From Lachnospiraceae bacterium (lineage in GTDB: Bacteria; Bacillota; Clostridia; Lachnospirales; Lachnospiraceae): a stretch of DNA of 43,389 nt. Position numbers and translations under genes: made by a program. Below, one piece after another: positions 1 through 43,389 of this stretch (position 1 is the stretch's first letter; each line of letters starts with the position of its first letter). Where the stretch lies: NCBI GenBank assembly GCA_017484135.1, contig JAFUTQ010000063.1, positions 1-43,389 of the forward strand, read 5' to 3'. Below the pieces are notes generated by a model, which saw only the letters and a list, made by a program, of their open reading frames with translations, searched no databases and was not told the DNA's origin.

Positions 1-26
1 AGAGCAGAGCAGAGCAGAGCAGAGCA
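1..26. repeat. Pentanucleotide tandem repeat (AGAGC)n
   Basis: The window opens with five head-to-tail copies of AGAGC. It continues as a frame with no stop from base 1 to a TAA at 121-123, but I recognise nothing in that translation. The repeat may extend beyond the window, so its true length is unknown. Short repeats of this kind can change length by slippage. Confidence 0.7.
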
Positions 27-111
27 TGGGCTAACTGCGCTCTTTTTGTGCCTTGCGGCCACGGGGCGCTTGAAACTGCATATCGCGTTCGTGATGGATA
101 ACCGTCGGATT

Positions 112-169
112 CTGACGGGGTAAGTATACCTTATGAGGTATTATACCCTGTCAGGTTCGGCGGTTTTTT
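112..169 (+). terminator. Stem-loop with distal T-run upstream of the adhesin
   Basis: A long imperfect stem pairs CTGACGGGGTA (from 112) with TACCCTGTCAG (ending 154), with an inner TATACC/GGTAT stem. A run of six T follows about 8 bases later. It could be the terminator of something upstream or a leader structure for the adhesin at 236. The gap between stem and T-run weakens the terminator reading. Confidence 0.4.
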
Positions 170-235
170 ATATAGATCAAGGTTAGCGACGGCCATAACA
201 GCCGTGAATAAGGCAAAAAGGAGATAAGACAGCTT

Positions 236-2728
236 ATGAAAACAAAGAAGCGATTTTTGAGCATCCTGCTCAGCCTTGCGCTGGTGTTGGGGCTGATGCC
301 GGAGATGAGCATGACGGCGTATGCGGAATCTGCTATTGGCATTGGAACGATATTCCAGATTGGCACAGCTGATTTAGGCGATTACTACTACAGGCAAAGC
401 GATGTTTTTTCAAGAGAGTATTACTTATATAGAAATTTTGGTGAAGCGACTATTTCTATTGGAAGTAATTATTCTCATCCTTCTTTAGGTAAATACCGTG
501 TAATACAGATCATCTCATCGACATCAGAATATCTTGATAAAGAAGCACAGTCAATGGGTATCCCCGTTGATTGGGAAAAGAATTCAAGTTACAATTATTT
601 TAAGGTTGATGATTATGACGTAACTCCAATCGGTATTATGATAAATGGTGGCAGCGGCACGGAGAAAGACCCGTTTACGTTTGCTATTGTCATGCCGTAT
701 ATCGTGACCTATAACACCAATGGCGGTACGTTTATTATGCCGATTACAGGAGTGAACGCTTTGCCGTCCGAATTGCCAACGACGACGAAAGAAGGTTTCA
801 TTTTTGTTGGTTGGTATACGGACGAGACACTTGTAACGCCAGCAGTAGCAGGTACGGCAATTTCCGAAAATACTACATTATATGCGAAGTGGAAGCAGCC
901 AATATCATATACCGTGACCTTCAAGGTTGCTAACGGCAAATGGGATGATGACAGCACCGCGGACAAGACCGTGACCCTAACGGGCTACGAGGGCGACACG
1001 CTGAAACTGGAGGCAGATCAGATTCCGGCAGTCGGCGGCAAGCCGAACGACACCTTCAAGGCCGGAAGCTGGGACGTAGAGCCGAGCACGGAGACGGCGA
1101 TCTCGGAAGCGACCACCTATACCTATACTTACGCAGAGAAGGAAACGGCAGTCGTAACGAAAGCGCCGACAGCCAAGACCCTGACCTACAACGGCTCGGC
1201 ACAGGAACTGGTATCTGCGGGAACCTCCGAAGGCGGTACAATGTACTACGCCGTGACCACTGAGAACACGGCCCCGACGGATGATGACCTTTATACCACA
1301 TCCATCCCTACCGCCACCGACGCCGGAACCTATACCGTATATTACTATGTAAAGGGCGACAGCAACCACATGGATACGGACAAGCAGAAGCTGACCTGTA
1401 CCATCAAAAAGGCGGCACATGAGGATCAGACAGCAGAGAGCGTGGAAGTACAGGCAGGTAAGACCGACAAGGAAATCGATCTTTCTGCGTATCTGGAGGA
1501 CGGTGCCACGCTGATTGGGAGCGAAACAGACGGTGGCCTTGACATTTCTGACCTTGCGCTTTCCGGCACGACGCTTACGTTTACCGTGGCGGAGAACGGC
1601 GGGGACAAAGACGGAACGATCACGCTTACGGTCGGCAGCACGAACTATGAAGCTTACAAGATCAAGATACCGGTACATTTCCATGCAAAGGTTACGGAAG
1701 TCGCCCTTGAAACAGCAGGGGACGATGCGGAAACGTCGGTATCGGACGTGAAGGCACCGGGGCTTGACGAATACACAAAGGAAGAAAGTGCATCACAGGT
1801 CGAGGTAAAGCTGACGGTCAAGCCGGAATCAGAGGAAACCGTAGCGGAAAGCATCGGGGAGCAGAAGGTGGCAGAGATACGGAATGCCGTTTCGGATGCG
1901 TTTTCCGGCGTGAGCGCAGATCAGGTGGAAAAAGAATACCTTGACCTGACCATTACGAAAAAGGTCGGGGATGCGGATGCCGTAGCGGTGAAGGACCTTG
2001 ACCGTGTGCTTGAGATCGCCGTCAGCTATGACCTGACCGGCAAATATAATCCGGTCATCATCCGGGAGCATGAAGGAGAAATCAGTCAGTTCACGAGGTT
2101 AAAGGAGCGTCCCCAAAACGGGAACTATACAGACGGAACCTTCTATACGAACGGGACGGACACGATCTGGATCTACGCACAGTATTTTTCCACCTACACC
2201 ATAGCATATGCGACGACGGATTCGGTACAGGTGACGTTTGATGACGGCGCGGCACAGACGCAGGTAATCGTGGAGAAAGGCGGAAAGGTCACAAAGCCGT
2301 CCGATCCGGCGAAAGACGGCTATACCTTTACCGGATGGTACAAGGACGGAACTGCATGGAACTTTGATTCCGGCGTGACTGGCGATATCACGCTGGTGGC
2401 GCAGTGGAAGCAGAATGAGGTTGAGCCGCCCGCACCCGAGACTCCGACCGATCCGGCCGCACCATCCACACCCGAGACTACGACAACACCGGTCACACCA
2501 TCCACACCTGAGACACCGACAACACCGCCTGCAACGGATACCACGCCCACTGCTCCGGCAACACCGGATATCGTACCGGCAGCTGCCGGTGTGCCGGTCA
2601 GAGCGCCGCAGACGGGAGATCCGCTTCCGATCGTATGGTTATGGGGACTGATTCTGGCAGCAGGACTTTTGATGAGCGGATATGCAGGAGCCCGGCTATT
2701 GAAAACTAAAAAATCAAACATCATATAA
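236..2728 (+). CDS. Sortase-anchored surface protein with InlB B-type repeats
   Basis: An 830-residue secreted, wall-attached protein, probably an adhesin. It has a signal peptide (residues 1 to about 31, ending TAYAE) and an InlB B / Listeria-Bacteroides repeat at about 155-221 (NGGTF...GWYTDE...LYAKW). Ig-like bacterial modules lie in the middle (about 304-395, AKTLTYNGSAQEL), and a second InlB B repeat at about 661-726 (GYTFTGWYKDG...LVAQW). A Pro/Thr-rich wall-spanning stretch at 727-783 precedes an LPXTG-like signal APQTGD at 790-795, a hydrophobic helix and a KTKK tail. Leucine of LPXTG is replaced by alanine, as often seen in Clostridia. The start follows an AAAAGGAGA site. Base composition shifts near position 950: the first 700 bases are AT-richer than the rest, which suggests a mosaic protein. 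The ligand is unknown. Confidence 0.85.
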   Translation: MKTKKRFLSILLSLALVLGLMPEMSMTAYAESAIGIGTIFQIGTADLGDYYYRQSDVFSREYYLYRNFGEATISIGSNYSHPSLGKYRVIQIISSTSEYLDKEAQSMGIPVDWEKNSSYNYFKVDDYDVTPIGIMINGGSGTEKDPFTFAIVMPYIVTYNTNGGTFIMPITGVNALPSELPTTTKEGFIFVGWYTDETLVTPAVAGTAISENTTLYAKWKQPISYTVTFKVANGKWDDDSTADKTVTLTGYEGDTLKLEADQIPAVGGKPNDTFKAGSWDVEPSTETAISEATTYTYTYAEKETAVVTKAPTAKTLTYNGSAQELVSAGTSEGGTMYYAVTTENTAPTDDDLYTTSIPTATDAGTYTVYYYVKGDSNHMDTDKQKLTCTIKKAAHEDQTAESVEVQAGKTDKEIDLSAYLEDGATLIGSETDGGLDISDLALSGTTLTFTVAENGGDKDGTITLTVGSTNYEAYKIKIPVHFHAKVTEVALETAGDDAETSVSDVKAPGLDEYTKEESASQVEVKLTVKPESEETVAESIGEQKVAEIRNAVSDAFSGVSADQVEKEYLDLTITKKVGDADAVAVKDLDRVLEIAVSYDLTGKYNPVIIREHEGEISQFTRLKERPQNGNYTDGTFYTNGTDTIWIYAQYFSTYTIAYATTDSVQVTFDDGAAQTQVIVEKGGKVTKPSDPAKDGYTFTGWYKDGTAWNFDSGVTGDITLVAQWKQNEVEPPAPETPTDPAAPSTPETTTTPVTPSTPETPTTPPATDTTPTAPATPDIVPAAAGVPVRAPQTGDPLPIVWLWGLILAAGLLMSGYAGARLLKTKKSNII

Positions 2729-2737
2729 TTTTTGAGC

Positions 2738-2778
2738 AGCCCGCCCGTATACGCAAGCGAAGCGTATGATGGCGGGCT
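2738..2778 (+). terminator. Strong hairpin after the adhesin gene
   Basis: AGCCCGCC (2738-2745) pairs with GGCGGGCT (2771-2778), and ATACGC pairs with GCGTAT inside. There is no T-run right after it, so termination is likely but not classical. Confidence 0.55.
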
Positions 2779-2902
2779 GTTCGCATATATCTTGCGGAGT
2801 GTGGCTGTGGTAATATTCATCATTTCAAATTTCCTCTGAAAAGCTCCGGAAAGATCGTCTGGTCGGCAACTTTTGGAGCAACTTTTTGTACAGTGACCAT
2901 GG

Positions 2903-2931
2903 TTGAATTTTTTTGGAAAGATGGCTATAAT
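2903..2931 (+). promoter_or_regulatory. Sigma-A promoter of the AlbA_2-type regulator
   Basis: TTGAAT (2903-2908), a 17-bp spacer and TATAAT (2926-2931). It predicts a transcript start near 2938. This rules out the upstream TTG at 2903 as a start codon and supports ATG 2972. Confidence 0.75.
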
Positions 2932-2971
2932 AAACGGAAACAGGTCTATAAAAATAAAGGAGTGTATTTAC

Positions 2972-4597
2972 ATGGGACTGCCAACCAATATTAAGACTTT
3001 GCTGACAGGAAATGTAGTTGAATGGGCGAGAATCGAATTTAAGGAATCGTGGCGGCCGGAGACGTCTCTGAAAACGGTCTGTGCATTTGCAAACGATATA
3101 GATAATTGGGGCGGAGGATATATTGTACTTGGAGTCGAGGAAGAAAACGGCAGACCTGTGTTTCCGGTCAAAGGAATTCCGAAAAACAAGATAGATCATA
3201 TCATGAAAGATCTGTTGAATAAATGTAATATGATTCAGCCGCATTATCTGCCAGTTGTAGCTCCGGTAGAGTATGACGGAAAGATGCTGATTGTGATATG
3301 GGCGGCTGGAGGTGATGTGCGTCCGTATAGCAGTCCAAGCAGTTTTAGTTATGAACGAGGTAAGGCAGTACCTTTCAAAGAGCATACTTATTTTATACGA
3401 AAAATGTCAAGTACGGTAAAACCATCACAGGATGAATTGAACGAGTTGTATTCTCTGTCAAATAAAGTACCGTTTGATGATCGTATCAATCATGAAGCCG
3501 AGCTGTCTAATCTTAACATTAATCTGATACGGCAGTATTTGAATGCTGTTGGCAGCAGCATGGTAAATGATTTGGATAGCAAAAATATTGCAGAGATCTG
3601 TGAGGATATGGGAATATCAAATAATATGCCGGAATATCGGAAGCCCAAAAATGTGGGCTTGATGTTCTTTTCCGATGAGCCCGATAAATTTTTTCCTTAT
3701 GCGCAGATAGATGTTGTTGCATTTCCTGAGGGACTGGGCGGGGATGTGATTGATGAGCATATATTTAAGGGACCATTGGATCAGCAGCTTCGGGATGCGC
3801 TGCGTTATATAAAAAATACGATTCTGCAACGGAAAATTATAAAGCATCCGGATAGGGCAGAGGCCGATCACATATACAACTATCCATATGCTGCGATAGA
3901 AGAGGCGCTTGCGAATGCGGTCTATCACAAAGCATATGATGTGCGGGAGCCGATTGAGGTAAGGATTGAACATGATAAGATTGAGATTGTGAGTTTTCCC
4001 GGACCCGTTCATTCTGTTACAAGGGAGCAGTTAAAACACTATCAGGTAACAAATCGAAGATACAGAAATAGGCGTATAGGCGAATTCCTTAAGGAACTGC
4101 ATTTGACTGAGGGGAGAAATACCGGATTTAGGAAGATCCTTGACGCAGTGGAAAAGAATGACTCACCATTGCCCGAATTTGAAACAGACGAGAACCATAC
4201 CTATTTTGTTTCAAGATTTTTTATACATGAAGCATTTTTGAAAGACTTGGATGGGATGGAAGAGTCTACCAATGGATATAAAAAAGAAAATGGGGGTACA
4301 AATGAAGAAAATGGGGGTACAAATGAAGAAAATGTGGGTACAAATGAAGAAAATGGGGGTATAAATGTAGAACTGGATATTGAGTCACATATCTCCGTGT
4401 TTCGTGGGGCAAAACGAGAAAAGATAAGATCAATTCTTGTATGTATTTTACAAAATGAAACGATTACTCTGGAACAGATTGTTGATAGAACAGAGATTCC
4501 AAAGACAACAGTAGAACGATATATTTCTGAGTTGAAGGAACGCGGCATTCTCGCAAGAGATGGAGCAACCAAAAATGGAAGGTGGAAGATTTTGTAA
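2972..4597 (+). CDS. AlbA_2 (Schlafen-type) ATP-binding transcriptional regulator-like protein
   Basis: A 541-residue protein of the COG2865 type. The N-terminal AlbA_2/Schlafen-like domain (about 20-140) contains EFKESWRPE and WGGGYIVLGVEE. A GHKL-type ATP-binding domain is centred on EEALANAVYHKAYD (about 306-319). A C-terminal winged helix (about 487-541, LEQIVDRTEIPKTTVERYISELKERG) should bind DNA. Between them lies a linker of four heptads of the form ENGGTNE (about 440-468) encoded by near-identical 21-bp repeats. Start ATG 2972 has AAAGGAG nine bases upstream and sits behind a consensus promoter. Family members are usually one-gene units of unknown target, sometimes in defence islands. 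Here it stands alone between an adhesin and lrgAB. Function beyond nucleotide and DNA binding is inference. Confidence 0.8.
   Translation: MGLPTNIKTLLTGNVVEWARIEFKESWRPETSLKTVCAFANDIDNWGGGYIVLGVEEENGRPVFPVKGIPKNKIDHIMKDLLNKCNMIQPHYLPVVAPVEYDGKMLIVIWAAGGDVRPYSSPSSFSYERGKAVPFKEHTYFIRKMSSTVKPSQDELNELYSLSNKVPFDDRINHEAELSNLNINLIRQYLNAVGSSMVNDLDSKNIAEICEDMGISNNMPEYRKPKNVGLMFFSDEPDKFFPYAQIDVVAFPEGLGGDVIDEHIFKGPLDQQLRDALRYIKNTILQRKIIKHPDRAEADHIYNYPYAAIEEALANAVYHKAYDVREPIEVRIEHDKIEIVSFPGPVHSVTREQLKHYQVTNRRYRNRRIGEFLKELHLTEGRNTGFRKILDAVEKNDSPLPEFETDENHTYFVSRFFIHEAFLKDLDGMEESTNGYKKENGGTNEENGGTNEENVGTNEENGGINVELDIESHISVFRGAKREKIRSILVCILQNETITLEQIVDRTEIPKTTVERYISELKERGILARDGATKNGRWKIL
4289..4373 (+). repeat. 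21-bp tandem repeat inside the regulator gene
   Basis: Four consecutive copies of a 21-bp unit beginning GAAAATGGGGGTACAAATGA, with single-base differences in the third and fourth. The unit is a multiple of three, so copy-number change would lengthen or shorten the linker without a frameshift. Confidence 0.85.
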
Positions 4598-4661
4598 GTT
4601 TGTATATATGATTATGGAAACGGTGCAGAGCACAGAAGATGAAAAGGTGTTGTGAAGGTAC

Positions 4662-5030
4662 ATGAAATACTTAAAACAATTTACATTAATCTTAGCCATC
4701 TCCTTTGCAGGAGAAATTTTACATTATTTGATTCCGCTGCCGATCCCGGCAAGCATCTATGGTCTGGTGTTATTGTTTGCCGGACTGGAAACCAAGCTGA
4801 TTCCCCTGCATGCGGTAAAGGAGATCAGTACATTTCTCATTGAGATCATGCCGGTCATGTTCATACCGGCTGCGGTGGGATTGATTGATTCGTGGGGACT
4901 GATGGCGAATCATATTGCAGCCTATCTTGTGGTAACATTTGTGACAACGGTAGCAGTCATGGCGATTTCCGGTCTGGTTACCCAGTTTGTGATCCGAAAA
5001 AGCAGGAAGGATGGCGGAGAAGATGAATGA
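4662..5030 (+). CDS. lrgA: LrgA/CidA family holin-like membrane protein
   Basis: A 122-residue protein with four hydrophobic segments. It has the family pattern PLPIPASIYGLVLLF near residues 25-39 and MPVMFIPAAVG near 64-74. In Gram-positive bacteria LrgA and LrgB act together in the membrane; they are linked to control of murein hydrolase export, programmed lysis and, in some species, pyruvate uptake. The C-terminus overlaps the next gene, as expected for a coupled lrgAB pair. No separate promoter is obvious in the short gap after the upstream regulator. Confidence 0.88.
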   Translation: MKYLKQFTLILAISFAGEILHYLIPLPIPASIYGLVLLFAGLETKLIPLHAVKEISTFLIEIMPVMFIPAAVGLIDSWGLMANHIAAYLVVTFVTTVAVMAISGLVTQFVIRKSRKDGGEDE

Positions 5031-5715
5031 TATGATTGCAGAGGCTGCGTTTTTTGGCGTGCTGGTCAGTCTGGTTTCTTATTGGCTGGGCTGTGTTTTG
5101 AAAAGAAAATTCAAGTGGGGGATTTTTAATCCGCTGTTGATTTCGATTGCCGTAACGATTATGGTTCTGCTCGTATGCAAAGTAGATTATAAGATTTACT
5201 ATGACGGGGCAAAATATTTAAGCTATCTGCTGACACCCGCTACGATATGTCTGGCAGTTCCGCTTTATGAGCAGTTTGAATTGTTAAAAAAGAACTGGCT
5301 TGCAGTCCTGCTTGGGATTGTGTCCGGCGTGATCACAAGCATGTGCAGTGTGTGGATGCTTTCGCTGCTCTTTCGGTTCGATCATACGACCTATGTCACG
5401 TTTCTGCCGAAATCCATCACCACTGCAATCGGCATGGGCGTTTCGGAGGAGCTGGGCGGATATGTCTCCATCACAGTTGCGGTGATCGTCACGACCGGAG
5501 TCATCGGAAATGTGATCGCAGAGACCGTGTGTAAAATCTTTCGCATCACAGATCCGATTGCAAAAGGAATCGGAATCGGTTCCGCGTCTCACGCAATCGG
5601 CACCGCGAAGGCGCTGGAAATGGGAGAGGTTGAGGGGGCCATGAGCGGATTGTCCATTGCGGTTTCGGGAGTACTGACGGTAATCGGTGCAATGTTTTTT
5701 GCAAAGTTTCTATAA
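5011..5715 (+). CDS. lrgB: LrgB/CidB family membrane protein
   Basis: A 234-residue polytopic membrane protein. It has the LrgB core FLPKSITTAIGMGVSEELGG (about 134-153) and the conserved GIGSASHAIGTAKALEMGE block (about 190-208). It overlaps lrgA by 20 bases, so translation is probably coupled. ATG 5023 with a GGAG just before it is an alternative start four codons downstream. It works with LrgA as a holin/antiholin-like or metabolite transport complex. Confidence 0.9.
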   Translation: MAEKMNDMIAEAAFFGVLVSLVSYWLGCVLKRKFKWGIFNPLLISIAVTIMVLLVCKVDYKIYYDGAKYLSYLLTPATICLAVPLYEQFELLKKNWLAVLLGIVSGVITSMCSVWMLSLLFRFDHTTYVTFLPKSITTAIGMGVSEELGGYVSITVAVIVTTGVIGNVIAETVCKIFRITDPIAKGIGIGSASHAIGTAKALEMGEVEGAMSGLSIAVSGVLTVIGAMFFAKFL

Positions 5716-5737
5716 TGAATCGAGGAGGTAGGCGGAT

Positions 5738-6664
5738 ATGGAGGCATTAACGATTTTATTTCCGGTATTTTTCATGATGGCGCTCGGATTTGTGTCGCGG
5801 GTACGCGGATGGATCACGCCCCAGCAGAAGGAGGGAGCGAAGGCAATCGTTTTTACGGTGCTGTTTCCGATTTTGATCTTTCAGCTGACGATGACGGCAA
5901 ACATTGAGCGTTCCACGATTTTTCTGGTGCTGTATGTCGTTCTTTTTTTCACGGTGTGTCTGGTGGTGGGGAAGCTGCTTTCCGGTTTTACCGGGAAAAA
6001 ATTTGCGCATATGTCGCCCTATCTTTTGACAAGCTGTGAGGCGAGCAGTGTGACGCTGCCTCTTTATATCTCCATTGTAGGACCGTCGGTCAATACGGTG
6101 CTCATTGATCTGGGTGGACTTTTGTTTGTCTTTATCCTGCTCCCGGTGGTGCTGGCACGGCAGACGGCGGCAAGCACCTCCGCAAAAGGCATTGCCAAAA
6201 ATATCTTTACCAATTCCTTTGTGATTGCCGTGATCGCGGGGCTTTTGATGAACTTTACGGGGGCATATGCCGCGATCATGCATTCGGCGGCTGCAACGCT
6301 GGTGACAGATACGCTTTCACAGGCAACTGCGCCCATCGTCGGGGTAATTCTTTTCGTGCTGGGCTATGAGCTGACCATCGACAAAGAAATGCTTGGCTCA
6401 CTGGTTAAGCTGTTTGTGCTTCGCCTTGCCTTATATCTGGTATGCATTGAGGGCTTTTATCTGCTGTTTCCGCAGCGGATGTCAGACAAAATTTTTGCGG
6501 CGGCAGTCTGGCTGTATTTCATGAGTCCTCCCGGCTTTGCCTTGCCCACCGTGATTTCTCCGGTGATAAAAAGCGAGGAGGATCAGAATTTCTGCTCGGC
6601 TCTGATTTCGCTGTTTTTGATCGTGACATTGATTGTGTATACCGTTTTGGTGGTAACGTGGTGA
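5738..6664 (+). CDS. AEC family permease (auxin efflux carrier type)
   Basis: A 308-residue membrane protein with about ten hydrophobic helices arranged as two five-helix halves. The central ATAPIVGVILFVLGYEL segment (about 198-214) and the late FMSPPGFALPTVI segment fit the AEC/malate-permease family. Family members export or import small organic acids such as malate. The start follows GAGGAGGT. It lies 22 bases after lrgB and is probably in the same transcript, so a role in organic acid traffic alongside LrgAB is plausible. The substrate cannot be read from the sequence. Confidence 0.8.
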   Translation: MEALTILFPVFFMMALGFVSRVRGWITPQQKEGAKAIVFTVLFPILIFQLTMTANIERSTIFLVLYVVLFFTVCLVVGKLLSGFTGKKFAHMSPYLLTSCEASSVTLPLYISIVGPSVNTVLIDLGGLLFVFILLPVVLARQTAASTSAKGIAKNIFTNSFVIAVIAGLLMNFTGAYAAIMHSAAATLVTDTLSQATAPIVGVILFVLGYELTIDKEMLGSLVKLFVLRLALYLVCIEGFYLLFPQRMSDKIFAAAVWLYFMSPPGFALPTVISPVIKSEEDQNFCSALISLFLIVTLIVYTVLVVTW

Positions 6665-6701
6665 TACCTATGTTTTTTCGTTGCAGAAGGAGGGAGCAGA
6701 C

Positions 6702-8234
6702 ATGGCGGAAAAACAGCGCAGCTACATTGCGATTGATTTGAAGTCATTTTATGCCTCCGTGGAGTGTGTGGAGCGGGGACTGGATCCTCTTACCACAAAT
6801 CTCGTGGTGGCCGATGAGAGTCGGACGGAAAAGACGATTTGCCTCGCGGTTTCTCCCTCGCTGAAAGCATACGGTATACCGGGGCGCCCCAGATTGTTTG
6901 AAGTGGTACAGCGCATCGGGGAGGTAAACGGGCAGCGCAGAAGAAACGCACCCGGACGCAGACTGGAGGGGGAATCCTGTCTGGATGCGGAGATCAAAGC
7001 AAATCCCGCGCTCGCCGTCTCCTACCTGATTGCTGTTCCGCGAATGGCCTATTACATGGAGTACAGTACACGAATTTATGAGGTTTATCTCAAATATGTG
7101 GCGCCGGAGGACATACACGTTTACTCGATCGACGAGGTGTTTATCGATGCCACCGGATATCTGAATACCTATGGACTCACGGCACACGAGTTTGCGATGA
7201 AGCTGGTGAAGGAGGTTCTTGCCACGACGGGAATTACGGCTACGGCCGGAATCGGGACGAATCTGTATCTTTGCAAAATTGCGATGGACATTATGGCAAA
7301 GCATGTTGCCGCGGACGCGGACGGCGTCCGCATCGCAGAGCTGGATGAGATGTCCTATCGCCGTAAGCTTTGGACGCACCGGCCGCTTACCGATTTCTGG
7401 CGGGTGGGCAGGGGCTATGCAAAGAAGCTGGAGGAGCATGGGCTCTACACCATGGGGGATGTGGCGCGCTGCTCCTTGGGCAAGCCGGAGGACTACTACA
7501 ATGAAGCGCTTTTGTATCAGCTGTTTGGCGTGAATGCCGAGCTTTTGATCGACCATGCGTGGGGCTGGGAGCCGTGCACGATTGCCGCGATCAAGGCATA
7601 TAAGCCGGAGACCAACAGTATCAGCTCGGGGCAGGTATTGCAATCTCCCTATTCCTTTGAAAAGGCGCGGCTGGTGACACATGAAATGACGGATCTTCTG
7701 GTTCTCGAGCTGGTGGAGAAGGGGCTGGTTACCGATCAGATGGTGCTGACGGTGGGGTATGACATCGAAAATCTGACAGATCCGGAGCGCGCAAAAACGT
7801 ACAGAGGAGAGATAACCATAGACCGTTATGGCAGAAGGGTGCCGAAGCATGCCCACGGAACCGTCAATCTGAAACGGCAGACATCCTCCGGCCGGCTGAT
7901 TATCGAGGCGGTTCTGGGGCTGTATGACCGCATTGTGGATCCCGGACTTTTGGTACGGCGGATCACACTTGCCGCCTGTCGCGTGGTAGAGGAAGCGACG
8001 GCAGCGCAGGGCACACCGGAATATGAGCAGTATGATCTTTTTACGGACTATGAGGCACTGGAGCGGGAGCGGCAGCAGGAGGAGGAACTTTTAAAAAAGG
8101 AAAAACAGCTGCAGAAGGCCGTGCTGGCGATTAAAAAGAAATACGGCAAAAACGCCGTGCTCAAAGGAATGAATCTGCAGGAGGATGCCACTGCGGTGCA
8201 GCGAAATGAGCAGATTGGAGGGCATAAGGCATGA
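6702..8234 (+). CDS. Y-family DNA polymerase (UmuC/DinB-like)
   Basis: A 510-residue translesion polymerase of the UmuC/UvrX-like branch common in Firmicutes. The palm motif DLKSFYASVE lies at residues 11-20 and supplies the first catalytic aspartate. SIDEVF (about 142-147) carries the catalytic Asp-Glu pair. The helix-hairpin-helix region (FWRVGRGYAKKLEEHGLYTMGD) and little-finger domain follow. A coiled, Glu/Lys-rich tail (about 450-490) precedes the stop. ATG 6702 is chosen because AAGGAGGG lies 9 bases upstream. It is followed by a small gene with a 4-base ATGA overlap, the usual arrangement for this family. No LexA-like box was identified. Confidence 0.9.
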   Translation: MAEKQRSYIAIDLKSFYASVECVERGLDPLTTNLVVADESRTEKTICLAVSPSLKAYGIPGRPRLFEVVQRIGEVNGQRRRNAPGRRLEGESCLDAEIKANPALAVSYLIAVPRMAYYMEYSTRIYEVYLKYVAPEDIHVYSIDEVFIDATGYLNTYGLTAHEFAMKLVKEVLATTGITATAGIGTNLYLCKIAMDIMAKHVAADADGVRIAELDEMSYRRKLWTHRPLTDFWRVGRGYAKKLEEHGLYTMGDVARCSLGKPEDYYNEALLYQLFGVNAELLIDHAWGWEPCTIAAIKAYKPETNSISSGQVLQSPYSFEKARLVTHEMTDLLVLELVEKGLVTDQMVLTVGYDIENLTDPERAKTYRGEITIDRYGRRVPKHAHGTVNLKRQTSSGRLIIEAVLGLYDRIVDPGLLVRRITLAACRVVEEATAAQGTPEYEQYDLFTDYEALERERQQEEELLKKEKQLQKAVLAIKKKYGKNAVLKGMNLQEDATAVQRNEQIGGHKA

Positions 8235-8413
8235 AGCATACCGATATACGGGATTATGAGGATATCATTTATCTGCCGCACCATCAGTCCGATACCAGAC
8301 CGCATATGACGATGTCTGAGCGCGCGGCGCAGTTCAGTCCCTTTGCTGCCCTGACCGGGCATCGCGCAATCATTGAGGAAACAATCCGACAGACGGAGGA
8401 AAAAATTACTTGA
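8231..8413 (+). CDS. Small partner protein of the Y-family polymerase
   Basis: A 60-residue protein with the signature MSERAAQFSPFAALTGHRAIIEET at about 28-51. I recall short proteins with this signature downstream of Y-family polymerase genes in Clostridia; they resemble YolD-like proteins in position. It starts in an ATGA overlap with the polymerase stop. Its stop codon lies inside the -35 box of the next tRNA promoter. The exact function is unknown. Confidence 0.75.
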   Translation: MKHTDIRDYEDIIYLPHHQSDTRPHMTMSERAAQFSPFAALTGHRAIIEETIRQTEEKIT

Positions 8414-8438
8414 CAGAACCAAATGCATCATGTATACT
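8410..8438 (+). promoter_or_regulatory. Promoter of the tRNA-Val/tRNA-Met unit
   Basis: TTGACA (8410-8415), a 17-bp spacer and TATACT (8433-8438), near consensus. The first tRNA starts 37 bases downstream. The -35 box overlaps the stop codon of the preceding gene. Confidence 0.75.
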
Positions 8439-8474
8439 GATGAAGTCGGTCGCGAGAGCGGTCGAAAAGAAAAT

Positions 8475-8547
8475 GGGATCTTAGCTCAGCTGGGAGAGCA
8501 TCTGCCTTACAAGCAGAGGGTCATAGGTTCGAGCCCTATAGGTCCCA
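8475..8547 (+). tRNA. tRNA-Val (anticodon TAC)
   Basis: A complete cloverleaf. Acceptor GGGATCT pairs with AGGTCCC including one G-U pair. The D-arm has GCTC/GAGC, the anticodon loop is TTACAAG with anticodon TAC, and the T-arm is ATAGG/CCTAT around TTCGAGC. The discriminator is A. CCA is not encoded. Confidence 0.95.
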
Positions 8548-8564
8548 TCCATTTCTTAAATTAT

Positions 8565-8638
8565 GGCGGAATAGCTCAGTTGGCGAGAGCACACGGTTCA
8601 TACCCGTGGTGTCGAGAGTTCAAATCTCCCTTCCGCTA
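8565..8638 (+). tRNA. tRNA-Met (anticodon CAT), elongator-like
   Basis: Acceptor GGCGGAA pairs with TTCCGCT, ending in a G-U pair at 1-72. Anticodon stem CACGG/CCGTG encloses TTCATAC with anticodon CAT. The T-stem GAGAG/CTCCC contains one A-C mismatch. The GGCGGAA acceptor resembles elongator tRNA-Met. A tRNA-Ile with a lysidine-modified CAT anticodon is less likely. CCA is not encoded. Confidence 0.9.
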
Positions 8639-8658
8639 CTACATTATTTTTTGGAAAG

Positions 8659-8698
8659 TACCGAAAGGCGGAAAAGAAAGGCTTTTCGGTGCTTTTTT
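8659..8698 (+). terminator. Terminator of the tRNA unit
   Basis: ACCGAAA pairs with TTTCGGT around a purine-rich loop, then GC and a run of six T. Confidence 0.8.
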
Positions 8699-8758
8699 AT
8701 GCGCAGGGGTGCGCAAAGGTCAGGCTGCACAAGGAAGAATTTCGGCTTGCGCCGAATG
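8699..8758. repeat. Intergenic repeat module, copy 1
   Basis: Two mini-hairpins: GCGCA-GGGG-TGCGC, then a TTCGGC/GCCGAA stem. The same pair recurs at 9991-10033, and the first half again at 10080-10096. Copies 1 and 2 both begin directly after a terminator T-run. Confidence 0.7.
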
Positions 8759-8828
8759 GCGGAGCTGTCTAACAATTGCAAGGTAAATCTTTGAATTGTG
8801 AAAATATAAACAATCTGTTAGGAACCTC

Positions 8829-8857
8829 TTGCACTTTTCCTAAAAATTGGTTAGAAT
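8829..8857 (+). promoter_or_regulatory. Promoter of gap
   Basis: TTGCAC (8829-8834), a 17-bp spacer and TAGAAT (8852-8857). It lies about 60 bases before the gap start codon. Confidence 0.65.
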
Positions 8858-8915
8858 GGTAACAGCTTGGGTATATTCCCAAATAAAGTAATTAATATTC
8901 TAGGAGGAATTAAGA

Positions 8916-9932
8916 ATGGCAGTAAGAGTAGCAATCAATGGTTTTGGCCGTATCGGTCGTCTTGCATTCAGACAGATGTTCGGTGCAGAGGGATATGAAG
9001 TAGTAGCAATCAATGATTTGACAAGCCCGAAAATGTTGGCACACTTGTTAAAATATGATTCTTCTCAGGGAAAATATGAGCATGCAGATGAGGTTTCTTC
9101 TACCGAGGATTCCATCATCGTATCCGGCAAAGAGATCAAGATCTATGCATTCCCGGATGCAAACAACTGCCCTTGGGGTGATCTGAAGGTGGATGTTGTA
9201 TTGGAGTGCTCAGGCTTCTACACCAGCAAGGACAAGGCTCAGGCACACATCAATGCAGGTGCCCGCAAGGTTGTGATCTCTGCTCCGGCAGGAAATGATC
9301 TTCCTACGATCGTATATAACACAAACCATGAGACATTAAAGGCATCCGACACCATCATCTCAGCAGCTTCTTGTACCACAAACTGCCTGGCACCGATGGC
9401 AGATGCATTGAACAAATATGCTCCGATCCAGTCCGGTATCATGGTAACCATCCATGCATACACCGGTGATCAGATGACATTGGACGGACCGCAGAGAAAG
9501 GGTGATCTGAGAAGATCCCGCGCAGCTGCAGTCAATATCGTTCCGAACAGCACAGGTGCAGCAAAGGCAATCGGTCTGGTTATTCCGGAACTGAACGGAA
9601 AGCTGATCGGCTCCGCACAGCGTGTACCGACCCCGACCGGTTCTACCACGATCCTGACCGCTGTTGTAAAGAAGGCTGGCGTTACAAAGGAAGACATCAA
9701 CGCAGCAATGAAGGCAGCAGCAAACGAGTCCTTCGGATACAACGAGGATGAGATCGTTTCCAGCGATATCATCGGAATGAGATACGGTTCTCTGTTTGAT
9801 GCAACACAGACCATGGTAAACCAGATTTCTGATGATCAGTATGAGGTACAGGTTGTTTCATGGTATGACAATGAGAACAGCTACACCTCTCAGATGGTTC
9901 GTACAATCAAGTACTTCTCTGAGTTGGCATAA
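8916..9932 (+). CDS. gap: Glyceraldehyde-3-phosphate dehydrogenase, type I
   Basis: A 338-residue cytosolic enzyme that oxidises and phosphorylates glyceraldehyde 3-phosphate with NAD. The N-terminal dinucleotide-binding fold begins [14 protein letters not shown]. The catalytic loop [10 protein letters not shown] places the active cysteine at residue 153. Other conserved blocks are [33 protein letters not shown] and [13 protein letters not shown]. The start is preceded by AGGAGG. It has its own promoter and terminator but lies just before pgk and tpi, the next steps of lower glycolysis. Confidence 0.97.
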
Positions 9933-9954
9933 GATTTGGAAAAATTAGGCTCAG

Positions 9955-9990
9955 CAGGGGGTCCGGTCTGAATGGACCGGACTCCTTTTT
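9955..9990 (+). terminator. Terminator after gap
   Basis: GTCCGGTC (9961-9968) pairs with GACCGGAC (9975-9982), followed by TCC and five T. No clear promoter lies between here and pgk, so read-through may feed pgk. Confidence 0.8.
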
Positions 9991-10033
9991 ATGCGCAGGG
10001 GTGCGCAAGGAAAATTTCGGCTGTCGCCGAATG
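9991..10033. repeat. Intergenic repeat module, copy 2
   Basis: The same two mini-hairpins as at 8699-8758 with a shorter link: GCGCA-GGGG-TGCGC, then TTCGGC-TGTC-GCCGAA. A half copy (CGCAGGGGTGCGCAAAG) follows at 10080-10096. Confidence 0.7.
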
Positions 10034-10045
10034 TACCCCGCGCGG

Positions 10046-10072
10046 CGAATAGGGAGAAAATCTCCCTATTCG
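10046..10072. repeat. Perfect 12-bp inverted repeat before pgk
   Basis: CGAATAGGGAGA (10046-10057) and TCTCCCTATTCG (10061-10072) around AAA. There is no T-run, so it is more likely a leader structure or RNA-stabilising hairpin than a terminator. Confidence 0.65.
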
Positions 10073-10122
10073 ATCAGGTTCGCAGGGGTGCGCAAAGAAA
10101 TGAATAAGGAGGATATGATTCA

Positions 10123-11346
10123 ATGTCATTAAACAAGAAGTCCGTTGATGATATCAACGTAAAAGGAAAAAGAGTTCTGGTAAGATGTGATTTCAACGTA
10201 CCGTTAAAGGAGGGCGTGATCACAGACGAGACGCGTATTGTAGCTGCACTTCCGACCATTCAGAAATTGATCAACGATGGCGGAAAGGTGATTCTCTGCT
10301 CACACCTTGGAAAGGTAAAGAACGGACCGAACGAGGGAGAGTCCCTTGCACCGGTTGCCAAGAGACTTTCCGAGAAGCTTGGCAAGGAAGTAAACTTTGT
10401 GTCTGATTACAATGTGACAGGCGAGGCGGCTACCAAGGCAGTCGAGACAATGAACGAGGGAGATGTGGTATTGCTTCAGAATACACGTTTCCGCGGCGCA
10501 GAGGAGACCAAGAATGGGGAGCAGTTCAGCAAGGAGCTGGCTGATCTGGCAGATGTATATGTATGCGATGCATTCGGTTCTTCCCACAGAGCACATGCTT
10601 CAGTGGCCGGTGTGACAAAGTTCATCAGCGCAAAGGGCGGCGAGAACGTAGTCGGCTATCTGATGCAAAAGGAAATTGATTTCTTAGGAAATGCAGTAGA
10701 GAATCCGGTTCGCCCGTTCGTAGCAATTTTGGGCGGAGCAAAGGTTGCGGATAAGCTGAACGTAATCAACAACCTGCTGGAGAAGTGCGATACCCTGATC
10801 ATTGGCGGTGGTATGGCTTATACCTTCTTAAAGGCACAGGGCTATGAGATCGGTACCTCATTGGTGGACAATGAGAAGCTGGATTACTGCAAGGAGATGA
10901 TGGCAAAGGCAGAGAAGCTTGGCAAGAAGCTGTTGCTTCCGGTTGATGCTGTGACCATCAAGGAGTTCCCGAATCCGATTGATGCGGAAGTGGAGACAGA
11001 GGTTTACGATTCTGAAAATATGCCTGCAGACCGCGAGGGCTGCGATATCGGACCGAAGTCTCAGGAGATTTTTGCTGAGGCAGTAAAGACTGCAAAGACC
11101 GTTGTCTGGAACGGACCGATGGGCGTATTCGAGAATCCGACTCTGGCAGCCGGAACACTGGCAGTTGCAAAAGCACTGGCAGAGACAGACGCTACAACCA
11201 TTATCGGCGGCGGCGATTCTGCAGCAGCAGTAAATCAGATGGGCTTTGGCGACAAGATGAGCCATATTTCCACCGGTGGCGGAGCTTCTCTTGAGTTCTT
11301 AGAGGGCAAGGAGCTTCCGGGCGTAGTGGCAGCAGATGATAAATAA
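10123..11346 (+). CDS. pgk: Phosphoglycerate kinase
   Basis: A 407-residue glycolytic kinase that makes ATP from 1,3-bisphosphoglycerate. The signature [14 protein letters not shown] lies at residues 19-32. The hinge and nucleotide-binding regions include [30 protein letters not shown] and the late [13 protein letters not shown] loop. Its length is slightly above the usual 395-400. AAGGAGGA precedes the start. It is followed after 30 bases by tpi and is likely cotranscribed with it. Confidence 0.97.
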
Positions 11347-11376
11347 AAAGCAGCGATAAATCGTAGGAGAGAAAAA

Positions 11377-12126
11377 ATGGCAAGAAAGAAGATTGTGGCC
11401 GGCAACTGGAAGATGAACATGACTCCGAGCCAGGCTGTAAAATTAGTAGAAGAATTGAAACCGCTGGTGGTTTCCGATGAGGTAGAGGTCGTTTACTGTG
11501 TGCCGGCAATCGATATTGTACCGGTGGTAGAGGCAGTGAAGGGAACCAACGTAGCAGTTGGCGCTGAAAATCTGTACTTTGAGGACAAGGGCGCATATAC
11601 CGGAGAGATTTCGGCAGAGATGCTGGTAGATGCCGGTGTGAAATACGTTGTGATCGGACATTCCGAGCGGCGTGATTATTTCAAAGAGGACGATGCGTTA
11701 TTAAACAAGAAGGTAAAGAAGGCATTGGAGGCAGGGCTGACTCCGATTCTTTGCTGCGGCGAGTCCTTAGAGCAGAGAGAGCTGGGGGTTACCTTAGATT
11801 GGATCCGTCTTCAGATCAAATCCGATCTGGCCGGTGTGACGGCAGAGCAGGTAGCGTCGCTTGTGATCGCATATGAGCCGATCTGGGCGATCGGAACCGG
11901 AAAGACAGCGACCTCCGATCAGGCACAGGAGGTATGCGGAGCGATTCGTGACTGCATCCGGGAGATCTATGACGATGCCACTGCAGAGGCTGTACGTATT
12001 CAGTACGGCGGGTCTGTCAATGCGGCAAATGCGGCAGAGCTGTTTGCAAAGCCGGATATTGACGGCGGCCTGGTAGGCGGTGCGTCCTTAAAGGCGGACT
12101 TTGGCTCTATTGTGAATTATAAGTAA
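11377..12126 (+). CDS. tpiA: Triosephosphate isomerase
   Basis: A 249-residue TIM barrel that interconverts dihydroxyacetone phosphate and glyceraldehyde 3-phosphate. Catalytic residues are visible: Lys12 in AGNWKMN, His95 in VIGHSERR and Glu167 in [14 protein letters not shown]. The phosphate loop [12 protein letters not shown] and final GGLVGGASL are intact. The start follows GTAGGAGAG. It is last in the pgk-tpi unit and is followed by a strong hairpin. Confidence 0.97.
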
Positions 12127-12151
12127 GCGCTTCATTTTTGTAAAAAGACGT

Positions 12152-12197
12152 AAAACGCGGATTCGAACGGGTAGGATTCCCGGTCGAATCCGCGTTT
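12152..12197 (+). terminator. Terminator after tpi
   Basis: A 14-bp stem AAACGCGGATTCGA / TCGAATCCGCGTTT with a smaller inner GGG/CCC pairing. The sequence after it is only moderately T-rich. Confidence 0.75.
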
Positions 12198-12210
12198 GTT
12201 GTTATATTTG

Positions 12211-12279
12211 AGAATGATTCCTAATTTTATTGACAAACCAAAACGACTGTGCTAAAATTGGGAACGGTTCTTAAATTAG
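12211..12279 (+). promoter_or_regulatory. Consensus promoter flanked by two Fur/Zur-like boxes
   Basis: The promoter is TTGACA (12230-12235), a 17-bp spacer and TAAAAT (12253-12258). Two similar boxes flank it: GAATGATTCCTAATTT, upstream at 12212-12227, and GAACGGTTCTTAAATT downstream at 12263-12278. The core GAAYGRTTCYTAAWTT is AT-rich with GAA/TTC half-sites, like Fur-family operators. Together with the downstream metal-binding protein this suggests metal-dependent repression. Which regulator acts is inference. Confidence 0.6.
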
Positions 12280-12312
12280 AACATGCAAATGAAGGCTTGG
12301 AGGTTTTATAAA

Positions 12313-13296
12313 ATGAAAAAATTTCTTTTACTATTTCTCACAGTAGTTATAGTTGTGGGCAGTCTTTCCGGGTGCAGCTTTGCAAAGACAGCGGGCAGCC
12401 GGAGCAATGACACGATTCAGATTGTCACGACAATCTTCCCGGAATACGACTGGGTAGAGAATATCCTGGGGGAAAATCCTGCACATGCCAAGGTTACCAT
12501 GCTTTTGGATAACGGTGTGGATCTTCACAGCTATCAGCCGACAGCGGATGATATTCTGACAATTTCAACCTGTGATCTTTTCGTCTATGTGGGCGGAGAA
12601 TCGGATGCGTGGGTAGAGGAGGTTCTGCAGAATGCAGCGAATGAACATATGGTTGTCATCAACCTTCTTGATACACTGGGAGACAAGGTAAAAGAGGAAG
12701 AACTGGTCGAAGGAATGGAAGCTGAGGACGAAGAAGCGGAAGAGGAGGAAGAAGAGCCGGAGTATGACGAACACGTCTGGCTGTCTCTTCGAAATGCATC
12801 CGTTCTTTGTGACAGCATTGCAGAGGCGATTGCGTCAATTGATGCAGACAATGCAGAGGAATACAGAAACAATGCCGCGGCATACAAAGAAAAGTTAAGC
12901 GCTCTGGATGCGGAATATCAGGAGGCGGTTTCCGAGGCTTCCGTCACCACGCTGCTTTTTGGAGACCGATTCCCGTTCCGTTACATGGTCGATGATTATG
13001 ATCTCGATTACTATGCCGCATTTGTCGGCTGCTCCGCAGAAACAGAGGCCAGCTTTGAAACCATTACCTTCCTGGCAGAGAAGGTGGATGAGCTTTCCCT
13101 CCCTTCCGTAATGGTGATCGAGGGAACCGATCACAGAATTGCGGAGACAATCATAGAAAACACCCGGACGAAGGATCAGCAGATTCTGACCCTGGATTCC
13201 ATGCAGGGGACTGCATCGGGGGATATACAGAATGGCGCAACGTATCTTTCGATCATGGAGAATAATCTGGTGGTGCTGAAAGAGGCATTGAAGTAA
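12313..13296 (+). CDS. Zinc/manganese-type ABC transporter substrate-binding lipoprotein
   Basis: A 327-residue lipoprotein of the cluster A-I (ZnuA/AdcA/TroA) family. The signal peptide ends in lipobox LSGC with Cys21. Metal-site motifs are DLHSYQPT (about residue 70), DEHVWLS (about 152) and EGTDHRIAET in the C-lobe. The usual His-rich loop is replaced by a run of Glu/Asp at about 135-151. The segment that normally carries the third histidine reads FGDRFPFRYM. ATG 12313 is chosen over the upstream ATG at 12283 because GGAGG lies 9 bases before it. No ATPase or permease gene is adjacent, so it must work with a transporter elsewhere. Confidence 0.85.
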   Translation: MKKFLLLFLTVVIVVGSLSGCSFAKTAGSRSNDTIQIVTTIFPEYDWVENILGENPAHAKVTMLLDNGVDLHSYQPTADDILTISTCDLFVYVGGESDAWVEEVLQNAANEHMVVINLLDTLGDKVKEEELVEGMEAEDEEAEEEEEEPEYDEHVWLSLRNASVLCDSIAEAIASIDADNAEEYRNNAAAYKEKLSALDAEYQEAVSEASVTTLLFGDRFPFRYMVDDYDLDYYAAFVGCSAETEASFETITFLAEKVDELSLPSVMVIEGTDHRIAETIIENTRTKDQQILTLDSMQGTASGDIQNGATYLSIMENNLVVLKEALK

Positions 13297-13346
13297 GTGT
13301 TCCTGTCCATGGTCGGCAGGAGAGCTGTAACAGGAGGGATTCCAAA

Positions 13347-13982
13347 ATGAAAATCGGAAAAATTGTTTCTGTTTTGATGTGTGCTGCAGTTACCATTACT
13401 TTGGCAGGCTGTGGAAGTGATTACGGAGCTGCCGGACGGACGAACAACCCTCAGAGCAGTGTAGATGCAGTGCTCGAGGCAGGAATGACGGAGACAGATG
13501 GTACGACGGAAATTGCAGAGAAACAAAAATCGGAAACGGATGATAAGCAGAATGGGAATGGGCATCAGAGCGGCGTAAATGAGGGGGCTCCTGAGCCGCA
13601 GGAAAACGGGAATGGTGGAGTGATACGCAGTGACACGGACGGGATAGATGTGGATTTGACCGCGCTCTCAAGCACAATGGTTTATTCGGAGGTTTACAAC
13701 ATGATGGTAAGCCCGGAGGACTATATAGGGAAAACCATAAAAATGGACGGTCAGTTCAGCATCTATCACGATGATGCCACCGGTAATGATTACTTTGCGT
13801 GTATCATACAGGATGCCACGGCTTGCTGCTCTCAGGGTATAGAGTTTGTTTTGACGGATGACTATACTTACCCGGATGATTATCCGGAGGAGGGTGGCAG
13901 CATTATCGTGATCGGGGTGTTTGAAACCTATATGGAAGGGGAATACAGGTATTGCACCTTGAAGAATGCCAGCCTTCTGTAA
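13347..13982 (+). CDS. Predicted lipoprotein with a C-terminal OB-like domain
   Basis: A 211-residue exported protein. The signal peptide ends LAGC (lipobox, Cys about 22). A low-complexity Gly/Asn/Glu-rich linker follows to about residue 105. A compact beta-rich domain comes next, with YIGKTIKMDGQFSIYHDD and IIQDATACCSQGIEFVL. The pattern resembles small OB-fold domains in other clostridial lipoproteins, but I cannot name a family. The start has ACAGGAGGG. It lies 50 bases after the metal-binding lipoprotein and may share its regulation. Confidence 0.7.
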   Translation: MKIGKIVSVLMCAAVTITLAGCGSDYGAAGRTNNPQSSVDAVLEAGMTETDGTTEIAEKQKSETDDKQNGNGHQSGVNEGAPEPQENGNGGVIRSDTDGIDVDLTALSSTMVYSEVYNMMVSPEDYIGKTIKMDGQFSIYHDDATGNDYFACIIQDATACCSQGIEFVLTDDYTYPDDYPEEGGSIIVIGVFETYMEGEYRYCTLKNASLL

Positions 13983-13995
13983 ATAAAAAAATGAA

Positions 13996-14030
13996 TGCCG
14001 CAAACAGCCAGTGTTTGCGGCAATTTTTTT
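13996..14030. terminator. Bidirectional terminator between convergent genes
   Basis: TGCCGCAAAC (13996-14005) pairs with GTTTGCGGCA (14013-14022). Runs of T follow on the plus strand and A-rich sequence precedes it, so it can serve both the lipoprotein gene and the leftward kinase-like gene. Confidence 0.85.
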
Positions 14031-14652
14031 AACCTCGCAGCATATTATCCGGTTCACTTATATTCCGACGGGTGTCAATATATTGTGCGACAATGTTGGC
14101 GGTTTCCCGGATTCCGATCCGGCTGCTGTTGATCGATAATTCATAGTTTCTGGAATCGCCCCATTTGGTTTCGCAATAGTGATTGTGGTAATGCTTTCTC
14201 GTTTTGTTGTGATGTTCAATCATTTTGATTGCAGCTTCTCTGGAAATATTGTTGCATTCCATTGTGCGGGCAATTTTCTGCTCCATATCTCCGAGAACAA
14301 ATATGCTGATCATATTTGGATTATCCTTTAAGATGGTTTCGGCACACCGACCGACGATGACAAAGGATTCTCCTTTCGCGGACAGCTTTCTTAAAAAGTC
14401 AAACTGCATATGGGCGACATTTTCCTCCGGTGAATTGCTGAAACCATTGACTGTTCTGGACAGCAGCAGATTTCTCGGATGCTCGTCATATTTTTTCAGA
14501 TCTTCCGCGTCTACATGGTGCTCTGATGCGATGTCCTTCAGCAGATTATGATCATATAAGGGAATTTGGTAATGCTCCGCGAGTAATTTTGCAACCACAT
14601 GACCGCCGCTTCCAAATTCGCGTCCTAAGGATATAATTAACTGTTTGCTCAT
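14029..14652 (-). CDS. Cytidylate kinase-like family protein
   Basis: A 207-residue P-loop protein of the cytidylate kinase-like family. The N-terminal loop reads SLGREFGSGGHVVAKLLA (about 8-25), a variant P-loop without the usual GKS/GKT. FVIVGRCAETIL and the LID-like Arg/Lys/His-rich segment NKTRKHYHNHYCETKW follow. The in vivo substrate of this branch is not established; it is not the housekeeping cmk. It is the second gene of a leftward unit, 15 bases after the permease, with a GAGGTG-type ribosome site. It may be functionally tied to that permease. Confidence 0.8.
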   Translation of the reverse strand: MSKQLIISLGREFGSGGHVVAKLLAEHYQIPLYDHNLLKDIASEHHVDAEDLKKYDEHPRNLLLSRTVNGFSNSPEENVAHMQFDFLRKLSAKGESFVIVGRCAETILKDNPNMISIFVLGDMEQKIARTMECNNISREAAIKMIEHHNKTRKHYHNHYCETKWGDSRNYELSINSSRIGIRETANIVAQYIDTRRNISEPDNMLRG

Positions 14653-14667
14653 TTTATCACCTCTTTC

Positions 14668-16023
14668 TTATAAGTATCTCAGATAGATGCACACCATAGA
14701 AATCAATATTACAATAATGGTTGCAGGAACGGATGCCATGCAGTATTTTTTCCAGCTGATCGGATGTCCCTCTCTTGCGGCAATGGATGTTCCGACAACA
14801 TTTGCGGATGCTCCGATCGGTGTTGCGCTTCCGCCGATATCGGTTCCGATGGCCAGAGTCCATGCGAGAACGGACAGATCAGCTCCGGTTGTAGCAGATA
14901 ATGTCTTGATTACGGGGATCATCGTTGCCGCAAACGGGATATTGTCCACAAATGCGCTGGCAATGGCTGAGATCCATATGATAATTGCGATCATCAGATA
15001 CATATTTCCACCACTTATTTTGCCAATAAACATTGCAATCAATTCCAAAATTCCGGTCTGCTCCAGTCCGCCGACTACCACAAACAATCCGATGAAAAAC
15101 AACAGGGTTTTATAATCGACGCGTTTTAAGATCGTACCGATCGATTTTCCTGCGGTAAGCAAGGTGACGAGTGCGATAAACACACCGATGAATGCCACCG
15201 TAAGCCCTGTCTTTGCATGCGTAATCAGCATAGAGATGGCACAAACAAAAATAATACAGCTGATAATAAATGCCCGTTTGTTTGTAATGGCCGACTTTGG
15301 TGAGAGCTTTGCTGCAAGCTCGTCTGCATGCTCTGCCGGGTGACTTAACTGTTTCCGGTAGCAGAAATAAAAGAAGACCACAACCACAACCAGTGACAGG
15401 ATGGCCATCAAACCGGTATTGGTCACAAAATCCGTAAAGGTATAGCCTAAAGAGGTTCCGATGATGATATTGGGCGGGTCACCGCACATGGTTGCCGATC
15501 CGCCCAGATTTGCGCAGAATATTTCGGACAAAATCATGGGAATCGGATTAAACTTCAGCAGCTGCGCGAGCTCCACCGTCACTGCAGCCAAAAATAAGAT
15601 AACGGTAATACTGTCGATAAACATTGCTAATACAAAGGACATGACCATAAATGTCAGAAAGATGGGAATGACCTTATAGTGGACAGCTTTTGCAATCGTC
15701 ATGCAGAGCCAGCGGAAAAATCCCGCCAGTGCCATGCCCTCTACCATGATCATCATGCCTGCCAGAAACAGGATAGTTGCCCAGTTGATTCCGCTGGAGC
15801 TCTCCGAAGAGGATGCGGTTTCATACCAGAAACCGACTGTAAATATGTTTCTGACATTCAGTGTTTCAAGAAAAGCGCTCATGCTGCGCATGGATACTCC
15901 GAATACCAGTACAATGGTTGCCAGTCCGCATCCAAGCGTGATAAAATGCCTTTCAAATTTTTCCGATATAATCAGAGCGAACATGATTATAAAGATGGAT
16001 AGTGCCAAAATTTTTGCTAACAT
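14668..16023 (-). CDS. SLC13/ArsB-type (ion transporter superfamily) permease
   Basis: A 451-residue membrane protein with about twelve helices. It belongs to the ion transporter superfamily that includes ArsB, NhaD and SLC13 carriers. Visible signatures are LFLAGMMIMVEG, LFIDSITVILFLAAVTVELAQ, LGGSATMCGDPPNIIIGTSLGY (aligned to the NPP-type loop) and the mirrored DIGGSATPIGASANVVG in the second half. These paired loops bind the substrate anion and sodium in the family. ATG 16023 is chosen over 16035 because GGAGGA sits five bases before it. The substrate is unknown. Confidence 0.85.
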   Translation of the reverse strand: MLAKILALSIFIIMFALIISEKFERHFITLGCGLATIVLVFGVSMRSMSAFLETLNVRNIFTVGFWYETASSSESSSGINWATILFLAGMMIMVEGMALAGFFRWLCMTIAKAVHYKVIPIFLTFMVMSFVLAMFIDSITVILFLAAVTVELAQLLKFNPIPMILSEIFCANLGGSATMCGDPPNIIIGTSLGYTFTDFVTNTGLMAILSLVVVVVFFYFCYRKQLSHPAEHADELAAKLSPKSAITNKRAFIISCIIFVCAISMLITHAKTGLTVAFIGVFIALVTLLTAGKSIGTILKRVDYKTLLFFIGLFVVVGGLEQTGILELIAMFIGKISGGNMYLMIAIIIWISAIASAFVDNIPFAATMIPVIKTLSATTGADLSVLAWTLAIGTDIGGSATPIGASANVVGTSIAAREGHPISWKKYCMASVPATIIVILISMVCIYLRYL

Positions 16024-16440
16024 TTCTTCCTCCATGATACAACAACGGCTCGATCACAGGCTCTGCCTGTCAATCCCGGTTGCTGTGATCTTTTTCTTAA
16101 TAAACTGTATACGAAATTTACTCATTGGTGCCATAAAAGGCGAAATTTATTTCCCGTGACATCAACTGGAGTCCGTTGAAAAAATCTTTGTTGTATTTTT
16201 CAGCAAGTATAAGACCTCCCTCTGCGTATAGAAGAACGATACGGCATGGAAAAACTGCAATTTTATCGGTTCGTTTCTTATTTATATATGTATCGTTCGT
16301 TTTTGACCGTATCAATCATACTATTTGTTCCTCCCCTATGTCAATTGCATCTTTTGATTTTTTGTAAAGTATTCTCATAGTTTGCATTTTGTTGTATAAT
16401 AATAAAAAACAGCGACAGATCGAAAGGACATTTCGGAACG
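16024..16440. other. Long gene-free interval with divergent promoters and a leader hairpin
   Basis: On the minus strand a promoter at 16344-16315 predicts a leader of about 285 nt before the permease. On the plus strand TTCTCA (16372-16377), 17 bp and TATAAT (16395-16400) serve the gene at 16441. Inside the leader, GATCACAG (16052-16059) and CTGTGATC (16083-16090) form a stem enclosing 23 bases close to the permease start. No known riboswitch class was recognised. Confidence 0.5.
16315..16344 (-). promoter_or_regulatory. Promoter of the permease/kinase-like operon
   Basis: On the minus strand TTGACA (16344-16339), an 18-bp spacer and TATGAT (16320-16315). The predicted transcript starts near 16308. 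Confidence 0.55.
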
Positions 16441-16638
16441 ATGAAATATGAAGAGCTGCAGGATGGCATGAAGGTGATCGATACGGATGACGGCATGGTC
16501 ATGGAGTATCAGAAAACGGAACAGACGGATTTTTTCTGCTCGGACAAGGCAAAATGGCATGTATGTCAGTTTGACCTGTCCACCTTTGAACCGTATGCCG
16601 GAGAGTTGAAACCGGGACAACTGGAAAAAAGAAAGTAA
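16441..16638 (+). CDS. Small uncharacterised protein
   Basis: A 65-residue acidic/aromatic protein (MKYEELQDGMKVIDTDDGMVMEY...). I recognise no family. The preceding TATAAT at 16395-16400 and an AAAGGA site support expression. It is followed by two Cys-rich small genes in the same direction with short gaps, so they may form one unit. Two cysteines are present, without a clear metal motif. Confidence 0.6.
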   Translation: MKYEELQDGMKVIDTDDGMVMEYQKTEQTDFFCSDKAKWHVCQFDLSTFEPYAGELKPGQLEKRK

Positions 16639-16669
16639 CTGTTTCGCATTTTTGCAGAAGGAGACCAGG

Positions 16670-16894
16670 ATGGAGATCAAATCGTTACTCATAAAGGACA
16701 CGACCCGCGAGGAGCGGATACAGATTGTACAGCAGGGACTGAACCAATGCGGCGGAGCCTGTGATTTTTGCAATGGCTGCGACAATTTAGGAGGCGGATC
16801 GGTAGATGCATTTTATGAGCCATACATCAATGGCGAGAAGGAGCTGCGCCAGCTGAACGAGGAGTATATGAGCAACTCAGGTATGGTACATTAG
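16670..16894 (+). CDS. Small Cys-rich protein, paralogue A
   Basis: A 74-residue protein with the cluster CGGACDFCNGC at about 27-37, suited to binding zinc or an iron-sulfur cluster. The layout TREERIQIV...C...CDFCNGC...Y.PYINGEKEL parallels the next gene, so the two look like paralogues. ATG 16670 follows AAGGAGA. Function unknown. Its position just upstream of the unusual tRNA-Cys-like gene is noted. Confidence 0.7.
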   Translation: MEIKSLLIKDTTREERIQIVQQGLNQCGGACDFCNGCDNLGGGSVDAFYEPYINGEKELRQLNEEYMSNSGMVH

Positions 16895-16902
16895 GAGGAG
16901 CT

Positions 16903-17097
16903 ATGAGACCACCGGAAATCGAACATTCCACAAGAGAGGAAAGACAACAGTATATCCGGGAGACCTTTCCGTGTATTGCGGATTGTGATATGTGTGGACT
17001 TTGCGTGGTTTTTCGTGGAAAAGACCCGGAGGTTGCATACAAGGATTATATCGATGGAATACGGGGATACATGGAGGTATCCGGGGATTACAGATAA
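16903..17097 (+). CDS. Small Cys-rich protein, paralogue B
   Basis: A 64-residue protein with CIADCDMCGLC at about 24-34, in the same register as paralogue A, followed by Y.DYIDGIRGY. It starts eight bases after the previous stop, behind TTAGGAGGA, so the two are translated from one message. Four closely spaced cysteines suggest a metal or cluster site. No known family recognised. Confidence 0.7.
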   Translation: MRPPEIEHSTREERQQYIRETFPCIADCDMCGLCVVFRGKDPEVAYKDYIDGIRGYMEVSGDYR

Positions 17098-17100
17098 CCC

Positions 17101-17129
17101 TTGACAGAGCACAAAAAAAGGGTTATCAT
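17101..17129 (+). promoter_or_regulatory. Promoter ahead of the tRNA-Cys-like gene
   Basis: TTGACA (17101-17106), a 17-bp spacer and TATCAT (17124-17129). The predicted start near 17136 lies 54 bases before the tRNA. No terminator separates the tRNA from the sulfurtransferase gene at 17289. Confidence 0.7.
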
Positions 17130-17189
17130 TTTATTTGTTCATATAGCCTATTAAAATAGTAGGAAAAGTATGAAAATAAAAAATTATCG

Positions 17190-17259
17190 GACGCCGTGGC
17201 CGTTGGAATGGCATAGGCTTGCAAAGCTGAAGTTGTTGGTTCGAATCCAACCGGTGTCA
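17190..17259 (+). tRNA. Unusual tRNA-Cys-like gene (anticodon GCA)
   Basis: The cloverleaf can be drawn fully. Acceptor GACGCCG pairs with CGGTGTC with one G-U. The D-stem is GCC/GGC, the anticodon loop is TTGCAAA with GCA, and the T-arm is GTTGG/CCAAC around TTCGAAT. Two features depart from a normal tRNA-Cys. The anticodon stem TAGGC/GCTGA holds an A-G mismatch and a G-U pair. The discriminator base is A (17259) instead of the U73 used as a major CysRS identity element. CCA is not encoded (ACTA follows). It may be a minor or repurposed cysteine tRNA, or a decaying copy. Confidence 0.75.
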
Positions 17260-17288
17260 CTACATGCATTGTTTACAGGAGGATAGGT

Positions 17289-18329
17289 ATGTCGGAAGAA
17301 AAAGTGCAGTCAGTTACCATAGAGGAATTTCGAAAGCTTGATTTTTCCAATGTGACCTTAGTTGACTTAAGAGAACCGGACGAGGTGCTGATCAAGGGCA
17401 TCGAAGGCGCCATCAACATTCCCTTCAGCAAAATTTCCAGTGATCTGAGCAGTCTGCCAAAGGAAAAACCGATCTATGTATTTTGCAGAACGGGTGATTT
17501 CAGTGAGGAAGTGACAGAAATTTTGCTTGACCGAGGCTATCAGGCTTACAATGTGGAAGGGGGCTACGAGGCTTACCAAAAGTATCTGGAGGAGCATCCG
17601 GTACGGATCGATGCGAAGGGACTCAAGTGCCCGGGTCCCATCGTGAAGGTGGCTGACACGCTCCGGGGATTGCCGGACGGGCAAAAAATCTTCGTGGAAG
17701 CGACTGAGGATGCCTTTGCGTCTGACATTCAGGTGTGGTGTGAGCGGACCGGGAATCAATTACTTTCGTTGGAGGTAAAGCCCGGACTGATTGAGGCGAC
17801 GATTGAAAAAAGTCAGACAAATAAAAAGAGCGAGACGGTGCAGGGATTTGCGGAGCTTCCAAACGGCAAGACCTTCGTCGTTTTCAGCGGAGACCTTGAC
17901 AAGACCATCGCGGCTTTTATCATGGCAAACGGCGCGGCAGCCATGGGAAGAGAGGTCACGATCTTCTTTACCTTTTGGGGGCTCAACATTCTCAGAAAAC
18001 CGAAAAAGGTAAAGGTAAAAAAATCCCTTGTTGAAAAAATGTTTGGCTTTATGCTGCCGAGAGGAACCACCAGGCTGGGGCTCTCCCGGATGAACATGGG
18101 AGGCATGGGGGCGAAGATGATCCGCTGGATCATGAAGGAGCACAATATCCAGTCTCTGGAGGAACTGATTCAGCAGGCGATAGACCACGGGGTTCGGCTG
18201 GTCGCCTGTCAGATGTCCATGGAAATCATGGGAATCCGTCAGGAGGAGCTCATTGACGGCATTGAGCTGGGAGGGGTTGCGACCTTCCTGGGCTCCGGCG
18301 AGAAATCGGATATGAGCTTATTTATTTAG
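17289..18329 (+). CDS. Rhodanese-TusA-DsrE three-domain sulfur relay protein
   Basis: A 346-residue fusion. The rhodanese domain (about 5-100) has its active cysteine at 66 in VFCRTGDF. The TusA domain (about 104-175) has Cys114 in GLKCPGPIVKV. The DsrE/DsrH-like domain (about 185-346) has LDKTIAAFIMANGAAAMG and Cys307 in RLVACQMSMEIMG. Each domain can carry a persulfide, so the protein could hand sulfur along three cysteines. The same domain set is known as the C-terminal part of CoA-disulfide-reductase-like proteins; here the flavin domain is absent. GGAGG precedes the start. It lies 29 bases after the tRNA-Cys-like gene, probably on the same transcript. Confidence 0.9.
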   Translation: MSEEKVQSVTIEEFRKLDFSNVTLVDLREPDEVLIKGIEGAINIPFSKISSDLSSLPKEKPIYVFCRTGDFSEEVTEILLDRGYQAYNVEGGYEAYQKYLEEHPVRIDAKGLKCPGPIVKVADTLRGLPDGQKIFVEATEDAFASDIQVWCERTGNQLLSLEVKPGLIEATIEKSQTNKKSETVQGFAELPNGKTFVVFSGDLDKTIAAFIMANGAAAMGREVTIFFTFWGLNILRKPKKVKVKKSLVEKMFGFMLPRGTTRLGLSRMNMGGMGAKMIRWIMKEHNIQSLEELIQQAIDHGVRLVACQMSMEIMGIRQEELIDGIELGGVATFLGSGEKSDMSLFI

Positions 18330-18345
18330 AATGAGGTGAAATCAG

Positions 18346-19023
18346 ATGAAGTTTCAGGTACAGCAGGAGGTTTTGGACAGTGGGGTCAAGATTATCTTTG
18401 CGGTAATCCATGGTCTTGACAATACAAAGGTAAGCCCGGAGTGGGAAGCATATCGGAACAAAAGGCTGGAGGAGCTCTATCGAACATATGAAGGAATCGA
18501 TGTCCATCAGGATCCGATTCTCGAGGGCTTTCATATTTTGCATGACAAGACCGGAGTAAAGAGAAGAAAGAATATTCCGGCAAGCGAGAACCTGATCCGG
18601 CTGCTGTTGAAAAATCACGGGATGGCGTTCATTAATCAGGCGGTGGATATCTACAACCTGATCTCTCTGGAAAGCAAACTTGCGCTTGGTGCCCACAACA
18701 TCGATCATGTAGACGGAGACGTGACGCTCAGGTTTACGGACGGAACGGAAAAATTTATCCCGCTGGGGCAGCAGGAGCCCGTTCCGGTAAATGCGCATGA
18801 ATACAGCTATTGTGACGATGCCAATGAGATCTTGTGCCGGCTGGAGATCCGACAGGTCAATAAGACTCTGGTAGATGAGGCCGCAAAAAATGTGTTTTAT
18901 ATCGTGCAGGGAAATGAGGCTACGACCGAGGACTATCTGAAAGAGGTGGCACAGAGGATCATTGATACCACAGTGAACTATTGCGGAGGAACGGGAGAGA
19001 TCGTGGTTCCGGAGGTTGTTTAG
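18346..19023 (+). CDS. Free-standing B3/B4 domain protein (PheRS-beta-like)
   Basis: A 225-residue protein matching the B3/B4 domain of phenylalanyl-tRNA synthetase beta chain as a separate protein (COG3382). Characteristic blocks are NIPASENLIRLLLKNHG, AVDIYNLISLESKLALGAHNID and EILCRLEIRQVNKTLVDEAAKN. In PheRS this fold hydrolyses mischarged tRNA. Free-standing versions are widespread, but their substrate is unclear. It starts 16 bases after the sulfur relay gene, behind GAGGTG, so both form an operon with the tRNA-Cys-like gene. A role in tRNA quality control is inference. Confidence 0.85.
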   Translation: MKFQVQQEVLDSGVKIIFAVIHGLDNTKVSPEWEAYRNKRLEELYRTYEGIDVHQDPILEGFHILHDKTGVKRRKNIPASENLIRLLLKNHGMAFINQAVDIYNLISLESKLALGAHNIDHVDGDVTLRFTDGTEKFIPLGQQEPVPVNAHEYSYCDDANEILCRLEIRQVNKTLVDEAAKNVFYIVQGNEATTEDYLKEVAQRIIDTTVNYCGGTGEIVVPEVV

Positions 19024-19065
19024 GGGCAAAATTAAAAAAAGAAGTAAAAAAATGGAAAGATGGGA

Positions 19066-19094
19066 TTGAAAAATCCGTGGCTTTGTGATACAGT
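19066..19094 (+). promoter_or_regulatory. Possible promoter of the FliD-like gene
   Basis: TTGAAA (19066-19071), a 17-bp spacer and TACAGT (19089-19094). The -10 box is weak. Confidence 0.4.
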
Positions 19095-19162
19095 AAATGT
19101 ATCTAGGTAGATAGATGCGTTGACAAGGATGTCACAGAAAAAAATTCAAAGGAGTGATGATT

Positions 19163-19924
19163 ATGGCAGGAATTTCAGGGTACGATTCCAGCTCCATCAG
19201 TACATTGTTTGCAGGGCTCAACAACAACTCGAACAGCAGCAGTGGACTGAACGGCTTGTTTGGAATCAGCATTACAGACTACAACACGATCCGGAGCGGC
19301 TCTTATTCCAAGCTGATGAAGGCCTACTATTCAGAGGGTAACAGTTCGTCAAAGACCGCAAGCTCTACGTCCACATCAAAGGATGCATCCAAGGTTCTGG
19401 CGAGAGTGGAGGATTCGGCAAAGAACTTGAAGGACTCGGCAGATGCGCTTGTTACCAGTGGGAAAAAGTCCGTATTCAACAAAGTTGAGACAAAGGATGC
19501 AGACGGCAACGTAACCAAGGATTATGACAAGGATGCGATATACAAGAAGGTCAGCGAATTTGTGAAGAATTACAATTCTCTGGTAGAGAGTGGCGGAGAT
19601 GCCAGCTCCACAGGAATCCTTACCTCGGTATCCTCCATGGTGAGACAGAGCAAGATAAATTCCGGATTGTTGGCGGATATCGGAATCACGATCGATGAGA
19701 ACAACAAGCTGAGCATCGATGAGGAGGAGTTTAAGGGAGCTGACATGACCAAGGTGAAATCTTTGTTCAACGGCACCGGCTCTTACGGATATCAGGTTTC
19801 CGCACAGGCATCCATGGCAAACTTCCATGCTGAGAGAGAGGCTGCAAAGGCCAACACATACAGCAATAAGGGATTATACACTTACAATTATTCGACTGGT
19901 GAGATTTACAATTCCTATACCTAG
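19163..19924 (+). CDS. FliD-like (flagellar cap C-terminal region-like) protein
   Basis: A 253-residue Ser/Asn/Lys-rich protein. The segment YKKVSEFVKNYNSLVESGG and the later LLADIGITIDENNKLSIDEEEF with KVKSLFNG resemble the C-terminal part of flagellar cap protein FliD. The large D2/D3 domains of a full cap are missing. ATG 19163 is chosen because AAAGGAG lies eight bases upstream; GTG 19154 and ATG 19157 overlap that site. No other flagellar gene is nearby. It may be an accessory filament protein or a secreted FliD derivative. Confidence 0.65.
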   Translation: MAGISGYDSSSISTLFAGLNNNSNSSSGLNGLFGISITDYNTIRSGSYSKLMKAYYSEGNSSSKTASSTSTSKDASKVLARVEDSAKNLKDSADALVTSGKKSVFNKVETKDADGNVTKDYDKDAIYKKVSEFVKNYNSLVESGGDASSTGILTSVSSMVRQSKINSGLLADIGITIDENNKLSIDEEEFKGADMTKVKSLFNGTGSYGYQVSAQASMANFHAEREAAKANTYSNKGLYTYNYSTGEIYNSYT

Positions 19925-19948
19925 TGAATCGATGAGTCACAAAATAAC

Positions 19949-19991
19949 AACAGACGATGGTAAGCGCTCAAGGGCGCTTGGCATCGTCTGT
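19949..19991 (+). terminator. Terminator after the FliD-like gene
   Basis: ACAGACGATG pairs with CATCGTCTGT, with inner GCGCTC/GGGCGC pairing. There is only a short T-run after it. A second small hairpin (GCCCGA/TCGGGC) follows just before the next gene. Confidence 0.6.
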
Positions 19992-20040
19992 TTGCGAGTG
20001 CAGAAGGCCCGACTTCGGGCTTTCAGAGGAGACAGGGCGC

Positions 20041-20718
20041 ATGAAAAAAATGAAGAGGATATTGGTGCTGCTGGTCGGAGTTTTTTTGCTTACCGGCTGC
20101 ACAAAAACGGAAAAAGAAGTGGAAAAACAGATCTATTCGGTAGAGGCAGATCTGACACAGGATGGCAAAGCGGAAAGGATAGAGGTAGATGTGACCGATA
20201 TCCTTGCGGACGATCAGCAGCCGGCATATATCCGAGTGTTTGATCCGGACGGACAGATCATCTGGCAGACGGAGATTTCCCTGTCACAGGATGGCCGGGC
20301 ATCCTATTATCTGATTGAGAAAAACGGACAGAGATATCTGCTGTATTATCTTCCTGAGGTGACCGAGGGGGAGGGGATTTACGCCTATCGGTTATTTAAT
20401 CTGGATCAACAGGGAAGGGAACAGGAAATGGGATCCAACCGGATTACCTTTTCCACGGAACCAGGTACAGCCGGCGGTAAGTTTTCCCGGGAAACGCTCG
20501 AAGCCTTTGCAGATATCGTCAACCAGTATCTGCAGGACGGCATTCTGCTGGTAAGTACGGTAAACAGCAATCTGCGTTATAGTACCACTGAGGAGCAACT
20601 GGTGGATACGGAGCGATATCAGAGTCTCCCGGAATCGAAGGGGCTGTCTGCAACAGACGACCTCCGGGAAAATCTGGATGTATTGGAAGCGTATCTCAAC
20701 CAGAAAACAGATGATTAA
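20041..20718 (+). CDS. Predicted lipoprotein
   Basis: A 225-residue exported protein. A short basic N-terminus and hydrophobic core end in lipobox LTGC (Cys about 20). The mature part has beta-strand-rich blocks such as EADLTQDGKAERIEVDVTDI and YIRVFDPDGQIIWQTEISLSQDGRASYYLI, which resemble VCBS/FG-GAP-like repeat units. ATG 20041 is chosen because AGAGGAG lies about ten bases before it and it begins the signal peptide. ATG 20050 is a possible alternative. Function unknown. Confidence 0.7.
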   Translation: MKKMKRILVLLVGVFLLTGCTKTEKEVEKQIYSVEADLTQDGKAERIEVDVTDILADDQQPAYIRVFDPDGQIIWQTEISLSQDGRASYYLIEKNGQRYLLYYLPEVTEGEGIYAYRLFNLDQQGREQEMGSNRITFSTEPGTAGGKFSRETLEAFADIVNQYLQDGILLVSTVNSNLRYSTTEEQLVDTERYQSLPESKGLSATDDLRENLDVLEAYLNQKTDD

Positions 20719-20730
20719 GAAACATATCGG

Positions 20731-21396
20731 TCAGGAGGTCGTGTGTAGAAAATCCTGAAGCAGGGGGTAGAGCTTTTCGCTGTTTATGACATAGCTTCCA
20801 TGGGTTTCGCCATGAAGTATCGCAAGGGTGGCATGGGGGATTGCTGCGGCAATCTGCTGTGTCACCTTCTTTTTAATCAGATCTTTTTCACCGACCATTA
20901 CCAGAGTGGGAACCTTGATACGACCAAGATCGGCTGCAGTCAGGTCGGGCTCCTCAATCATCAGGCGGGAAAACTCATTTTTGTCCTTTCGGTAACGGCG
21001 TTTTATTTTGCGGTAGGCACGGCCCTTGATATCCTTTGGCTTCAAATTGGCACCGCTGATCATCAGGCGATCCAGCTTATCCGGATAGGCAGATGCCAGT
21101 AGAAGCCCTACGATTGCCCCGTCACTGAAGCCGTAGTACAGTGGTTTTTCCAATTCCAGCGAATCGATAAAGGCAGCCATGTCTTCCGCCATATCGCGAT
21201 AGTGAAGCTCCTTTGGCGTGGCGGAGAGTCCGTGCCCTCTGGAATCAATGGCGTATACGGTATATTTTCTCGAGAGCTCAGCCGTCAGTACGTCAAAAAT
21301 ACTGTGTGTTTCTCCGTTTCCGTGGACTAAAAGAAACGGCTGACCCTCTCCGGTTTTCTCGTAGTATAAAATCTGTCCGTTCAGTTGAATATACAT
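20731..21396 (-). CDS. Alpha/beta hydrolase
   Basis: A 221-residue soluble hydrolase. The oxyanion region is LLVHGNGETHS (about 23-33), and AIDSRGHGLS follows strand 4. The nucleophile elbow is GFSDGA with Ser at about 91. An acidic residue lies in MVGEKDLI and the catalytic histidine in LHGETHGSYV. The cap domain is small and Lys/Arg-rich. Substrate cannot be told. It is convergent with the upstream lipoprotein gene, and only 12 bases separate the two stops. Confidence 0.85.
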   Translation of the reverse strand: MYIQLNGQILYYEKTGEGQPFLLVHGNGETHSIFDVLTAELSRKYTVYAIDSRGHGLSATPKELHYRDMAEDMAAFIDSLELEKPLYYGFSDGAIVGLLLASAYPDKLDRLMISGANLKPKDIKGRAYRKIKRRYRKDKNEFSRLMIEEPDLTAADLGRIKVPTLVMVGEKDLIKKKVTQQIAAAIPHATLAILHGETHGSYVINSEKLYPLLQDFLHTTS

Positions 21397-21443
21397 AAAA
21401 TGGGAAACCTCGTTTTTTTATATAGCAATCGTTATCTTACCAT

Positions 21444-21472
21444 AGTGTAGCACTTTGTTACGCAAAGGACAA
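21444..21472 (-). promoter_or_regulatory. Possible promoter of the hydrolase gene
   Basis: On the minus strand TTGTCC (21472-21467), a 17-bp spacer and TACACT (21449-21444). Confidence 0.4.
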
Positions 21473-21531
21473 GCCGGAATCAGAAGCCTGCATGCCATAT
21501 TATAATATTATAAAATGTATTTTCTTGTAAC

Positions 21532-22824
21532 TCAATCTATCGGAATATTAGCAGAAAAGCGATTCGGGTTTGTTGAAATATGCCGGATATAAACCTTTTC
21601 GATGCGGTTTTTATCTGTTTTTTCCACGCGTAGCAGAACGCCGTCTCCGGTTGTAATGGTCTCACCCTCCGCAGGAAGATGTTCAAGCTGTTCCAGAATG
21701 TACCCACCGATGGTGTCATAGTCCTCAGATTCCAGTGAAATGCCCAGCGCATCGCTGACATCCTGAAGGTTCATGGAGGCGGAGACGAGATACTCATGCT
21801 CACTGAGTGGTTGAAGCTCCTTCTCCTCGTTGGCATCGTATTCATCGTGGATTTCCCCCACAATTTCCTCCAGCAAATCCTCCAGTGTGATCATACCGGC
21901 GGTTGTGCCATATTCATTCAGCACAATGGCAAAATTGATGGAGGCACTCTGCATCTGCCGGAGCAGCTCGGCGGTGTTTTTGTGTTCGTAAGTAAAAAAA
22001 GGCTCGCGCATGATGTCGCGAATGGAAAAATGGGAGTGATCCTCAAACAACAGCAGATCCTTTACATTGATGATGCCGATCACGTTATCGTTGGTATCCT
22101 CGTATACGGGGAGACGGGTATATTTTGTTTCCCGGAAGATATCTAACAGCTCCTGATAATCCGCATCCACGGATATGAAGGTCATGTCAATGCGCGGAAT
22201 CATAATCTCCTTTGCTTCCGAATCCGTGAAATCAAATACATTGTGAATAATCTCCCGTTCGCCGGTTTCAATGACGCCTGTTTCATGTCCGACATTGACA
22301 ATCGTCAGAAATTCTTCCTCGGTCATGGACGCGGACTTGGCTTTGGGATCAATTCGAAGCAGCTTCAAAAAAGCCAGTGACAGGGAATTGATCACAAAAA
22401 TAACAGGTGTCAGCAGCTTCATAAGCGCCAGAACGACACCGGAATAGGTTAAGGCCAGTCGATCCGCATGGATGGTTGCAATGGTCTTTGGAGAAATTTC
22501 GCCAAAAATCAAAATCAGGAAGGTAAGGATTCCCGTAGCAATACCGGCACCTACGCTGCCGAAAAGCTTGATGGCAAGGGCAGTCGCAATGGAGGAGGCG
22601 GACAGGTTTACCAGATTGTTCCCAATCAGAATGGCACTCAGCATTTTGGAGGAATCACCGATAATCGTCATGAGGCGCCTGGCCTGTTTGTTTCCGTCCT
22701 CTGCCAGTGTGCGGATACGAATCTGATTTGCTGTGGTCAGCGCAGTTTCCGCGGAGGAAAAAAAGGCAGACAGCAGCAAAAGGAAAAGCAGAAGAATAAG
22801 CTGTATGATCGTTGAACTGTCCAA
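21532..22824 (-). CDS. CNNM/CorC (hemolysin C) family transporter
   Basis: A 430-residue membrane protein. The N-terminal DUF21/CNNM domain with about four helices (FFSSAETALTTANQIRI, GEISPKTIAT) covers residues 1 to about 180. A CBS pair follows (about 200-320, IMIPRIDMTFISV, TRLPVYEDTNDNVIGIINVKDLL). A CorC/HlyC domain ends the protein. Family members are linked to magnesium and cobalt efflux or homeostasis; the hemolysin name is historical. The start is TTG at 22824, with AGGAG nine bases upstream, just after the stop of the small membrane protein gene, so translation is coupled. Confidence 0.88.
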   Translation of the reverse strand: MDSSTIIQLILLLFLLLLSAFFSSAETALTTANQIRIRTLAEDGNKQARRLMTIIGDSSKMLSAILIGNNLVNLSASSIATALAIKLFGSVGAGIATGILTFLILIFGEISPKTIATIHADRLALTYSGVVLALMKLLTPVIFVINSLSLAFLKLLRIDPKAKSASMTEEEFLTIVNVGHETGVIETGEREIIHNVFDFTDSEAKEIMIPRIDMTFISVDADYQELLDIFRETKYTRLPVYEDTNDNVIGIINVKDLLLFEDHSHFSIRDIMREPFFTYEHKNTAELLRQMQSASINFAIVLNEYGTTAGMITLEDLLEEIVGEIHDEYDANEEKELQPLSEHEYLVSASMNLQDVSDALGISLESEDYDTIGGYILEQLEHLPAEGETITTGDGVLLRVEKTDKNRIEKVYIRHISTNPNRFSANIPID

Positions 22825-22825
22825 A

Positions 22826-23065
22826 TTAATCCGCTCCTATATTGTTGAGGTAATCACTGATGGCGCTGATATTCACATCCGTATAGCTGGCGGGTTTGTC
22901 GTCCTGATAACGCTGCACAACGGAATAGCCGGCCCATCCGACGATCGCGGCTGCCACCAGAGTGACAACGCTTGTCCTTAACACAGAAGCTGCCTTTTCC
23001 CGGCGCATGATCTTTTTACGGTTTCTCTTTTCATTTTTGTAACGGTCAACTTTTGCCTGACTCAT
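22826..23065 (-). CDS. Small single-pass membrane protein
   Basis: A 79-residue protein with a Lys/Arg-rich cytoplasmic N-terminus (SQAKVDRYKNEKRNRKKIMRREK), one membrane helix (about 32-52, VVTLVAAAIVGWAGYSVV) and a short acidic outer tail. ATG 23065 is chosen over the upstream in-frame codon at 23182 because GGAGA sits in the right place. It is the first gene of a unit with the CNNM transporter and could be a partner subunit. No family recognised. Confidence 0.7.
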   Translation of the reverse strand: MSQAKVDRYKNEKRNRKKIMRREKAASVLRTSVVTLVAAAIVGWAGYSVVQRYQDDKPASYTDVNISAISDYLNNIGAD

Positions 23066-23367
23066 AAGTAATCTCCTTGCAAATTGTAATATACTGATGG
23101 TATTATACACTATGTAAAAATTTTTTTGTAGTATTTTTTCTATTATATTTGCAAGGTTCCTGTTTATCATTTTACAAATCAACAGCTGGCAGCACGGTAT
23201 AGTACTCTCTCGGGGTACTTGAAAAACGTCGGTCCTTGGCTTGCGTATTTTGCAAGCCTAGTACCGCTACGTTTTTCGCGTAGCGAGAGCGTGCCCCGAA
23301 GAGTACTATACCGTGCTGCCAGCGTCCGCTGGTCAATGAGTAAACAGAAAAGTTACACGGAGGAACT
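23066..23367. other. Gene-free interval with a very long hairpin
   Basis: The left part is AT-rich and holds a TATAAT for the leftward operon. The right part is almost wholly occupied by the structured inverted repeat at 23186-23322, followed by AGTTACACGGAGG, the ribosome site of the HAD gene. Confidence 0.6.
23186..23322. repeat. 137-nt nearly perfect long hairpin
   Basis: The outer arms are 22 bp and perfect: 23186-23207 pairs with 23301-23322 (CTGGCAGCACGG...CCGTGCTGCCAG). After one bulged base, TCGGGGTAC pairs with GTGCCCCGA. Further in, GAAAAACGT pairs with ACGTTTTTC, CGGT with ACCG and GGCTTGC with GCAAGCC. A competing stem GCTACG/CGTAGC exists on the right side. It could be a MITE-like relic, a structured RNA or an RNA-processing signal. 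Confidence 0.85.
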
Positions 23368-24003
23368 ATGAAGCGTGGAATTATTTTTGACATGGACGGC
23401 ACTCTTTGGGATTCCGCGGAAGGAGTGGCGCAGTCCTGGAATGAGGTGCTGAACACTTGGAACGTCGACCGCAGTCCGTTGACGGCGGAGGACATTCACG
23501 GCGTGATGGGAAAAACCATGACAGACATCGCAGATCTTCTGTTTTCCATGGTAGAGCGGGAGGAACGAAAAAAGCTGCTCGATGCATGCTGCAGCCGGGA
23601 GCTGGAATATCTGGCAGAGCATGGCGGCATTCTGTACCCGCAGGTGGAGCAAACCCTTCAGCTTCTGGCAAAGGACTATCCGCTGTATATTGTCAGCAAT
23701 TGCCAGAGTGGCTACATTGAAGCATTTTTATCCTGCTATGAGCTGGAAGCCTATTTCAAAGACATTGAGTGCTTTGGAAATAACGGCAGGCAGAAAGGGG
23801 AAAACATTGCGCTGCTTGCGGAGAGAAACCGACTGGAGGATGCCGTGTATGTGGGAGATATCCGGGACGATTATGAGGCCAGTATGGAGGCAGGCGTCAA
23901 ATTTATTCACGCGGCCTATGGGTTTGGCACCATTGCCGAAAACATTCCGCGTGTGCAAAGCTTTTCGGAGCTGCCGGAGATTGTTGCCACAGTGTTTCCC
24001 TGA
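23368..24003 (+). CDS. HAD family hydrolase (phosphoglycolate phosphatase-like)
   Basis: A 211-residue phosphatase of the HAD superfamily. Motif I is FDMDGTLWD with catalytic Asp8 and Asp10. The four-helix cap follows (residues 15-80). Motif II is YIVSNCQSG. Motif III has the lysine in NGRQKGENIALL, and motif IV is VYVGDIRDDYEAS. It fits the PGP/beta-phosphoglucomutase-like subclass. The substrate is not evident. GGAGGA precedes the start, directly after the long hairpin. Confidence 0.88.
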   Translation: MKRGIIFDMDGTLWDSAEGVAQSWNEVLNTWNVDRSPLTAEDIHGVMGKTMTDIADLLFSMVEREERKKLLDACCSRELEYLAEHGGILYPQVEQTLQLLAKDYPLYIVSNCQSGYIEAFLSCYELEAYFKDIECFGNNGRQKGENIALLAERNRLEDAVYVGDIRDDYEASMEAGVKFIHAAYGFGTIAENIPRVQSFSELPEIVATVFP

Positions 24004-24068
24004 CCAAGCATATGTGACGGGGCGGACACATAAAAATAGGGTAAATGCAGTTTTGGGAGGCAACCGTT

Positions 24069-25817
24069 TTGAACAGCGAAAAGCGGGAAAATATGTTAAA
24101 TCTGGCACTGGATGCCACACCGGAGGAGCGGGAGCAGTCACATAACCTGGGAGTGGGCTTCAACGAGGAAACAAAAACCTGGGAGGTAATCGTAAAATAT
24201 ACCGGGGATATTCAAAGACTGATGAGGGAATATGAGGGCGTGCAGGTGACGGAACTGCTCAACGAATACGCGATTCTGGTAGTGCCGGAAAATCTGCTGG
24301 ATGCTGTTACCGCGCAGACGGAAATTGAATATATGGAAAAACCAAAGAGGCTCTTTTTTTCTGTCAGACAGGGAACAAGAGCCTCTTGTATTTTGCCGCT
24401 GTACGGGGAAAATTATGGATTGTCGGGAGCCGGGGTTTTGATTGCAGTGATAGACAGCGGGATTGATTATCTGCATCCGGATTTTTGTTATGCGGATGGC
24501 AGCAGCAGGATCCGTTGGCTCTGGGATCAGAGCATTCCGGGGGCGCCTCCCCGCGGCTATCAGATCGGGACGGAATACAGTCAGGCGCAGATCAATGAGG
24601 CGCTGAGACAGCCGGATCGACAAAGCGCGTATGAGATCTGTCCCAGTCAGGATCGTTCCGGGCACGGAACACATGTGGCTGGCATTGCCGCCGGTAATGG
24701 GCGTGCCTCGGACGGAATCAACCGGGGGGTTGCCTACGAAAGCGAACTGATTATTGTGAAATTGAGAAATGTGCAGGAAAATTCCTTCCCCAGAACGACG
24801 GAGCTGATGATGGCTCTGGACTATGTGATTGGCAAGGCACAGCAGATGGGGCAGCCACTGGCAGTGAATGTCAGCTTTGGCAATAATTATGGCTCACATG
24901 ACGGAACCTCACTTCTGGAAAGCTATATTACCGATATGTCCAATCGGTTTAAGAGCAGTATCGTAATCGGCACGGGAAATGAGGGCAACACCAGAATCCA
25001 CAAAAAAGAGACAATTCAGATGGGGGAGATTCGGGAGACAGAGATTGCAGTAGGCGCTTTTGAACCGTCCCTAAGCCTTCAGATCTGGAAGGACTATTCC
25101 GACCGGATTGCAATCCGGCTCCAGCATCCCAACGGAACGGTGTCCGGAACCATTCGGTTTCGGAGCGGCACACAGCGCTTTTCACTGGGCAGAACCAATA
25201 TTTTGCTGTATTACGGGGAACCCAGTCCGTACAGTGTGGCGCAGGAAATCTACATCGAGTTTCTTCCGCAGGGGGATTACATCGATACCGGAATCTGGAA
25301 AGTCAACTGTATTCCCGAGCGGATCGTGGTGGGAACCTATCACATGTGGCTGCCATCCTCTGCCGTGCTCAATGAATCCACCGGCTTTTTGAACCCGTCC
25401 GTGGAAACCACCCTCACCATTCCCTCTACCGCGGAAAAAATCATTGCAGTGGGAGCCTATGATTCCTATTACAATCAGCCGGTGGCGTTTTCCGGGCGCG
25501 GATATGATCGGCTGGATCGGCTGGTAAAGCCCGATCTGGTAGCGCCGGGAGAGGATATTTTGTCTGCCGCCGTGGGCGGAGGCTACACGGTCAAAAGCGG
25601 AACCTCCATGGCGACACCCTTCGTGACGGGAAGTGCTGCACTGCTCATGGAGTGGGGAATTGTGCGCGGAAATGACCCGTACCTTTACGGCGAAAAAATA
25701 CGGGCCTATCTGATCAAGGGGGGAAGACAGTATCTGACCGGGCAGCAATGGCCGAATCCCCAGTCCGGGTGGGGAGCACTGTGTCTGTACAACGCCTTTC
25801 CGGATGTGGAAAATTAG
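24069..25817 (+). CDS. S8 family (subtilisin-like) serine peptidase, clostridial Csp-like
   Basis: A 582-residue protease. A roughly 100-residue N-terminal prodomain-like region precedes the catalytic domain. Triad residues are Asp129 (IAVIDSGIDY), His199 (DRSGHGTHVAG) and Ser513 (KSGTSMATP). A beta-rich insertion of about 190 residues lies between the His and Ser blocks, as in the CspB-like peptidases of Clostridia. There is no signal peptide, so it is cytosolic or spore-associated. TTG 24069 is chosen because GGGAGG lies eight bases before it; ATG 24045 lacks a ribosome site. In spore formers such proteases can process SleC during germination, but that role is not shown here. Confidence 0.85.
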   Translation: MNSEKRENMLNLALDATPEEREQSHNLGVGFNEETKTWEVIVKYTGDIQRLMREYEGVQVTELLNEYAILVVPENLLDAVTAQTEIEYMEKPKRLFFSVRQGTRASCILPLYGENYGLSGAGVLIAVIDSGIDYLHPDFCYADGSSRIRWLWDQSIPGAPPRGYQIGTEYSQAQINEALRQPDRQSAYEICPSQDRSGHGTHVAGIAAGNGRASDGINRGVAYESELIIVKLRNVQENSFPRTTELMMALDYVIGKAQQMGQPLAVNVSFGNNYGSHDGTSLLESYITDMSNRFKSSIVIGTGNEGNTRIHKKETIQMGEIRETEIAVGAFEPSLSLQIWKDYSDRIAIRLQHPNGTVSGTIRFRSGTQRFSLGRTNILLYYGEPSPYSVAQEIYIEFLPQGDYIDTGIWKVNCIPERIVVGTYHMWLPSSAVLNESTGFLNPSVETTLTIPSTAEKIIAVGAYDSYYNQPVAFSGRGYDRLDRLVKPDLVAPGEDILSAAVGGGYTVKSGTSMATPFVTGSAALLMEWGIVRGNDPYLYGEKIRAYLIKGGRQYLTGQQWPNPQSGWGALCLYNAFPDVEN

Positions 25818-25955
25818 AAACATGCAAACTGGACTGGTTAAAAAATAGATAACTGGATATATATAAAAAGACACTTTGGGCATAAGATAGGGAAAGCAAC
25901 AAAACGGCCGAATGTTTTTGTGATCACACGGGGAAGGAAAGGATAAGGAAAGCTT

Positions 25956-26531
25956 ATGACAACAAAGAAACCAAATACAAACCTTGCAGAACAGGCAAAG
26001 GCCGCTGATATTCAGAGCGTGAATGTCCGGTTTTTTGTGATCACTGCGTTATTTATTGCACTGACCTATGTATTTACGGCATTTATCAACATACGCCTGC
26101 CGATTGCAGCCAATGGCGGCTTGATTCATCTGGGCAATGTGCCGCTCTTTATCGGAGCGATCCTTTTTGGAAGAAAAACAGGTATGCTCGCGGGAGGAAT
26201 CGGAATGGGACTGTTTGATCTGCTGTCCGGCTGGACGCTGTGGGCACCGTTTACACTGATTACGGTAGGTCTGATGGGTTATGTCGTGGGACGGATGACG
26301 GAAAAGAAGAGCCATCAGAAATTTGGTTGGTATGCGCTTGCGATCGCAGTGGCCTGCGTCATCAAGATTGTCGGATACTACATTGCAGAGGTTATTTTAT
26401 ACCATAATTTTTTGGCACCGGCACTTTCGATTCCGGGAAATCTGGTTCAGATCGGAGTCGCAGCAGTCATTGTGCTGCCGATCATCGGAGTCTTAAATAC
26501 CGCTGCAGTCAGAATCGGAATCAAGGAATAA
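25956..26531 (+). CDS. ECF transporter S component
   Basis: A 191-residue membrane protein with about six helices. The block GGLIHLGNVPLFIGAILFGRKTGMLAGGIGMGLFDLLSGW...APFTL fits the PF07155-type substrate-binding (S) subunits of energy-coupling factor vitamin transporters. S subunits use a shared EcfAA'T module encoded elsewhere. It lies 21 bases before a class V aminotransferase of the pyridoxamine-using type, so a B6-related or precursor substrate is a reasonable guess. No riboswitch was seen in the 138-base upstream gap. Confidence 0.8.
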   Translation: MTTKKPNTNLAEQAKAADIQSVNVRFFVITALFIALTYVFTAFINIRLPIAANGGLIHLGNVPLFIGAILFGRKTGMLAGGIGMGLFDLLSGWTLWAPFTLITVGLMGYVVGRMTEKKSHQKFGWYALAIAVACVIKIVGYYIAEVILYHNFLAPALSIPGNLVQIGVAAVIVLPIIGVLNTAAVRIGIKE

Positions 26532-26552
26532 AGGAAAAATTAGGAGGAGCGC

Positions 26553-27698
26553 ATGTATAAAATCATGACACCGGGGCCGACGCAGGTATCGGAGCGCGTG
26601 CGGATTGCCCGAAGTAAAGAATGTACAAATCCCGATTTGGATGAGGATTTTGTTGAATTTTACAAGGAAACCTGTGAAAAAATCAGCTGTCTTTTGCACA
26701 CAAAAAATGAAACGCTGATTTTGGGCGGCGAAGGGATTCTGGGACTGGAGGCGGCCTGTGCATCCCTGACAGAGCCGAGTGATCGGGTGCTGGTACTGGA
26801 CAACGGAATCTTTGGAAAGGGCTTTGCGGATTTTGTGTCTTTGTACGGAGGAGAGCCTGTGCTCTATACGGTGGATGACCGGAATACGATTGACGTGGGG
26901 GCATTGGAGAATTATCTGGCGAAGCAGCATGATTTTAAGTATGCCACCGTGGTACATGGAGACACGCCCAGCGGAATGAAAAATGACATCAGCAGAATCT
27001 GTCCGCTGTTAAAAAAATACGGGATTCTCACGGTGGTGGACGCGGTTTCCACCATGTTTGCAGAGCCTGTGGACGTGGATGCCTATCAGATCGATGTGCT
27101 GTGCGGCGGCTCCCAGAAGGCGATTTCGGCACCGCCGGGACTGACGCTTGTCACCGTCAGTCCGGCTGCCTGGGCAGCGATGGAACAGAGGAGTACGAGG
27201 ATTGCATCGTTTTATGCGAATCTTTATGTGTTTCGGGATTATTATGAAAAAAAGTGGTTTCCGTATACCATGCCCATCAGCGATATCAACGGGCTGCGGG
27301 CGGCCATTGAGGAAATCGAGGCGGAACCGGAGATGGAAAAGCGCCATGCGGACATAGCAGAAGCGACCAGAGAGGCGGTGCGCCGCGCCGGACTGAAGCT
27401 CTACCAGCAGAGCGGATTTTCCAATACGGTAACGGTGTTTGAGGTGCCCAAGGAAACAACGGATCGGGAAATTCTGGATCGGATGCGCCGGGAGTACAAC
27501 ATTATGCTGGCCGGCTCCTTTGATACGCTTGCAGGCAAGGTGATTCGGATCGGACACATGGGAAATAACGCAACCGTAGAAAACGTTGCAGAGACACTGC
27601 ATGCGCTGGATGCAGTGCTGCGGGAGCTTTCCGTCCCGCTTTCCTGCAGCGTGGAGGAAGTGTTCCGCTCCAAAACAATCATACAAAGATCAAAATAA
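26553..27698 (+). CDS. Class V PLP-dependent aminotransferase (alanine-glyoxylate / pyridoxamine-pyruvate type)
   Basis: A 381-residue fold-type I aminotransferase. It begins MTPGPTQVSERVR, the family hallmark. ILGGEGILGLEAA binds the cofactor phosphate, VVDAVSTMF carries the PLP-ring Asp, and the Schiff-base lysine is Lys189 in CGGSQKAISAPPGL. Close relatives include alanine-glyoxylate and pyridoxamine-pyruvate transaminases; sequence alone does not decide. AGGAGGA precedes the start. It is paired with the ECF S component upstream. Confidence 0.85.
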   Translation: MYKIMTPGPTQVSERVRIARSKECTNPDLDEDFVEFYKETCEKISCLLHTKNETLILGGEGILGLEAACASLTEPSDRVLVLDNGIFGKGFADFVSLYGGEPVLYTVDDRNTIDVGALENYLAKQHDFKYATVVHGDTPSGMKNDISRICPLLKKYGILTVVDAVSTMFAEPVDVDAYQIDVLCGGSQKAISAPPGLTLVTVSPAAWAAMEQRSTRIASFYANLYVFRDYYEKKWFPYTMPISDINGLRAAIEEIEAEPEMEKRHADIAEATREAVRRAGLKLYQQSGFSNTVTVFEVPKETTDREILDRMRREYNIMLAGSFDTLAGKVIRIGHMGNNATVENVAETLHALDAVLRELSVPLSCSVEEVFRSKTIIQRSK

Positions 27699-27706
27699 GG
27701 GAATAC

Positions 27707-27735
27707 TTGCAATGCCGAAAGGCATATGCTATAAT
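27707..27735 (+). promoter_or_regulatory. Consensus promoter of a predicted small RNA
   Basis: TTGCAA (27707-27712), a 17-bp spacer and TATAAT (27730-27735). AGGCATAT/ATATGCCT forms an inverted repeat over the -10 region (27721-27742). Confidence 0.7.
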
Positions 27736-27741
27736 ATGCCT

Positions 27742-27810
27742 AGGCAAAAGTTATAAGTGACTTCTATAAGTCAGCAAAAACCCCACGAGGTGCGAACTCG
27801 CGGGGTTTTC
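27742..27810 (+). ncRNA. Predicted small RNA of about 70 nt
   Basis: A strong promoter ends seven bases before this segment, which contains no start codon with a ribosome site. The RNA would fold into a small hairpin (TGACTT-CTAT-AAGTCA) and end at the terminator hairpin below. It lies at the host side of the prophage junction. Class unknown; an antisense or antitoxin RNA is possible. Confidence 0.5.
27777..27810. terminator. Terminator of the predicted small RNA
   Basis: AAAACCCCACGAG (27777-27789) pairs with CTCGCGGGGTTTT (27797-27809) with one C-A mismatch. The A- and T-runs let it act on both strands. Confidence 0.8.
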
Positions 27811-27879
27811 TATGCCGTTTTGGCAAGGTGGCTTATGCCTTAGGCTGGTTGCCGATTATTCTTTTCAAAATGTCACAAT

Positions 27880-27912
27880 AAAAAAGCCCACCTCATTTGC
27901 ATATGAGGTGGG
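27880..27912 (-). terminator. Terminator of the truncated peptidoglycan-binding gene
   Basis: On the minus strand CCCACCTCAT pairs with ATGAGGTGGG (27912-27887), followed by C and six T. It lies 40 bases after the stop codon of the gene fragment. Confidence 0.85.
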
Positions 27913-27952
27913 TACTCATGAAAGGTCGCTAAGCGTAGAAGTATATTTCCGG

Positions 27953-28345
27953 CTAGGTCAGCTCCGCGATGCGGGATACGGCCACATAGATCTCAGAGAT
28001 TTTATACCACGTTCTGAAATCCACGATTCCGTTTGCCGGCAGACCGAAAACAGATTGGAATTTTCTTACGGCGTTCTGGGTGGCAGAGCCAAAGATCCCG
28101 TCCACGGTAATGGTGGGAATGGCAGGGTAGTTTCGCGCAATGCGGTTTAACTGTTCCTGCATCTGCCGGACCTTGCTTCCGGTAGAGCCGATGGTCAGAT
28201 TCGAGCCGGGCCACGATGCAGGGATGCCGCTGATTTCCTGTGCAGTATTGATGTACATGTTGCTGCCGTAGTAATAGCGCAGGATTTCGATGGCAGAGTA
28301 GCCCTGATCGGAGAGGTATTTGGACCCCCACTGCGTCATCCATTT
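27953..28345 (-). pseudogene. C-terminal remnant of a host peptidoglycan-binding (SpoIID-associated type) protein
   Basis: The last roughly 130 residues, starting near VKWMTQWGSKYLSDQGYSA, look like the C-terminal part of longer clostridial cell-wall proteins. A peptidoglycan-binding domain follows (GSTGSKVRQMQEQLNRIARN, ITVDGIFGSATQNAVRKFQ, GIVDFRTWYKISEIY). Upstream of about 28345 the frame continues for some 30 residues into unrelated sequence belonging to the mobile element. The 5' part of the gene is absent here and would be expected at the other end of the element. This makes the gene the likely integration target. Confidence 0.75.
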
Positions 28346-28366
28346 AACATTTGAGTGAAAGTACAT

Positions 28367-28391
28367 GAAAACCGCTATTTTAGCGGTTTTC
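28367..28391. terminator. Terminator after the serine recombinase
   Basis: GAAAACCGCT (28367-28376) and AGCGGTTTTC (28382-28391) flank ATTTT. It abuts the recombinase stop codon and lies about 20 bases inside the proposed element end. Confidence 0.75.
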
Positions 28392-29876
28392 TCAACTGAG
28401 AAAGAAAAAGATATCATAATGATTATTGGCGATGTCACAGTCGATCCGTTCGAATATAGTTTTGGCGGCCGCGTTTTTGGTTACAACAGAAACCTTATCA
28501 TTTTGTACCATGTCAAAAAAGTTCCTGATCCGGGCCAGCATCTCTTCCTTATCAGCTTCTGTAATCATGTTGTCGGAAGCTGGCTCCATGCTGGAAAGCA
28601 GAGCTTTCAGCCGCTCTCTTTCCTGCGAGAGAATTGCTTTGTTATCCCGGTACTCATCAATCGTATCAATCCCATTGCGATAAGCCTCTTTGATACGAGC
28701 TTCCTTTTTAGCCAGCTCTTTCAGGTTCGATTTAATTCGATCATATTCTCCGGGAGAGCCGGAATGTACCCGGCGCTTTGAAAAAGCAACCTCGCCGCTA
28801 TCCAGAGTTGATTCAAGGCTGTCAAGGATAACAGGTGCCAACTTTCGTTCGGCAATACTATATCTTGGTGCGTTGCATCGTCCACGATTGACGTTGGCGC
28901 AATGGAAATTAACATAATCTCGGCCGTATTTTTTGTCATGCACAGTATGCGCCAAAAGGCTACCCCCACAGTAGACGCATTTTGTAATACCAGAAAGCCA
29001 ATGATGACACATTTCAGGCGGCTTTTGGTGCTTGCGAACAGGGGCTGATGAGCTCATCTTTTGCTTGGCCTGTTCAAACTGCTCCACTGTAATGATTGGC
29101 TCGTGCTGACCGTCCCGAATAATCCAATCGGATTCATCGTTAAAGCCCTCATTCCCGTTCTTGCGTTTGTTCCAAACAACCTTTCCGCAATAAAATGGAT
29201 TGGACAGGATATAGTTGACCTGACGCCGGGCAAAGGTTTTCTCGTTCCTGGTCTTATAGCCATGCTCGTTGAGATACCTTGTGATAGCAAGTTGTCCCAT
29301 ATTTTGCTCGGTATACAGATCAAAGATCAACTTGACGATCTCAGCCTTTTCCGGAACGATCTGCGGGACGGCATGCCGGTAAGGGATCTTATAACCCAGT
29401 GGGGGAGAACACTGGTAATTGCCGCGCAGGGCATTCTCGGTCATTCCGCGAGTTACTTCTCCGGACAACCGAATAGAATAATATTCGTCCATCCATTCGA
29501 TGATGCGCTCGATCAGGGTGCCGAACGGATCATCAGAAATCGGTTCGGAAACTGATACAACATCCACATTTTCACGTTTAAGCATCGCCTTATACACGAT
29601 GCTTTCCTCCTGGTTCCGCGCAAACCGACTGTACTTCCAAACCAAAATCACATCAAAAGGATGTTCACTGCTTTTCGCAGCGGCGATCATATTGATAAAC
29701 TGCGGTCGCTTCTCAGCCTTCCGGCCGCTGATCCCGTCCTCCTGATAGATGTATTGATCTGATACATAGATTTGATTCCGTTTCGCGTAGTCGAGTAATA
29801 ATCGTTTCTGGGCATCGGGGGAGAGTTCCTCCTGCTTTCCGGTAGACACGCGAATATATAACGCTCCTGATTGCAT
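28392..29876 (-). CDS. Large serine recombinase (integrase)
   Basis: A 494-residue site-specific recombinase. The resolvase domain holds the nucleophile Ser11 in YIRVSTGKQ and the conserved arginines of WKYSRFARN. The recombinase domain begins near GYKIPYRHAVP. A zinc ribbon follows (CVYCGG...C...C, about 320-360), then a coiled-coil (about 400-450). Such enzymes integrate phages and ICEs at a single att site. The gene reads toward the proposed attachment site, 47 bases away. ATG 29876 is preferred over 29882 because the GAGG site is then eight bases away. Confidence 0.93.
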   Translation of the reverse strand: MQSGALYIRVSTGKQEELSPDAQKRLLLDYAKRNQIYVSDQYIYQEDGISGRKAEKRPQFINMIAAAKSSEHPFDVILVWKYSRFARNQEESIVYKAMLKRENVDVVSVSEPISDDPFGTLIERIIEWMDEYYSIRLSGEVTRGMTENALRGNYQCSPPLGYKIPYRHAVPQIVPEKAEIVKLIFDLYTEQNMGQLAITRYLNEHGYKTRNEKTFARRQVNYILSNPFYCGKVVWNKRKNGNEGFNDESDWIIRDGQHEPIITVEQFEQAKQKMSSSAPVRKHQKPPEMCHHWLSGITKCVYCGGSLLAHTVHDKKYGRDYVNFHCANVNRGRCNAPRYSIAERKLAPVILDSLESTLDSGEVAFSKRRVHSGSPGEYDRIKSNLKELAKKEARIKEAYRNGIDTIDEYRDNKAILSQERERLKALLSSMEPASDNMITEADKEEMLARIRNFFDMVQNDKVSVVTKNAAAKTIFERIDCDIANNHYDIFFFLS

Positions 29877-29921
29877 AGACATTACCTCATATTTCAAATT
29901 TATTCGAATCTCTGCAAAATA

Positions 29922-29947
29922 TGAGAGTTGCACTGGTGCAACTCTCA
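29922..29947. promoter_or_regulatory. Perfect 26-bp palindrome upstream of the integrase gene
   Basis: TGAGAGTTGCAC (29922-29933), TG, GTGCAACTCTCA (29936-29947). It lies between the exclusion gene and the integrase gene. It could be an operator controlling integrase or a hairpin ending the exclusion-gene message; the T-run is poor. Confidence 0.6.
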
Positions 29948-29994
29948 GAAAAGCAATTTTGATTTTATATAGATCAATGATTACGCACAGCAGA

Positions 29995-30708
29995 TCAATA
30001 ACCGTTCTGCTCGGCTCCATACAGAGCCTGCTCGTGCGAGAATCCCTCATATTCAAGTTGTTCGATCAGGCCATCTTTTGAAAAAGAAGAAACATTGAGA
30101 TACTCCTCAGCCTTGCCAACGGCCTGCTCGTCCCAATCAGCTCCGCAATTGTCTACTCCATAGGTGGCTTGCTCTGTAGTGAATTTTTCAAACTCCAACT
30201 GCTCAATCAATCCACTGTAGGAGAAATGGCTGATATTCAAATATTCCTTTGCTTTATTCAGCGCCTGTTCATTCCAGTCAGCGCCGCTGTTATCTGCTCC
30301 ATACGCGGCTTCCTCGGCAGAATAGCCCTCATATTCAAGCTGTTCAACCAGACCGTCATGCGAAAAAGCGCTTATACTTAGATAGCTTTTGGCTTGTGCA
30401 AGAGCATTCTTCTCGCCAAGCGTCGCATTGCTATCTTCCGCAGAGGAGTCGCCATCCTCTACCGCATCGTCTGTCTGATCGGTAGCAACGGATGCCTTGT
30501 CCGTCGTTTCATCCTGTGCCGAGCTGGTGGAATTATCTGCGGAGTCTTCCGGAGCGAGCTGCGTTTCCTGTGTAGTAGATGTTTCAGTCGAGCCATTGCC
30601 GCCGGTAGTGCTGATCAGTAAAATCAAGATAATTAGTACGATGAGTGCCCAAAACCACCATCTTTTATAGATTGGTTTTTTCTGTTTCTGATTTGTGTTT
30701 TGTTCCAT
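29995..30708 (-). CDS. Ltp-type superinfection exclusion protein (membrane anchored)
   Basis: A 237-residue surface protein. A short basic N-terminus and one hydrophobic helix (about 18-36, WWFWALIVLIILILL) act as anchor. An acidic Ser/Thr/Asp-rich spacer (about 40-98) follows, then three repeats of about 48 residues of the form ALxxAKxYLxISxFSxxGLxEQLExExxxxEQAxYGxDNxGADW. These match the Ltp / host cell surface-exposed lipoprotein repeat (PF07553). In Streptococcus phage TP-J34 Ltp blocks DNA entry of related phages. Here a membrane helix replaces the lipobox. AAAGGGG precedes the start. Confidence 0.85.
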   Translation of the reverse strand: MEQNTNQKQKKPIYKRWWFWALIVLIILILLISTTGGNGSTETSTTQETQLAPEDSADNSTSSAQDETTDKASVATDQTDDAVEDGDSSAEDSNATLGEKNALAQAKSYLSISAFSHDGLVEQLEYEGYSAEEAAYGADNSGADWNEQALNKAKEYLNISHFSYSGLIEQLEFEKFTTEQATYGVDNCGADWDEQAVGKAEEYLNVSSFSKDGLIEQLEYEGFSHEQALYGAEQNGY

Positions 30709-30841
30709 TATTCAATCCCCTTTCGTGTAGTGAAATTTTGTGAAAAAGTAAATAGTACGCCACCATATCATAGATTCCGCAGAATAAACAGACTACATTT
30801 TTTGTCGAATACCAACTACAATGAATGCGGGAGGTAATCAT

Positions 30842-30946
30842 ATGCAGATGTTGAAAGACGAAATCAAACACATGGTGGATGACATCAACAATATGTACAT
30901 CCTGGAGCTTATCAAAGAAGCAATCCAGTTATTGAGAAGGGACTAG
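30842..30946 (+). CDS. 34-residue protein between the exclusion and repressor genes
   Basis: A short helical protein (MQMLKDEIKHMVDDINNMY...LLRRD) with GGGAGGT at an ideal distance and a hairpin right after the stop. It resembles the small helical proteins found near clostridial phage repressors. It runs opposite to both neighbours. Function unknown. Confidence 0.6.
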   Translation: MQMLKDEIKHMVDDINNMYILELIKEAIQLLRRD

Positions 30947-30967
30947 CGAAAAGGCTAGTCCCTTTTC
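30934..30967. terminator. Hairpin shared by convergent small gene and repressor
   Basis: AAGGGACTAG (30937-30946) pairs with CTAGTCCCTT (30955-30964), with a short T-run on the plus strand. It overlaps the last codons of both genes. Confidence 0.75.
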
Positions 30968-31323
30968 ACACTGCGCAGCGCTATCTGTTCCAAGAGCGCC
31001 CATTCTGACTCATCCAGCTCTGAGAGAGCATCGACAAGCCTCTTCTTAAAAGAATCATCTTCCTCAGCCATTACCCGGTTAGCAAAAGCCTGTACCTTCT
31101 GGTTGCGCGTCTGCGCACCAAAGGGCTCGCCTTCGCCGGTACGGAGCCATTCCTCTCGGACGCCAAACTCCCTACAGATAGATGTAAGCATTTGCCCAGT
31201 CACACCGCGAGCACCATTTTCAATATTACTAATAGCGGAATGACTAACACCAATCCTATCGCCGAAGTCCTTAAGAGTTAAATGGAGGAGTTCTTTTCGC
31301 AAATACTTCAGACGTTCGTTCAT
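30955..31323 (-). CDS. XRE-family phage repressor (CI-like)
   Basis: A 122-residue regulator with an N-terminal helix-turn-helix (about 15-60, LKDFGDRIGVSHSAISNIENGARG) followed by REEWLRTGEGEPF, typical for clostridial phage repressors. The C-terminal part is short and helical (dimerisation), with no LexA-like peptidase domain. Its promoter is divergent from the early promoter, and the intervening DNA holds repeated GTTTC/GAAAC boxes, so it most likely controls the lysogeny switch. Confidence 0.88.
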   Translation of the reverse strand: MNERLKYLRKELLHLTLKDFGDRIGVSHSAISNIENGARGVTGQMLTSICREFGVREEWLRTGEGEPFGAQTRNQKVQAFANRVMAEEDDSFKKRLVDALSELDESEWALLEQIALRSVKRD

Positions 31324-31356
31324 AGTAACCCCCTTTCAACATGAATTTCTATTAGC

Positions 31357-31385
31357 ATTATACACTTCGATTTCGAATATTGCAA
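31357..31385 (-). promoter_or_regulatory. Repressor promoter
   Basis: On the minus strand TTGCAA (31385-31380), a 17-bp spacer and TATAAT (31362-31357). Confidence 0.8.
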
Positions 31386-31393
31386 GAAAAAAT

Positions 31394-31459
31394 GTTTCAA
31401 TGAAACAAAAAAGTGCTTGACAAGTGTTTCCTTGTGACATATAATTGTTTCAACGAAAC
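31394..31459. promoter_or_regulatory. Operator cluster of the lysogeny switch
   Basis: There are two palindromes, GTTTCAATGAAAC (31394-31406) and GTTTCAACGAAAC (31447-31459). A degenerate third GTTTC half-site at 31426-31438 lies between them. Centre spacings of 32 and 21 bp put them near the same DNA face. The last box abuts the early -10 element, so binding there would block early transcription. Confidence 0.7.
31417..31445 (+). promoter_or_regulatory. Early rightward promoter (perfect consensus)
   Basis: TTGACA (31417-31422), a 17-bp spacer and TATAAT (31440-31445). It drives the early gene run starting at 31480. Confidence 0.85.
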
Positions 31460-31479
31460 AGAAAGGAGGGAAAACAACC

Positions 31480-31590
31480 ATGAAAAAAATAAAAGAGAAA
31501 CCGCAAGGAATATCTAAAATTCAGATAATCACTGCGGCCTGCTCTACAATAGCAATCATTATTTCCGTTGCTGCTATTTTACTTAAATAA
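31480..31590 (+). CDS. 36-residue single-helix membrane protein
   Basis: The first early gene. A Lys-rich N-terminus is followed by a hydrophobic helix (ITAACSTIAIIISVAAILL) at about 17-35. AAAGGAGGG stands upstream of ATG 31480. Its place directly under the early promoter is typical of small phage membrane proteins. Function unknown. Confidence 0.6.
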   Translation: MKKIKEKPQGISKIQIITAACSTIAIIISVAAILLK

Positions 31591-31646
31591 GGCGACATAG
31601 GAGGGTAGCAGGACAAGAGAAACAACAGTAGAGAGGAGGTGGGCAT

Positions 31647-31805
31647 ATGAGCGAACGCGAGGAAGAAATGATGGAGAATATCGCAAAAGCATTTCCCCGG
31701 ATGTCGGAGTTCCAGAAAGGATACTTTCTGGGGACAGCCGAAGCAATGGCAGAGCGCCACAAGGAAGAGAGAGCAGAGCAGGATGCAGTTATGCGACCAG
31801 CGTAA
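31647..31805 (+). CDS. Small conserved phage early protein
   Basis: A 52-residue acidic helical protein with the core KAFPRMSEFQKGYFLGTAEAMAE (residues 14-36). From memory, proteins with this core are frequent in clostridial prophages near the regulator region. GAGGAGGT precedes ATG 31647. No function is known. Confidence 0.7.
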   Translation: MSEREEEMMENIAKAFPRMSEFQKGYFLGTAEAMAERHKEERAEQDAVMRPA

Positions 31806-31870
31806 CCGGAACAATACATAAATAGGGACAATCCCTCCGTGCATACACTAAAAAGAAAGGGGGAATAACC

Positions 31871-32035
31871 ATGCGAACAATACGGGGCGCTACCGTAGAT
31901 ATTTTCATCCGAACGAAAGAAGGAGATCTTTTGGATTACGACGAGTTGACACCGGAGCAGCAGCACGATATTGGACAAAAGCTCAACGAGCAGTGCGCCA
32001 GGAACGTAAGCATAGTCTTTAAAGACGAAGAATAA
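31871..32035 (+). CDS. Small phage early protein
   Basis: A 54-residue protein (MRTIRGATVDIFIRTKEGDLL...) with a beta-strand N-terminus and helical middle (LTPEQQHDIGQKLNEQ). It starts after AAAGGGGG. A small hairpin (CGGCAAAC/GTTTGCCG) lies just after its stop. No family assigned. Confidence 0.6.
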   Translation: MRTIRGATVDIFIRTKEGDLLDYDELTPEQQHDIGQKLNEQCARNVSIVFKDEE

Positions 32036-32051
32036 CGAGCGGCAAACGTGA

Positions 32052-32071
32052 GGTTTGCCGGCGGGACAAGC
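32052..32071 (+). repeat. Leader repeat, copy 1
   Basis: GGTTTGCCGGCGGGACAAGC recurs with two changes at 32296-32315. Each copy lies just before the ribosome site of an early gene (32087 and 32337). It may be a shared translation or processing signal. Confidence 0.6.
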
Positions 32072-32086
32072 AAAGGAGGTCGTGGC

Positions 32087-32287
32087 ATGAAACTTGCAGA
32101 GCTAATAAACAAATGCAACAACGTAGGCTGCATAACTATATCGGGTCTATGTAGCGAATATTACGGCGGCATAGACGAGCTGAAGAAAAAAGGCTGGTAC
32201 AAAGAAGCCCGCGACAGGAGGGTGCTGGGCATATCCATCACAATCAACGGACACATGGAGCCGGAGTTAATGGTAGAGATCGAGTGA
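32087..32287 (+). CDS. Small phage protein
   Basis: A 66-residue protein (MKLAELINKCNNVGCITISGL...). ATG 32087 is chosen over the in-frame upstream codon at 32048 because AAAGGAGG lies nine bases before it. It has three cysteines and an aromatic segment SEYYGGIDELKKKGWYKEARDRRV. No function recognised. Confidence 0.6.
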   Translation: MKLAELINKCNNVGCITISGLCSEYYGGIDELKKKGWYKEARDRRVLGISITINGHMEPELMVEIE

Positions 32288-32295
32288 TTATGCAG

Positions 32296-32315
32296 GGCTT
32301 TCCGGCGGGACAAGC
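32296..32315 (+). repeat. Leader repeat, copy 2
   Basis: Second copy of the 20-bp leader repeat (18 of 20 bases equal), 22 bases before ATG 32337. Confidence 0.6.
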
Positions 32316-32336
32316 TTGGAAGAGGAGGAATAAGAA

Positions 32337-32570
32337 ATGAAGTGGTTAGGGAACGTATTAGCAGCAATCGGCGGCGCTGGTGGAATCTTAGGAGTGGTCG
32401 GTTATTTTAAGGAAATAGAATTTTGGCTGATTTTAATGCTTATAGGCGTCCTCCTGATGGGCATCGGATACGAGCTGGGGCATCAGTTTGTAGATTACGA
32501 AGAGGTTATAGGATCGGAGATACAACGTGGAAAGACAGACAGCAACGGATTACATAAAAGAGGTGTTTAG
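32337..32570 (+). CDS. Small membrane protein of the early region
   Basis: A 77-residue protein with a Gly-rich first helix (LGNVLAAIGGAGGILGVVGYF) and a second helix (FWLILMLIGVLLMGIGYELG), then a charged tail. AAGAGGAGG precedes the start. A tail of this type would face the cytoplasm. Function unknown. Confidence 0.65.
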   Translation: MKWLGNVLAAIGGAGGILGVVGYFKEIEFWLILMLIGVLLMGIGYELGHQFVDYEEVIGSEIQRGKTDSNGLHKRGV

Positions 32571-32571
32571 C

Positions 32572-32850
32572 ATGAATATTGACAGAGAGGAGCTGGACAA
32601 GCTCACAAACGAGCTGTCTGCGGAGGAATTTGAAAAGCTGGCCAGAAGCGTATTGAACCAGGTAAAACCGCTTATGCGAAAAGTTCAGAAGAACAAAAAG
32701 TTGGCAAAGGACTGCCTGTGCATCCATGTGGACGGAGATGGATTCCACGTAAGCCTCTTAAATCAGGAGTGGGTCTGCTGTCAGATGTCATACGGCATAG
32801 AGATCAAAAATGACGAAATCGGATTCGCAAAAGAACTGGAGGGCGTATGA
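32572..32850 (+). CDS. Phage early protein of unknown function
   Basis: A 92-residue protein. The N-terminal half is helical and acidic (DREELDKLTNELSAEEFEKLA); the C-terminal half is beta-rich with paired cysteines (CLCIHVDGDGFHVSLLNQEWVCC). ATG 32572 lies one base after the previous stop, with AGAGGTG upstream; GTG 32527 is an alternative. Its stop overlaps the next start. Confidence 0.6.
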   Translation: MNIDREELDKLTNELSAEEFEKLARSVLNQVKPLMRKVQKNKKLAKDCLCIHVDGDGFHVSLLNQEWVCCQMSYGIEIKNDEIGFAKELEGV

Positions 32851-33203
32851 ATACAGTAGGAGAAATGTTAAAGACCATGCATAACAGTGAGCGGATCCTG
32901 ATCGCCGATGAAGGCGAGAAGGTGCTGTATCGCGGATATGCAGGTTGCTTGGAGAGTGCACAGATCAGGGAAAGACCGTCACCGATCGAGTATGAGCGTA
33001 GCACGCTGTATGAGCAGCTGGACATGGATAGCCCGGTAGTAAGAGTTGCGGTAAATGCAGAACTATTCGATCCGGAATATATCGGGGAACACAAGAACAT
33101 GAGAGAGCGGATCATTGAGATCCCGGACAACCTCAGGATCTTCCGATTCCACGACCTGCAGATGCAGGTGTGCTTGGAGCTGACCGTCAGGCAAAAAGAA
33201 TGA
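32847..33203 (+). CDS. Phage early protein of unknown function
   Basis: A 118-residue protein starting in an ATGA overlap. A beta-rich fold is suggested (ILIADEGEKVLYRGYAGC, SPVVRVAVNAEL). I cannot name a family. Two hairpins follow its stop, so it probably ends one early block before the Rep-like gene. Confidence 0.6.
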   Translation: MNTVGEMLKTMHNSERILIADEGEKVLYRGYAGCLESAQIRERPSPIEYERSTLYEQLDMDSPVVRVAVNAELFDPEYIGEHKNMRERIIEIPDNLRIFRFHDLQMQVCLELTVRQKE

Positions 33204-33206
33204 TGA

Positions 33207-33322
33207 TGCATTCGGACAAATGCACCATCACGGGTAACCTAAAAGGTATATAACAGTCAATGTAAATATACCATAGGTTACCCGGAAAGTCAATAGAAAT
33301 AGCCTGTTTTCCGGCTTTTTTA
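33207..33322. other. Structured gap: candidate replication origin or terminator region
   Basis: Hairpin 1 is TGCATT/AATGCA (33207-33223). Hairpin 2 is CGGGTAACCT (33231-33240) with AGGTTACCCG (33275-33284) plus inner GGTATAT/ATATACC and a 14-base loop. A third weak hairpin, AGCC/GGCT then six T, lies at 33301-33320. Hairpin 2 just before an HUH Rep-like gene resembles a nick-site hairpin. Confidence 0.55.
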
Positions 33323-33364
33323 TTGCCTTATAAGTATATTAAAGTTAGGAGGCCACCGGGACCA

Positions 33365-34201
33365 ATGGCATACAGACTGAAAAAATATGACTGCGGAGAG
33401 TCCATTGAATATGAGTACTGTTATAAGGGCAGGTACGGAGCCAAGGGTGAGAAGCGAGCCAGGAGAGAGAAAGTTACACCGGAGCAGATCGCGAGGCAAA
33501 ATCAGACAAACCGGAAAAATTATTACCGGAGAATGATCAAAGTAAACTTTGACCGGTACGACCTATGGACGACGCTGAAGCTGCCGCAGGGCACCAGGCT
33601 CCCGTGGGAGGCAACAAAGAAGCTTTTTTCAAGTTTCCGGTCAGAGATGCGAGCCCGTTACAAAAAAGAAGGAGAATCCCTTCGATTCGTTTACCGGGTC
33701 GAGATCGGAAAGCGTGGCGGCATCCATATGCACATCCTGATTAACCGCGTGTGGAAGCTGCACACAGACATCCTGATCACAGATGTATGGTCAAGGGTGC
33801 TGCGGAAAGCATTAGGCGATGACGTGCGGACGGAAGGGCTGGCAGACTACACCCCGCTCTACGAATCGGGCGGCTATGACAGCCTGGCCGCATATCTGAC
33901 CAAGGCACCTCCGCCGGAATCGGAGGAATACGAACAGTTATCCCTCTTTCCGAAGAAGGAGCAAAAAAGCCTTTTGGCAGTCAACTCCAGCCGGAATCTG
34001 ATCCGACCAAAGCCGGAGATCCAAATCCGATCCCATTGGACCGTAAGAGGGATCATAAGAGACGGGCCCAAGCCGACACCGGGATATGCGATCGACAAGG
34101 AATCCATCGTGTGCGGAATAAATCCTTATACCGGGATGAGCTACTATCGGTATTCGGAGACCCTTATCCGGGGCAGGCCGGAGGAAAGGTGGCAGATGTG
34201 A
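33365..34201 (+). CDS. HUH-endonuclease Rep-like protein (rolling-circle type)
   Basis: A 278-residue protein with an HUH motif, His121-Met-His123 in RGGIHMHILINRV, which binds the metal in rolling-circle initiators. A motif-3-like segment GYDSLAAYLTK holds Tyr171 and Tyr177, candidates for the nicking tyrosine. The N-terminus is basic (Lys/Arg-rich, 1-60). From memory, similar proteins occur in clostridial phages and integrative elements as rolling-circle replication-associated proteins. ATG 33365 is chosen; AGGAGG lies 12 bases upstream. It overlaps the next gene by four bases. Confidence 0.75.
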   Translation: MAYRLKKYDCGESIEYEYCYKGRYGAKGEKRARREKVTPEQIARQNQTNRKNYYRRMIKVNFDRYDLWTTLKLPQGTRLPWEATKKLFSSFRSEMRARYKKEGESLRFVYRVEIGKRGGIHMHILINRVWKLHTDILITDVWSRVLRKALGDDVRTEGLADYTPLYESGGYDSLAAYLTKAPPPESEEYEQLSLFPKKEQKSLLAVNSSRNLIRPKPEIQIRSHWTVRGIIRDGPKPTPGYAIDKESIVCGINPYTGMSYYRYSETLIRGRPEERWQM

Positions 34202-34638
34202 AAGTAAATATCTATCTTGCATCCAGCATCAAAGGATTGCGCCGCACAAACGGAGTCGTCGGATATGTGATCGAGGCGGACACATCAAAAGGAGCCGCTA
34301 CCCTCACACAGTTTGGATCCGTAAAAGACGTGACGGAGAATCAGTCAGAGCTGATTGCCTTAAAAAACGCGCTAACCCGCATAAAGCCAGAGTGCGAGAT
34401 CACTTTGTGGACAGATAACCAATACATAAGATCCGCATTTTTGCAGGATTGGCTGAAAGGCTGGCAGTCCACGGGCTGGAAAAACAGCAAAGGGAAGCCG
34501 GTAGCCAATGAGAAAGAATGGCGGGAAGTCGCAGAAAGCTTAAGTGGGACGAGCCCTGAGGTCATGCTGGGGCAGGAACATATATACAAAAACTATTTGA
34601 CACGAGAAGTAGAAAGGAGAGCGAAGAAGTATGTTTGA
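34198..34638 (+). CDS. RNase H-fold protein with a missing catalytic aspartate
   Basis: A 146-residue protein. It starts with GTG in a 4-base overlap with the Rep-like gene. The RNase HI layout is visible: Glu51 in ENQSELIALKNAL, Asp73 in TLWTDNQYI and a C-terminal helix EVERRAKKY. The first strand reads NIYLASSIKGLRRTNG, where active enzymes have a DGS-type motif, so the first metal-binding Asp is absent. The protein may be inactive, act as an RNA/DNA hybrid binder, or use another residue. A role with the adjacent replication gene is inferred. Confidence 0.75.
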   Translation: MKVNIYLASSIKGLRRTNGVVGYVIEADTSKGAATLTQFGSVKDVTENQSELIALKNALTRIKPECEITLWTDNQYIRSAFLQDWLKGWQSTGWKNSKGKPVANEKEWREVAESLSGTSPEVMLGQEHIYKNYLTREVERRAKKYV

Positions 34639-35137
34639 GAAATTCGGAGAATTTGATTCCGTGGAAGAATTAAACAGAGCCGCTGCAGCCCAGAAAGAAG
34701 AGGGCGACGAAGAGGCATTGATCGCATTGGCGGTCGAAAATGGGTTGGATAAAGAGGATGCGGAGGATTATATGGACGGCTGCATGGAAGAGCTTGCCAC
34801 TCCGCTCATGGCGGCAGCAGGCAAACTGAAGCTGGAGCGGGAGGATCTGAAGCTTGGCGGCGTGCTAAATGACTGGGTGGAGGAGCTGCTTGAACTGTGC
34901 GCAGGCGATGAGCAGTTATGCCATGCCGTGCGGGAGAAAGGCAAGGATCTGGCCGGCTATATAGCACTCACCGCAGAATCCGGATACAAAAATAGGACGG
35001 TGGTAGACAAGCGGATCGTTGCACGCACAACGACCATTAAAGGCATTCTGGGCAACCACGAATTCGCAATTGGAATCCCGGATAAGGCTACCAGAAAGAA
35101 GCTGATCAGACAATATTATCTGGAGGTGGCGGAATGA
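34631..35137 (+). CDS. Candidate Cas9 inhibitor, AcrIIA9 family
   Basis: A 168-residue acidic protein. Features that match my memory of the AcrIIA9-type anti-CRISPR family are the opening FDSVEELNRAAAAQKEEGD, then LAVENGLDKEDAEDYMDG, LATPLMAAAGKLKLEREDL and the closing EFAIGIPDKATRKKLIRQYYLE. AcrIIA9 proteins were found by metagenomic selection and block type II-A Cas9. AAGGAGA lies upstream of its ATG. It overlaps the RNase H-fold gene and the next gene, so it is an early gene made soon after entry or induction. No cas genes or CRISPR arrays lie in the window. The family call rests on recognition only. Confidence 0.65.
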   Translation: MFEKFGEFDSVEELNRAAAAQKEEGDEEALIALAVENGLDKEDAEDYMDGCMEELATPLMAAAGKLKLEREDLKLGGVLNDWVEELLELCAGDEQLCHAVREKGKDLAGYIALTAESGYKNRTVVDKRIVARTTTIKGILGNHEFAIGIPDKATRKKLIRQYYLEVAE

Positions 35138-35718
35138 TCGCTTATAAAGGATTTACCAAGGATCTCCGGAGCAGGATGGGAGATAACAAGAAAGAGACAT
35201 GCAATTTTGTGATCGGAGAGACCAAAACCGTCCCGGAAAGCAAGACCGCAAGAAGCGGATTCCACTGCTGTGAGAACCCATTCGAGTGCCTGAGATACTA
35301 TCCGCTGGGAGAGGGTAATCGGTATTTCCTGGTGGAGGCAGCAGGCGACATCAACGAAGACGAAGTTGAAAGGATTGCCTGCACCAAGATCACGCTGAAA
35401 AAGGAGTTGACACTGAAAGAATTTGCCGGGCACGGGATGACCTACATCATCCTGCACCCGAATCGGAGGAAATGGCAGCAGATCGGAGTCAATCTGAGGG
35501 TGGCAGAGGACGAGGCGGAGGGAACCGAAGAGGGTATGATCGCCATAGCAAGAGGAAAGCGTCCGCTGGTGCGCGGGAAGGCAGGAAGCATCTGCGGATT
35601 GATCTTAGAGCCGTGGGAGGGACAGATCGCAGCGGCCAAGTTATTTGTGGCCGGAGAAGACGGTCGGGCGGATACCTGGTACACATTAAACGCGGAAAGG
35701 GAGCTGGTGGAAACATGA
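35134..35718 (+). CDS. DUF7666-type phage protein
   Basis: A 194-residue protein. It begins MIAYKGFTKDL and has SGFHCCENPFECLRYYPLGEGNRYFLVEAAGDI, the hallmark of a family common in clostridial phages and often annotated DUF7666. The beta-rich C-terminus (about 110-194) looks like a separate module. It starts in an ATGA overlap with the candidate anti-CRISPR gene. Function unknown. Confidence 0.75.
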   Translation: MIAYKGFTKDLRSRMGDNKKETCNFVIGETKTVPESKTARSGFHCCENPFECLRYYPLGEGNRYFLVEAAGDINEDEVERIACTKITLKKELTLKEFAGHGMTYIILHPNRRKWQQIGVNLRVAEDEAEGTEEGMIAIARGKRPLVRGKAGSICGLILEPWEGQIAAAKLFVAGEDGRADTWYTLNAERELVET

Positions 35719-37853
35719 AGAGAAAGGCGGTAGAAAAAACAGAACCGGTCAAGCCGAGAGGAAAAGCCAGGCAGATCACAGCACAAATCGTGCAGGATAT
35801 TCTGGTGGTCAATCTCTGGGAGAATAAGGAGCTGATCTGCAGGCACTGTATAAATGTGAATACATACGAATATCAGCAGCATGACCCGGTCAATCAGAGG
35901 TGGAACCATAAAAAGTTTGTATCAACCGCAGATCCGGATAGCTACTGGAAGAGCGTGCATCATCTGAAGGAGACAATAAAAGTGCCGCAGGCTGCGGAAG
36001 ATGTGATTTTTCAAGCATTAAAGCAACCAAGAAAAGAATATTACCATCCAAGCGCATTTGAGTGTATTGACGACGCGGAAAAAGATCATAACGAAGATGT
36101 GTACCAAAGAAGAGTTGAGAATCACAGAAGACGGATCAAAGATCTTATGGAAAGAGTACCGGACACCCCCGACAACCTGGCAGAATGGGCAGAGCGTAAG
36201 ATCCTAAAGGGGCAGGAGTATTTCCTGAAAGACAAACTGACAGAACAATATACCTGCAGCAAATGCGGAGAGATGCATGATCTGAGCGATTTCAGGCGGA
36301 CGGATGGCGGAAAAAAGATCCGAAACGATGACACCGTCATATGCCCAACCTGCAAAACATACGGCACCCTCAAGAAGCAAAAGGGAGAATTTATAGTAAG
36401 CGACAAGATCATGCTGCTACAACCAATTGACAACGAAATCAGCGTGGCGAGGCACTTTGACGTAGAGTTCACATTTCACACAGACAGAAGCAAGCGCATG
36501 TGGCTGAATGAGGCAGTGCGGATCATATTGATAAAAAAAGATATATTCCGAGGCGCAAGCCGCAGGCTATATTACAACCAATACACCAAGCGTGGCGCAT
36601 GGAGCGGCGACGGTGGCTGGGATAATTCATACGCATCATGGGGTGACACCAATCCAGCGCAGCGATCTACAAACGACTGCTACCTCTGGCCGGATGGAAT
36701 CGGGGAAGCATTGGAACACACAGATTACAGTGAATGGGGCAGGGTATTCACACAGTTGGCGGCAGCAGGCAAGAGGTTGGATTATAACAGGCTAATGACC
36801 GCGAAGAATAATAACAGGATCGTCAAACTCGTCGAACTGTTGTACAAAGGCCGATTCCGGAAGCTGCTGGACGAGACACCGAAGTATGTTTGGATGTGTT
36901 CAGACAAAGGATACCATGGCCCCTTGCAGATAGACGGGCAGACCATTGAAGAGGTATTTGACATCAAAGACCGTCAGAAGATCAACCGCATCCGGGATTG
37001 CAACGGGGGCAGCGAAACGCTGAGGTGGATGCGCTGGAGCGACAGAACCGGCGAGAAGATCTCACAGGAAGCCCTGGAGTGGCTGATATACAATTACATC
37101 ACGTATGAAGATTTGGAATTTATCACAGATCGCATGAGCATCCAGCAGATTATGAATTATGTAAATCGTCAAAGACGCGAGGGCTATGCAGGTTGGGACG
37201 CAACAACAATTCTGAGCCAGTGGGAGGATTACCTGGGGATGTGCGAGCGGTTGGGCCTGCATACGGACGATGAAATGATCTACCGGGCAAGAGATCTAAA
37301 GCGACGTCACGATGAGGCGGTAGAGGAATGCAGCAGGCGGGAAGAGGAATTGACCGCCAACGACTACACAAGGCGTTACCCGGGAGTCGAGAGAGTACTG
37401 CAGGAGATCCGGCAGAAATACGCATACGAGAATGACACCTATAAGATCCTCGTGCCGGAGCGGGCAGTGGATGTAGTCAAAGAAGGGCGGGCCCTGCACC
37501 ACTGCGTAGCATCCAGCGACCGATACTTTGACCGCATCGAGAGTCATGAGACATATATCTGCTTCCTGCGTCAGCAGACCGCACCGGAGGAGCCGTTTTA
37601 CACAATCGAGGTTGAGCCGGGCGGAACCATCCGGCAGCACCGGGGAGCCTACGATGAAGAGCCAAACATCGAGGAAATCAAGCCATTCCTGCGTGAATGG
37701 CAGAAAGAGATCCGCAAGCGCATGAAGCATGAGGATTACGAAAGAGAGGCAGTGTCAAAGATCAAGCGAGAGGAAAACATCGAAGAACTGAGGCAGAAAA
37801 ACAACACAAGGGTCCTGGAAGGGCTCATGGAAGATTTTATGGAGGCGATTTAG
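35715..37853 (+). CDS. PcfJ-domain protein with a zinc ribbon
   Basis: A 712-residue protein. A zinc-ribbon-like segment with CSKCG and CPTC lies at about 181-213. The long middle is Trp/Tyr-rich. The C-terminal PcfJ-like domain (about 560-680) contains ALHHCVASSDRYFDRI and FLRQQTAPEEPFYTIEVEPGG. PcfJ is named from conjugative plasmid pCF10; related proteins are frequent in clostridial prophages and ICEs, and their biochemical role is not settled. It starts in an ATGA overlap, and its stop adjoins the next start. Confidence 0.8.
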   Translation: MKRKAVEKTEPVKPRGKARQITAQIVQDILVVNLWENKELICRHCINVNTYEYQQHDPVNQRWNHKKFVSTADPDSYWKSVHHLKETIKVPQAAEDVIFQALKQPRKEYYHPSAFECIDDAEKDHNEDVYQRRVENHRRRIKDLMERVPDTPDNLAEWAERKILKGQEYFLKDKLTEQYTCSKCGEMHDLSDFRRTDGGKKIRNDDTVICPTCKTYGTLKKQKGEFIVSDKIMLLQPIDNEISVARHFDVEFTFHTDRSKRMWLNEAVRIILIKKDIFRGASRRLYYNQYTKRGAWSGDGGWDNSYASWGDTNPAQRSTNDCYLWPDGIGEALEHTDYSEWGRVFTQLAAAGKRLDYNRLMTAKNNNRIVKLVELLYKGRFRKLLDETPKYVWMCSDKGYHGPLQIDGQTIEEVFDIKDRQKINRIRDCNGGSETLRWMRWSDRTGEKISQEALEWLIYNYITYEDLEFITDRMSIQQIMNYVNRQRREGYAGWDATTILSQWEDYLGMCERLGLHTDDEMIYRARDLKRRHDEAVEECSRREEELTANDYTRRYPGVERVLQEIRQKYAYENDTYKILVPERAVDVVKEGRALHHCVASSDRYFDRIESHETYICFLRQQTAPEEPFYTIEVEPGGTIRQHRGAYDEEPNIEEIKPFLREWQKEIRKRMKHEDYEREAVSKIKREENIEELRQKNNTRVLEGLMEDFMEAI

Positions 37854-39227
37854 ATGGACGATTTAACACAGGAAGTTGCACAACCATTAAAAGGTGAAGT
37901 CATTACAACTTACATATCATATCAGGAATACAAACAGGAGCTGGATCAGGAGCTGGGGAAAGCAGCAGAGGGATTTGTGCGAATCGGCTACCTGTTAAAA
38001 GTAGCCAGAGACACCAATATCCTCACAGATTCGCCATATGACAACGTGACCGATTTTGCAAAGGAGGAGTATGATTTAGACAAGTCACAGGTATCCCGGT
38101 TTATCCGGATCAATGACCGATTTGCGAAAGATGGCTATTCAGAGCAGTTGGACGACAGATACCGTAGCTTCGGCTACGCGAAGCTGAGCATCATGCTGAC
38201 CTTGCCGGACGAGATCAACGAGGTATTAACCCCCGAATTTTCCAAAGCTGAAATACAGGCAGTTAAAGAAGAGGTGGAGGAAGAGCGGAAGGTATCCGAC
38301 ATTGAGCGGATGATTGAGCCCAAGGATCAATCAATCGAACAATTTGACGGAATCGGAAAGATCATCGCCCAGCTGGGAAAGGATGAACCGGAGCTGTATC
38401 GCGCGATCCACGGCATCGCAAAGGATGAAAACTGGACGGTGGAGGACTTCAGGGAGGCAATGGCCCCTTCCGGGGACAAGATCTATAACGTGCGCATACC
38501 CGGAGTTGGCAGGCAGATGCTGTCCATCAAGGATTCGGAGGATCAGGTGCAGGTCATCAACATGCGCACAAACGAAAAGTCTGCGTACAAATGGGGCGAC
38601 ATCGAGGAGAGCTGGATAGAGCTGATGAATCCAGAAGTGTCCCCGGAAGAAAGTTATGAGCAGACCTATGGCGAGCCGTTCCCGAAAAAACCGGAAGTTG
38701 CACCGGTGCAACCGGAAAAAAAGAAAAAGGAGTCAAAGGTCGTCAAAGCAAAACCGGAGAAAACCCGCAAAAAGCCAGAGTCGGAGGATCAATCGGAGTC
38801 AGTGGAACAAATGACATTGCACGAAGTAGAAGAAAGCATCCCCGCTCCGGCGCCGATAGAGGAAAAGCCGGACGTGCAGCAGGCTGACCCAGAGATGGAG
38901 GAGACACCGGAGGAGCAGATCCCGGGACAATATACCATCTACGAAAAGCCGGAGGTACTGCCCCATGCGCCGGTCATGAATCCACCGATTGACGGGGAAA
39001 ATCCGCAGAAAGACAGAATGCCGCGCCATGTTTATGAGGAGAAAAAAGAGGAATATCTAAAAGCCTGCAAAGAGCATATCCAAGTGGCACAGGAAAGAAT
39101 CGACAACAAATACTGGAGGATGGCGATGACGCGCTTAGAGGAAGCTATAAACTGTCTAAAACAGCTGAGCGATCTGGAGCAGGCATTTGAGGCGGAAGAA
39201 TCGGAGGAAGCAGATGAAGCGGAGTAA
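37854..39227 (+). CDS. ParB-related phage DNA-binding protein
   Basis: A 457-residue protein. The N-terminal third holds a helix-turn-helix region (about 60-85, NVTDFAKEEYDLDKSQVSRFIRIN) preceded by GFVRIGYLLKVARDTNIL and followed by GYAKLSIMLTLPDEI. This pattern is found in clostridial phage proteins annotated as ParB-like or DUF3102-like. A long Pro/Glu/Lys-rich disordered segment (about 270-390) separates it from a C-terminal helical domain. It may act in phage genome segregation or regulation. Its start directly follows the previous stop. Confidence 0.7.
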   Translation: MDDLTQEVAQPLKGEVITTYISYQEYKQELDQELGKAAEGFVRIGYLLKVARDTNILTDSPYDNVTDFAKEEYDLDKSQVSRFIRINDRFAKDGYSEQLDDRYRSFGYAKLSIMLTLPDEINEVLTPEFSKAEIQAVKEEVEEERKVSDIERMIEPKDQSIEQFDGIGKIIAQLGKDEPELYRAIHGIAKDENWTVEDFREAMAPSGDKIYNVRIPGVGRQMLSIKDSEDQVQVINMRTNEKSAYKWGDIEESWIELMNPEVSPEESYEQTYGEPFPKKPEVAPVQPEKKKKESKVVKAKPEKTRKKPESEDQSESVEQMTLHEVEESIPAPAPIEEKPDVQQADPEMEETPEEQIPGQYTIYEKPEVLPHAPVMNPPIDGENPQKDRMPRHVYEEKKEEYLKACKEHIQVAQERIDNKYWRMAMTRLEEAINCLKQLSDLEQAFEAEESEEADEAE

Positions 39228-39561
39228 GCGATCCAGAGCCTGCGACTTCACACTGCAAATGCGGCAAAAAATACACGAAAGAGACGGGAATATATGCATA
39301 TTCTGCGCAGCAGGCCGGTGGGATGTGGCACAGGATATCGGGATCCACGTGAAAGAGCTGGCGCATATCATCCCCCGGTCGCAGGGCGGTTTAGGAACAG
39401 ACAAAAACGCGGTAGTGGCCTGCAAGAACCATCATCAGCTGATGGATGACGGGAACAAAGGATGCCGGGCAGAGATGCTGGAATATGCAAAGGAATACCT
39501 AAAAGAGATCTATCCGGATTGGGACGAGAAGCAGCTGGTGTACAACAAGTGGGATTTTTAG
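39214..39561 (+). CDS. HNH endonuclease family protein
   Basis: A 115-residue basic protein. A zinc-binding CIFC (about 28-31) is followed by the HNH core ELAHIIPRSQGGLGTDKNAVVACKNHH with the catalytic His in AHIIP. ATG 39214 lies inside the previous gene (14-base overlap) and has GGAGG upstream. In phages such proteins may assist packaging or act as homing nucleases; this one lies in the early region away from a terminase. Confidence 0.82.
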   Translation: MKRSKRSRACDFTLQMRQKIHERDGNICIFCAAGRWDVAQDIGIHVKELAHIIPRSQGGLGTDKNAVVACKNHHQLMDDGNKGCRAEMLEYAKEYLKEIYPDWDEKQLVYNKWDF

Positions 39562-39609
39562 CGATACAAGGATGGTTATAGCAAAGATGGAAAGCGAGGG
39601 TAAGAGATC

Positions 39610-40431
39610 ATGAAAAAATATGAATTTACCGGAGAAACCAAGGAACTTATAACAGAATCAGGAACCATCATATTACACCGTATTCGTGCAATTATTGATT
39701 TCGGACATGTAAAAGCAGGGGATCTCGGGGGATGGATCGAAAAGGAAAAGAATCTTTCGCACGAAGGAAAGGCTTGGATTTATGGCAATGCCAAGGTTTG
39801 CGACGATGCCGAGGTTTATGACAATGCCAAGGTTTATGACAATGCCAAGGTTTATGACAATGCCAAGGTTTGTGGCGATGCCGAGGTTTATGACAATGCC
39901 AAGCTTTGTGACAATGCCAAGCTTTGTGGCAATGCCAAGGTTTGGGGCGATGCCAAGGTTTGGGGCTATGCCAAGGTTTATGGCAATGCCAAGGTTTGCG
40001 ACGATGCCAAGGTTTGCGACAATGCCGAGGTTTATGGCAATGCCAAGGTTTATGGCAATGCCAAGGTTTATAGCATTGCCACGGTTTATGACAATGCCAA
40101 GGTTTGTGGCGATGCCGAGGTTTATAGCAATGCCACGGTTTGTGGCTATGCCAAGGTTTGTGGCAATGCCACGGTTTGCGGCCAGGCCGATGTCTTTTCT
40201 GCAACTCACATATTGGTCATTGGTCCTATTGGCAGCAGAAATGATTTTATCACGTTTTACCGTGATAAAGACAATGAAATCACTGTCAAGTGTGGCTGTT
40301 TCCTCGGTAAAACAGACGGATTCATTGCAAAGGTTATTCAGACACACGGAGATTCCAAACATGCGCGCGTGTATCAGGCAGCGGCGGAGCTTGCACGGCT
40401 GCAGATAATTGGGGAAGGAGGAAAAGCATGA
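39610..40431 (+). CDS. Phage protein with a hexapeptide-repeat beta-helix
   Basis: A 273-residue protein. The conserved head (about 1-56, KKYEFTGETKELI...DFGHVKAGDLGGWIEKEKNLS) is followed by about 24 imperfect six-residue repeats of the type V-x-x-x-A-K (about 57-197). These should fold as a left-handed or similar beta-helix. A conserved tail (about 200-273, ITVKCGCFLGKTDGFIAKV) ends it. I recall phage and plasmid genes with the same head, variable repeats and tail; their function is unknown. The 18-bp DNA repeats make the length changeable in frame. Confidence 0.8.
   Translation: MKKYEFTGETKELITESGTIILHRIRAIIDFGHVKAGDLGGWIEKEKNLSHEGKAWIYGNAKVCDDAEVYDNAKVYDNAKVYDNAKVCGDAEVYDNAKLCDNAKLCGNAKVWGDAKVWGYAKVYGNAKVCDDAKVCDNAEVYGNAKVYGNAKVYSIATVYDNAKVCGDAEVYSNATVCGYAKVCGNATVCGQADVFSATHILVIGPIGSRNDFITFYRDKDNEITVKCGCFLGKTDGFIAKVIQTHGDSKHARVYQAAAELARLQIIGEGGKA
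39776..40196 (+). repeat. 18-bp VNTR (about 23-24 units)
   Basis: The unit is TATGGCAATGCCAAGGTT with variants at the first codon (TAT, TGT, TGC, TGG) and the next (GGC, GAC, AGC). Since 18 is a multiple of three and stop codons are rare in it, several other frames on both strands are also open here, which explains spurious ORFs. Confidence 0.92.
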
Positions 40432-40586
40432 GTAAAACACCGAAAATACAGAAAGAATTGACAGCAGAGGAACGTAATATCCAGCAAAAATTAAGGGCAT
40501 ATTTTAGCCCGCAAATGCTGAGAGAATGGCGGACAATGAATCAGAAATATGGACATGTTGCAGCAACATCTAAAACAACAAAATGA
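40428..40586 (+). CDS. Small phage protein
   Basis: A 52-residue basic protein (MSKTPKIQKELTAEERNIQQ...). It starts in an ATGA overlap with the beta-helix gene, behind GGAAGGAGG. Mostly helical. No family recognised. Confidence 0.55.
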   Translation: MSKTPKIQKELTAEERNIQQKLRAYFSPQMLREWRTMNQKYGHVAATSKTTK

Positions 40587-40616
40587 AAAAACATGAATTC
40601 GAGTTGGAGGTGTAAA

Positions 40617-40802
40617 ATGACAAATCTACATACGATCTATCTTTTCGGGCAGCAGGCGGTATGTCCTGCCTGTTCCGGAATCATAGCAAAAGCAGCAGGC
40701 GCAGAACAATTTAGATGCATAGATTGTCACGAAAGATATGAAGTCGTGGAACATGGAAGGCGGGATAACGAGATGATCTGCAGAAACATTGAAAAAATAT
40801 GA
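40617..40802 (+). CDS. Small zinc-ribbon protein
   Basis: A 61-residue protein with CPAC (about 16-19) and CIDC (about 34-37), a classical four-cysteine zinc ribbon. ATG 40617 follows GGAGGTG; the upstream in-frame codon at 40593 lacks such a site. It could bind nucleic acid or act as a regulator. Confidence 0.65.
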   Translation: MTNLHTIYLFGQQAVCPACSGIIAKAAGAEQFRCIDCHERYEVVEHGRRDNEMICRNIEKI

Positions 40803-40857
40803 ATTTGTTGGCAGAATTACGCTCTGGGATAAAGATTCCGGAAAAGAATATAGATAG
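40789..40857 (+). CDS. Possible 22-residue protein or decapitated repeat-protein head
   Basis: TTG 40789 opens a 22-codon frame MKKYEFVGRITLWDKDSGKEYR. Its first residues echo MKKYEFTG of the beta-helix protein 1.2 kb upstream. No good ribosome site lies before it. It may be a remnant of a second head-domain gene. Confidence 0.3.
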   Translation: MKKYEFVGRITLWDKDSGKEYR

Positions 40858-40868
40858 GAGTTGATTAT

Positions 40869-41327
40869 GTGACACGAGGAGAGACAACAAAACAGCTTTC
40901 CGAGCTGCTGGAAAAGCATATAAACGCACTCGACACCCGGATATATTGGGCGAGAGAAGTTACATTTGACTACGCAACAGCCCATTCGATTAGAGTGGAT
41001 TACGTGAAGTTCCAGCCAGTGAATAACACGGTTTCCGGCATAGAAAAGGGAGATTTTTACTGCTTCGAGGTGAAATCGTCGGTAGAGGATTTTCACTCAA
41101 AAAACGGTCACAACTTTATAGGGGATTTCAATTACTACATCATGCCGGAGGAGGTTTTTGCCACGGTCAGTAAGGAAATCCCGTACTATGTCGGGGTGTA
41201 TGTGCCAGCGGAGGAGGCATGGCGCAGTTTGAAATCAGTCAAGAAAGCAAGGCGCAGGGACAGAGAGCGGCCGGTTTCGGAAATGCTCCTTATGATGTTC
41301 CGCTCGGCAGCGAGGGATAGGCGGTAG
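40869..41327 (+). CDS. PD-(D/E)XK nuclease-like phage protein
   Basis: A 152-residue protein starting with GTG behind ATAGGAG. It has Asp44 in IRVDYVKF and the pair Glu67-x-Lys69 in YCFEVKSSVEDF, spaced as in PD-(D/E)XK nucleases of the MmcB-like kind. A long basic tail follows (KKARRRDRERP). Such phage proteins probably cut or repair DNA. Target unknown. Confidence 0.7.
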   Translation: MTRGETTKQLSELLEKHINALDTRIYWAREVTFDYATAHSIRVDYVKFQPVNNTVSGIEKGDFYCFEVKSSVEDFHSKNGHNFIGDFNYYIMPEEVFATVSKEIPYYVGVYVPAEEAWRSLKSVKKARRRDRERPVSEMLLMMFRSAARDRR

Positions 41328-41432
41328 AAATGAAGCGAATCAAACATTACCCAGGAAGATGTGGAGACAATCGCAGATTGCGAGAAAGCACCGTTATAAA
41401 ATAAATCAATCAAATTAAAGGAGGAAATCTAT

Positions 41433-41771
41433 ATGCTAAACAATGTAGATAGCCGTTGGCAAGAGATGATAGACTTGGCGAAGCAGCAACTTTTGGATAT
41501 AGAGTTTTTCGGAGAGGAAAATTGCATCATATTTACGGACGAGGTAAAACAGCTGATACATGAGGCATCAGAGGCGTGCCTTGAAGAGGATGATGTTAAA
41601 GGCAGCATGGAAAAGGCGGATGAGTACGGAAAAGAGTTATCTGCAACGGATGTATACAAGGATATGCTGCTGAAAATCGTCCAGGCACCGACAATTCTCC
41701 ACATGAGGATGACTGCGAGAATGCTGATTCCGATTATCGATCAGAAGATCAGGGAGGGACATCGTGAATAA
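41433..41771 (+). CDS. Phage protein of unknown function
   Basis: A 112-residue acidic, helical protein (MLNNVDSRWQEMIDLAKQQLLDIEFFGEENC...). AAAGGAGGA lies upstream. Its end overlaps the next gene by eight bases, so the two are coupled. No family recognised. Confidence 0.6.
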   Translation: MLNNVDSRWQEMIDLAKQQLLDIEFFGEENCIIFTDEVKQLIHEASEACLEEDDVKGSMEKADEYGKELSATDVYKDMLLKIVQAPTILHMRMTARMLIPIIDQKIREGHRE

Positions 41772-42453
41772 GGCAGAGGAAACAAAGCGCGAGAAAGCAA
41801 AGCAGTTCCGGTACAGAAAGCCGATCGTGCGGAATATCAATCTGGCGTCGATCCGAGAGGAGCTAAACGACATAGAGTACGAGTGTGATAATGTCCGCTA
41901 CTATTGGGAGCAGGATGATGATACCCTCATCAACGCGCTGGATGGCGACGAAGACGAAGCCGGTGAATTTAAGATGATGTTTGCAGATTTATGCGCAGAG
42001 TGTGAGCAAATGCGTGAGGATCTCGAGAATGAATATATCCCAGAGTGCTTTGATATCCTCTTTGTTGCAGCAGGCGCCGGAGATTACGGAGGGGGATATC
42101 TCGGCTGGGATGCCTATGAGCAGGATTACTTTGGCATAGGACTCTCGGACGAATTTATCAAAAGCGAAGGCGCCAAGAAGCTAAAACAGATGACAAAGGT
42201 TCAGATTATCGAATGCACGGCGGCATGCCTAAAAGTGCTGTACGCATACATCGGCCTCCGGTATCGATACGACAGCATGAAGGCTGCGTTTGATATTTTA
42301 AGAGATGAAAACACGGGACACCTCAAAGTAGCAAAACAGATCGAGGAATTGTACGAAAAAGCAGAGCAGGAGTGGTTTATAGCATACTCACCAGCAACGA
42401 GAGAGCTGGATAAGATGCTTGATGCACTACCGCAAGAAGAGTGGATCAAATAA
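41764..42453 (+). CDS. Phage protein of unknown function
   Basis: A 229-residue acidic protein starting with GTG behind GGGAGGG. A Gly-rich segment AAGAGDYGGGYLGWDAYEQDYFGI in the middle (about 100-124) separates helical parts. From memory it resembles a family seen in clostridial prophages, without known role. Confidence 0.6.
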   Translation: MNKAEETKREKAKQFRYRKPIVRNINLASIREELNDIEYECDNVRYYWEQDDDTLINALDGDEDEAGEFKMMFADLCAECEQMREDLENEYIPECFDILFVAAGAGDYGGGYLGWDAYEQDYFGIGLSDEFIKSEGAKKLKQMTKVQIIECTAACLKVLYAYIGLRYRYDSMKAAFDILRDENTGHLKVAKQIEELYEKAEQEWFIAYSPATRELDKMLDALPQEEWIK

Positions 42454-42549
42454 GAGGGTTGCAACACCCAGCACAGCTAAAAGAAACCATCATGCAGACA
42501 CATATCACGAATACAGGCGGCTGTCTCTGGCCGCCGGAAAGGAGAAACA

Positions 42550-42842
42550 ATGGATTGGAGGAGAAAGAATCTGGAAAGGGTCGTTGACGAGATAAAGGAA
42601 ACGGCATATGACGAGGGTTACAAGGCAGGGCACGAACGTGCAGTAAAAAAACGCGGGCTCCCCACACCAAGTCACCCGGAGATTCTTGAGGAGGCTGTGA
42701 GAGTCTACGGGAAAGAGCCACAGATAGATATGGCGATAGAGGAAATGTCAGAGTTGACAAAAGCACTCCTTAAGAGCAGGAGAGCAGAGGCGAAGCCGGA
42801 AGCATATGAATGCGAAAGGACCACGCAAAACATATACGAGGG
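42550..42842 (+). pseudogene. MazG-like phage gene truncated by an insertion
   Basis: About 97 residues remain. A conserved N-terminal region is followed by EILEEAVRVYGKEPQIDMAIEEMSELTKALLKSRRAEAKPEAYECERTTQNIY, which matches the EExxE helix pattern of MazG-type nucleotide pyrophosphohydrolase-like proteins of clostridial phages. The expected continuation (an EEIADVQIML-type second acidic helix) is lost: after NIYE the frame meets GGG and then a stop in foreign DNA. AAAGGAGA precedes ATG 42550. Confidence 0.7.
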
Positions 42843-43074
42843 ATAGAAGTATAGCATGTGTGGCTCCGCACTCAGAACACTTTACACGAGTGATTCTAAG
42901 AATGACCTCGGAACCATCCGGTGGCTTAACTTTACGCTTGTAATAGGCATGAAGAGTAAGGCATCCGGAGTGCCCGCAGGAGCAGGTCAGCTGATGGATT
43001 TGGAGTGAAAAGACTATGGAATCGTAATAATCTTGAGAAAAACTATTGCATTCTTCGACTGTGACAGTTATCAT
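42841..43074 (-). pseudogene. DUF6431 zinc-finger (transposon-associated) fragment
   Basis: Starting at ATG 43074, about 78 residues match the DUF6431 type: MITVTVEECNSFSQDYYDS, then CSCGHSGCLTLHAYYKRKVK and VKCSECGATHAILLS. The two cysteine pairs form a zinc finger like those in transposase N-termini. Homology stops at about 42841, where the frame runs into the antisense of the MazG-like gene. So both genes are cut at the same point. Confidence 0.7.
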
Positions 43075-43299
43075 AATCAATGTATTTATCGCCTTCGGGC
43101 ATAAATGTGTTAGAGGATAACGGTTCACTTTTCCAGGGTGGGAGCGTTATCCTTTTTTATAGTAACAAATGCTATGATAACACAACAGGGCTCCATATAA
43201 AACACTCTGTCAGAGAATGCGACAGAATATTTTATGCAGAACCCTGTTTTATTTTGCAGGATTTCCAGAATTATTTGGGAACATAAGGTGACGGATAAC
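43075..43299. other. Noncoding interval in the mobile-element patch
   Basis: It contains the terminator-like hairpin at 43114-43158 and AT-rich DNA. I see no convincing gene. The frame that becomes the reverse-transcriptase fragment is open from about 43201, but its first 30 residues are not recognisable. Confidence 0.5.
43114..43158 (+). terminator. Terminator-like hairpin in the mobile-element patch
   Basis: AGGATAACG (43114-43122) pairs with CGTTATCCT (43145-43153), followed by a T-run to 43158. Confidence 0.65.
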
Positions 43300-43389
43300 A
43301 CTAAAAGTAAACGAGCATCCGAGAGACTTTTGGAAAGCAGTACGAGATATCTTGAAGGAAAACTGAAGCTAACAGTTAACCGAGAAAAG
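43300..43389 (+). pseudogene. Group II intron reverse transcriptase fragment (runs off the window)
   Basis: The frame at 43300-43389 reads TKSKRASERLLESSTRYLEGKLKLTVNREK. This is the conserved region just after the YADD catalytic box of group II intron reverse transcriptases. The YADD box itself is missing: upstream codons (IIWEHKVTDN) do not match. So this is a 5'-truncated copy, and its 3' part continues beyond the window. Confidence 0.65.

Follow-up and report, generated by a model that had tools for sequence, protein, structure and literature searches.

The tRNA-Cys-like gene and its neighbours

The window, by which we mean the whole 43,389-nt stretch of DNA from a gut-type Lachnospiraceae bacterium that was analysed, contains a tRNA-Cys-like gene without an encoded CCA end, followed 29 nt further on by the next gene, for a rhodanese-TusA-DsrE2 fusion protein, and then by that for a free-standing B3/4-domain protein (Table 1). 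The tRNA with a GCA anticodon that the first-pass annotation had proposed is real, being recognized both by ARAGORN and by Rfam RF00005 (46.7 bits versus a cut-off of 29), and Pfam matches likewise confirm the two proteins. The annotation had also described two related Cys-rich miniproteins upstream; these ORFs indeed have a C-x3-C-x2-C-x2-C pattern in common and precede the promoter, and neither matches Pfam or NCBIfam at E 0.1. As annotated, no terminator separates promoter, tRNA and the following genes: a simple scan of 16300-19200 found none on the + strand. For the supposedly strong promoter, a promoter-like site agreeing with the consensus at 11/12 positions is there, but the match alone proves little because 2.9 kb contains five such sites versus a mean of 3.7 in shuffled sequence. 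The genome (an assembly 83% complete, in 116 contigs) also encodes the second, normal tRNA-Cys about which the annotation had left a question (C102:31869-31939, with U73).

Table 1. Features of the tRNA-Cys-like locus, in window coordinates
Feature	Position	Strand	Remarks
Small Cys-rich ORF	16670-16894		Ahead of promoter
Small Cys-rich ORF	16903-17097		Ahead of promoter
Sigma-70-type promoter, TTGACA-17-TATCAT	17101-17129	+	Consensus match only
Palindrome CCTATTAAAATAGTAGG, possible CymR-type operator	17147-17163	+	CCTA-N9-TAGG, in the promoter-tRNA interval
tRNA-Cys-like RNA	17190-17259 (ARAGORN call: 17190-17260)	+	70 nt; discriminator A73 at 17259; U33 kept
GCA anticodon	17221-17223		Within the tRNA
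3' trailer CT	17260-17261	+	Family U-rich at +1/+2
Rhodanese-TusA-DsrE2 fusion protein	17289-18329	+	PF00581, PF01206, PF13686
Free-standing B3/4-domain protein	18346-19023	+	PF03483, 71.4 bits

The annotation further envisaged a dedicated system built from the tRNA, rhodanese-TusA-DsrE and B3/B4. We searched for these components in 30 genomes: that of the window, 17 further genomes that carry the tRNA or a divergent version of it, and 12 that lack it. The set was recovered in none of the 29 others. The fusion protein found matches in three other genomes, all partial and only one of them near its tRNA (G365); the B3/4 protein found one, with 31% identity and on a different contig from the tRNA; two genomes of the same genus had no tRNA, fusion or B3/4 match at the thresholds used. 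Because the partners are so rarely matched, a conserved module is rejected, and the fusion and the B3/4 protein are local partners that are not conserved. Judged by the annotation's own criterion for a chance grouping, the single neighbours do vary, but they vary mostly within sulfur assimilation.

A tRNA family associated with sulfur operons

Near relatives of the window's tRNA occupy sulfur operons in dozens of related bacteria. From 97 partly overlapping loci we obtained a family of 77 distinct sequences of this special tRNA, mostly from Lachnospiraceae, after removing, ahead of the counts, 10 loci of one set (G) that duplicated loci of the other (L); searches spanning more than 40 genomes used stricter filters. 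The pattern search contributed 80 loci (7 of its 87 stretches were left out), and in these the search pattern itself fixes or restricts columns 21-29, 34-42, 44-46 and much of 49-58, whereas it left free the acceptor stem, the D-loop, anticodon bases 34-35 and positions 33 and 73. One alignment (A5) omits L121, which has one extra D-loop base. Across the family, 99.6% of cells are paired, and compensatory changes support the cloverleaf, with 137 double-change cells versus 35 in shuffles. Sequence conservation reaches as far as the tRNA ends and a UU trailer (TT in 56/75 members; T at +1 in 61/75 and at +2 in 68/75) and ends at about +3. The acceptor/T-arm, elbow bases and U-rich trailer expected of a pre-tRNA processed by RNase P and RNase Z are present. 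Diverged forms with a purine at 73 precede a NifS-like gene (G268, which retains an ordinary-type D-loop) and a JAMM-like gene (G147).

The special tRNA sits inside or just ahead of sulfur-metabolism operons. A sulfur gene lies within 1.5 kb in 72/87 special-tRNA loci versus 0/37 ordinary tRNA-Cys loci (33 first controls and four from carrier genomes), a contrast that, for the first 33, is partly built in because the 11 sulfur reference proteins were drawn from neighbours of the special tRNA itself and 26 of those controls lie outside the window's bacterial family. None of the four ordinary genes in carrier genomes, which make a fairer comparison, is near a sulfur reference protein, two of these stretches being shortened by contig ends. 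The 15 special-tRNA loci without any of the 11 reference proteins nearby include sulfur-related neighbours, namely metK (L135, G153), ThiS-ThiF with a homocysteine methyltransferase (L148) and the window's rhodanese-TusA, as well as neighbours not obviously so: LacI (L122, L131), NadA (L137), a MIF-family protein (L168) and an M20 peptidase (L100). What endures of the earlier annotation is that the tRNA-Cys is a second and special one, that its irregularities are conserved and that it is tied to sulfur metabolism.

The special tRNA is present in one copy in each of the 16 genomes of the window's bacterial family that carry it and in 78/79 named genomes. It is evidently dispensable, since only those 16 of 397 family genomes have it (the 381 without a match include the two same-genus genomes) and it is absent from 36/46 genomes with a NifB-like gene; the same operon also occurs without it (L211, L212, L218). 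A single CysRS was found in all 40 genomes searched for it, of which 18 carry the special tRNA or a diverged form, and a dedicated second enzyme is rejected on that ground.

Departures from ordinary tRNA-Cys

With canonical bacterial tRNA-Cys(GCA) the family shares the cloverleaf, a 7/5 acceptor branch, the GCA anticodon and a GCC/GGC D-stem; it differs in its discriminator, in mostly having A2-U71, in A28xG42, in an 8-nt D-loop lacking A14/R15, and in its sulfur-operon location. Position 73 is A in 41, G in 35 and T in one of the 77 sequences, i.e., a purine in 76/77, as against U73 in 16/16 distinct ordinary tRNA-Cys; in E. coli and yeast, Cys identity depends chiefly on U73 and GCA (PMC9976931, in excerpt). 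In place of A14/R15, three bases, mostly G-Y-N, separate the D-stem from GG. The anticodon is GCA in 73/77, ACA, with A34, in 3/77 and GAA in 1/77. C33 replaces U33 in 13/77 members, compared with 0/156 ordinary tRNAs, all 156 of which have U33. A36A37A38 is kept, being fixed for most loci by the search pattern.

A candidate cysteine-responsive operator

The palindrome between promoter and tRNA recurs in part of the family. We counted over 79/87 loci (the remainder have too little upstream sequence). Where no cysK gene immediately precedes the tRNA, CCTA-N9-TAGG lies in the 150 nt before the tRNA in 8/31 loci (mean of 0.04 and maximum of 1 in shuffles); it also lies in the 200 nt before 14/48 cysK genes (mean of 0.06 and maximum of 2 in shuffles). 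The exact form CCTAYN6AGTAGG occurs once in the window's genome, versus three occurrences of the backward control pattern. Some special-tRNA neighbourhoods encode a CymR-like Rrf2 protein (138 bits versus a cut-off of 195), and the palindrome is possibly a CymR-type operator, the regulator being inferred.

A possible role when cysteine is scarce

The sulfur-operon copies in related bacteria suggest an undescribed RNA for use when cysteine runs short. The case consists of the family itself, its compensatory changes and conserved ends, its siting in sulfur operons, the palindrome in common with cysK promoters, a near-single copy number and presence or absence within the same operon; from these we infer the identity of the regulator, induction, excision, the charging state and a decoy role towards Cys codons or CysRS. 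Probably the special RNA is a tRNA that sulfur starvation induces, that is excised and works in trans, and that does not receive cysteine in the normal way. Under cysteine shortage, a CymR-type repressor would come off its operator, the sulfur operon would be transcribed with the tRNA in a leader or intergenic position, and RNase P and RNase Z would excise it, with CCA then added. The product would retain the elbow, acceptor arm and Cys-codon anticodon with a purine at 73, because of which CysRS should bind it but charge it poorly.

We tentatively propose that such a non-canonical tRNA serves as a trans-acting tRNA-Cys decoy: it would bind CysRS non-productively, read Cys codons while poorly charged, or do both, and so slow the translational use of cysteine. 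With the same reserve, it may represent a new class of tRNA that is by design not Cys-charged and belongs to a cysteine-starvation regulon, acting either as a brake in trans on CysRS and Cys-codon translation or as a means of sparing sulfur by having Cys codons read as a residue that contains none. Should the tRNA indeed go without cysteine, it would alter the behaviour of Cys codons or CysRS under cysteine shortage and so link nutrient supply directly to decoding.

Several observations sit awkwardly with a decoy. Conservation of GCA could equally mean normal decoding, and 64/77 members keep U33; the A34 (3/77) and GAA (1/77) variants would not suit CysRS binding; and the full palindrome is found in only 8/31 and 14/48 of the upstream regions.

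Alternative explanations

If a synthetase other than CysRS charged the excised tRNA with an amino acid that lacks sulfur, the result would be programmed substitution of Cys; this would account for the retention of a Cys-codon-pairing anticodon in 76/77 members (GCA 73, ACA 3) alongside the loss of U73. R73 is an arginine determinant; A36, which the family has, is not an Arg anticodon base. A20 (60/77) and C35 (76/77) are further arginine determinants (PMC9976931, in excerpt), so that the combination resembles an arginine identity. C33 and the lost A14/R15 should nevertheless weaken decoding, and we regard this alternative as unlikely. About equally unlikely is an ordinary minor isoacceptor that CysRS charges despite R73, raising tRNA-Cys supply along with cysteine synthesis; the prevalent GCA, the cloverleaf, U33 and the mostly pattern-fixed A36A37A38 agree with it, but R73, the missing A14/R15 and a C33 unseen in ordinary tRNAs do not, and more tRNA-Cys under Cys scarcity makes little sense.

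Somewhat less probable again is a cis-acting element, in which the tRNA fold in an mRNA leader would act as a switch through CysRS binding or cleavage and control the downstream gene. Operators of the thrS type provide a precedent. A riboswitch with a tRNA-like fold is also known (PMC9142559, in excerpt), and among the loci listed the special tRNA often lies about 26-150 nt ahead of a start codon. This distance is variable among the same loci, however; the conservation that stops at about +3 leaves no conserved expression platform, the element is almost always limited to one copy per genome, and the same operons do without it. Sequestration of a ribosome-binding site by the leader is rejected, as no region past the trailer is conserved among the loci listed.

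A hitchhiking or decaying duplicate without function is very unlikely: presence is sporadic, and the Ruminiclostridium hungatei copy lacks U8, one G of the D-loop pair, U54 and C35, but stems show compensatory changes and the tRNA is confined mostly to sulfur operons. Least credible is that the RNA serves as the ligand of a Cys T-box riboswitch whose T-box sequence is altered: although T-boxes recognize only the elbow, anticodon and NCCA of a tRNA and matches occur in 8/8 genomes, no Cys-codon specifier appears in the 18 aligned of 61 matches (among them all three from the window's genome, of which one, L188, aligns poorly at the specifier), on which ground a T-box partner is rejected. A regular-expression pass over 30 T-box loci gave none that is clearly Cys among the 23 listed.

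Relation to known tRNAs and leader RNAs

Like T-boxes and other tRNA-linked leader RNAs, the special RNA lies ahead of amino-acid metabolism genes; unlike them, it itself has the tRNA fold and is without a conserved expression platform. Staphylococcal non-proteinogenic tRNA-Gly is set apart from translation and carries Gly to cell-wall synthesis; the special tRNA may work alike, with no cell-wall-type partner seen here. As a second tRNA-Cys of anaerobic bacteria with odd structure and a special gene context, it recalls selC* tRNA-Cys, which has an 8/4 branch, an A51a bulge, U73 and in some cases a UCA anticodon, with SelB*/CysRS* partners in some groups (PMC7609411, in excerpt, on Mukai et al. 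2017). On this description its 7/5 branch without the bulge and R73 rule out membership, and it is accompanied by one CysRS. Allo-tRNAs are likewise extra non-canonical tRNAs, but they have serine identity and a branch of the 8/4 or 9/3 type (PMC7609411, in excerpt); the 7/5 branch and a 4-nt variable loop in place of their long variable arm place the special tRNA outside that class, as there described. Judged from titles and abstract openings outside subscription journals, the literature searched contains no description of this RNA. ARAGORN labels it an ordinary tRNA-Cys, so that a plain annotation can conceal a deviant, sulfur-wired family. Cultured commensals of gut and rumen are among its hosts, with Roseburia inulinivorans DSM 16841, Eubacterium ruminantium ATCC 17233 and Falcatimonas sp. 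MSJ-15 as cultured carriers, which makes the idea testable.

A second cysteine tRNA in the genome

The tRNA-Cys(GCA) of the window is 70 nt long, has an A73 discriminator at 17259 and is labelled plain tRNA-Cys by ARAGORN; it lacks an encoded CCA, as do most ARAGORN tRNAs of the same genome. This genome (83% complete assembly, 35 tRNA matches) has one other tRNA-Cys, recovered by running ARAGORN on the 35 matched regions. It lies on another contig (C102:31869-31939) and has U73 and an ordinary D-loop. Thus, a second, normal tRNA-Cys, about which the first-pass annotation had asked, is present, and the window tRNA is the genome's second cysteine tRNA. An ordinary U73 tRNA-Cys is also found in the three further genomes examined that carry the special tRNA (G112, G076 and G014).

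The layout previously noted by eye, namely a promoter followed by the tRNA, a rhodanese-TusA-DsrE2 fusion and a B3/4 gene with no terminator between them, is borne out by ARAGORN, Rfam, domain matches and a simple terminator scan, which found no + strand terminator downstream of the tRNA through the fusion and B3/4 genes. The two small upstream ORFs share a C-x3-C-x2-C-x2-C core, with Y-I-[ND]-G further on, and neither has a Pfam/NCBIfam match. The inverted repeat at the promoter-like site could be a terminator of this miniprotein unit or an operator.

Features of the window locus
Feature	Position	Strand	Remark
Two small ORFs (74 and 64 aa)	16670-17097		
8-bp inverted repeat GATAACCC...GGGTTATC, then T-rich stretch	17090-17135		overlaps promoter-like site
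Promoter-like site	17101-17129		upstream of tRNA
Palindrome CCTATTAAAATAGTAGG	17147-17163		upstream of tRNA
tRNA-Cys(GCA)	17190-17260	+	both ARAGORN and Rfam
Rhodanese-TusA-DsrE2 fusion gene	17289-18329	+	begins 29 nt past tRNA
B3/4-domain protein gene	18346-19023	+	next after fusion

A family of deviant cysteine tRNAs

A blastn search over 150 same-family genomes identified three relatives in addition to the window (a match in genome G117 was rejected as an ordinary tRNA-Gln), and a covariance model was built from the four sequences. In five genomes, the model scored its four members at 95-98 bits and all other listed matches at no more than 48.6 bits. Across 397 family genomes, 16 had a match of 88-99 bits, with exactly one copy in each, and the seven other matches listed scored 54-60.2 bits; outside the family, the sole high scorer in 391 genomes of the class was G683 (78 bits). 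When the genome collection (84,980 species per the tool description) was scanned with a pattern, 87 stretches matched, 80 of which came back as loci, from 79 genomes. Lachnospiraceae appears in 52 of the 80 record titles, and others give genera or broader groups. In total, 97 loci (some genomes having two handles) comprise 77 distinct sequences, one of which, L121, has an additional D-loop base. The isolate HAN041 (L097 and L109) is the only genome of the 79 with two copies, one preceding an Rrf2-type regulator gene and the other a nifB-like gene.

In the 76 distinct aligned sequences, 99.6% of the cloverleaf cells are paired; 7 of the 19 base pairs are changed on both sides and 7 never vary. 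There are 137 double-change cells; shuffling gives 35, with none of 500 shuffles reaching the observed count, and sliding the strands gives no more than 9. Position 73 is A in 41, G in 35 and T in one of the 77 sequences, as against U73 in all 16 distinct ordinary tRNA-Cys. Just three bases, mostly G-Y-N, separate the D-stem from the GG pair, such that A14 and R15, which the same 16 ordinary tRNAs retain (read by eye), are absent. C33 occurs in 13/77 sequences versus T33 in 156/156 ordinary tRNAs (not all distinct); the window tRNA itself has U33. An A28×G42 mismatch is present in all four model sequences and in the whole later set, which was partly pattern-selected for it. The elbow bases (GG, T-loop) are retained in nearly all sequences. 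The anticodon, whose positions 34 and 35 the search pattern left unconstrained, is GCA in 73, ACA in three and GAA in one. The ACA copies (L088 in G365, L106 and L154) would be able to pair with the Cys codon UGU. The GAA copy, L095 (3494-3563) from Ruminiclostridium hungatei, one of the hosts among the 80 loci, is missing U8, U54 and one base of the D-loop GG, and is perhaps decaying; despite these losses it still precedes a nifH-like operon.

Location in sulfur operons

We clustered the neighbours of 87 loci remaining after duplicate removal and scanned some representatives against Pfam/NCBIfam. The neighbour proteins include cysteine synthase, a NifB-like radical SAM protein, a Nitro_FeMo-Co protein, NifH, a NifD-like protein, a Cys/Met PLP enzyme, a class-II glutamine amidotransferase, MetK, LysR and CymR-like Rrf2 regulators, and a DUF2292 protein weakly resembling the sulfur-starvation protein OscA (28 bits vs a cut-off of 85). 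Others we take, from reading their sequences and without a family match, to be GshA, SsuA/B/C, MalY and NifS. At least one of 11 sulfur query proteins lies within 1.5 kb of 72/87 tRNA-like loci versus 0/33 ordinary tRNA-Cys loci, a contrast partly built in, since the tRNA-like loci themselves supplied the queries, and other families the majority of the controls; for ordinary tRNA-Cys of carrier genomes the count is 0/4.

The most frequent arrangement is cysK - DUF2292 gene - hairpin with T-run - tRNA - nifB-like - nifX - nifH - cysK - nifD-like, while at other loci, the window included, the tRNA is the first unit past the promoter. At L101, L113 and L118 the hairpin and T-run (e.g., ACCAGAGGTTTTG...CCTCTGGTTTTTT) behind cysK-DUF2292 abut the first base of the tRNA. 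The NifB-like gene (L102 region; 46/397 family genomes) belongs in carriers to a nitrogenase-like nifB-nifX-nifH-cysK-nifD-like cluster, tied to cysteine synthase, which may encode a sulfur-salvage reductase.

The first-pass annotation had proposed a dedicated system of the tRNA, the rhodanese-TusA-DsrE fusion and the B3/B4 protein. The window's operon conforms to the general pattern of sulfur genes behind the tRNA, but the B3/4 protein is not a conserved partner, with matches in 2/30 genomes (the window's own counted). The fusion has matches in 4/30 (the window's own and three partial), and only G365 has a rhodanese-type match near its tRNA, in the order tRNA - cysK - ThiS/MoeB-like - NifS-like - one more ORF - rhodanese.

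Probable action in trans and possible regulation

Past the tRNA end, conservation is confined to the 3' trailer, with T at +1 in 61/75, +2 in 68/75 and +3 in 40/75 loci, and TT in 56/75 versus 4-16 at later steps. RNase Z action is aided by downstream U, and a U-rich trailer is expected if this enzyme removes it. The spacing to the next gene varies widely, and copy number is one in 16/16 family genomes and 78/79 named genomes. Moreover, the operon occurs without the tRNA: L211, whose NifB shares 92% identity with its L102 counterpart, has cysK - DUF2292 - hairpin - nifB, and the tRNA is likewise absent from L212, L218 and L221. The covariance model detects the tRNA at 9/30 NifB loci, and of the 397 family genomes it is found in 10/46 with the NifB-like gene and 6/351 without. 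Conservation ending at the tRNA, variable spacing, single copy and tRNA-less relatives of the same operon together suggest that the RNA is free and trans-acting. The hairpin of L211 resembles that of the tRNA-bearing loci.

The palindrome CCTA-N9-TAGG (79/87 loci usable) occurs within 150 nt 5' of the tRNA at 8/31 loci without an adjacent upstream cysK (shuffles: mean 0.04, maximum 1). It is also present in the 200 nt 5' of 14/48 cysK genes (shuffles: mean 0.06, maximum 2). Hence, for some of the family, the tRNA and cysteine synthesis appear to have a common operator. In the window's genome, a stricter pattern occurs solely at the window site and the backward control three times. CymR is described as a cysteine repressor working with CysK (PMC3828012), and we infer that it acts at the palindrome; the CymR-like Rrf2 protein near some loci scores 138 bits, under the curated cut-off of 195.

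Function

For E. coli and yeast, U73 and GCA are given as the main determinants of Cys identity (PMC9976931). CysRS is single in all 40 genomes tested (18 with the special tRNA or a diverged form), leaving no dedicated charging enzyme of the CysRS family. Judged from sequence, the R73 RNA should be a poor CysRS substrate, yet via GCA still a CysRS ligand, and can presumably pair with Cys codons. For these reasons we favour a decoy role, whereby the RNA would slow cysteine use during sulfur starvation. The boldest rival, in which the RNA would carry an amino acid other than cysteine and serve as an alternative decoder, seems rather improbable to us. Partnership with a Cys T-box riboswitch is unlikely, being argued against by the 18 T-boxes read, of 61. 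CysRS scores to PF01406 in the 40 genomes fall into two groups (437-463 and 304-353 bits), with carriers in both.

A full-text literature search (titles and abstract openings, with subscription papers outside its scope) returned no description of the decoy candidate's family; other odd tRNAs are described in PMC7609411 and another Cys leader in PMC8632094.

Two diverged forms score under the clear range of the covariance model. That of G147 (60.2 bits, G73) lies between genes read from sequence as a SulP-like transporter and a JAMM-type protein. That of G268 (50.8 bits, A73) has a D-loop of the ordinary type and lies behind a similar hairpin, immediately 5' of a NifS-like gene, with a cysK-nifB cluster on the same contig. 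As both display the same syndrome, R73 and the sulfur context may predate the short D-loop.
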